Part shown: positions 1 to 43,575 of the stretch, one piece after another | How the letters are laid out: the number at the start of each line of letters is the position of its first letter | Position numbering within the stretch: position 1 is the first letter of the stretch | Assembly: GCA_947311105.1 (NCBI GenBank) | Contig: CAMZKG010000113.1 | Span: forward strand, 1-43,575 | Length of the DNA stretch: 43,575 bases | Direction of reading: 5' to 3' | DNA from: an uncultured Saprospiraceae bacterium | GTDB lineage: Bacteria > Bacteroidota > Bacteroidia > Chitinophagales > Saprospiraceae | Notes under the pieces: generated by a model | What the model was told of the DNA's origin: nothing | The model's input: the letters and a program-made list of their open reading frames with translations, nothing else | Databases searched by the model: none | Program-made: the position numbers and the translations under genes

Positions 1-43
1 ATCAAAAGCCAAAAAAATAAAGACAAAAACGCCCAACTACCAG

Positions 44-117
44 GGAGTAAGTCGCTGCGGTAGCACCAAAGACCAAAAGCGACGAAGGAGCGTACCAAAG
101 ACCAAAGACCAAAAGCA
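44..117. repeat. Intergenic repeat (GGAGTAAGYCGYTGCGGYAGCACCAAAGACCAAA... family), divergent copy
   Basis: Shares ggagtaag.cg.tgcgg.agcaccaaagaccaaa with the copies at 7760-7808 and 7869-7917. Confidence 0.75.
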
Positions 118-136
118 AAGAAAAAAAACACAGACA

Positions 137-1657
137 ATGATAGCATTTTTTTATCCCATGGCCTATGCCGTTTCAGCGTTAGGGTTGATCTTGTGGCATC
201 ACTATCAGGACGATGACCAAAAAAGTGGTGTCGCCAGAATGTTGTTTATTATTGGCTTTATATCCTATGTGGTTTTGCTGGGGATTGCGGAAGTACCGTT
301 GCAAACTAAGCTTTTTGTGGGGTTTAGAGACTTGATGATATTGGCGCTGGTCAATTGGTTTTTTCAGTTTTTGCGTCCGAGTTCTCGGTTGTTTTGGACA
401 ATTTTATTATTTGTTTTTGTGGCTTTTCAGTTTTTTGGCGCAAGCCGTATGAGACAGTCCCTTGCGGGAAAAATAACCCAAATGGACATTGCTTACGATG
501 AAAATGGGGAATGGTTGGTGGAGCTAGAAGCCAATGCGAATATGGACTTGTTCATGCTACGGTTGAAAAGTTTGGCGGTGATACGACGTGCTTTTTATCC
601 CAAAGATGTGAATAAGACGGTATTGGATGACTATTACATTGTGGATGTCGTCCAAAATACGCCTAAGATGCGGGCAAAAGTAGCCAAAATAATCGAAGCT
701 AGTTCGGATGTTAATTGGTTAGAACCGAATGAAAAAATATCCCTTTGGCCTGAAGGTAAGGGAGATTTGTTTTCGCTTGCGCAAAAAATTAACGTTAACG
801 ATCCTAAAGTCGATAAACAATGGGCAATGAATGCCTTACAAATGAACGATTATTACGCATTTTTGCGCAAGCAGAAGATAAAAACAAAGAAAAAAACAGT
901 ACTTGCTATTTTGGATACTGGTGTGGATAGCAAGCACGAAGACCTGAAAGATAATTTTTGGTCCACGGAGATTCGCTCGAACAATGACCCCGTTGGGCAT
1001 GGCACCCATTGCGCAGGCATAGCAGGCGCCGTAACCAACAACCACATCGGTATTGCTTCCCTAAATACCAATCATTATTTTTCCATCACTTCCATCAAGG
1101 TGCTTAATGCCAACGGAATGGGCACCCAAGAGTCAATTATCGACGGTATCCTAAAAGCTGCGGATGCTGGCGTCGATGTCATCTCCATGTCTCTAGGAGG
1201 GCGTACAGGCAAAAAGAAGCAGAGAGCTTACGAAAAAGCCATTAAATATGCCAACAAAAAGGGAGCTATTGTCGTGGTCGCAGCCGGTAATGACAACCGA
1301 AATGCCATCAATACTACGCCTGCCAATGTGCCGGGAGTCATTACGGTCACCGCGGTAGATAGTAGCTTGACAAGGGCTTTGTTTTCTAATTATATCAATG
1401 ACTTGGATATGGGGATAGCGGCTCCAGGTGTGGATATCTATTCGACCATCCCCAATAATCAATATACATCTTTCAATGGGACTTCCATGGCGACACCGTA
1501 TGTAGCGGGCTTGGTGGCGATGATGAAGTCGTTGAAGCCAAAATTGACCACCAAACAGGTCTATAAAATACTTAAGGAAAGCGGCAAAACCACGCGAAAT
1601 CCTAAGGAAACAGGGGCTTTTATCCAGCCTTTGCAGGCGCTTGAATTGGTGTATTAA
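137..1657 (+). CDS. Membrane-anchored S8 (subtilisin-like) serine peptidase
   Basis: Catalytic motifs ILDTGVDSKHEDL (Asp), GHGTHCAGI (His), FNGTSMATPYVAGL (Ser); several hydrophobic N-terminal segments before the peptidase domain. Confidence 0.93.
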   Translation: MIAFFYPMAYAVSALGLILWHHYQDDDQKSGVARMLFIIGFISYVVLLGIAEVPLQTKLFVGFRDLMILALVNWFFQFLRPSSRLFWTILLFVFVAFQFFGASRMRQSLAGKITQMDIAYDENGEWLVELEANANMDLFMLRLKSLAVIRRAFYPKDVNKTVLDDYYIVDVVQNTPKMRAKVAKIIEASSDVNWLEPNEKISLWPEGKGDLFSLAQKINVNDPKVDKQWAMNALQMNDYYAFLRKQKIKTKKKTVLAILDTGVDSKHEDLKDNFWSTEIRSNNDPVGHGTHCAGIAGAVTNNHIGIASLNTNHYFSITSIKVLNANGMGTQESIIDGILKAADAGVDVISMSLGGRTGKKKQRAYEKAIKYANKKGAIVVVAAGNDNRNAINTTPANVPGVITVTAVDSSLTRALFSNYINDLDMGIAAPGVDIYSTIPNNQYTSFNGTSMATPYVAGLVAMMKSLKPKLTTKQVYKILKESGKTTRNPKETGAFIQPLQALELVY

Positions 1658-1908
1658 TAGCAAGCCTATTCATTTATTGTCTAAAAATTGGGAAATCTGC
1701 AGATGCTATGAAGTTTTGTAGCATCTGTAAAACTACTCCTTAAAAAAGAGAAAAGAATCTTTTAATATTCTCTTGAAAACTTGAAACAATATTCTATCAG
1801 GCATTCTGCGTAAAAATATTGTTATATTTGAAAAAAAAATATATTTTAATCATATTGATTATCAATGTGTTATAGTTAATCTATGTCACAAATGTAAAAA
1901 AAACCTTA

Positions 1909-1936
1909 TTTGTTATGTTTTTTATATGTATCTTTG
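1909..1936 (+). promoter_or_regulatory. Bacteroidota-type promoter (TTTG-N16-TATCTTTG)
   Basis: TTTG at 1909-1912 and TATCTTTG at 1929-1936, upstream of the PKD gene. Confidence 0.5.
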
Positions 1937-2096
1937 CACCGTCTTCTTTGAGAAAGGAAGAAACCGCAACCCAACCCCAAATTGCTAAATGCTTTTTTTA
2001 TCGTAAGATATTATGGCAAAATCCCATGTATGTGGCTTGATTTTTGCTGTAATTTTTATGAGCCGCACTATTTTGAAACGCTGAAAATCAAACCGC

Positions 2097-2600
2097 ATGA
2101 GCAGAAATTTATCTTCGGGCGCTAGCTTTAGATCCATTCAAGACGACGAAAAAAAGAGATTATTCGATTTTTTGTTTTGGTTAACCCTTTTCTTTATTGG
2201 TGGAGGGCTGATTTTTTATATTTTTGTTGTCAATCCTGTAGGAGATTCCTATGGTGATAACCAAGATTTTACAAGTATCGGAAGGCAAACAAGTCACCGC
2301 AAGTCCAATCAACCTATCCGTAAAAGAAAGAATTGGATTAAGTATAGCGGTGTAATGGAAACCAATGCAAATATTCAATTCAAATTGAATGGCTATGATG
2401 GGAACGCTAAATATACTTTTGATTTTGGAGATGGCACCATCAAAAACTGTCGTTCTACTAAAATTTCTCATGCTTTCGCTAAGCCTGGAAAGTATACCGT
2501 TAAGGTAAAGGTTGCCTACAATAATAAGGTCGCCGAAGCCTGGTCTGAAACTTTAGTCATCAAAAATGGGATTCCTGTAGATGTCGCTGCCTTTCAGTAG
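2097..2600 (+). CDS. Single-TM protein with PKD domain
   Basis: TM segment LFFIGGGLIFYIFVV, then PKD signature FDFGDGTIKNCRSTKISHAFAKPGKYTVKVKV. Confidence 0.8.
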   Translation: MSRNLSSGASFRSIQDDEKKRLFDFLFWLTLFFIGGGLIFYIFVVNPVGDSYGDNQDFTSIGRQTSHRKSNQPIRKRKNWIKYSGVMETNANIQFKLNGYDGNAKYTFDFGDGTIKNCRSTKISHAFAKPGKYTVKVKVAYNNKVAEAWSETLVIKNGIPVDVAAFQ

Positions 2601-2620
2601 ATTTTTTGGCTATAAAGCTA

Positions 2621-2660
2621 TCAAAAAAGGAGCAACTGCTAGCAGTTGCTCCTTTTTTGA
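2621..2660. terminator. Bidirectional terminator, 40-bp perfect palindrome
   Basis: TCAAAAAAGGAGCAACTGCT|AGCAGTTGCTCCTTTTTTGA. Confidence 0.85.
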
Positions 2661-2689
2661 TGTCATTGCAACCTTGGAAGGAGTTTGAA

Positions 2690-2784
2690 CAATCGCACAA
2701 TTGCACGATTGAACCAAATAAAGTTTTGCTCCATTCCTGAACTAGAGACTCAACGATTTTTAGGCGTAAGCTCAACAATTGAGC
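2690..2784 (+). repeat. Dispersed ~95-bp repeat, copy R1
   Basis: CAATcGCACaATTGCACGATTGAACcAAATAAAgTTTTGCTccA...GTAAGCTCAACaATTGAgC; similar to 38754-38849. Confidence 0.75.
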
Positions 2785-2883
2785 AATTGCACAATTGAAC
2801 AATCCCCTTTTCTTTTTGAACTTCATGGCTTTTTTGCTGTTTGTGGTAAAATGCGTCTCGATAAGACTACAAAAATAGATAAC

Positions 2884-4131
2884 ATGACAAAGGTAGAAGT
2901 GATGGCTCCAGTAGGCTCTTTTGAGTCTTTACAAGCCGCTATCCAAGCGGGGGCTGATTCTGTGTATTTTGGTATTGAACAATTGAATATGCGGGCCAGG
3001 TCGTCCATCAATTTTACACTCGATGACTTGCGTGAAATAAAAACTCGATGCATGGCTCATGGAATTAAGACTTATTTGACCCTAAATACCGTGCTTTATG
3101 ACCATGATATTAATCTCATGAAGTCTATCATCGATGCGGCCAAAGAAGCCGATGTGGATGCCATTATTGCGATGGATCAAGCCGCCATCATGTATGCTCG
3201 TGAAGTAGGGCTCACCGTGCATCTTTCTACGCAAATCAATATCACCAACGTTGAAGCTTTGAAGTTTTATGCACATTTTGCTGATGTGGCGGTGCTTTCG
3301 CGGGAGTTGACTTTGAAGCAGGTCAAAACGATTGTGGATGAAGTCGAAAAACAACAGGTCAAAGGGCCTAATGGGGAGTTGATGCGGATAGAAGTTTTTG
3401 TACATGGCGCCCTTTGTATGGCTGTTTCTGGCAAATGTTATTTGAGTTTGCACACGCATAATTCATCCGCCAATAGGGGCGCGTGTAAGCAAAATTGCCG
3501 CCGTACCTATGAAGTCAAAGACGACCAAGGAAAGGAGTTAGTTATTGATAATGAATACATTATGTCTCCCAAAGACTTGTGTACGGTTAACTTCTTGGAC
3601 AAGATTATAGAAACAGGTATTTCTGTAATGAAAATCGAAGGGCGAAGCAAAGGCCCTGATTATGTTTATGCAACGGTGGCTGCTTACGCAAAAGCTAGGG
3701 ATGCAGCCCTTACGGGAAAATTTACCCCTGAACTAGGTAATGAGTTAATGGAAGACTTAGATAAAGTTTTCAATCGGGGCTTTTGGGGTGGTTATTTTCT
3801 TGGAAAAGAATTGGGTGAATGGACGGATTCTGATGGTTCTAAAGCCAAAAGACGTAGAGAATTTGTCGGCAACGGCGTAAAGTATTTTCCTAAAATTGGC
3901 ATCGGTGAGTTTCGACTAAGAACGGGCAAATTGGCCAAAGGCGACAAAATCATGATTACGGGACCAACCACTGGTATCTTTGAAATGGAAGTAGGGGAGA
4001 TGAGAGTCGATGACCAAGTCGTCGAGTCGGTCGGTGCTAATGTCTCTTTCTCCATGGCTACGCCCCAAAAAGTGCGGGCTTCGGATAAGATTTTTAAAAT
4101 TATCGAATTGATTGAAATAGCAGAGTCTTGA
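2884..4131 (+). CDS. U32 family peptidase / TrhP-RlhA-like hydroxylase family
   Basis: MTKVEVMAPVGSFESLQAAIQAGADSVYFG, CMAVSGKCYLSLHTHNSSANRGACKQNCRR. ORF track start is 2779; ATG at 2884 fits the family N-terminus. Confidence 0.92.
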   Translation: MTKVEVMAPVGSFESLQAAIQAGADSVYFGIEQLNMRARSSINFTLDDLREIKTRCMAHGIKTYLTLNTVLYDHDINLMKSIIDAAKEADVDAIIAMDQAAIMYAREVGLTVHLSTQINITNVEALKFYAHFADVAVLSRELTLKQVKTIVDEVEKQQVKGPNGELMRIEVFVHGALCMAVSGKCYLSLHTHNSSANRGACKQNCRRTYEVKDDQGKELVIDNEYIMSPKDLCTVNFLDKIIETGISVMKIEGRSKGPDYVYATVAAYAKARDAALTGKFTPELGNELMEDLDKVFNRGFWGGYFLGKELGEWTDSDGSKAKRRREFVGNGVKYFPKIGIGEFRLRTGKLAKGDKIMITGPTTGIFEMEVGEMRVDDQVVESVGANVSFSMATPQKVRASDKIFKIIELIEIAES

Positions 4132-4355
4132 TTCAAATTATTCATTTAAGACACAAATGCATCGGCTGCAATGCCTGCATAGAATCCGCTCCTAATCAAT
4201 GGGTTATGTCCAAAAAAGACGGTAAAAGTTACTTGCGTAAAAGCCGTGAGAAAGGCAAATATTTTATTGTAGAAGCCGAAGATTGGGAATATGACGAAAA
4301 TTCGGAAGCCCAGAAAAATTGCCCTGTGAATATTATTACTGTTAAAAAGTTGTAA
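4128..4355 (+). CDS. 4Fe-4S ferredoxin-like protein
   Basis: HKCIGCNACIESAPNQW...NCPVNII. TTG start overlaps the U32 stop. Confidence 0.85.
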   Translation: MIQIIHLRHKCIGCNACIESAPNQWVMSKKDGKSYLRKSREKGKYFIVEAEDWEYDENSEAQKNCPVNIITVKKL

Positions 4356-4361
4356 TTTCTT

Positions 4362-4390
4362 TTTGATTTAGCGTTTTATTTTTATATTTG
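4362..4390 (+). promoter_or_regulatory. Bacteroidota-type promoter TTTG-N17-TATATTTG
   Basis: TTTG 4362-4365, TATATTTG 4383-4390. Confidence 0.6.
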
Positions 4391-4407
4391 TGGCGTGGTG
4401 GTGTCGC

Positions 4408-4477
4408 CTAGTAAGATGGGATTTATCCCGTCGAAAGGCTGATACCGTCTAGTAAGATGGGCTTTAGCCCATCGAAA
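4408..4477 (+). repeat. Two 29-bp direct repeats, each with a hairpin (CTAGTAAGATGGGMTTTAKCCCRTCGAAA)
   Basis: 4408-4436 and 4449-4477; GATGGGCTTTAGCCCATC self-complementary core. Confidence 0.85.
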
Positions 4478-4660
4478 TGAAGGTGCATACCGCCATGGAA
4501 TTACGGTTTCTTAAACCTTGAATAAGTCAAGCACAGCCCATTGAATTATGTGCTAGAAGGATTAAAAACAAGGGTTTGGGAAACCTTATAGGCTACTAAA
4601 GCTCATGGGCTTGAAAAACCTGAATTTGTTTTACTTTAATTTTTAATAAAAATAGTTAAT

Positions 4661-6781
4661 ATGAAAAATCTAGTATCTTTTGTCGCCATTCTCTTCTTTT
4701 TTCTGTCTGTCGATGCCCAATCTTGTCTTCCCAATGGAATTACCTTTTCATCGCAAGATGATATTGATAACTTCTCCACTAATTACCCAAGTTGTACCGA
4801 GATAGAAGGCGATGTGCTCATTGGTAGTGTATCGCAACCGATTCCTGATATTACCAACTTAGCTGGACTGAGTCAGGTGACAAAAATGGGGAAATTATCT
4901 GTCGTAAATACTGGCCTAACCAATTTAGAAGGATTGGGCACTTTGACGGAGATAAGTGGCGTGTTGCACGTAAGAGCCAATCCAGATTTACAAAGTTTTA
5001 GTGGGCTTAGTGCCCTTCAGAGCTTGGGTGGAACCTTATCCATTGTGGATAATCCAAAAATTTTGGACTTTTTAGGGTTGTTGGGCTTGCAAAAGTGCGC
5101 AGGTATTTTTATAGAAGGAAATGATGCCTTACAAAGCTTTAATGGCCTAGAAAATTTGACAAATATTGGGAATAATCCAATTGAAGGAATCGGAGCCATA
5201 GTGATTAAAGGCAATAATAGTTTGACTAATTTGACTGGATTAAAAAACATTGATCCTACTACCATCGGGCTATACGTTATGACTGGATATGATTTGGAGA
5301 TATTTAATAATCCTATGTTGAGCGGTTGTGCGATTAGTAATCTTTGTGAGTATCTAAATTTTCCCAACCAAGATGTAAATATTCATGACAATGCTTCGGG
5401 GTGTAGTTCGGCTAGTGATTTTGATTGTGGAGAATATGGGCTATCTGGTATTGTCTATTTTGACCAAAATGAAAACGGCGTGCAAGATGTCGGTGAAGAA
5501 GGAATGGGTGGCGTTAAAGTCTTATTTGAGCCTGCGGGTGAATATGTTTTTACAGGGAATGACGGGCGCTTTTTTAAAGAGTGCGAAGAAGGCGTGAGCT
5601 ATACCATGACCGCAACTCCGTTTTGGTATATGATGTTGACATCTGCTAATGCTTCCTATACAGAGACTTATTCTGCCACTAGTTCGACCAATAGCGGACA
5701 TGATTTTGGGTATAGAATTAGTATGACTGGAGAATATGGCAATTCTAGTCTCATCTGCCCCAAACCTAAGTGTAATACTGATGCTCCTTTTTATTTAAGC
5801 ACTCAATTTACTGGTAACGAACCCGTCAAAGCATCTTTTTATTTGGACTATGATGCTAATACGTCCTTTGTGTCTTCTGTACCGCCTCCTTCGGATGTGG
5901 ATTTAATCAATCGCACTATTACTTGGGAACTAGACACGATGGTGCCTTTCATTACTTATAATTTTGAGCCGGTATTTAGTTTGCCAGATGAGAATGCTAC
6001 GGGGCAGCCTTTGCATTTTTGGCGAACCTTCGAAGCGGTAAGTTTGTCTAATTCGGCGCAGTACCATATGGATACGTTAGGCTATTTCCCAATCGTACTT
6101 TGCTCTTATGACCCCAATGAGAAGGATGTAAATCCAGCGGGTATTCGTGACGAACACTATACCATCCATAACCAAAATCTAGCTTATACCATTCGATTTC
6201 AGAATGTGGGAAATATCGAAGCAGATAATGTGACCATCCTAGATACGCTTGACGAAAATTTGGATATGGAAACGTTTAGAGTGTTAAATAGTAGCTTTCC
6301 CGTTCAGACAACTATCAAAGACCATATTGTGACCTTCCTTTTTGAAAATATCTATCTGGCCGATAGTACCAGCAATGAGCCAGCAAGCCATGGCTTTGTG
6401 TACTATGAAGTGAAGCCCAACACAGGTTTAGCAGATTTTACAAGGATTGAGAATACAGCGCACATTATTTTTGACAGCAATTCGCCAATCATTACCAATA
6501 CAACTTTTAATACAATGGTCTCTTTGATTCCTGATGCATTGAAGGATGTTAAGACGGAGACGATTGCTATCCACCCCAATCCAACGGGTGGGACTAGCCA
6601 GATTGTTTTAGAAAAGACCTATTCGGGTGCTGTAAGCGTTGACTTATTTAACCAATTAGGAGAGAAAGTCTTACAAGCCAATCAATTAGATATTGATGTA
6701 TCGTCTTTGTCTCCGGGTATTTATTTTGTTAAAGTCCAGTTTGGAGATCGACTGGGAGTAGGAAAACTAGTAATAGAATAA
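4661..6781 (+). CDS. T9SS type A sorting domain protein (LRR-like receptor-L region, SdrD_B-like, DUF7619-like)
   Basis: Signal peptide; GLSGIVYFDQNENGVQDVGEEGMGGV; CSYDPNEKDVNP; C-terminal IHPNPTGGTSQIV...LSPGIYFVKV. Confidence 0.9.
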   Translation: MKNLVSFVAILFFFLSVDAQSCLPNGITFSSQDDIDNFSTNYPSCTEIEGDVLIGSVSQPIPDITNLAGLSQVTKMGKLSVVNTGLTNLEGLGTLTEISGVLHVRANPDLQSFSGLSALQSLGGTLSIVDNPKILDFLGLLGLQKCAGIFIEGNDALQSFNGLENLTNIGNNPIEGIGAIVIKGNNSLTNLTGLKNIDPTTIGLYVMTGYDLEIFNNPMLSGCAISNLCEYLNFPNQDVNIHDNASGCSSASDFDCGEYGLSGIVYFDQNENGVQDVGEEGMGGVKVLFEPAGEYVFTGNDGRFFKECEEGVSYTMTATPFWYMMLTSANASYTETYSATSSTNSGHDFGYRISMTGEYGNSSLICPKPKCNTDAPFYLSTQFTGNEPVKASFYLDYDANTSFVSSVPPPSDVDLINRTITWELDTMVPFITYNFEPVFSLPDENATGQPLHFWRTFEAVSLSNSAQYHMDTLGYFPIVLCSYDPNEKDVNPAGIRDEHYTIHNQNLAYTIRFQNVGNIEADNVTILDTLDENLDMETFRVLNSSFPVQTTIKDHIVTFLFENIYLADSTSNEPASHGFVYYEVKPNTGLADFTRIENTAHIIFDSNSPIITNTTFNTMVSLIPDALKDVKTETIAIHPNPTGGTSQIVLEKTYSGAVSVDLFNQLGEKVLQANQLDIDVSSLSPGIYFVKVQFGDRLGVGKLVIE

Positions 6782-6856
6782 AAACCACTACCCAACCTTT
6801 TTTCCCTTGGTAACAGTCAATAGGGTAGATTCTCGTATTAACCTAAAAACTAAGCC

Positions 6857-7660
6857 ATGAAATCAATCCTACACCTTTTGGGCGCAAGCTTATTATTGGT
6901 CATTACCCTTTTTAGCGCAAGCGCACAGATACCCAACGGTGGTTTTGAAGATTGGGATGGTCTGAATCCTGCCGATTGGATAACAAGCAACAATGATACT
7001 GTATTGCCGCCCCAGTCAACAGTCCTTGTATTGAAAGATACTTTGAACCCTTATCAAGGTGATAATTCGATGATGTTAAATCAAAACTGGGCGCATTCTA
7101 GTTGGGCAGAAACAACTTTTGCCAATACTAGCCATCCGACTTCTCTGACGGCATTTGTTCGATGCGATGCTTTTGATACGGTGTCTATCAAGGTAGAAGT
7201 TTTAGGAAATGGGGAAGTTTTGGGCGAAGGAATTTGGGCGGTAGCAGATACATCTATCCAGGATTGGACAAAAATTGTCATTCCTATCTCCCAATCTGAT
7301 TTAGAAGGCTTCGAGACTCGTATTCATATTCAGGGAGGGCGAATTCCGGGCCCGGCGGATCAGGTATCCGTTTTAGGGGTAGATGGTTTATCGCTAGGTT
7401 ACTCCCTGTTAGGGCAGGAAGATTGGCTTGCGCAAAAAGATTTTTTGATTTTTCCTAACCCGACAAAAGGAAAATTATATATCTTGAATACAAGCCCCAA
7501 TTTGATGCCTTATGATGCGACCTTGTATAGCCCAACAGGTATTCAGCTAATAAATACAGGCGAAGCAAGTTTAGATATGAGTCATTTACCGCAAGGAAAT
7601 TATTACCTTCAACTAAAAACTAGCAAAGGCATCCAGACCCAAAAAATTGTACTTGAGTGA
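6857..7660 (+). CDS. T9SS type A sorting domain secreted protein
   Basis: Signal peptide; IPNGGFEDWDGLNPADW; C-terminal IFPNPTKGKLYI...LPQGNYYLQL. Confidence 0.88.
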   Translation: MKSILHLLGASLLLVITLFSASAQIPNGGFEDWDGLNPADWITSNNDTVLPPQSTVLVLKDTLNPYQGDNSMMLNQNWAHSSWAETTFANTSHPTSLTAFVRCDAFDTVSIKVEVLGNGEVLGEGIWAVADTSIQDWTKIVIPISQSDLEGFETRIHIQGGRIPGPADQVSVLGVDGLSLGYSLLGQEDWLAQKDFLIFPNPTKGKLYILNTSPNLMPYDATLYSPTGIQLINTGEASLDMSHLPQGNYYLQLKTSKGIQTQKIVLE

Positions 7661-7759
7661 CGTAGGATGGTGAAAAAATGATATTGTCTCCAAAATCTCG
7701 CCCCAAAAAAGAGCTTTCTGCGATACTATCGTCGCCCATAATCAATATCTGAATAGAAT

Positions 7760-7917
7760 CGGAGTAAGCCGTTGCGGCAGCACCAAAGACCAAAGACCAA
7801 AAGCGAGCCCCCCAAGGACAAAAAAAACACACCAAACCAAAAGACCCACCGAAAGTGCCAAACAAAAGCGGAGTAAGCCGTTGCGGCAGCACCAAAGACC
7901 AAAGACCAAAAGCGAGC
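7760..7917. repeat. Two 49-bp direct copies of the intergenic repeat CGGAGTAAGCCGTTGCGGCAGCACCAAAGACCAAAGACCAAAAGCGAGC
   Basis: Copies at 7760-7808 and 7869-7917 read as identical. Confidence 0.92.
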
Positions 7918-7933
7918 GAAGCGAGCCCCCCAA

Positions 7934-9952
7934 TCAACTATCCGTCCGCTTTCCTAAAACCCTAATAATCAAGTACATAGCCCCAAATCCACCCAAAAAC
8001 AAAACACCAGAAACCAAAGCGCCACCACCCAGATAAGCCGCTAAAGTACACGAGATTAAACTAATGCCACCGACCGTTAAAGCATAAGGCATTTGTGTTC
8101 GAACATGGTCGATGTGATTGCACTTTGTCGCTAAAGAACTCAATATCGTCGTGTCAGAAATCGGCGAGCAGTGATCCCCAACAACCGAAGCCGCCAACAC
8201 CGTAGCCACGACATTAAACAAAATCTCTAAACTGACATCTTCGGGCAATCCCGCTGAATGACTGACCGCCCACGTCGTCGGTATCGCTATCGGATAGAGA
8301 ATCGCCATGGTGCTCCAAGATGAACCTGTCGAAAAGGAGATGACTGCCGCTAAAACAAAAATAATCGCTGGCACCATGTACGGCGATATGCTTCCACGCA
8401 TCATTTCTGTTAAAAAATCGGCGGTGTGTAATTCTTTGGTCGTCATCGCCAAAGCCCATGCCAATGTCAAAATCACTAAAGCAGGCATGATCGCCTTAAA
8501 ACCGGTGAGCATCGTGTCCATGGTTCGTTTGATGCCCATGATGCGTCCGCCTACAGACAGTGCAGCGGCTACAAAGATACCACTTGCGGAAGCCCATAAC
8601 AAAGCAACATAAGAATCCGCACTACCAATTATTTTTCCAATTTTCATCACTGTGCCGGCGTTGGGCTCGACACTCAATAAACCTAATTTGCCCCATATCT
8701 CGCTCCAACTCCCCGTCGGAAGCTGGACGCCTTTTGCCGCAAGGTCACTCGCCGCTGACTCCATGCCCGTGTGTATTAGACCAAATAAAGTAACCACCAC
8801 AACCGTAAGGACGGGTAATGCTGCATTATACCATTTTAGGGGAGCGCCTTCGATAGGGTTTAAGTCTTCCATGTCTTCCGTATTGACATTGACATCGCTA
8901 ACGGCAGAGACTGCGCCCGTCGTGCGTGCACGCTTTTCTGCATGATACATCGAACCAAAATCCCGCTTGCTCCTAATCAACATCAACATGAAAGCCAAAG
9001 TAAAAATAGGATAAAAAGAATATTTGAGCGAAGCTAAGAATACAGCATAAGGAGTCAAATCCGCATAAAAATGCTCTAAATTACTCAAACCAGAATCAAT
9101 ATAGCCCAATTCGGCACCAATCCAAGTCGTCACAAAGGCAATGGCGGAGACAGGGGCAGCCGTCGCATCCACAATATAGGATAATTTTTCGCGAGAGATT
9201 TTGAAGCGGTCGGTTACCGGACGCATCGTATTGCCCACAATCAAAGTGTTGGCATAGTCATCAAAGAAAATTGCCACGCCCAAAAGCCAGGTGATAAACT
9301 GCGCAGACCTTGGTGTACGAGCGTATCGTGTAAGGGCGTTGACCACTCCGGCCATCCCACCATTTCTGGAAATAATCGCCACCATTCCGCCAATCATCAC
9401 CGAAAAAACCAGCACCGATATATGCCCCGTGTCTGCGAGTCCATGGACGATATATTTCGTAAGTACCTGCCAAAAACTCTGGATAAAATAAGAGATCGAA
9501 TCCATCCGTAAGCCCCCAGTGATAAAGGCGCCTGCCCATATACCCGAAAACAAACTTATGGTCACTTCCTTAAAGCCCAATGCCAATATAATGGCTATCA
9601 GTGGCGGGATAATCGAATACCACAACGGAATGTGGACACTTCGTATCGTGCCGTTGCTCCTTTGGGAGAAGTGATATATTTTGATATTTTTGTTTTGCTT
9701 GAAAACATAAAGTTTCCCTTCTTTCGTTGGTTTTATGGGGATTTGGGCGATGCCTTGATCAAAATTCAGGCTTTGGGTCTCGCCATTTATCCAAAAATCA
9801 TGCTTTCCCGTGGCACTAGGGGCTTTTATTCGAATGTAATATTCCTTTCCTTGCGGAAGAATAGAAACACTAAAATTTGATAGGTCAGCTTGCGCAAAAA
9901 GCCCTGTAATGCTTAGAAAAAAAGCAAAAAAGAAAGTCAATATTGGCTTCAT
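7934..9952 (-). CDS. NhaC-family Na+/H+ antiporter with N-terminal secreted domain
   Basis: GIWAGAFITGG, FFDDYANTLIVGNTMRPVTDRFKISREKLSYIVDATAAPVSAIAFVTTWIG; N-terminal signal peptide MKPILTFFFAFFLSITGLFAQ. ORF track starts at 10012. Confidence 0.9.
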   Translation of the reverse strand: MKPILTFFFAFFLSITGLFAQADLSNFSVSILPQGKEYYIRIKAPSATGKHDFWINGETQSLNFDQGIAQIPIKPTKEGKLYVFKQNKNIKIYHFSQRSNGTIRSVHIPLWYSIIPPLIAIILALGFKEVTISLFSGIWAGAFITGGLRMDSISYFIQSFWQVLTKYIVHGLADTGHISVLVFSVMIGGMVAIISRNGGMAGVVNALTRYARTPRSAQFITWLLGVAIFFDDYANTLIVGNTMRPVTDRFKISREKLSYIVDATAAPVSAIAFVTTWIGAELGYIDSGLSNLEHFYADLTPYAVFLASLKYSFYPIFTLAFMLMLIRSKRDFGSMYHAEKRARTTGAVSAVSDVNVNTEDMEDLNPIEGAPLKWYNAALPVLTVVVVTLFGLIHTGMESAASDLAAKGVQLPTGSWSEIWGKLGLLSVEPNAGTVMKIGKIIGSADSYVALLWASASGIFVAAALSVGGRIMGIKRTMDTMLTGFKAIMPALVILTLAWALAMTTKELHTADFLTEMMRGSISPYMVPAIIFVLAAVISFSTGSSWSTMAILYPIAIPTTWAVSHSAGLPEDVSLEILFNVVATVLAASVVGDHCSPISDTTILSSLATKCNHIDHVRTQMPYALTVGGISLISCTLAAYLGGGALVSGVLFLGGFGAMYLIIRVLGKRTDS

Positions 9953-10061
9953 ATCCGTAAAATAGTTATGTTTGTGATGTTCGATAAGATTCAATGGGCT
10001 GCATCTTACCATGCTCTAAGGTGTTTTCAATAGGAAATGATTATTCCCCAAAACCAAAATA

Positions 10062-12296
10062 ATGCGTAAGGATACGATTTTTATAACGATTTTTTGTATT
10101 TTTTCTGTGATTTTGTATAGTCAGAGCCTAGAAAGGTATGATTTTGATATCATGAAAGATGGTCAAAAATTACCCTTAGCGCTCGCAGGTGGGATGAATT
10201 TGCCCCAATTCTCCGAAGTAGATTTGGATCATGACGGCATCAAAGATTTGTTTGTTTTTGATAAGGAAGGCAATGCTATTTCTGCCTTCAAAAATACGGG
10301 AAATGTAGGCACTGTTCAGTACGAATATGCCCCAGAGTTATTAGAGCATTTCCCAAAACTAATTAAATGGAGCTTGATGTTGGACTATAATCAAGACGGA
10401 GCACCAGATATTTTTGCCTATCCAAGTCAGTTAGGCGTAGCAGGTATAGAAGTACACAAAGGGCATTGGGAAGGCAATCGGTTGGCTTTTGAAAAGTTAA
10501 GTTTTGGACAACCGTATGACGTGTTGTATTATCCTTCTTCTACGGGTTCAATGGTCAATTTATACGTGAGTAGTATTGATATTCCAGCCATTGTTGACGT
10601 GGATAATGATGGAGATACGGATATTTTGACCTTTGCATCCAATGGCGGCTATGTCTTATATTTTCGCAATTTCTCGCAAGAGCAAGGATACGGGGCGGAT
10701 ACGTTGATCTTTCAAAAGGTAGATCAATGTTGGGGCAAATTTTACGAAAGTGGACTCTCCACAGCGATTACTTTGAGTGATAACCCCAATACTTGCGCAG
10801 AAAATTTTCATGGGGGGACGGGCGGAGTCGGCAATCGTCATGCGGGCTCGACACTGCTAGCTTTAGACCTTGATGACGATGGCGACAAAGAGTTGTTTTT
10901 AGGGGATGTTTCTTTTAATAATGTAGTTTTGTTGATTAATTCAGGGACGCCCCAAAATGCATACATGACTGACCAAGACACTTTATTTCCTAGTAATCAT
11001 CCCATAGACATCCCGCTATATCCAGGTATTTTTGCCGCTGATATTGACAATGACGGGGATAAAGATATTTTGAGTGCGCCCAACGACGAGAGTTTTTCCA
11101 TTACCAAAGAAAACGCTTGGCTGTATGAAAATAAAGGAGCAACCACTCCGCAATTTGATTTTGTACAATCAGATTTTTTGGTCGGTGATATGTTAGATTT
11201 GGGCAAGGGCGCTTTACCTGCTGTGGCGGATGTGGATGGCGATGGTTTGTTGGACTTGGTCATCGGAAACGAAACCTTTTATCATGAAGATGCCTCCTTA
11301 GAGAGCCATTTGTTTTTATTCAAAAATACGGGTAATGCCTGGCAGCCAAAATTTGAACTCGTCGATGATGACTATCTGGGTTTGGCGGCTTTATCTTCAC
11401 AACATTGGAATTTGGCGCCAACTTTTGGGGATTTAGATGGTGATGGAGATTTGGACTTGTTGGTGGGCGATTTCTTGGGGCAAATGTATTATTTTGAGAA
11501 TGTAGCCGGGGGCGGACAGCCGATGAACTTTGCCGCACCCATTTTTCCTTTTATGGATATTGATGTTGGGCTTGCGGCGGCGCCTGCGATGGTAGATGTG
11601 GATGAAGACGGATTGACGGATATACTGGTAGGTGAGCGAAATGGGAATCTCAATTTTATCAAAAATATCGGTTCTGTCGGCAATCCCAACTTTAACTCCA
11701 ACCACGAAGCAAGCCCCAATAATCCGTTTTTTGGTGGTGTTGATACCCGTATTTTGGGGGGAACAGCAGGCTATAGCGTACCCAGGATATGGAAAGAAAA
11801 TGGCACTTTTAGACTTTTTTGCGGAAGCCAAAGTGGGCAAATATTTGAATATTCAGATATTGAAGCCAATTTGAATGGCAATTTTACGAAAGTAACCGAA
11901 AATTACGGGAATATATCCGTCGGTGCACGTGCTTATCCAATTTTTTGGGACTTAAATCATGACGGATTTCGTGAATTACTCGTCGGCAATCTACGGGGTG
12001 GGCTCAATGCTTTTCGTACGGATTTACCCCAACCAGTCGCCTTAAAATCGCCCCATAAAAGCCCCAAAAAGCTGGCGATACACCCCAATCCATCCGCTGG
12101 GCAATTTACCTTGAGTTTTGGCAATCAGAGAAAAGGTCTCCTGTTTTTATTTGACATTACAGGTCGGATAGTCTTGCGACAAAATGTAAGTAGTGGTGTT
12201 CCCTTGCGGGCAAATGGCTTATCATCAGGGATTTATTTAGCAAAGGTCGTATTGGATGACCAAGTTTTTGTGGGACGGTTGTTATTGGGCATCTAG
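10062..12296 (+). CDS. FG-GAP/VCBS repeat protein with T9SS sorting domain
   Basis: Many DxDxDG motifs (DLDHDGIKD, DVDNDGDTD, DIDNDGDKD, DVDGDGLLD, DLDGDGDLD...); C-terminal IHPNPSAGQFTLSF...LSSGIYLAKV. Confidence 0.92.
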   Translation: MRKDTIFITIFCIFSVILYSQSLERYDFDIMKDGQKLPLALAGGMNLPQFSEVDLDHDGIKDLFVFDKEGNAISAFKNTGNVGTVQYEYAPELLEHFPKLIKWSLMLDYNQDGAPDIFAYPSQLGVAGIEVHKGHWEGNRLAFEKLSFGQPYDVLYYPSSTGSMVNLYVSSIDIPAIVDVDNDGDTDILTFASNGGYVLYFRNFSQEQGYGADTLIFQKVDQCWGKFYESGLSTAITLSDNPNTCAENFHGGTGGVGNRHAGSTLLALDLDDDGDKELFLGDVSFNNVVLLINSGTPQNAYMTDQDTLFPSNHPIDIPLYPGIFAADIDNDGDKDILSAPNDESFSITKENAWLYENKGATTPQFDFVQSDFLVGDMLDLGKGALPAVADVDGDGLLDLVIGNETFYHEDASLESHLFLFKNTGNAWQPKFELVDDDYLGLAALSSQHWNLAPTFGDLDGDGDLDLLVGDFLGQMYYFENVAGGGQPMNFAAPIFPFMDIDVGLAAAPAMVDVDEDGLTDILVGERNGNLNFIKNIGSVGNPNFNSNHEASPNNPFFGGVDTRILGGTAGYSVPRIWKENGTFRLFCGSQSGQIFEYSDIEANLNGNFTKVTENYGNISVGARAYPIFWDLNHDGFRELLVGNLRGGLNAFRTDLPQPVALKSPHKSPKKLAIHPNPSAGQFTLSFGNQRKGLLFLFDITGRIVLRQNVSSGVPLRANGLSSGIYLAKVVLDDQVFVGRLLLGI

Positions 12297-12306
12297 CAAC
12301 CTGCAA

Positions 12307-12367
12307 CTAGATACCCGAACGGTCAGCATCAAAAACCCGATTGCTAGATACCCGAACGGCCGTTCGG
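12307..12367. repeat. Direct repeat CTAGATACCCGAACGG x2 ending in a 16-bp palindrome CCGAACGGCCGTTCGG
   Basis: 12307-12322 and 12344-12359; palindrome 12352-12367. Confidence 0.85.
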
Positions 12368-12476
12368 CTCAACATCCCGCGCTCTAGAAACTAGCAACTA
12401 GCATCTAGCGTCTCAGAAAGCGAAAAAACTGTAACTTTACCACCGTCCCGCCGTCCTACAAGAAAAATACGACGAA

Positions 12477-12962
12477 TTGACCACAAAACAATACAACGAA
12501 GCAGTTGAAATCTTAGCAGATGGCCTGTACCGATTTGCGGCTAAGAAATGCAATGATCGCAATTTGGCGAAAGACATTGTACAAGATGCTTTCGCAAAAT
12601 TGTGGGTTACCAAGGACAATGTGGACAATCAAAAAGTAAAATCCTACCTTTTTACTTCCGTAAATCGCTTAGTGATAGACTATTGGCGAAAGTCAAGGCG
12701 TTTAACAGACATGGAGTCCATCAACCACAATCCTACAGCAACCAATCAAGAATACTCAAATTTAAACGAAATACTCCATAAAGAACTAAAAAAACTACCC
12801 GAAATGCAACGGACTGTACTTTTGCTCCGAGACTATGAGTCATTCTCTTATGCCGAGATAGGCTTGATTACCGACTTGAGTGAAGCGCAGGTAAAAGTAT
12901 ATATTTATCGGGGCAGAAAAGCATTAAAAACACGTTTAGAAAAATTGAATATAGTCGCATGA
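12477..12962 (+). CDS. ECF-type RNA polymerase sigma-70 factor
   Basis: LAKDIVQDAFAKLWVTKDNV...SYLFTSVNRLVIDYWRK; region 4 LPEMQRTVLLLRDYESFSYAEIGLITDLSEAQVKVYIYRGRKAL. Confidence 0.9.
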   Translation: MTTKQYNEAVEILADGLYRFAAKKCNDRNLAKDIVQDAFAKLWVTKDNVDNQKVKSYLFTSVNRLVIDYWRKSRRLTDMESINHNPTATNQEYSNLNEILHKELKKLPEMQRTVLLLRDYESFSYAEIGLITDLSEAQVKVYIYRGRKALKTRLEKLNIVA

Positions 12963-14107
12963 TCAATCGCAAAAATTATGAAATATGGTTTTTAGACTTT
13001 GCGGAAGGCAATCTTTCCGAAAGGCAAATTGCCCTTTTGATGGAGTTTCTAGCGAAAAATGATGACCTAAAGGCCGAATTTGACGCAATGGAAATGATAA
13101 AATTACCAGCTGATGACACCCTTGTTTTTGAAAATAAAGAAAAATTAAAACGCCCGTTGACGGCGGAGTTTAGCTTGACCAATGACGATAAACTGTTAAT
13201 CGCTCAGCTAGAAGGCGACTTAAATGCTCCTGACAACCAACTCCTAAAACAACGTCTAAGTCAACATCCTTCCTTGATAAAAGCCCAAAAAATCTATCAA
13301 AAGAGTCAATTATCCCCAGACCTTTCGGTCAAATACCCCAACAAAGACGAGTTGAAACGCAAAAATAGAAAAATCAGCCCATGGCGTTTGTTGATGCCCA
13401 TTGCTGCTGCTATTTTATTACTGATTGTGATTGTTTTTGCCTTGCGGAAAGGGGGAGTCGTAGAATCGGTTGAGATGCCTATTGTCGAAACGACAAAACA
13501 TCAGATGCCTGCACCAATTTCTAAAGAACCAAGCCAAGAACCTATCATGTCAGACGAAGTGGTAGGAGTCCCAAAAACCATCATCGAGCAGGCAATTGTA
13601 CAAACTCCAAAGGATCAAAGCTCAAAACCTAAAAAAAACATCGTTCAGAAGAAAAAAATAACCCCAGATTACAAACCCACAGAAGTCATTGTAAATGAAG
13701 AACCAAAGTCTCCAAAGCTGCAATCGCCAACTATGCAATCGCCACCCAAACCCCAATTGGAGCCCGAATTGCCAGAGTCAAAACCTGTCATCGTTCTTAA
13801 AGAATCATCTAATCAGACGCCAAAACCAACTTTTGTCCATCAAGAAAATCAACCCACAAAGCGAATGATCGCCATGAATAAGCCCAAAGAATTTTTATTG
13901 AATTCTGTAGATAAGACCATCAAAAAAATTGCGAAGAAAGAAGATATTAAAGAGCGGTTAAGTGTCCCCGAAGCCATTGTTTCGACGGTAGGAGCCATCA
14001 CCAAAACTACGACTTCTTACGAAAATCGTACAACAAAAAAGTCTAAAAAAATCTCCGTCTCTTTTGGGAAGTTTAAATTTTCTCGCGTAAAGCATCGCAG
14101 TCGTTGA
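12959..14107 (+). CDS. Anti-sigma-factor-like single-TM protein with Pro/Lys-rich C-terminal region
   Basis: Overlaps the sigma gene by 4 bp; TM LLMPIAAAILLLIVIVFAL; long P/K/Q-rich tail. Confidence 0.65.
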   Translation: MINRKNYEIWFLDFAEGNLSERQIALLMEFLAKNDDLKAEFDAMEMIKLPADDTLVFENKEKLKRPLTAEFSLTNDDKLLIAQLEGDLNAPDNQLLKQRLSQHPSLIKAQKIYQKSQLSPDLSVKYPNKDELKRKNRKISPWRLLMPIAAAILLLIVIVFALRKGGVVESVEMPIVETTKHQMPAPISKEPSQEPIMSDEVVGVPKTIIEQAIVQTPKDQSSKPKKNIVQKKKITPDYKPTEVIVNEEPKSPKLQSPTMQSPPKPQLEPELPESKPVIVLKESSNQTPKPTFVHQENQPTKRMIAMNKPKEFLLNSVDKTIKKIAKKEDIKERLSVPEAIVSTVGAITKTTTSYENRTTKKSKKISVSFGKFKFSRVKHRSR

Positions 14108-14192
14108 GCCTAAAACTATGGGGTTTTCCACTCCGTAAAGGTTTAGCTGCGTTGCACGATTCATTATATTGTGCTTTTGAAGTTCAACCAGA

Positions 14193-14351
14193 ATGAACGA
14201 CCATGAAAGAGTTATTGAAAAATCAAAAAGTTGCATTAGTGACTTGAATGCCGCGGATAAAAAAGAAGTGCCAGAATGGTATGAAGAAGAGTTCAAAAAT
14301 AGATTTAGCGGTGTAAAATCCATAATTGTTGTTGATATGAGAGAAGAGTAA
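14193..14351 (+). CDS. Possible small protein (52 aa)
   Basis: Below the ORF track threshold. MNDHERVIEKSKSCISDLNAADKKEVPEWYEEEFKNRFSGVKSIIVVDMREE*; fills the gap between flanking genes. Confidence 0.35.
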   Translation: MNDHERVIEKSKSCISDLNAADKKEVPEWYEEEFKNRFSGVKSIIVVDMREE

Positions 14352-14449
14352 CAACCGACAACAAATAGGACAAAAAACCATCAACAAGACCTACCGATAA
14401 ATCCAATGTGGAACAACATCCGCCAAATGGAGTTAGGTTATTAGTAAAG

Positions 14450-15400
14450 TTATCCAAAGAAATCCCAAATATTTTTGGCAGTGGCTTCCAATAAGGTTGT
14501 TCGGGCTTCTGTAGAAGTCCAAGCGATATGCGGGGTAATCAAGCAATTTTTCAAGCCAAATAAAGGATTATTTTTATTGGGTGGTTCGCCAGTTAAGACA
14601 TCCAGGCCCGCGCCTTTAATTACTTGATTATCAAGGGCTTGCGCCAAATCAGCTTCCTGAATAAGCGGCCCCCTAGCTGTGTTGATCAAAATCGCCGTGG
14701 GCTTCATGGCAGATAAAGAAGTGGCATTGATAAAGTGTTTGGTCATTTCGGTAAGTGGGGCATGAAGCGATAAAATATCACTTTGTAGGAGTAATTTTTC
14801 GGAAGAAACCATTTGAATATTTTTACCACGATTATCAGCGGAACGATTGTAGGCAATAATTTTCATCCCGAAAGCATGTCCGATACGTGCGACTTGATGA
14901 CCGATATTTCCAAGACCATAAATGCCTAGTGTCTTGCCGTTGAGTTCATTCCAAGGGGATAAAAAATAACTAAAATCCGGGTTATTAGACCAGCTCAATT
15001 GATGGACAGTTTGACTATGTTCGCAGACTTTATTGATTAGAGCAAGGATGAGCGCAAATACATGTTGAGCTACGGCATTGGAGCTATAACCGACTACATT
15101 TTTTACGGCAATTCCCTTTTTTGTAGCTTCCGCAATATCGACATTATTGGTGCCAGTAGCGGTGATAGCGATAAGTTTAAGGCGGGGTAATTGCTGGATA
15201 ATTTCTTTTGTGACATTAATTTTGTTGATGACGATAACGGAAGCATCTTGGGCGCGATGGACGACCAAATTGGCAGGAGTCCGCTCAAAAATCTCTAAAT
15301 CAGCAAGGCGCACGCCATCTTTTTCCGCAAGGATATTCCAGTCCAAATCACCAGGGTTGAGAGCGTGTCCATCTAAAATAACTATTTTCTCCATCTCCAT
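14450..15400 (-). CDS. D-2-hydroxyacid dehydrogenase
   Basis: LGIYGLGNIGHQVARIGHAFGMKI; INTARGPLIQEADLAQAL; GLDVLTGEPP; LITPHIAWTS. Confidence 0.93.
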   Translation of the reverse strand: MEMEKIVILDGHALNPGDLDWNILAEKDGVRLADLEIFERTPANLVVHRAQDASVIVINKINVTKEIIQQLPRLKLIAITATGTNNVDIAEATKKGIAVKNVVGYSSNAVAQHVFALILALINKVCEHSQTVHQLSWSNNPDFSYFLSPWNELNGKTLGIYGLGNIGHQVARIGHAFGMKIIAYNRSADNRGKNIQMVSSEKLLLQSDILSLHAPLTEMTKHFINATSLSAMKPTAILINTARGPLIQEADLAQALDNQVIKGAGLDVLTGEPPNKNNPLFGLKNCLITPHIAWTSTEARTTLLEATAKNIWDFFG

Positions 15401-15470
15401 TTTTTTTGCTGCAAGTTAGGCAAAAGTTAAGAAATAACTCCTATCTTGACGCACTATCAAAAATTAGAAA

Positions 15471-16157
15471 ATGAAAGCCCACATAGAAAAATCTTGGCGG
15501 GAAGCCTTGAAGGAAGAATTTGACAAGCCCTATTTTGAAGAAGTAGTCAGATACCTAAAAAAGGAGAAAGCTTCGGGAAAAGTCATTTTTCCGCCAGGGT
15601 CATTAATTTTCAATGCTTTCAAGAGAACGCCATTTAAAGACGTAAAAGTAGTGATTTTGGGGCAAGATCCCTATCATCGGGTCGGACAAGCGATGGGTTT
15701 ATCTTTTTCTGTGCCAGTCGGCGTACGCGTGCCGCCGTCTTTAAAAAACATATACAAAGAGTTACAACGCGATGTAGATTTTGAAATTCCGAATCACGGG
15801 GATTTGACAAGTTGGGCCGATCAAGGTGTCTTTTTATTGAATGCATTTTTGACGGTAGAGCAGGGGAGAGCTGCATCGCACCAGAAGATTGGTTGGGCTA
15901 AATTTACGGATGCCGTAATAAAAAAGCTATCAGACGACCGTGAAGGCATCGTCTTTTTGTTGTGGGGGCGTTTTGCGCAAGCCAAGGCGGAGTTGATAGA
16001 CGAGAAGAAGCACTATGTGTTAACGGCCTTTCATCCTTCGCCCCTTGCGGGAAATCGCTTTCAGGGCTGTGGACATTTCTCAAAGACCAATGAGCTATTA
16101 AGCAAACAAGGTAGAAAGCCCATCAATTGGAACCTAACGGAGCAAAGCAACAATTAA
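15471..16157 (+). CDS. ung: Uracil-DNA glycosylase
   Basis: VVILGQDPYHRVGQAMGLSFSVP; GVFLLNAFLTVEQG; HPSPLAGNRFQGCGHFSKTNELL. Confidence 0.96.
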   Translation: MKAHIEKSWREALKEEFDKPYFEEVVRYLKKEKASGKVIFPPGSLIFNAFKRTPFKDVKVVILGQDPYHRVGQAMGLSFSVPVGVRVPPSLKNIYKELQRDVDFEIPNHGDLTSWADQGVFLLNAFLTVEQGRAASHQKIGWAKFTDAVIKKLSDDREGIVFLLWGRFAQAKAELIDEKKHYVLTAFHPSPLAGNRFQGCGHFSKTNELLSKQGRKPINWNLTEQSNN

Positions 16158-16236
16158 ACGTCCGAAGGACAAATTTGAACGCCCAAAGGGCAAATTGAAC
16201 GTCCGCAGGACAAATGAATGTCCAAAGGACAAGCTG
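16154..16236 (-). repeat. Four-unit hairpin repeat array (AACGTCCRMAGGACAAATTG-like)
   Basis: gtccGAAggac / gcccAAAgggc / gtccGCAggac / gtccAAAggac; same family as 19769-19930 in opposite orientation. Confidence 0.85.
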
Positions 16237-16242
16237 AACAAC

Positions 16243-16521
16243 TCAAAACTTCATATTCCGCAAATCCCGCCAGCCGCCCCCATCATAAACCCCTTCAAGC
16301 CCCTTGGCCATCAATAAGTTATGTATTTGGGCGCTACGATTACCAGACTCACAAGTCAGCAAGATCGGTTTAGTAAAATCCTTGACAAGAAGGAGATTGT
16401 TTTTCAAAGTGGCAAGTGGGATATTCACGGCATTTTCCGCATGTCCAGCCGCAAACTCCCAAGGCTCTCTAACGTCAATGATGGTCACAGTCGGATGATT
16501 AACAAGGTCTCTAAGTGTCAT
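16243..16521 (-). CDS. Rhodanese-like domain protein
   Basis: IIDVREPWEFAAGHAENAVNIPL...ILLTCESGNRSAQIHNLL (active-site Cys loop). Confidence 0.92.
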   Translation of the reverse strand: MTLRDLVNHPTVTIIDVREPWEFAAGHAENAVNIPLATLKNNLLLVKDFTKPILLTCESGNRSAQIHNLLMAKGLEGVYDGGGWRDLRNMKF

Positions 16522-16588
16522 AGATATTGTGTTTTGCGCAAAGATAGATGATGCGTATTAAAGTTCAAGTGATAAACGTTACAAACAA

Positions 16589-16618
16589 CAAAAGGTGACC
16601 AAAAATGGTCACCTTTTG
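16589..16618 (-). terminator. Rho-independent-like hairpin downstream of the MBL gene
   Basis: CAAAAGGTGACC-aaaaat-GGTCACCTTTTG, 12-bp perfect stem. Confidence 0.75.
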
Positions 16619-16650
16619 AGATTTGGCTGTGAAGCCTAAAAGTATTAAGC

Positions 16651-18054
16651 TTAGAGTAGAGTCGTAGGACAAACGTAATCAGAAACTTTTACGTCGGTAC
16701 GTTTTAGAGCTTTGAAGCCACCGCGTACATCAGTTATTTTCTTGATACCTTTAGAATGCAGAATAGAAGCCGCAATCAAAGAACGATATCCAGAAGCACA
16801 ATGTACAATGTAAGACTTCGTAGGGCTAAATTTAGCGATATTATCCACCAAATTACCCAACGGAGCATTTTCTGCACCGACTACATGTTCAGACAAGTAT
16901 TCAGACTCTTTTCGTACGTCCACTAAATTCTTTTTACCTTTCTTTTCTGCATACTCTGTGGCAGAGATAGAGCCAACATTTGCAGTCTTGAAGCCAGCAG
17001 CTTTCCAAGAGCGAAGCCCTCCTTTTAAGAAGCCAATAGAATTGTCGTAGCCTACTCTTGCCAATCTGGTGACGACTTCTTCTTCGCGTCCACGTGGAGC
17101 GATAAAGATGATTTTTTGATTCACATCAGAAATTAAGGCACCGATCCATGGAGCAAAGCTTCCATCTAAACCAAAATACCATGCTCCAGGAATAAACTCC
17201 TTAGCAAAAGCACGCTTTGAACGTGTATCAATCACCATCACATCTTTTTCTTCCGCTAAAACCTTAAATTCTCTTGCGGAAAGCGCTTTGGTACCATTTT
17301 TTAATACTTCATCGATACTCTTGTTGACTGATTTGTTCATGCCAACATTCTTTGGAAAGTACTGTGGTGGCGTTTTTAGACCAGTGGTCACTTCTTTGAT
17401 AAACTCTTCCTTGGTCATATCCGCGCGTAAAGCGTAATTGACTTCTTTTTGGTGGCCCAAAGTATCCCAAGTCTCTTTACTCATGTTTTTACCACATGCA
17501 GAACCTGCTCCGTGATTAGGATAGACGATGATATCATCGGGCAACTTCATGATTTTCTTACGTAAAGAATCATACAAAAACCCCGCTAAGTCAGCTTGTG
17601 TCAAGTCGGATTTTACCGCAAGGTCAGGACGACCTACATCACCTATAAACAAGGCATCGCCAGAGAAAAGATACTTTTCTTTTCCTTTTTTGTCAATCAA
17701 AACAATAGAAATCGACTCCATGGTGTGTCCAGGGGTATGCAATACCTTTAGGGTCACATCACCTACCATAAACTTCTCATTGTTTTTGGTGTTTTTGATT
17801 TTGTAAGCAGGTTTGGCTCCTGGGCCAAATACAATTTTTGCACCAGTTGCTTTCGCTAAATCAACTTGACCAGACACAAAGTCGGCATGGAAGTGTGTCA
17901 AGAAGATATATTTCAATTTGACTCTATGCTTTTTTAGCAAGTCTAGATACGGTTTTGTTTCTCTCAAGGGATCAATAATTGCTGCTTCGCCTTTGTCGGC
18001 AATAAAATACGCCATCTCGGCTAAGCAACCAGTAAATAACTGTTCAACTTTCAT
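16651..18054 (-). CDS. MBL-fold persulfide dioxygenase-like protein fused to two rhodanese domains
   Basis: THFHADFVSG, HTPGHTMES, GDALFIGDVGRPDL; first rhodanese loop without Cys (IAPRGREEEVV), second VHCASGYRSLIAASIL. ORF track starts at 18084. Confidence 0.92.
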   Translation of the reverse strand: MKVEQLFTGCLAEMAYFIADKGEAAIIDPLRETKPYLDLLKKHRVKLKYIFLTHFHADFVSGQVDLAKATGAKIVFGPGAKPAYKIKNTKNNEKFMVGDVTLKVLHTPGHTMESISIVLIDKKGKEKYLFSGDALFIGDVGRPDLAVKSDLTQADLAGFLYDSLRKKIMKLPDDIIVYPNHGAGSACGKNMSKETWDTLGHQKEVNYALRADMTKEEFIKEVTTGLKTPPQYFPKNVGMNKSVNKSIDEVLKNGTKALSAREFKVLAEEKDVMVIDTRSKRAFAKEFIPGAWYFGLDGSFAPWIGALISDVNQKIIFIAPRGREEEVVTRLARVGYDNSIGFLKGGLRSWKAAGFKTANVGSISATEYAEKKGKKNLVDVRKESEYLSEHVVGAENAPLGNLVDNIAKFSPTKSYIVHCASGYRSLIAASILHSKGIKKITDVRGGFKALKRTDVKVSDYVCPTTLL

Positions 18055-18124
18055 TGGTTTAATTTTTTTAGTGATTAGAATCAATTAACAGTTGCAAAGA
18101 TAAGGAAAAACAAATAAATATTGA

Positions 18125-18138
18125 GTGACTGGTGTCAC
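18125..18138. promoter_or_regulatory. Possible Crp/Fnr-like operator GTGAC-TGGT-GTCAC upstream of the MBL-rhodanese gene
   Basis: Inverted repeat about 70 bp 5' of the predicted start. Confidence 0.3.
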
Positions 18139-18420
18139 ACGAAATATTATTTTGGGATGAATCTCGTGCCAATATAAATCTAATGTTTTGAAATAATGAC
18201 TTAGATCACTATTGCCTACTGCGCTTCAGAGCGTGTAACTCATTGGCTATCAATAAGACATGGTGGTATTTTGTCATATGGTAGCAATAGGACACAGCGG
18301 TCTCTTTTCAAGCACACAAAAATATTTTTTTTGTATCTGATTAGTAGTCGCTCCTAGTTTTAGTCAAAAAATTAGGCATTTGATAATAAAAATCAGCTAC
18401 CTAAATTGTTAGTCAAATGA

Positions 18421-19686
18421 CTAAATCTTATCCAGTGCATTAGATATATCCCAGATGATGTCCTTTGGATTTTCGATGCCTACGGATAATCGAACCAATT
18501 TTTCAGAGATTCCTAGGAGCTTGCGGTCTTCTTCGCTTACGTCCACGTGCGTCATGGTTGCAGGGTGTTGGACTAAGCTTTCGGTACTTCCTAAACTTAC
18601 TGCTAGTTTGATGAGCGTAAGGTTATTTAAAAATACAAACACATCTTTTTCGGTACCTTTTATATCAAAAGAAATCATGGCGCCTGGTGCCGTGCATTGC
18701 TGCTTGTAGATGGCGAATTGTTTGGGTTGTGATTCATCCAGCAGACCCAAGAAATAGACTTTCTCCACCTTTGGATGTTGGTTTAAGAAGTCAGCAATAA
18801 TTTCTGCATTTTCGGTTTGCTTATCCATTCGGACTTTAAGGGTTTCTAGGCTTCTCATCAATAGCCAGCCAGTCCATGGCCCCGCCATATTGCCCAAAAA
18901 GGTACGTAAACCCCGAATCCGTGCCATTAGTGCTTGGTTGCCCAAAACCGCCCCAGCGATGACGTCACTATGTCCCGCTATATACTTGGTCGCAGAGTAT
19001 ATGACCAAGTCTGCTCCATGCTCCATTGGGTGTTGCCACAAAGGCCCCATATAGGTATTATCCACAGCAAAATACACTGGCGATTCTTCTTGCGAAAAAT
19101 AATTGGCGACTCTCTTGGCCATCGCCATGTCAAACAAGGCGTTGGTTGGGTTGGCGGGCGTTTCAATATAGATAAGGGCTAACTTGTCACTATGCCCTGT
19201 ATCTTTGACTAGTTGGATGATTTCTTCTTCGGACATATTTGGGTGGAAACCTACCGTGTGAATACCAAAATCTTTTAAAATATGATGAATGAAGTGATCC
19301 GTTCCCCCATAAACGGGCTTGCTGTATAATAAGAGACTGCCGGGCTTTAGAAATTCCAAGAATACTGTAGAAATCGCAGACATGCCACTTTCAAAAACGG
19401 CACAATCATCAGCATCATCCCATAGTTTTAGGCGGTTTTCCAAAATCTCTAGGTCGGGATTGTTTAGACGACTATAGATGAGTCCCAATTTTTCATTAGG
19501 TTTTTGATCGCGCATCCCATAGGCAATTTCAAAGAAAGCTTTCCCTTCTTCGGCAGTATCAAAAACAAAGGTAGATGTTTGAAATATAGGACATTTTACT
19601 GCTCCTTCTGACCATTGGGGGTTGTAGCCGTAGGACATCATTAACGTTTCGGGGCTAAATTGTTTTCTTTTGGTTTGGTCGTCCAT
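18421..19686 (-). CDS. Cys/Met metabolism PLP-dependent enzyme (cystathionine gamma-synthase/lyase or methionine gamma-lyase family)
   Basis: SRLNNPDLEILENRLKLWDDADDCAVFESGMSAIS; YSATKYIAGHSDVIAGAV; SLGSTESLVQHPATMTH. N-terminal ORF extension to 19803 is repeat-derived. Confidence 0.92.
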   Translation of the reverse strand: MDDQTKRKQFSPETLMMSYGYNPQWSEGAVKCPIFQTSTFVFDTAEEGKAFFEIAYGMRDQKPNEKLGLIYSRLNNPDLEILENRLKLWDDADDCAVFESGMSAISTVFLEFLKPGSLLLYSKPVYGGTDHFIHHILKDFGIHTVGFHPNMSEEEIIQLVKDTGHSDKLALIYIETPANPTNALFDMAMAKRVANYFSQEESPVYFAVDNTYMGPLWQHPMEHGADLVIYSATKYIAGHSDVIAGAVLGNQALMARIRGLRTFLGNMAGPWTGWLLMRSLETLKVRMDKQTENAEIIADFLNQHPKVEKVYFLGLLDESQPKQFAIYKQQCTAPGAMISFDIKGTEKDVFVFLNNLTLIKLAVSLGSTESLVQHPATMTHVDVSEEDRKLLGISEKLVRLSVGIENPKDIIWDISNALDKI

Positions 19687-19768
19687 AGTGGCTCGTTTTT
19701 TTGTCTGGTGTATAGGCATGCCAAAAGTACAAATTTTTTGACTACCTTGCTTGTTTTTGGGGGTTGAT

Positions 19769-19930
19769 TTGCCTTTGGCGTTCAATTTGCCTTTGGCGTT
19801 CATTTTGTCCTTCGGACGTTCATTTTGCCTTCGGCGTTCAAATGCCTTCGGCGTTCAACTGCCTTTGGCGTTCAATTGTCCTGCGGACGTTCAAATGCCT
19901 TTGGCGTTAATTTGTGCTTTGGACGTTTGT
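19769..19930 (+). repeat. About nine ~18-bp tandem units TTGCCTTTGGCGTTCAA / TTGTCCTTCGGACGTTCAA
   Basis: Alternating gcc-TTY-ggc and gtcc-NNN-ggac mini-hairpins with conserved GTTCAA linker. Confidence 0.9.
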
Positions 19931-21064
19931 TGGTGGCTTATTTTTTTCTAATACTTCCTGGTAGTAGGCTTCATAAGCAGGAAGGATGTTGGCTAAGTCA
20001 AATTTTTGGGCTTGCGCTAAAGCATTTTGCTTAAATTCGGTTAGTTTTTGGTCGTCGAGTAATAGGCTTAGAGCGTTTTTGGCCATGTCGTCAATATCTC
20101 CGACATCACTCAAAAAGCCTGTTTTGCCGTGGATGTTTACTTCTGGTATTCCACCGACATTAGACGAAATAACAGGTACTTCGCAAGCCATCGCCTCTAA
20201 AGCCGCTAAGCCAAAGCTTTCAGATGCCGAAGGCATGATGAATAAATCAGCCACTGCCAATAATTCTTCTACGGCATCTTGTCGCCCCAAAAAACGGACA
20301 TCTACACACTGGCAGACTTCTCTACAATACTCTTCTACACGCTGTCGATCAGGACCATCCCCAATGAGCAGGAGTTTGGAAGGTACTTGGTCTGATATTT
20401 TTTGAAATACTTTGATGACATCGTCCACTCTTTTGAGTTTGCGAAAGTTGGATGTATGGATGATTAGTTTTTCACCATCTGGCGCAATCGCCTTTTTAAA
20501 GTGGTCTTTGTTGGTTTTGCGAAAGCGCTTGAAGTCCACAAAGTTATGTATGACCTTGATGTCTCGATTAATTTTAAAGGAGCTTAAAGTGTCCCTTTTT
20601 AAGCTTTCAGATACAACTGTGACGCCGTCGGATGCATTGATGGTAAATTCTACAACAGGTAAAAAAGATTTATTGGTGCCGACTAGTGTGATGTCTGTAC
20701 CGTGTAAGGTCGTGATAAAAGGTATGTGTAATCCTTTGGATTTTAGGATATTACGCGCCAAAAAGGCAACCGCTGCATGGGGAATCGCATAGTGAACATG
20801 AAATAAATCTAACTTGAAAAAAGTCGCAATATCCACCATTTTGCTGGCTAGGGCGGTATCATACGGGGCATATTCAAACAAAGCATAACCATCTCCTTCT
20901 ACTTCATGGAAGAAGATATTGGTATGAAAAGCCGCTAGCCGAACAGGAGTGCGATAGGTGATAAAATGAACTTCATGCCCCTTGTCTGCCATGGCGATGC
21001 CTAGCTCCGTAGCGAGTACTCCACTGCCCCCATAAGTTGGATAACAAACGATTCCTATTTTCAT
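19907..21064 (-). CDS. bshA: N-acetyl-alpha-D-glucosaminyl L-malate synthase (bacillithiol biosynthesis glycosyltransferase)
   Basis: MKIGIVCYPTYGGSGVLATELGIAMADKGHEVHFITYRTPVRL; FHVHYAIPHA; TLHGTDITLVG; MPSASESFGLAALEAMACEVPVISSNVGGIPE. Confidence 0.95.
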   Translation of the reverse strand: MKIGIVCYPTYGGSGVLATELGIAMADKGHEVHFITYRTPVRLAAFHTNIFFHEVEGDGYALFEYAPYDTALASKMVDIATFFKLDLFHVHYAIPHAAVAFLARNILKSKGLHIPFITTLHGTDITLVGTNKSFLPVVEFTINASDGVTVVSESLKRDTLSSFKINRDIKVIHNFVDFKRFRKTNKDHFKKAIAPDGEKLIIHTSNFRKLKRVDDVIKVFQKISDQVPSKLLLIGDGPDRQRVEEYCREVCQCVDVRFLGRQDAVEELLAVADLFIMPSASESFGLAALEAMACEVPVISSNVGGIPEVNIHGKTGFLSDVGDIDDMAKNALSLLLDDQKLTEFKQNALAQAQKFDLANILPAYEAYYQEVLEKNKPPTNVQSTN

Positions 21065-21325
21065 ACAACTGCTTTTAAATGCTTAACAAAGATAGCGGAA
21101 GCCCCACTTTCTTATTGGTGATTTTTTGTTAGGTATAGGACAAATAGGGGGCTTTGTTGTTTTGAGAATCTTTGTTGGGGTATTGGGGCACTGTGCTTTT
21201 GGGGCGTTCCTTCGTCACTTTTGGGGTGTTGGGTGAGCCATCCATCCTAATTTGAAAAGCCAAAATTGTTTTTGTGGAAATTACGATAAGTAATTGATAA
21301 TGAATTGCTTATATCCTGTTAGAGA

Positions 21326-21412
21326 CGCAAAATATTTAAAGACTTTTTTTTATTTGAAACCCCCAAAAATCCCCCTTGGAAAAGGGGACTTTATGGCTTT
21401 TAAATATTTTGC
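21326..21412. repeat. Palindromic MITE-like element with ~15-bp terminal inverted repeats
   Basis: GCAAAATATTTAAAG ... CTTTTAAATATTTTGC, with an internal hairpin CCCCCTTGGAAAAGGGG. Confidence 0.65.
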
Positions 21413-21583
21413 TTACCATCTTGGTTATCTTTAAACGCAGGTTTACTAAACGTTGTAAAACAGATTATCCATTGATTTATGTCGTTTAAGCGAGCGTTTG
21501 GTAAACCTAAAACGGAATTGAACGGTTGCACACTTGAATGCTTGAACACGAATTGTATAAGCACCAATCCCTTTTTTGGTGGA

Positions 21584-21769
21584 TATGTCGCTACGCTTTT
21601 GTTTTGGAGTATTGGGAGAGCACGTTTAATCGTCCTGGGCGGAAGCATTCAACTTCTCAACCAGCGATGTCCGAAGGACAAGCGACTCAACCAGCGAAGC
21701 GACTCAACTTCTTATTTTGGAATTATGTCGCTACGCTTTTGTTTTGGGGTATTGGGAGAGCACGTTTTA
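21584..21769. repeat. 46-bp direct repeat TATGTCGCTACGCTTTTGTTTTGGRGTATTGGGAGAGCACGTTT, two copies
   Basis: 21584-21629 and 21724-21769. Confidence 0.88.
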
Positions 21770-21911
21770 ACTAGTGTTTGGTCAACCTGAAAAAATGAAA
21801 AAGGATGCTTGCAAGAGCCTATTGAGCGCCGAAGGCTTTTTGAAATAGCCTTTGAAAAATAGGCCCCTAGCTGACCGAATTATATGTATCTTTACCCGAA
21901 AATAAGAAAAA

Positions 21912-22781
21912 ATGATTGTTGATCCGAAGAAAACACCGACCAAAGACCTTCATCAGTTTATATTAGCGGCTGTGTCGCCACGTCCGATAGCCTTTGTGAG
22001 TACAGTAGATGCCGAAGGGCGTCCTAATTTGGCGCCTTATAGCTTTTTTAATGCGTTTAGCTCTAATCCGCCAATTTTGGTTTTTTCGTCCAACCGCAAA
22101 GTGAAGGATAATACCACCAAGCATACTTTGGCGAATGTCGAAGCGACTAAAGAAGTGGTCATTAATGTGGTGACTCATGACATTGTGCGCCAGATGACGT
22201 TGACAAGCATCGAATATCCAGAAGGTGTGAGCGAATTTGCGAAAGCAGGTTTTACGCCAGTGCAATCGGATTTGGTCAAACCCTTTCGGGTAAAAGAATC
22301 CCCTATTAATATGGAGTGTAAGGTGACTCGGATTATAGCCTTGGGCGATGAAGGGGGCGCTGGTAATCTGATTTTTTGTGAAGTGGTGCGCATGCATATC
22401 GCTGACGAAATCATGGATGGACACCGCATCAATCCGCATAAATTGGATATAATGGGGCGCTTGGGACGCACGAATTATGCCCGCATGAAGGGCGATGCGA
22501 TCTCTTCCATTTTTCAGTCTATTGTTGCCCAGGGAGTTGGCTTTGATGGCTTGCCCGAAGAAGTGCGCCACAGTCCTATCCTTACGGGAAATGAAATTGC
22601 CGAATTGGCAGCTTTGACGGCGATGCCCAAAATTGATATTTATGACGCAGCGATGAAGGATGTACGTGTAGTCGCTTGCGCAAAAATGGCTAATCCTAAG
22701 GCTGGGGTGCATTATTATGCCAAAGAGTTAATTGGACAGAAACGGGTGGAATATGCCTTGGCGGTTTTGATGGTGGGGTGA
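21912..22781 (+). CDS. Flavin reductase-like (FMN-binding split barrel) family protein
   Basis: ISPRPIAFVSTVDAEGRPNLAPYSFFNAFSSNPPILVFSSNRK...HDIVRQM; CEVVRMHI. Confidence 0.92.
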   Translation: MIVDPKKTPTKDLHQFILAAVSPRPIAFVSTVDAEGRPNLAPYSFFNAFSSNPPILVFSSNRKVKDNTTKHTLANVEATKEVVINVVTHDIVRQMTLTSIEYPEGVSEFAKAGFTPVQSDLVKPFRVKESPINMECKVTRIIALGDEGGAGNLIFCEVVRMHIADEIMDGHRINPHKLDIMGRLGRTNYARMKGDAISSIFQSIVAQGVGFDGLPEEVRHSPILTGNEIAELAALTAMPKIDIYDAAMKDVRVVACAKMANPKAGVHYYAKELIGQKRVEYALAVLMVG

Positions 22782-23101
22782 GTGGTTGGGTACGTAAAGT
22801 CTGTTACGCTCATGGTTGTTGGGGAATCGATTCAAATTTCAGCACTTATCGTTAGCTTCTGGGAAAAAATCTTGAATTTTTAAAAAAGAACATGTATCTT
22901 GCAGATAATATGAACATGTTACTTCATACTTTGCCCTTTCATCAGAAAATGTTGAAATACGGAAGTTGGTTGTTGATTTTGTGTGGGTATGAGTACGTTG
23001 TGCACAATTAAAAATAGATGAACGAAATAGATAGCATATCGATAAAAGAATTGAGAAACGAAATCATTCAATTTAATAATGATATGAATGTTCAACATCA
23101 A

Positions 23102-24150
23102 ATGAAAAATATAATTATACTCATCTTATTTTCTCTAACATCTTTCTCTGTTTTTGGTCAAAGTCTTGAAATTATTATGGACAATAGAAGATCAATTATT
23201 GATGATAGTTTAAGTTTGATCATATGTAATGAAGATGTTTCAAATTATGATTTAGTAAATATTAATTCGTTAACAATTATCATAAATGGAAATAATTATA
23301 ATTTTTCTAATATTCCAAATCAATTAGATTATGGAATAGCATATCAAGTTGATTTAAATTCAGAACAATATTCACTTTACTTTTCTCAAATATCATTACT
23401 TAACATCTACTCATCCCAACAGATCGTAGATGAGCCGAAAGTCCTAGCTGATTTTATTTTATCAGATGCTATAAATTTACAAATCGTGACATCATTTTGT
23501 GGCATTGAATATAGAGGCGGTGCGTCACAATCGTACCCTAAAAAAAGCTATGATATAGAGTTGTGGCAAGATACAAATGGAGATACTAACAATAGAGTTC
23601 CTTTGTTAAATATGAGAGATGATGATTGGGTGCTTCTAGCAATGTATAACGAACCATTGAGACTCAGGAATATTGTAAATCAAAATCTTTGGCAATCTAT
23701 TCATGCGCCATATTATATTACACAAGAACCAAATGCTAAATCTGGAATTAATACATTAATACCAAGTATGTAGAGTTGGCAGTCAATGATGAGTATATGG
23801 GGATTTATGCACTAGGAGAACAAGTAGATAAAAAACAATTAAAACTAAAAAGTTTTAACGGTTCAATTAGATGTGAATTTTATAAAGGCATAAGTTGGGG
23901 GGCTTCAACGTTTACAGAATTACCTCAATATGATAATAATAATAGGATATGGAGTGGATTTGAAATGAAATATCCAAAAGAAGATGACATTACCGATTGG
24001 AGTAATCTATACAATTTTGTGGATTTTGTAATTAATTCATCTGAAATTAATTTTGAAGACAATATTATTGATAAATTCAATATAAATAATGCCATTGATT
24101 ATTTTATTTTTTTTAAACCTTCTTCGAGCTACGGATAATACAGGTAAAAA
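23102..24150 (+). pseudogene. CotH-kinase-family secreted protein, frameshifted and truncated
   Basis: Signal peptide MKNIIILILFSLTSFSVFGQ; IEYRGGASQSYPKKSYDIELWQDTNGD...MRDDDWVLLAMYNEPLRLRNIVNQNLW; second frame YVELAVNDEYMGIYALGEQVDKKQL; third frame NLLRATDNTGKNIY. Confidence 0.85.
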
Positions 24151-24288
24151 TATTTATGCCCCCCCCATTAAAAGCGCGCTGCGATCACCTAGCCAATTTT
24201 AATTTTATCTCATATTGCCAAGATGTGAAAATAATAATTCTTGGTAAGATTTGTATTGTAGTGTTTTGTGTAGCCGAAGTTGCGGGCT

Positions 24289-24909
24289 TTACTCACAAGT
24301 GTTTTCGCTATAGTCGAATGTGTTTATATTTGTATTTAATTCATCTGTTAGATTAACGTTTGTCCAAATTTCACCATTTTGTCTTTCCATTTGAATAATT
24401 CCATAATTCTTTGCCATATACACGGTGTTAAAATTCAAATTGTCAGGAAACTCATAATTATATTTAATCACGTTAGCAAAGTCAATAGTATCAATAGATA
24501 AATCAACAGTAGAGATGTCTTCTGTTATGAAAACTGATGATTTCTCATCAATTTTTACAAAAAGTTTGTTGTATTTATTTGCATCATTATCTTCTACATA
24601 TGTAACTCCGTTAAACAAGCTAATTGTATCTGTTCCGCTTGTCATTAGTAAACCCCAGGTGTCGTGACAACCACAACCTGTATCCGATGTGTATCCCGTT
24701 CTGTGTACTAGATACTTTTCTTTAATTACAAACTTTGCTAAATTGTCATCTGGTTTTTTAAAAGTTACAGTATCCCCAATTATTCCTCCAAAATATTTTA
24801 AGTTTTCCTGATTAGAGAAATCTCTGCAATCAATGTCTCTGAAAATAATTTTATTACAAGCAGAAGTCAGTAGTATAAAAACTAGACCTATTAATGTGAT
24901 CTTTTTCAT
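24289..24909 (-). CDS. Hypothetical lipoprotein
   Basis: MKKITLIGLVFILLTSAC lipobox. Confidence 0.75.
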   Translation of the reverse strand: MKKITLIGLVFILLTSACNKIIFRDIDCRDFSNQENLKYFGGIIGDTVTFKKPDDNLAKFVIKEKYLVHRTGYTSDTGCGCHDTWGLLMTSGTDTISLFNGVTYVEDNDANKYNKLFVKIDEKSSVFITEDISTVDLSIDTIDFANVIKYNYEFPDNLNFNTVYMAKNYGIIQMERQNGEIWTNVNLTDELNTNINTFDYSENTCE

Positions 24910-25122
24910 TTTATTATAATATTTAGTTTGTTGATATTCATGCTAAATTAATATCCAACTTCCGAAATTCAACATTTTTTGATGATATGGAAGAAGCAAT
25001 TGTATGGTTTGTAATGTTAATATCAGTCGCAAGTTATGAGCTATTTTTTAAAAAGTCAAGTTTTTTGCGAAAGCTATGAAAATGTAGTGATCTGGCGTCT
25101 TTACGGTTGTGATTTGTGAAGT

Positions 25123-27084
25123 TTATACGTCTTTAGGCAAAAAATACTTTAGGCTGTTAGGATTGCGCATGGCATCTTTTTTAGCGGCTTTGTGGATGGG
25201 GACTCCTTTGAGTATTTTTTTGACTGGGAGTTCCATTTTTTTGCCACTAATGGTATAGGGTAGGTCGGGGACTGCAATAATCTCATTGGGGACGTGTCGG
25301 GGGGAGTAGTCTGCCCGTAATTGATTTTTAATATCTTGTTTGATTTTTTCCGAAAGGGTATGTCCTTCATTCATGACCACATATAAAGGCATATAATCTC
25401 CGCCGCCTTCCAGCTCGATGTTGACGACGAGTGAATCTTTGATGGCTTTGATTTTATCGACGGAGCGATATATTTCGGCGGTACCGATACGAACCCCTTG
25501 GCGATTAAGAGTGGCATCTGAGCGTCCCATGATGATGATGGTGTTTCTGTCTGTGACAATTGTCCAGTCTCCATGGCGCCAAATACCTGGGTACATTTCG
25601 TAATAACTAGCTCGATAGCGTTCTTTGCCGGGGTCATTCCAAAAGAAAACGGGCATGGATGGCATGGGGGCAGTGATGACCATTTCGCCTACTTCATTGG
25701 TGAGCGGATGACCGTCTTCGTCATAAGCATACAACGCACAGCCCAAAGCACGACATTGGATTTCACCTTGATAGACAGGCAGTAGCGGGTTGCCACCCAC
25801 AAAAGCAGTGCATACGTCCGTGCCGCCACTCATAGATGTTAGCCAAACGGTGCGCTTAATTTTTTTATAAACATAGTCAAATCCTTCGGGGGGGAGCGGT
25901 GAGCCAGTTGAGCCAATCGAACGCAAAGGTTTTAGGTTAAATTCTTTTTTTGGCGCAAGCCCCTGAGTCGCACAAGCCATGATAAAAGGTGCACTAGTGC
26001 CAAAATGGTGGATGGGAGCCGCTTCCGCTAAATGCCAAAGAACATTCAGGTTAGGGTAGCCAGGACTTCCGTCAAATAATACAGGTACTCCACCGACCAG
26101 CATAGATGCTTGCACAAAATTCCACATCATCCAGCCAGTCGTGGCAAACCAAAAAAATCTTTCGCCTACATGCACGTCATTGTGTAACGCTAAATATTTG
26201 TAATGCTCTAGCAAACTGCCGCCATGTGAATGTGTGATGGCTTTCGGTGCACCTGTCGTGCCTGACGAATATAAAACCCACATTGGATGTTCAAAAGGGA
26301 CGGGTAAAAATTGTAAAGGCTCTGTTTTGTTGGCTAAGGCATCTTTCCATAGGATACCTTTCGGTAAATTTGTAACTGATTGATTGTCATTGAGATAGGG
26401 GATGAGTACGACCTTTTTTAGGGATGGTATTTGTTGGGTGATTTCTTGGACAATATCCATCTTGTCGAAGCTTTTTCCGCCATATTGGTAGCCATCTACG
26501 GCTAATAAGATGCTGGGCTCGATTTGTCCGAATCGTTCCAAAACGCTCCCTACTCCAAAGTCTGGGGAGCAGCTCGACCACACGGCACCAATTGACATAG
26601 TGGCTAATAATCCAATCGTAGCTTCTGGGATATTGGGTAGGAAAGCGACGACTCGGTCTCCTTTTTTTACCCCGTTTTCTATTAAGAATTGGCGTAAGCT
26701 GGCTACTTTTTTTTCTAATTCGGCCCAAGACATTTCGGTAAGCGGTTGGCGCTCAGACTGGAACACTAGGGCAGGATGTTTGGTCGTTTTATTACGAAAG
26801 ATATGCTCGGCATAGTTGAGTGTGGCGCCGTCAAACCAGTCAATATCAGGCAGCTCTTTGTATTCCAAAATACGGTTATAGGGCGTGTAGGATTTAACTT
26901 TAAAATACTTCCAGATATAATCCCAAAAGAATTCGGGCTCGTCCACGGACCACTGCCACAAGTCTTGATAATTTTTAAAGTCTAAGTGATGATAGCGGCG
27001 CAGCCAATTCATGAATTTATTCATGTGAGAGCGCTTTTGAGACTTTTGTGACGGTTTCCAAAGGATGGATGGCGAGTGGAGCAT
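25123..27084 (-). CDS. Acetoacetate--CoA ligase (acetoacetyl-CoA synthetase)
   Basis: TLNYAEHIFR; WVLYSSGTTGAPKAITHSHGG; FFWFATTGWMMWN; MSGGTDVCTAFVGGNPLLPVYQGEIQ; ATLNRQGVRIGTAEIY; YTISGKKMELPVKKI. Confidence 0.93.
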   Translation of the reverse strand: MLHSPSILWKPSQKSQKRSHMNKFMNWLRRYHHLDFKNYQDLWQWSVDEPEFFWDYIWKYFKVKSYTPYNRILEYKELPDIDWFDGATLNYAEHIFRNKTTKHPALVFQSERQPLTEMSWAELEKKVASLRQFLIENGVKKGDRVVAFLPNIPEATIGLLATMSIGAVWSSCSPDFGVGSVLERFGQIEPSILLAVDGYQYGGKSFDKMDIVQEITQQIPSLKKVVLIPYLNDNQSVTNLPKGILWKDALANKTEPLQFLPVPFEHPMWVLYSSGTTGAPKAITHSHGGSLLEHYKYLALHNDVHVGERFFWFATTGWMMWNFVQASMLVGGVPVLFDGSPGYPNLNVLWHLAEAAPIHHFGTSAPFIMACATQGLAPKKEFNLKPLRSIGSTGSPLPPEGFDYVYKKIKRTVWLTSMSGGTDVCTAFVGGNPLLPVYQGEIQCRALGCALYAYDEDGHPLTNEVGEMVITAPMPSMPVFFWNDPGKERYRASYYEMYPGIWRHGDWTIVTDRNTIIIMGRSDATLNRQGVRIGTAEIYRSVDKIKAIKDSLVVNIELEGGGDYMPLYVVMNEGHTLSEKIKQDIKNQLRADYSPRHVPNEIIAVPDLPYTISGKKMELPVKKILKGVPIHKAAKKDAMRNPNSLKYFLPKDV

Positions 27085-27410
27085 AGCTTGAACTTTTGAT
27101 TATTGGTCAAAGTTAATAAAATTGAGACTTTGTTGTACAATGGTTTGGTAAAAAAAGGAAAAAATCGAATGGATTAATGGTAGGATGATGGGGCAAACAA
27201 TTGGTTTTGTGTATAATTGTAAACTTGACGTAGTTGCCATTCAATTGATTTTTTTGAAACAAATTGGATTTTGTCGATTCTTAAACGTTTACGGGGTGAA
27301 TGAGATTGGTTGTTGATAAAAACGATAAAACAGAAGGATATTTAGTGAGTCACAAAAATAAAGTATATTTGCTTTCTAAGAAAAAAATAATGTTGGATTC
27401 TGCTTGAAGG

Positions 27411-28961
27411 TTGATAAAAATGGAGAAAAATCGTATGAAATTGTTTCAAAAAATAGAAAATCATCTTGGTATAGGGCTGTTTTCTATTTTTTTGGTCATT
27501 GGGTTGCTGACTTATCAACAGTATGGGCTTACATGGGATGCAGATGCGCAGCGAGAGATTGGACAGAAAAATTATGCCTATGTATTTGAAGGAGGCGAAG
27601 GTGGCTGGGAAAACTGGCAGAACAAGGATTATGGAGCTATTTTTGAGTTGCCGTTGTATTATTCGGAGCAGTTATTTGGCCTAACAGATACACAAGATAT
27701 CTTTCGTTTTAGGCATTTTGCCGTACATTTTTTCTTTTTGATTGGTGCATTTTTCTTTTTTAAATTGGTGGATTTATTGTATGATAATAAGCTTTTGGCA
27801 GCGATAGGCTTCCTGATGTTGGTGTTGCATCCAAGAATTTATGGACATTCTTTTTTTAATACCAAAGATTTATCCTTTTTGTCTATGTTTATTATTGCTA
27901 TATACCAAACCGCAGTGGCTTTTCGTCGCAAGACCATATGGAATGCTGTTTTGCTTGGTATAGCTATTGCTTTGGTCGTGAATATGCGAATACTGGGCAT
28001 TATGATACCGGCGCTTGTTTTTGTCATGTTGGCGATTGATTTTATCCAGGAGCATCAAACAAAGGTTAATTTGCTGTTTGGAGGGGTCATCGCATTGGTC
28101 TCTTCTTTGTTGCTATATGCGATATGGCCCTATTTGTGGGGCGATCCTTTCGGAAATTTTCAAAGAATCTTTGAAAATATGTCCAAGTTTCGTTGGAATG
28201 GTAGTGTGTTGTTCAATGGAGATAAGATTCAATCTACGGATTTGCCTTGGACTTATGAGCTGACTTGGTTCGGGATAACGACACCGATACTGTACTTAAT
28301 TGTAGGGATTTGTTCCATCCTTTTACTTGCTTTTCGGGTTTTGAAGATGCCCCAAATTTTTATTAAGAATAATTTAGAAAGGAATAATATTATTTTTGCA
28401 GCGACTTTTTTTGGACCAGTGTTTATGATTATTTTGCTGCATTCAGTGGTGTATGATGGTTGGCGTCATTTGTTCTTTATCTACCCTTCTTTTATACTGT
28501 TGGGTATTTATGGCTTGAATTTTTTGTTTGAAAAGCATTATGAAAAATGGGTTGTAGGCGTTTTTCTAATTGTTTTTTCTTTTGTTGGTTGGTCAATCAT
28601 TCAAGCATTTCCTAATGAGCATGTACTTTTTAATCGTATTGTTACTGGTGAGCGCGATGACTCTGTACGAAAACGGTTCGAATTAGATTATTGGGGTGTG
28701 TCTTATAAGCAAGCTTTAGAGTATCTTTTAGCAATAGATTCGGCAAGTGAAATTTTGGTCTCAGTGGCAAATTATCCGGGTAAAAGTAATATTGCGACCT
28801 TGTCAAAAAGTCAGCGGAAAAGGATTCGGTTTGTCTCAAAAGATGAAGCGACTTATTTTATTACTAATTTTAGATATCATCCAGCAAACTATCCATATAC
28901 ATCAATTCATAAGATTAAAGTTGGTGGAAATACTATTAATGAAATCTTTAAATTAAAGTAA
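27411..28961 (+). CDS. Polytopic membrane glycosyltransferase (GT39/ArnT-like)
   Basis: Many TM segments; TWDADAQREIGQ; HPRIYGHSFFNTKDLSFLSMF. Confidence 0.7.
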   Translation: MIKMEKNRMKLFQKIENHLGIGLFSIFLVIGLLTYQQYGLTWDADAQREIGQKNYAYVFEGGEGGWENWQNKDYGAIFELPLYYSEQLFGLTDTQDIFRFRHFAVHFFFLIGAFFFFKLVDLLYDNKLLAAIGFLMLVLHPRIYGHSFFNTKDLSFLSMFIIAIYQTAVAFRRKTIWNAVLLGIAIALVVNMRILGIMIPALVFVMLAIDFIQEHQTKVNLLFGGVIALVSSLLLYAIWPYLWGDPFGNFQRIFENMSKFRWNGSVLFNGDKIQSTDLPWTYELTWFGITTPILYLIVGICSILLLAFRVLKMPQIFIKNNLERNNIIFAATFFGPVFMIILLHSVVYDGWRHLFFIYPSFILLGIYGLNFLFEKHYEKWVVGVFLIVFSFVGWSIIQAFPNEHVLFNRIVTGERDDSVRKRFELDYWGVSYKQALEYLLAIDSASEILVSVANYPGKSNIATLSKSQRKRIRFVSKDEATYFITNFRYHPANYPYTSIHKIKVGGNTINEIFKLK

Positions 28962-28962
28962 G

Positions 28963-29700
28963 GTGAGTATGAAATTTGAACTATGTATTGTTATTCCTTG
29001 CTATAATGAAGCGAAGTTTTTTAGGACGAGAGATTATTTACAATATATTGATAATCATCCATTTACGTTGATTTGTTTTGTGGATGATGGGTCTTCTGAC
29101 AATACGTTGGGCGTTCTGAAAAGTATTCAAATTAAATTTCCCTATAGGGTCGATGTCGTTACTTACAAGAAAAATAAAGGCAAAGCAGATGCGGTTTATA
29201 TGGGGATGAATTATTGTAATACGCATTATGATTTTGTAAATATTGCTTACTTGGATGCAGATTTGGCGGTATCTCTGGAAGAGTGTACAGGTTTGGTGAA
29301 TTATCTGGATGAGAATATTGAGTTTGTATTTGGGTCGCGAATTCAACGAATTGGTTCAACGATTGAAAGAAAGACATCTCGATTTTTGATTGGTCGAGTA
29401 ATTGCGACGGTTATTTCTCAAGTGTTGGATTTGCGTGTGTATGATACACAGTGTGGATGTAAGGTGTTTAGTCACTCCTTGAGTCAACAGGTTTTTACGG
29501 AGCGTTTTATTTCTAAGTGGTTGTTTGATGTTGAGATTTTCTTTCGGATTATTAAAATATATAGCCACGATGAAGTATTGAATAAAATGCTAGAAGTCCC
29601 CTTGGTTCGATGGGTTGATGCAGGTGATTCTAAAGTAAGGTTGAGCTATTTTTATAAACTATGGATCGATTTGTATAAGATACGGAAGGCATATCGTTGA
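28963..29700 (+). CDS. Family 2 glycosyltransferase (dolichyl/polyprenyl-phosphate sugar synthase-like)
   Basis: CIVIPCYNEAKFF; FVDDGSSDNTLGVL; KNKGKADAVYMGM; AYLDADLAVSLEE; DTQCGCKVFSH. Confidence 0.9.
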   Translation: MSMKFELCIVIPCYNEAKFFRTRDYLQYIDNHPFTLICFVDDGSSDNTLGVLKSIQIKFPYRVDVVTYKKNKGKADAVYMGMNYCNTHYDFVNIAYLDADLAVSLEECTGLVNYLDENIEFVFGSRIQRIGSTIERKTSRFLIGRVIATVISQVLDLRVYDTQCGCKVFSHSLSQQVFTERFISKWLFDVEIFFRIIKIYSHDEVLNKMLEVPLVRWVDAGDSKVRLSYFYKLWIDLYKIRKAYR

Positions 29701-29850
29701 TTGTGTTGCGGATAACCGCTTGCGAGTTAATGAAGAGATGGTGAATTAGGCGATTACCATCTTTTGGTTATTTTCAGGGAGTTGTGGTGAAATTATATTT
29801 ATTTAGGATTTTAATGTATTTTGCACCATCTTTTAAAAAAAAACAAATTG

Positions 29851-31392
29851 ATGAAACTCCTAAGCTCTTTCTTTCTTGGCGTACTTTTATTCTCGGCTTC
29901 TTGTACGGGCTTCCAAAAAAGCGCTAAGTCACACGATGACAATCAGTTAGACTTTACAATCCTAGCGATGAATGATGTATATGAGATTAGTGCGCTAGGC
30001 GGTGGGACAGTTGGGGGGATGGCACGAGTGGCGACCATCCGCAAAGAATTGTTGAAAGAAAATGCCAATATGTTTACGCTTCATGCAGGCGATTGCCTGA
30101 ATCCATCTCTTTTGGGCAACCTAAAATACGAAGGGAAAAAAATCAAAGGTCGCCAGATGGTGGAAGTGATGAACCAAGCAGGGATAGATTGGATGGTGCC
30201 GGGTAATCACGAGTTTGATCTGAAAAGGCATGAATTACAAGCTCGGATTAACGAGTCTAATTTTAATTGGATTGTAGCAAATGCCCAGGAGAATTTAGAC
30301 GATGGACAAAAGAAACCTTTTCATAAGGATTTGCCGCAAGGCGATAAAAACTATTTTCCTAGATATACGGAGTGGGATGTGGTGGATTCGGATGGTACCA
30401 AAATTCGGCTCGGTATTGTGGCGGTGACAATCCCTTTTGATGTTAAAAAATATGCGACTATTTCGGATCCTTTTGTGGCTGTAGGGGAGGTGTTGAAGGA
30501 GATGGGAGATTGTGATGTGGTTATTGGGTTGACGCACTTGAACTGGAAGGACGATGTGAAGTTGGCTAATATGTATCCGCAAATAGATTTAATTGTCGGT
30601 GGTCATGACCATTATAATATGCTCAAAAAAACCAACCATGCCAATGTGACGAAGGCTGATGCGAATGCACGGACGGTTTATGTACACCGTTTTCATGTGG
30701 ATAAAAAGACGCATCAAGTAACCATTTCTTCAAAGCTTAAAAATATGGATACTTCAGTAGAGTTTGAGCCGCTTACGCAAAAAATAGTAGATAAGTGGGA
30801 GGCTATAGGTAAGGAAGCGGTGAAATCTGCAGGGATAGATCCCACAAAAGTAATTACTACATTAAAGCGTCCTTTGGATGGTCGAGAGATTGCTATTCGT
30901 GATCACGCTACGGGGCTTGGAGTGATGATTGCTAAGTCGATGCTGGCGGCAACGGAGCAGGGAGCTACTTGCGCTTTTTTTAATAGTGGTTCGGTGCGGC
31001 TAGATGACTATTTGGAGGGGGATATTACCGGGACGGATATTATGCGAGCTTTGCCCTACGGTGGACCCATTTTTGATATTGAGCTGGAAGGTGGTCTGCT
31101 AAAACAGGTGCTTGATGCAGGAAAAGCCAACCAAGGCAAAGGGGGCTATTTGCAACTCGCCAAGATCTCTTTTGACGACAAAGAGCAAAGGTGGTATGTG
31201 GACGGTAAACCTTTAGAAACGAATAAAAAATATCGCGCTGTGGCTACGGGGTTTCTCTTGCAGGGGCGAGAAGGTGGGCTAGAGTTTTTGAATAAAAAGA
31301 ACCCAGGCTTAACGATTTTTGAGCATGGTGATGACTCGATTTTGGCAGATATACGGTTGGCTTTGGCGGAGTATATGGAGCAAAAAAACTAA
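29851..31392 (+). CDS. 5'-nucleotidase/metallophosphatase lipoprotein (UshA-like)
   Basis: Lipobox LLFSASC; LAMNDVYEI; THAGDCLNPS-like; VPGNHEFDL; IGLTHLNWKDD; VGGHDHYN; FFNSGSVRLDDYLEGDITGTDIMRALPYGGPIF. Confidence 0.92.
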   Translation: MKLLSSFFLGVLLFSASCTGFQKSAKSHDDNQLDFTILAMNDVYEISALGGGTVGGMARVATIRKELLKENANMFTLHAGDCLNPSLLGNLKYEGKKIKGRQMVEVMNQAGIDWMVPGNHEFDLKRHELQARINESNFNWIVANAQENLDDGQKKPFHKDLPQGDKNYFPRYTEWDVVDSDGTKIRLGIVAVTIPFDVKKYATISDPFVAVGEVLKEMGDCDVVIGLTHLNWKDDVKLANMYPQIDLIVGGHDHYNMLKKTNHANVTKADANARTVYVHRFHVDKKTHQVTISSKLKNMDTSVEFEPLTQKIVDKWEAIGKEAVKSAGIDPTKVITTLKRPLDGREIAIRDHATGLGVMIAKSMLAATEQGATCAFFNSGSVRLDDYLEGDITGTDIMRALPYGGPIFDIELEGGLLKQVLDAGKANQGKGGYLQLAKISFDDKEQRWYVDGKPLETNKKYRAVATGFLLQGREGGLEFLNKKNPGLTIFEHGDDSILADIRLALAEYMEQKN

Positions 31393-31413
31393 CTACATTA
31401 GTGCTCTACGGCT

Positions 31414-32709
31414 TCAGGTAGATTGGTCGCTTGTTAAATACTCGTTGCTTTTTACCTTACAAGTAAGAACCGTAAAGTCGTCAGGAAAAGGTAAGTTTCC
31501 TTTAAACTCTTGGACGTATTGAAAAAGCGAATCGTTGAACTCTTTAGAAGATAGAAGAAAGTTTATGTTGGTAAAATGAATCAATTTGTCTTCGGTGAGA
31601 TATTGACCTTCATTATTGGTCAAGTCCGTTACACCATCAGTGAAGCTGAAGATAAGGCTCGTTTCGTCGATGGTTTCTTCTCCAATTTGGACAAAGGGAA
31701 GCTCTTCGGTAGCACCCAGAATCAAGCAGCCTTTACGTAAGGTTTTTGTACGATTTGCTTGCGCAAAAATAGGAGGAATGTGTCCTGCATTTACGTAAGT
31801 TAGCTTGGATTGAGCTAAGTCAATAATACCGATAAAAAAAGTAATGAATCGCTCTCCTTTGGTCACCTGGAAAATACTATGGTTTAGTGTGAAGACTAAT
31901 TCTTTAAGCGTAGATTTTTGAAAAATAAGCCCCCTTAGCACCGCTTGAAAATTAGCCATAAGTAGCGCAGCGCTTATGCCTTTGCCTGCAACGTCCGCAA
32001 TACAAAAAGCAAAACGATTGTCGTCTAAAGGAAAATAATCATAGTAGTCTCCCCCCACTTGAGAGTGTTGTCGGTAGATTTTAGAGAGCTCAAAGTTTTT
32101 TTTGTTGGGTAGGTTCTTTGGGAGCAGCATCTCTTGAATTTCGGTGGCTAGTTGAAATTCTTTTTGGATGAGCTCCTGTTCTAATTTAGCTCTAAATAGC
32201 CGTTTATTTTCTAAGGCAACAGCAATAAAATTGGTAATTGCTGTAATGACTTGTATTTTGTCGTAAGTACTTTCATTTTCTTCCATGCCACCTAGAAAGG
32301 CACATGCAATGGGTTGGTTTTTGTGTCGGACAGGAATGGCAAAATCAAATTGATCCAAGAAGGGGTGCGTCCCTTTTTTGATTTTTGCGGGCTCTTTAAA
32401 TTTTATGGACAGAGGGGGGTAATCAACACCAGTTTCGGTGCTGATGTTTTTTTGGGTCGCAATTTCCCATTTATTGTTAGACATTATGCAAAGTGCCAGC
32501 TTTGGAATGGCTAAGTCCCAAGTGATAAAAGAGCGATACATGGCATATAGTCCCTGCTCATTGACGTTGTTGTTGATGGCTTGGGTAATGGCTAGGAGAC
32601 TATTCATCTGCAACTTCTTAAGGTGCAGCTCATGTTCTAGCTGGTCGATTCGGGAACCCGCAGGATATATTTTGGGCGATTTTTCCATTTCAAGGGTGAA
32701 TGTACACAA
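31414..32709 (-). CDS. PP2C/SpoIIE-family serine phosphatase with GAF-like sensory region
   Basis: LATEIQEMLLPKNLP; YRQHSQVGGDYYDYFPLDDNRFAFCIADVAGKGISAALLMANFQAVLR; FTDGVTDLTN. Confidence 0.92.
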   Translation of the reverse strand: MCTFTLEMEKSPKIYPAGSRIDQLEHELHLKKLQMNSLLAITQAINNNVNEQGLYAMYRSFITWDLAIPKLALCIMSNNKWEIATQKNISTETGVDYPPLSIKFKEPAKIKKGTHPFLDQFDFAIPVRHKNQPIACAFLGGMEENESTYDKIQVITAITNFIAVALENKRLFRAKLEQELIQKEFQLATEIQEMLLPKNLPNKKNFELSKIYRQHSQVGGDYYDYFPLDDNRFAFCIADVAGKGISAALLMANFQAVLRGLIFQKSTLKELVFTLNHSIFQVTKGERFITFFIGIIDLAQSKLTYVNAGHIPPIFAQANRTKTLRKGCLILGATEELPFVQIGEETIDETSLIFSFTDGVTDLTNNEGQYLTEDKLIHFTNINFLLSSKEFNDSLFQYVQEFKGNLPFPDDFTVLTCKVKSNEYLTSDQST

Positions 32710-32740
32710 AATCCTTGAAATGACTATAATGGTAAGGTCG

Positions 32741-32777
32741 AAAAAAAAGGCGAACTAACAAAAAATGTCAGTCCGCC
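32741..32777 (-). terminator. Rho-independent terminator (12-bp stem including G.U pairs, U8 tail)
   Basis: Minus strand GGCGGACTGACA-TTTTT-TGTTAGTTCGCC-TTTTTTTT. Confidence 0.8.
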
Positions 32778-32913
32778 CGGAAACAATGTAAATCAAACCG
32801 CTTCTTTTGCGGTAAACCGCTTTATCTTCAGTTTGCTTTTGTCTATTTCAAAAGCATTGGTAGTTTTAGTTTCGCTCCGATTTTTAGTGGCAATTTCTCC
32901 CTTGCCATCTTTG
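32741..32913 (-). ncRNA. Candidate ~170-nt small RNA or small-protein transcript
   Basis: Bounded by promoter TTTG-N18-TATATTTG and a terminator; contains GCGGTTTACCGC hairpin; only a 21-aa ATG ORF (MAREKLPLKIGAKLKLPMLLK). Confidence 0.5.
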
Positions 32914-32919
32914 CTGATA

Positions 32920-32949
32920 CAAATATAAATGAAAATTTATTTTTTCAAA
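32920..32949 (-). promoter_or_regulatory. Bacteroidota promoter TTTG-N18-TATATTTG
   Basis: Plus-strand CAAATATA 32920-32927 and CAAA 32946-32949. Confidence 0.7.
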
Positions 32950-32954
32950 CTCAA

Positions 32955-33061
32955 AGTTTTCCACATTGTGTGGAAAACTATATTAAATGGCTATAAATCA
33001 ATGGTTTATAAATATTAATTACTTTTCCACATTGTGGAAAACCTTGATTTTTTGTGGAAAT
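32955..33061. promoter_or_regulatory. Cluster of five DnaA-box-like sites (TTTTCCACA / TGTGGAAAW) in two palindromes plus a single site
   Basis: 32957-32965, 32969-32977, 33023-33031, 33033-33041, 33053-33061; AT-rich spacer between palindromes. Confidence 0.6.
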
Positions 33062-33133
33062 GATGTGGAGAAGTGGTGAAAAATTGGGAAATAAGGTGTG
33101 GGTAAGGTTTTTGATTGGAGCGCAATCATATAG

Positions 33134-33443
33134 CATCAGAGCCATAAGATATATGCCCAAAAGCTGGCCCAACGACTCAATGGCATAACTCCACAAAAGG
33201 CTTTTGCCATTGGCATCAATGAAAAATGGGGGTCAGGTAAGTCTTCCTTCTTGAGGCTTAGCTTTCAACACTTATGGCGGTCAACAAAAATTTGAAGCTG
33301 AGATTATTGACAATAAAGACCTAAAAGGTAAAGAAATAGAAGAATTTAGGAGCTTCTACGAAAAATGCAAGGCTTGTCACTTTGGTCACATACCCTACAA
33401 CTTCCAATACCTTAATCCATTACAATTTTCGAAGAGTCACTAA
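33134..33443 (+). pseudogene. Remnant of KAP-family P-loop NTPase joined to an unrelated-frame C-terminal fragment
   Basis: HKIYAQKLAQRLNGITPQKAFAIGINEKWGSGKSSFLRL (Walker A); then +1 frame GLAFNTYGGQQKFEAEIIDNKDLKGKEIEEFRSFYEKCKACHFGHIPYNFQYLNPLQFSKSH*. Confidence 0.7.
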
Positions 33444-33536
33444 TTTTCCAAAGAACAATCTATTTCACCTGGCTTGACGGCTCTCTACGTTGAACCAGAA
33501 TACCTTCAGGGGGTTATTCTCCCATCGTTCCACAAC

Positions 33537-33568
33537 AAAAAAAAGACTTGCCAACGGCAAGCCTTTTT
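33537..33568 (-). terminator. Terminator of rny
   Basis: Minus strand AAAAAGGCTTGCC-GTT-GGCAAGTCTTTTTTTT. Confidence 0.8.
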
Positions 33569-33592
33569 CACGTTTTCCCTGCAAAGGGTCAA

Positions 33593-35272
33593 TTATCTAG
33601 CATACGAAACTGCCCGTTTTTCTCGGATAACAGTCACGCGTATTTGTCCTGGATATTGCATTTCATCTTGAATTTGTTGAGAGATGGCGAAAGCCAAATC
33701 ATCGGCACGTTGATCCGTTACTTTTTCAGATTCTACGATGACCCGTAGCTCACGCCCTGCCTGCATTGCGAAAGCTTTTTGAACGCCTTCATAAGACAGC
33801 GCCAACTCTTCCAAGTCGGTGATACGCTTCATATATCCTTCGACCATCTCACGACGCGCACCAGGTCTAGCTCCCGAAATAGAATCACAGGCTTGTGTGA
33901 TCGGCGCTAGAATATTATTCATTTCCATCTCATCGTGGTGAGCTCCAACGGCATTGCAAATAGCTGGGTGCTCCTTATACTTTTTACAAAGCTCATACCC
34001 AAATAGCGCATGAGACAACTCACTTTCTTCTTCTGCTACTTTGCCTATGTCATGCAACAAACCTGCACGTTTGGCCATTTTTACTTTTTTGGCAGACATC
34101 CCTAGCTCTGCCGCCATCATCGCCGACAAGTTCGCAACTTCGATAGAGTGCTTCAAAAGGTTTTGTCCATACGAAGACCTAAAGCGCATCCGCCCAATCA
34201 TCTTCACCAAATAAGGGTGTAAACCATGAATATCTAAGTCAATAACCGTCCGTTCCCCTATCTCGATAATTTGCTGGGTCAATTCTTTCTTTACTTTCGC
34301 AACGACTTCTTCAATACGCCCTGGGTGCATCCGTCCATCCGCAACCAAACGTTGCAAGGACAAACGCGCTATTTCTCGACGAATCGGGTCGTAACTAGAG
34401 ATAACCACTGCTTCGGGCGTATCATCCACCACGAGTTCCACGCCCGTAGCACTCTCCAATGAGCGAATATTACGCCCTTCACGACCGATGATTTGTCCTT
34501 TAATTTCGTCTGACTCCAACTTAAATACCGACACCGTGTTTTCGATGGTAAATTCAGACGCCATTCTTTGAATGGTTTGAATCACAATCTTCTTGGCTTC
34601 TTTATTAGCGGTAACTTTAGCCCCTTCGATAGCATCTTTTACGATGGACATGGCTTCTGTCTCAGACTTCGCTTTCACGGCATCAAGGATTTGTGATTTT
34701 GCTTCGCTCTGTGTCAAGCCAGAGATAGATTCTAGCTTACGAATACGCTCTTCGTTGGCTTTCTCCAGTTTTTCTCTTTTTTCGGCAACAATTTTTTGTT
34801 GCTTCTCAAGAGTCGTGCGGAGTGCTTTGATTTCTTTTTCTCGTTGCTCTAGCTCTGACCGATCATCTTCAATCTCATCGCGTTCTTCTTGAAGAGCAGC
34901 CTGCTTGCCTTCCCATTCACTTTCCAGTTTTTTCAGCTCAATTAATCTTTCCTTAAGCTCTAATTTTTGCTGGACTTTGTACTCTTGGTACTCAATTTTT
35001 AGCTTTGAATACTTGGCTCGCGCTTCTTCAATTTTCTTTTGCTTGATTTTTTCGTTATACGCTTCGGCTTTCGCCATCACTTTTTCCTTCTGCGTATTAG
35101 CTTCATCGACAATTTGTTTGGCGGTCAATTTAGCTTCTTTAATCATCAAATCAGACTTGGCATTAATCTCTTGGATTTTGCCTTCATTAATTTTTCCAAA
35201 GATTGATTTTGCACCGAAAAAGCTAATAATAGCACCGATGATCAACCCTAGGACTATAGATATAGGATCCAT
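33593..35272 (-). CDS. rny: Ribonuclease Y
   Basis: N-terminal TM + coiled coil; KH region [54 protein letters not shown] domain [11 protein letters not shown]-terminal [20 protein letters not shown]. Confidence 0.97.
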
Positions 35273-35370
35273 AATTCACTCAATTATTTAGGTTATATAA
35301 TAAAGAGTGCTGCGCCTTGCGGCAAAAGAGAAAGTAATTAATAAGAAAGTCCTACAAAGGAAGGAATGGT

Positions 35371-35652
35371 TTAAGGCTGAACAATCTGCTCAATTTCGGT
35401 CAATAGCTCTTCAATATTGGTGTTAGTCTTTAGACGGTCGCTTTTTTCAGCATCAATCGCATAAGTCAGTAGCAGCATCACGACGCCATCCAACTTATCT
35501 TTTAGTTGATAATCTATCTGAAATTTGTTGAGCTTCTCATTCAAATCTTTAGCAACTTTCTGAATCATCTCTTCTTCAGAAGGGTGCACGCTCAACGGCA
35601 CAAATTTCCCTGCGATATTTAATCTAATCGACTTTAACTCCGAATCTGCCAT
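35371..35652 (-). CDS. zapA: Cell division protein ZapA
   Basis: IRLNIAGKFVPLSVHPSEEEMIQKVAKDLNEKL, about 93 aa. Confidence 0.88.
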   Translation of the reverse strand: MADSELKSIRLNIAGKFVPLSVHPSEEEMIQKVAKDLNEKLNKFQIDYQLKDKLDGVVMLLLTYAIDAEKSDRLKTNTNIEELLTEIEQIVQP

Positions 35653-35655
35653 GGT

Positions 35656-35946
35656 TTATAGTTGTTTAAGCCATGAAATGCTTTTGTCTATCTCCGCAAT
35701 ATACCCTTTCACATCCTTTTTGACAGCTGCCAACTCGGATTTTGAAATACCACAATCTTCTTCCTTTGAAGTATAAGCTCTTTCTATATTGGCACTTCCG
35801 CCATTATCAGCCTCCAACTTCAAAAATTTATTCGCTTTCCTTAAAGATTCATTTTCTCTACGCAACTTTGACAAATCAGCTTGCATTTCTCCCACTTTTA
35901 TTAGGATTTTTTGTAATCTGTCTTGGTAGTCCATTGAAAATTTCAC
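35656..35946 (-). CDS. Small coiled-coil protein upstream of zapA
   Basis: MKFSMDYQDRLQKILIKVGEMQADLSKLRRENESLRKANKFLKLE. Confidence 0.75.
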   Translation of the reverse strand: MKFSMDYQDRLQKILIKVGEMQADLSKLRRENESLRKANKFLKLEADNGGSANIERAYTSKEEDCGISKSELAAVKKDVKGYIAEIDKSISWLKQL

Positions 35947-36205
35947 TTTTTAGAAAATAAAGCAGCGCTTTCGCAAAAAAACGCCTAACTCTTTCGCAAA
36001 TATAGAACTAAACATGGTAATAATCTACAAAGTTGCGAAAAATCTGATTTTTTAATGTTTTCCTTGCTTGCCATTGACAACTCTCCTGCCAATAATCAAC
36101 TCCTGCAACACCGCAAAGGCACAAAGCATTGCTCCCTTTACTCCGCCAATGCTGCCACACACGACATTTTTTTTAAACACATAGAAGCATAGGAGCATGA
36201 TGCTA

Positions 36206-36470
36206 CCTTACCCCGTTATACCGTCATACCGCTACATCCGTCACACCCGCTACACCGCTACACCGCTACACCCGTTACACCCGTTACACCCGTTACACCC
36301 GTCACACCCGTCACACCGCTACACCCGTTACACCCGTCACACCGTTACACCCGTTACACCCGTCATACCGTTACACCCGTTACACCCGCTACACCCGCTA
36401 CACCCGCTACACCGCTACACCGTCACACCCGCTACACCGCTACACCCGCTACACCCGCTACCCCGTCACA
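36206..36470. repeat. ~265-bp minisatellite of ACACCCGYT (9 bp) / ACACCGYT (8 bp) units
   Basis: Long run of cacccgttacacccgctacaccgctacac...; 3' end overlaps the tcdA stop. Confidence 0.95.
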
Positions 36471-37207
36471 TCCCGAATCACCCATTCAGCCATATAAAGT
36501 CCAAACAAGGCAGGCATATAAGACACCGTCCCGTAATAGGTCTTTTTGTAATTGGCTCCATCGGTATATTCAAGTGCATCTTCATTGATAGGCTCGGTAC
36601 TACAGACAACTTTAAATTTCCGTAAGGCTTTCTTTTTTTTGAGTAACTTTTTGATTTGGTACGCCAGGCGGTCATTTTCTGTTTTCCAAATACTCATCAC
36701 TTTTACCTTGCTTGCATCCATCTTTCCGCCAGCCCCCATCGAGCTTATAAAAGGCGTATTATGCCTTTTACAGGCCAAGATTAAGCGATATTTGGGCTGA
36801 ACACTATCAATACAATCCAACACATAATCAAACCCTTTCCCCACCAAATCCAACATCATATCGGGCTCCAAAAACTGCTGAATGGCCTCCACTTCCAATT
36901 CAGGGTTAATCGCTTCCAACCTAGATTTGATCAACTGCGCCTTACTTTGCCCTATGGTAGAATCTAACGCAATAATTTGTCGATTTTTGTTGGTAATATC
37001 CACTTCATCCCCATCTACTACAGTCAATTTCCCGATTCCTGCTCTTGCGAGAAATTCCGCTGCAAATCCACCTACTCCACCAAGCCCCACGATAAGTATA
37101 TTGGCTTCTTGCAAACGCCGAGTTTGAGCTTCCCCGACCAACAGGGTCATTCTATCCAACCAATGTTTTTCCACTATGTCTATTTTTGCACTTTCGTAAA
37201 ATGTCAT
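36458..37207 (-). CDS. tcdA: ThiF/MoeB-family, tRNA threonylcarbamoyladenosine dehydratase-like
   Basis: DRMTLLVGEAQTRRLQEANILIVGLGGVGGFAAEFLARAGIGKLTVVDGDEVDITNKNRQ; DYVLDCIDSVQPK; SSMGAGGKMDASKVKV. Confidence 0.93.
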   Translation of the reverse strand: MTFYESAKIDIVEKHWLDRMTLLVGEAQTRRLQEANILIVGLGGVGGFAAEFLARAGIGKLTVVDGDEVDITNKNRQIIALDSTIGQSKAQLIKSRLEAINPELEVEAIQQFLEPDMMLDLVGKGFDYVLDCIDSVQPKYRLILACKRHNTPFISSMGAGGKMDASKVKVMSIWKTENDRLAYQIKKLLKKKKALRKFKVVCSTEPINEDALEYTDGANYKKTYYGTVSYMPALFGLYMAEWVIRDVTG

Positions 37208-37349
37208 ATAGGAACGGAAGAGAGCCGACTTGGTTCATAGCATCCTTATCTTCAGACGGGACTATAGATTTTGTCAAAGGAACATCAAATTCCATTTTTT
37301 AAACTCCACAAAAACCCTTAAATTGCACCAAATTATAAATCATCAACTA

Positions 37350-37415
37350 TTGAGTCCACTCCGAAAAGTCAATGTCCTTTTTTGTTTGGAGATTTCGCAA
37401 AATTTTATTCTGTGA
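37350..37415 (-). repeat. Diverged inverted copy (R3) of the dispersed repeat
   Basis: TTGAGTCCACTCCGAAAAGTC-N26-GCAAAATTTTATTCTGT vs reverse complement of R2 TTGAGCTTACTCTGAAAAGTC-N26-GCAAAAATTTATTTTGT. Confidence 0.5.
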
Positions 37416-37541
37416 GACCCAATTTCCAGACTGGTTTCAGTTGAACCTTTAGTTTTGCAATAAAGAATTTATTAATGATTTATCATTACCATCACTTTTC
37501 TTTTTTTGCTTCTTTTTTTCTTTGTTAATAACTTTGCAAAA

Positions 37542-37685
37542 TGTGGAAAAGGATGGGGTGAACTAGCAGTTGAACTAGATTTTTGATCCAACAATTGTAT
37601 TAGTCCCCATCCTTCCACACAAACGGTTACAAGGACCAAATAGAATTTTAGGTAATTACCTAGTAAAGGTTTTAGTCAAGTAACC
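37542..37685 (+). ncRNA. Candidate IS110 bridge-RNA region
   Basis: Stem-loop 1: TGTGGAAAAGGATGGGG (37542-37558)/CCCCATCCTTCCACA (37605-37619). Stem-loop 2: GGTTAC (37625-37630)/GTAACC (37680-37685) enclosing TAGGTAATTACCTA. Confidence 0.55.
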
Positions 37686-37709
37686 ATTTTTTAATTAAAA
37701 TCAAAGATA

Positions 37710-38705
37710 ATGAAAATTAAGGAAATCGTTGGAATAGACATCAGCAAAAATGAATTTGATGTTCGAATTCACACATCCAAAGAGTATGAAGTTTTTGCCA
37801 ATCAAAGCAAAGGTTTTAAGCGCCTTATAAAGTGGGTTTTCAAGGTCTCATCATTTGCGAAGGACGAGATATTTTTTGTTTTCGAGCACACTGGCATATA
37901 TTCATATCAGTTAGCCGCTTTTTTAACCGAACAGGAAATTCCTTTTGCGATCATTCCAGGTTTAGAGATAAAAAGGACTCTTGGCTTAGCTCGTGGAAAA
38001 AGCGACAAAGTAGATGCCACACGGATTGCTCGTTATGCTTATCTAAGACGTGATGAAATAACACCTTATAAGCTAGCTAGCAAGGAGTTACAAGAGCTTA
38101 ATGGCTTGTTTACTCTCCGCAAACGATTAGTGCGCCAGAAGGCAGGATATGTCGCTAGTTTGGGAGAAAATAAGAGCGTAAAACGACGAAAAGATAATTT
38201 GACAGAATTCGCTGTTATGGAATCAATAATAAGAACAATGACCAAAAAAATTGAGAAAATTGACCAGGCGATGAAGGCTATTATTGATAACGCATCCAGT
38301 CTAAAACATCTTTATACCCTAATCACTAGTGTCAAAGGAATAGGACCACAAACTGCATATATTTTGCTAATTACCACACAAGGTTTTACTAAATTTAAAA
38401 CTAGCAGGCAATATGCTTCTTACGCTGGCGTGGCTCCATTTCCGCACCAATCAGGAAGTAGTATAAGAGGAAAAACCAAGGTAAGCCACTTAGCTAATAA
38501 AACTGTAAAGGCTATATTATCCAGCGCCGCCCAAGCCGCCATAAAATGGGATCCTGAGCTCAAAATATATTACCAAAGAAAAGTAGCTGAAGGCAAGCAT
38601 CCAGCTCTAGTTATCAACATTGTTAGAAATAAACTGTTGGCCAGAGTGTGGGCTGTTGTTAATAGGGGGACTCCCTTCCTAGATTTATGCAAATATGCCT
38701 CGTAA
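37710..38705 (+). CDS. IS110 family transposase (DEDD)
   Basis: IVGIDISKNEFDV; FVFEHTGIYSYQLAAFL; LARGKSDKVDATRIARYAYL; Tnp20 region VKGIGPQTAYILL...QYASYAGVAPFPHQSGSSIRGKTKVSHLANKTVK. Confidence 0.96.
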   Translation: MKIKEIVGIDISKNEFDVRIHTSKEYEVFANQSKGFKRLIKWVFKVSSFAKDEIFFVFEHTGIYSYQLAAFLTEQEIPFAIIPGLEIKRTLGLARGKSDKVDATRIARYAYLRRDEITPYKLASKELQELNGLFTLRKRLVRQKAGYVASLGENKSVKRRKDNLTEFAVMESIIRTMTKKIEKIDQAMKAIIDNASSLKHLYTLITSVKGIGPQTAYILLITTQGFTKFKTSRQYASYAGVAPFPHQSGSSIRGKTKVSHLANKTVKAILSSAAQAAIKWDPELKIYYQRKVAEGKHPALVINIVRNKLLARVWAVVNRGTPFLDLCKYAS

Positions 38706-38753
38706 AATAAGGGAAAAAAAGAGCTAGGGAGCACTTGCTTTTAACATAGAATA

Positions 38754-38849
38754 CAATTGCACGATTGCACGATTGAACAAAATAAATTTTTGCTTCACTC
38801 TTTAGCTAAAGTTTACAACGACTTTTCAGAGTAAGCTCAACTATTGACC
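38754..38849 (+). repeat. Dispersed ~95-bp repeat, copy R2
   Basis: CAATTGCACGATTGCACGATTGAACAAAATAAATTTTTGCTTCA...GTAAGCTCAACTATTGACC; matches R1. Confidence 0.75.
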
Positions 38850-38857
38850 TTTTATTC

Positions 38858-39457
38858 ATGAAAACCATTTTATTAATCATTTTCCTTTTAGCTTCTAATT
38901 TTGCGCAAGCCCAATTAGATACGATTTATATCATGGCTCCTTCTTTTGAAGATATTTCCGAAGATAACGAAACGAATTATTGGACTGATTGTGGAGATGC
39001 TCGGGAATTGGCTTTCCCTGTTTTCGACAATAGTGGTCGTCAATTTGGGGTGACCGCAAAAGCCTTTGAAGGAGACTATTTTGTGGGCTTAGTGGTTCGA
39101 AAAAATGGGACAACTGAAGGAATGTCTCAATATTTGCACAAGCCACTACTTGCAGGCAAAATCTATCAATTTTCGGTCTTACTAAGAGCACCCAAAGTTT
39201 TCACCAACCAGGGTATTGACTTTGCTCATCCGATCATTTTTGAAGTTTATGGCGGTTCAGATGCGTGTACTACTGATGAGTTACTTGGCTTTACAAAAGC
39301 CGTTACCGAAAAAGAATGGATGCAATTTGATTTTATCCTAGAGCCAACAGACGACTTCGACTGGCTTTCTTTGCGCGTTGATTTCAAGGACAATCAAAAA
39401 CCCTACAATGGAAGTGTCCTGATTGACTATGTTTCTGACATTATGGAAATAGAGTAA
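38858..39457 (+). CDS. Hypothetical secreted protein
   Basis: Signal peptide MKTILLIIFLLASNFAQAQ; beta-sandwich-like sequence; no sorting domain seen. Confidence 0.75.
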   Translation: MKTILLIIFLLASNFAQAQLDTIYIMAPSFEDISEDNETNYWTDCGDARELAFPVFDNSGRQFGVTAKAFEGDYFVGLVVRKNGTTEGMSQYLHKPLLAGKIYQFSVLLRAPKVFTNQGIDFAHPIIFEVYGGSDACTTDELLGFTKAVTEKEWMQFDFILEPTDDFDWLSLRVDFKDNQKPYNGSVLIDYVSDIMEIE

Positions 39458-39488
39458 ATAAGCTCTTGAATTTAAATCGTTACGCAGA

Positions 39489-40340
39489 TTAAAAATTCAA
39501 CTCCCTAGAGCCAACGTTTCCCAAACCAAAAATACCATATCCTCCATTAACATTGCTAGGAATATTTTTGGTATAGATAAAAGATCCAAACTCAATATTA
39601 TCCAAATCATTATATTCAATGAAATTTTCAAAAGTATGCCATGCTTTACTAATGTGTACTATGGAGACTTTAATTTTTGTATTAGAATTGCCAATTTCTT
39701 CAATCCCCCCAATACCATCAACGATAATAGAGCCAACTACTTTTTGTTTATCAAAAAATTTGTCAGAAATAGTAGGATAAATCGATTCGGAACCTATCAT
39801 CCCAAAAGACTCCGCACCAACAAACATACTGTCCACAAAAAACGCAGCACGCATAAACCCGTAATAATCATCTCCAACAAGATCCTGAAAAGAGAAACGA
39901 ACAAATCCTTGACTATCAAAACTATTAGATGAAGGTTTTATAAATACAATACTATCAGGCTTCACTTCGGGCAAAAAGGTTTCTTTAGCTGATATACTAG
40001 GAAAGCCATCAACTACAGAGCGTAGTTCATACTCCTTTCCCACGACAAACTCAAAGCCTCCCTTCGGTACTTGATAAAAGCCATTTTCGAGAGATTCAAA
40101 GCTCAATACACGTTCGTTGTCCAAATAAAGCCCAACATCGGCATTTTTAATACCCGCTGATTGAATACGACCAGTTGTTGACACCGAATTAGAAATAAAT
40201 AACAATAAGGTATCTAAATCATCTGTAAAAAAGGCACTCAATATTTGCTTGCTTTCTTGAGGAGGTAATTTTATCTCCGAGGCCTCTTTTTCACAAGAAG
40301 TCGTAAGCAATATGGCAATAAGCAGATAATAAATTTTCAT
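39489..40340 (-). CDS. DUF4249-like lipoprotein
   Basis: MKIYYLLIAILLTTSCEKEA lipobox; adjacent to a TonB receptor as is typical for the family. Confidence 0.8.
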   Translation of the reverse strand: MKIYYLLIAILLTTSCEKEASEIKLPPQESKQILSAFFTDDLDTLLLFISNSVSTTGRIQSAGIKNADVGLYLDNERVLSFESLENGFYQVPKGGFEFVVGKEYELRSVVDGFPSISAKETFLPEVKPDSIVFIKPSSNSFDSQGFVRFSFQDLVGDDYYGFMRAAFFVDSMFVGAESFGMIGSESIYPTISDKFFDKQKVVGSIIVDGIGGIEEIGNSNTKIKVSIVHISKAWHTFENFIEYNDLDNIEFGSFIYTKNIPSNVNGGYGIFGLGNVGSRELNF

Positions 40341-40345
40341 TCTGT

Positions 40346-42715
40346 TTAATTTAATTCAAAGATATAAGAAGCAGAAGGAAGCAAAGAAAAAAAGCTCTTT
40401 CGAAAAATAGCATAACGATCAAATACATCTTGTCCATTTGCCCCCTTTCTAGACACTTCTTTGGGAAACAAATAAAATGGATTGGCTCGTGCATAAACAT
40501 TGTACAAGCCAAAAGCCCAGGTTCGTGTACCCCGTTTTTTGTTTTTTTTCAACCTTATCCCCAAATCCAGCCTATGGTAAGCAGGGGCTCTAAATGCATT
40601 TTTTTTACTAAAAATTGCTAAATTCTCAGAAACACTATACTTCCACTTATTGGGATAAACAGCTCGATAACTTGACCACATTTTTCCTCGACTAATGGGC
40701 AAAGTAACTGCATCGCCCGTGGCATAAACCCAAATTGCAGAGAAAGATGTTTTAGGTGATTTTTGATAATTCAACACAATTTTTAAATCATGACGGCGAT
40801 CGTAGCGAAAAGGGTATCTCTTTCCTCCATTAAAATAATCAAACTGACGCCAGTTCCAAGACAAGCCGTATCCAACCCATCCTGAAAATTTCCCCACGTT
40901 CTTTTTTATAAATAGCTCCCCTCCATAGGATTCTCCTTCTCCATCAACCACCGAATTTTCCCATGGTGTATTGGGATCTAGAATACCCTTGCTTTCTAAT
41001 ATGTGATTCATTGTTTTGTAATACCCATCAAGAGCCAACTCATATTTTTTATTTTTCATGGCTGTTCCAACGGAAAATTGATTGCCAATTTGCGGTACAA
41101 AATCTCCATAAGTGAGCGTCCAGATACTATTCGGTCCAAAATCATTGGATACAAGATTGACATACTGCGCCATATTGCTGTACGACGCTTTCAAAGACCA
41201 ATTCTCATTCAACAGATACCGAACTGCCACTCTAGGCTCAGCATAAAAGTACTTCTTCGAATTCGTTTGAAAATGAGAAAAATGCAGCCCAATATTTGTT
41301 CTAAACTGCCCAAAAATCCAATCATCTTCAACATATCCAAAGCCTTCCAGCGCAGTATAACGCCCATTAGATATCAAAATTTCAGATGTACTAGTCCCAC
41401 TACTAAAGGATACTGCAAACTCACTTGGCGCATAGCGATGATAAATACCTCCTAGACCAGCACGGATTCCATGTGACTTACCATTCCAAAAAACATCACT
41501 TCGAAGAATCCAATCAGCCACTTGTGTATCAAATATTTCTGATGATTCGCTTGCATTAATATCCTTTGTTTTATTCGTATAAGAATCTTGACTTGCATAT
41601 TTAACATAAGACAATGTCGTTGCTACTGAAAAATGCCTGCTTGACTGATTTGTCCATTTCATCGAAGCAATGTTACTTTTAATTTTATTCTTATAAAGAT
41701 CCGACTGAGTTGATTTATCCAATCCTATTGTATATCCTTCCGCGAAAAGGTCATTACCTAAAAATCCCAAAATGCTTAATTCATTTTTTTCCGAAAGGGA
41801 AAAATTGGTCTTCGCAAAAATATCATAAAAGTGGAGCTTCCATGTATCTAAACGACCGTTGGGACCACTCTTCTCTGTTAGTTTATTTATCAAACCGATA
41901 GGAAGATCTGGGTAGGTTCGCCTTGCGGAAAAAATATAAGAACTACGTCCCTTTTTTATAGGCCCATCAATAGTAAATTTTGACGCCAATAGCCCAATAG
42001 CAGCTTTGGCATTGACTTGCTCTTTGCTACCCGTTTTCATTTTTACATCCAGGACGCTGGACAATCGCCCTCCATACCTTGCGGGAAAGCTACCTTTCTT
42101 TAACGTGACAGACGATATCGCATCCGTATTAAAACTAGAAAAAAAGCCTCCAAGGTGAGATACATTATATAATGGCACTCCATCTATCAAAATCAAATTT
42201 TGATCTGGTGTTCCTCCGCGTACATATAAGTCACTACTCCCTTCCTTTCCCCCATTCACACCTGGCAATAGTTGTAAAACCTTAATCAAATCGGGCTCCC
42301 CCCCCAGTGCCGGCAATACATTTACAATCTTGGGGCTTAGGGAGATCTCTCCTATTTGTGGGGCATCAACCACATCTTCTACCCTTTTGTCTACAACTTT
42401 CACCTCCCCCAACATAGTGGGATTCATATAAAAGTTAATAACAGTATCCTGACGAAGCAGAAAAACCGATTTCCCTGAAGAATAACCCACAAATGAAGCT
42501 TCTAAATAAACACTCCCATCTGCCAATTCTATTTCATAATGTCCTAAAGAATCCGTAGCTACAACCGTATTTGTATGCGTCTCGTAAATAGTAACTAAGC
42601 TAACAGGCTGATTAGTACGACTATCCAAACACTTGCCTGACACGGTATATGTAGTTTGACCCAACAGCGTCAAACCTATAAAATTTATTAAAACTAAAAT
42701 AATAACTCTTTTCAT
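40346..42715 (-). CDS. TonB-dependent receptor with carboxypeptidase-like regulatory domain
   Basis: YTVSGKCLDSRTNQPVSLVTIYE; GEPDLIKVLQLLPGVNGGKEGSSDLYVRGGTPDQNLILIDGVPLYNVSHLGGFFSSFNTDAISSVTLKKGSFPARYGGRLSSVLDV. Confidence 0.95.
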   Translation of the reverse strand: MKRVIILVLINFIGLTLLGQTTYTVSGKCLDSRTNQPVSLVTIYETHTNTVVATDSLGHYEIELADGSVYLEASFVGYSSGKSVFLLRQDTVINFYMNPTMLGEVKVVDKRVEDVVDAPQIGEISLSPKIVNVLPALGGEPDLIKVLQLLPGVNGGKEGSSDLYVRGGTPDQNLILIDGVPLYNVSHLGGFFSSFNTDAISSVTLKKGSFPARYGGRLSSVLDVKMKTGSKEQVNAKAAIGLLASKFTIDGPIKKGRSSYIFSARRTYPDLPIGLINKLTEKSGPNGRLDTWKLHFYDIFAKTNFSLSEKNELSILGFLGNDLFAEGYTIGLDKSTQSDLYKNKIKSNIASMKWTNQSSRHFSVATTLSYVKYASQDSYTNKTKDINASESSEIFDTQVADWILRSDVFWNGKSHGIRAGLGGIYHRYAPSEFAVSFSSGTSTSEILISNGRYTALEGFGYVEDDWIFGQFRTNIGLHFSHFQTNSKKYFYAEPRVAVRYLLNENWSLKASYSNMAQYVNLVSNDFGPNSIWTLTYGDFVPQIGNQFSVGTAMKNKKYELALDGYYKTMNHILESKGILDPNTPWENSVVDGEGESYGGELFIKKNVGKFSGWVGYGLSWNWRQFDYFNGGKRYPFRYDRRHDLKIVLNYQKSPKTSFSAIWVYATGDAVTLPISRGKMWSSYRAVYPNKWKYSVSENLAIFSKKNAFRAPAYHRLDLGIRLKKNKKRGTRTWAFGLYNVYARANPFYLFPKEVSRKGANGQDVFDRYAIFRKSFFSLLPSASYIFELN

Positions 42716-42747
42716 TTTAATATTTTGTTCATATTTACTCAAAAAAA

Positions 42748-42777
42748 GGTGGTGGGTGGAGCTCCCCCACCACCCAA
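42748..42777 (-). terminator. Terminator hairpin between 42787-43347 gene and the TonB receptor
   Basis: Minus strand GGTGGTGGGGGAGCTCCACCCACCACC followed by T7. Confidence 0.75.
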
Positions 42778-42786
42778 ATTATCTCG

Positions 42787-43347
42787 TCAATTGCATTGAA
42801 AATTAAGACTTAGCGTGTGATATCCTTCTGGACACCCATCGCATGTTTTAAAACCAAAGTCTGCGACTACATCTCCTGTTTCATGAAATCTAAAACTTGG
42901 CCATGAGCTCACTTTTACATTCGCCGATCTTACTTTATGCCAAGTTGTTTGATCAACTCCATCATCTGCCTGTCCACAATTCCCAGCCCTAAACACACTT
43001 GACAGTTTAATAAAGTGATACCCCCTTGTTTTCCTCCATTTTTTCTTACCAAATGGTTTGCCTTTTCTAAACTGAAAAGATGTGCTTTTTGCCTTTGTCC
43101 AGTTATGCCAAAGAACACCACCATTGGATATTTTACTACTACTTCTAAGCTCTAAGTTTACTTTCCAATTAGACCCAATAGGGGCTTCTGGTTCAGTCAA
43201 GGTGTGTGTTGCCTTAGAGAAGTTATCAACACATGTTTCTCCAGCTCTAACTGTTGTAGTGTATACTAGATAATCATCACAACCAATACCAGTACCCTCA
43301 ACCAATATGTCAAAAGTACCAACAGAATTATAAGGCAGTATATACAT
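42787..43347 (-). CDS. Hypothetical Cys-containing protein, possibly truncated at its N-terminus
   Basis: 186 aa, C-terminal FKTCDGCPEGYHTLSLNFQCN; no signal peptide at the called start. Confidence 0.55.
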   Translation of the reverse strand: MYILPYNSVGTFDILVEGTGIGCDDYLVYTTTVRAGETCVDNFSKATHTLTEPEAPIGSNWKVNLELRSSSKISNGGVLWHNWTKAKSTSFQFRKGKPFGKKKWRKTRGYHFIKLSSVFRAGNCGQADDGVDQTTWHKVRSANVKVSSWPSFRFHETGDVVADFGFKTCDGCPEGYHTLSLNFQCN

Positions 43348-43575
43348 TAAAAAAGGCCTATTGCCTCACAATCCAACAGCAAAGATAACTATTTATTCGA
43401 ATAACTAAAAATAAAAAAGTAACAATTTTAATAACAATGGTTCGGTAAAAAAACAATACTCCGACGTAGCTTGCCACGCCTCCAACGTCTTCCTTGATTA
43501 AGGCAAAATTTGAAGGTGTATGAATAAAAAGAAATCCCTTCCAAAAATCTTCAAATTTCACCTTACTCTGCGTCA

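What the first reader, a model, noticed from the sequence alone, without database searches (positions are those of the whole stretch)
37542..37685. Candidate bridge RNA of a previously uncharacterised IS110 element
Seen directly: the 170 bp between the left flank and the transposase ATG folds on paper into two adjacent stem-loops. The first has arms TGTGGAA(AA)GGATGGGG / CCCCATCCTTCCACA around a 46-nt loop. The second is closed by GGTTAC/GTAACC, has an internal GAC/GTC stem and an apical perfect palindrome TAGGTAATTACCTA. Established: IS110-family elements express a bridge RNA from the non-coding end, with separate target- and donor-binding loops. Inference: this is that RNA, giving a candidate programmable recombinase from a Bacteroidota host.
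Basis: partly seen in the sequence, partly recalled or inferred. Interest (0 to 1): 0.78.

Follow-up and report, generated by a model that had tools for sequence, protein, structure and literature searches.

The report
IS110 bridge RNA in a Bacteroidota element
This is the guide ("bridge") RNA of a jumping gene in a Bacteroidota bacterium: its two loops match the DNA site it jumped into and its own ends, so it is a new, well-supported member of a known class of RNA-guided recombinases.

Summary
An empty site (19 aligned uninterrupted copies of a host-specific dispersed repeat) fixes the element at 37447-38754: 1308 bp, core AC, left end 263 nt, right end 49 nt. That is IS110-group anatomy. The structure at 37542-37685 lies inside the left end. 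A covariance model finds the same two-loop RNA upstream of most related transposases: 18 of 25 pairs have compensatory changes, covariation 0.67 versus 0.23 shuffled.

The loops also read as guides. The first holds CAGTTGAAC (left target plus core) and CAATTGT (pairs with core plus right target). The second holds ATAGAAT (right-end terminus) and TAAAGGT (pairs with core plus left-end start). Across relatives, target guides match their own flanks far better than other elements' flanks (0 of 20,000 permutations, both sides).

Two details were not in the finding. The circle junction would rebuild a Bacteroidota-type promoter (TTG-N20-TAnnTTTG). A diverged second copy has the target repeat inserted inside its own target-binding loop.

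Verdict: new member of a known kind and a candidate programmable recombinase. Expression, binding and recombination are untested.

The parts
37447..38754 (+). Complete IS110-group element, 1308 bp counting one copy of the core
   Evidence: Junctions set against 19 uninterrupted copies of the host repeat
37445..37446 (.). Core dinucleotide AC, left junction
   Evidence: Empty-site comparison
38753..38754 (.). Core dinucleotide AC, right junction
   Evidence: Empty-site comparison
37350..37446 (+). Left part of the dispersed host repeat that holds the target (left target CAGTTGA next to the core)
   Evidence: Repeat family, about 40 copies in this genome
38753..38840 (+). Right part of the same host repeat (right target AATTG next to the core)
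   Evidence: Repeat family
37450..37457 (+). Candidate -7 box TAGTTTTG at the left-end start; complete as a promoter only with the right end (circle)
   Evidence: Junction promoter scan; consensus from PMC7366714
38735..38737 (+). Candidate -33 box TTG in the right end, 20 nt from the -7 box once the ends are joined
37473..37488 (+). AT hairpin TAATGA-TTTA-TCATTA near the left-end start; possible 5' stem-loop of the RNA
   Evidence: Fold; similar hairpins in close relatives; covariation not formally tested
37543..37693 (+). Bridge RNA structured part (target-binding and donor-binding stem-loops)
   Evidence: Covariance model R1, 111 bits, but the window is one of its seeds; covariation
37542..37558 (+). 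Target-binding stem, 5' arm
37605..37619 (+). Target-binding stem, 3' arm
37567..37575 (+). Left target guide CAGTTGAAC
   Evidence: Identical to left target plus core, 9 nt
37592..37598 (+). Right target guide CAATTGT, pairs with ACAATTG (core plus right target)
   Evidence: 7-nt match
37625..37630 (+). Donor-binding stem, 5' arm GGTTAC
37680..37685 (+). Donor-binding stem, 3' arm GTAACC
37640..37646 (+). Left donor guide ATAGAAT, identical to the right-end terminus 38746-38752
   Evidence: Sequence; conserved in relatives
37664..37670 (+). Right donor guide TAAAGGT, pairs with ACCTTTA (core plus left-end start)
   Evidence: Sequence; RDG and left-end start covary in relatives
37710..38705 (+). 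IS110 recombinase, 331 aa; D10, E59, D99, D102 and S248 conserved
   Evidence: Pfam and NCBIfam, alignment
38706..38754 (+). Right non-coding end, 49 nt

Best explanation
The structure is the bridge RNA of a complete IS110-group insertion sequence at 37447-38754. Inferred cycle: the recombinase excises the element as a circle; joining the right end to the left end builds a Bacteroidota-type promoter (TTG in the right end, TAGTTTTG at the left-end start) that transcribes the left end. The RNA binds the recombinase. Its first loop pairs with the target CAGTTGA-AC-AATTG in a dispersed host repeat, its second with the element's own joined ends ATAGAAT-AC-CTTTA, and strands are exchanged at the AC core. 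Shown here: element ends, conserved RNA fold, guide matches, conserved catalytic residues. Inferred: transcription, RNA-protein binding, catalysis and programmability.
For: Empty site in host repeat copies. Covariation 0.666 against 0.230 +/- 0.022 shuffled. RNA model matches upstream of most related transposases, including many not used to build it. All four guides match. LTG to own left flank 6.9 nt against 3.3 for other elements, RTG 6.0 against 3.1, 0 of 20,000 permutations each. Three identical copies in another genome share just the flank their loop predicts. Left-end start and RDG covary, p = 2.8e-6 by Fisher test. NCBIfam 'IS110 family RNA-guided transposase' above its cut-off. Split promoter in 23 of 42 junctions against 0.56% background.
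Against: No transcript, binding or recombination data. The left donor guide matches 7 nt but not the core (TT where AC would be expected). In the window's minimum-energy fold LTG and RTG partly pair with each other. Relatives are not independent, so permutation numbers are not exact probabilities. The three-helix layout with a 5' stem-loop of IS621 is only partly evident.
Confidence: 0.94

Rival explanations
1. The hairpins are a cis-acting leader (attenuator or translation control) of the transposase mRNA and do not guide recombination.
For: The structure ends about 20 nt before the ATG, and a covarying leader would also give the result.
Against: A leader gives no reason for loop sequences to track the insertion flank from element to element or for RDG to track the left-end start. 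A secondary regulatory role is not excluded.
Confidence: 0.03
2. The inverted repeats act as DNA, as recombinase binding sites at the element end, not as RNA.
For: Transposon ends often carry inverted repeats, and the left end has further palindromes.
Against: The stems lie about 100-240 nt from the left end, their sequences change freely while pairing is kept, and one guide in each loop is complementary to the DNA, as expected of RNA-DNA pairing.
Confidence: 0.02
3. The structure is a chance fold of AT-rich intergenic DNA.
For: The region is AT-rich and such regions form hairpins easily.
Against: Fold z = -5.3, covariation and target matching.
Confidence: 0.003

Closest known systems
IS621 (IS110 group) and its 177-nt bridge RNA (PMC11208160, PMC11208158)
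   Same: RNA in a long left end; target loop before donor loop; left guide read as the top strand, right guide complementary to it; core dinucleotide in LTG, RTG and RDG; promoter formed at the circle junction; insertion into a repeated host sequence (REP elements for IS621); DEDD plus Ser recombinase.
   Different: Core is AC (NC in relatives) instead of CT. RTG pairs over 7 nt where IS621 uses 4. Here LDG does not cover the core. The junction promoter has the Bacteroidota TTG/TAnnTTTG form instead of sigma-70. Left end is 263 nt with about 95 nt before stem 1 (191 bp in IS621).
ISEc21 seekRNA (IS110 type, PMC11187229)
   Same: Upstream non-coding RNA needed for circle formation and transposition; promoter formed by abutted ends.
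   Different: Not shown experimentally here; sequence relationship of the RNAs was not tested.
IS1111 group (for example ISEc11)
   Same: Same DEDD recombinase superfamily and RNA-guided logic.
   Different: IS1111 carries the RNA in the right end and has longer subterminal inverted repeats; here the right end is only 49 nt and the RNA is in the left end.

Membership tests
[quoted passage not shown]
   E = 5.1e-22 and 2.5e-21, both above curated cut-offs; NF033542 180 bits, cut-off 140
IS110 family recombinase | Catalytic DEDD and serine residues | tested here: met
   D10, E59, D99, D102, S248 invariant in 12 relatives; equivalence to IS621 D11/E60/D102/D105/S241 is by spacing and motif, not by structure
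IS110 group (against IS1111) | Left end longer than right end, RNA in the left end | tested here: met
   263 nt against 49 nt; RNA at 37543-37693
Bridge RNA | Conserved structure with two loops upstream of related recombinases | tested here: met
Bridge RNA | First loop complementary to both halves of the genomic target | tested here: met
   LTG 9 nt, RTG 7 nt in the window; concordance across relatives
Bridge RNA | Second loop complementary to both element ends (donor) | tested here: met
   LDG 7 nt without the core, RDG 7 nt with the core; RDG/left-end covariation
Bridge RNA | 5' stem-loop before the target-binding loop | tested here: inconclusive
   AT hairpin at 37473-37488 in the window and similar ones in close relatives, absent or different in others
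Bridge RNA | Promoter formed at the right end-left end junction | tested here: met
   TTG-N20-TAGTTTTG across the joined ends; 23 of 42 relatives; sequence evidence only
Bridge RNA | RNA expressed, bound by the recombinase and required for recombination | not testable with these tools
   Needs bench work

The most novel reading that the evidence does not exclude
Bacteroidota IS110 elements form a distinct bridge-RNA subfamily: an NC core whose first base may differ between donor and target, a promoter split across the circle junction in the TTG / TAnnTTTG form so that the RNA is made mainly by the excised circle, and, in some Flavobacteriaceae relatives, two tandem bridge RNAs in one element.
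Probability: 0.35. Interest if true: 0.55.

Novelty: new member of a known kind. Interest (0 to 1): 0.4.

Why it matters
It adds a fully delimited IS110 system from Bacteroidota with all four guides assigned, dozens of naturally reprogrammed relatives, and an RNA that no Rfam 15 family matches at gathering threshold. Natural variation in cores and guides across these relatives is a ready data set on what a bridge recombinase tolerates, and the promoter type suggests candidates for use in Bacteroidota hosts. The mechanism itself is already established for IS621.

Tried and rejected
Rfam gathering-threshold search: no match. First genome-contig scan with the single protein: no relative confirmed; a profile scan then gave 80 loci. 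Orthologous empty site in same-genus genomes: the neighbouring gene is present, but similarity stops before the repeat and element, so the ends could not be fixed there; paralogous repeat copies were used instead. Testing whether the first core base at the left junction pairs with RTG gave little excess (17 against 14.5 expected), whereas it does pair with RDG (31 against 16.9); this hints that donor and target cores may differ by one base, and was not pursued. A second TAnnTTTG at 37529-37536 with a TTTG upstream could be an internal promoter; its conservation in relatives was not tested.

Full report
Observation. Both stem-loops exist at the stated coordinates. The region 37535-37692 folds at -48 kcal/mol against -29.1 +/- 3.6 for shuffles, z = -5.3. 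The downstream ORF 37710-38705 is an IS110 recombinase. D10, E59, D99, D102 and S248 are invariant among 12 relatives and correspond in spacing and motif to the IS621 set D11/E60/D102/D105/S241.

Element ends. The two flanks belong to one dispersed repeat of about 190 bp, found about 40 times in this genome and nearly absent from 20 relatives. Nineteen uninterrupted copies aligned with the window flanks mostly read TCAGTTGAAC-AATTGCACGATTGCAC across the junction. The element is therefore 37447-38754, with AC at both junctions, a 263-nt left end and a 49-nt right end. The genome still holds 23 perfect copies of the 14-bp target CAGTTGAACAATTG, against none for the reversed control pattern.

Guides. 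In stem-loop 1, CAGTTGAAC (37567-37575) equals left target plus core, and CAATTGT (37592-37598) pairs with ACAATTG, core plus right target. In stem-loop 2, ATAGAAT (37640-37646) equals the right-end terminus, and TAAAGGT (37664-37670) pairs with ACCTTTA, core plus left-end start. Order and sense are those published for IS621. A scan of window positions 40-37000 on the + strand found none that matched both target guides this well. The left donor guide does not extend into the core, unlike IS621.

Relatives. The protein was found in 84 of 298 genomes drawn from the family, and a profile scan gave 80 further loci, nearly all labelled Bacteroidota. Contigs of some of these family genomes have the same lengths and positions as records labelled uncultured Saprospiraceae, so the host is probably Saprospiraceae (inference). 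Fourteen left ends were aligned. They give 25 pairs, 18 with compensatory changes; 96.3% of cells pair against 75.5% shuffled; the covariation score is 0.666 against 0.230 +/- 0.022, and at most 0.17 when partners are slid. A covariance model built from them finds the RNA upstream of most transposases not used to build it.

Target concordance across elements. Guide positions were taken from the model alignment. Left ends were located by the donor motif CCTTTA/CCCTTA and right ends by their match to LDG, so target matching played no part in placing them. The longest LTG match to the element's own left flank averages 6.9 nt against 3.3 for other elements' flanks (n = 46); for RTG it is 6.0 against 3.1 (n = 42). 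No permutation of 20,000 reached either value. Related elements are included, so this is not an exact probability, but the effect is large. Independently, three identical copies in one nearly complete genome share the flank their loop predicts: TACTAGC on the left and, after the GC core, AA on the right in all three. Five copies in Bacteroidetes bacterium UKL13-3 have left flanks of the form AACG(G/T)TT(T/G)G, matching their LTG AACGTTTTG with at most one mismatch.

Promoter. Joining the right end to the left end gives TTG and TAGTTTTG with 20 nt between. TTG-N19..22-TAnn[TAC]TTG spans the junction in 23 of 42 relatives, against 0.56% of random segments and 0.48% of shuffled junctions. The Bacteroides fragilis consensus is TTTG near -33 and TAnnTTTG at -7 (PMC7366714). 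By inference the RNA is made mainly from the excised circle, as reported for IS621.

Second copy. Contigs C37 and C105 overlap by 75 identical bases at their ends. Joined in this way (an inference from the assembly), they show a diverged relative (61% aa over its first 148 residues). Its target-binding loop is interrupted by a whole copy of the same dispersed repeat, and its ORF is cut short. It is probably inactive.

Limits. No experiment was run. The literature search found no paper in the open library describing Bacteroidota bridge RNAs specifically, but most subscription papers are not held, and Durrant et al. already predict a bridge RNA in 85.7% of the IS110-group elements catalogued in ISfinder. 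This is therefore a new member of a known kind.

Noticed in passing
L117:2010-2437, L120:686-1110, L129:1995-2429: Three Flavobacteriaceae loci carry two tandem bridge-RNA-like structures about 275 nt apart in the left end, with the same stem 1 but different target loops. In L120 and L117 the second RNA's LTG matches the left flank (TTGCTATTC); no target was found for the first. Possibly a dual-bridge-RNA IS110 element.
   Followed up: partly
37350-37446 and 38753-38840; about 40 copies elsewhere in G000: Host-specific dispersed repeat with inverted ends (TTGAGTCCACTCCGAAAAGTC / GACTTTTCAGAGTAAGCTCAA) and a short direct repeat TCAACTATTGA at its outer edges in the window; looks like a small non-autonomous mobile element.
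   Followed up: partly
G000:C37 end joined to G000:C105 end (L055, L002): A diverged second IS110 copy has a full copy of that repeat inserted in its target-binding loop, and its ORF is truncated: a natural disruption of a bridge RNA.
   Followed up: partly
37489-37528 and left ends of about 20 relatives: A strongly conserved pyrimidine tract (TTTTCTTTTTTGCTTCTTTTTTCTTTTG) lies between the left-end start and stem 1 in a subset of relatives; function unknown.
   Followed up: no
Left junctions of relatives: The first core base at the left junction pairs with RDG more often than expected (31 of 46 against 16.9) and not with RTG, suggesting donor and target cores can differ by one base.
   Followed up: partly
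36197-36625: ORF with a low-complexity translation rich in HPLHPLHP, overlapping the end of a ThiF/TcdA-like gene on the other strand; probably a simple repeat, not a gene.
   Followed up: no
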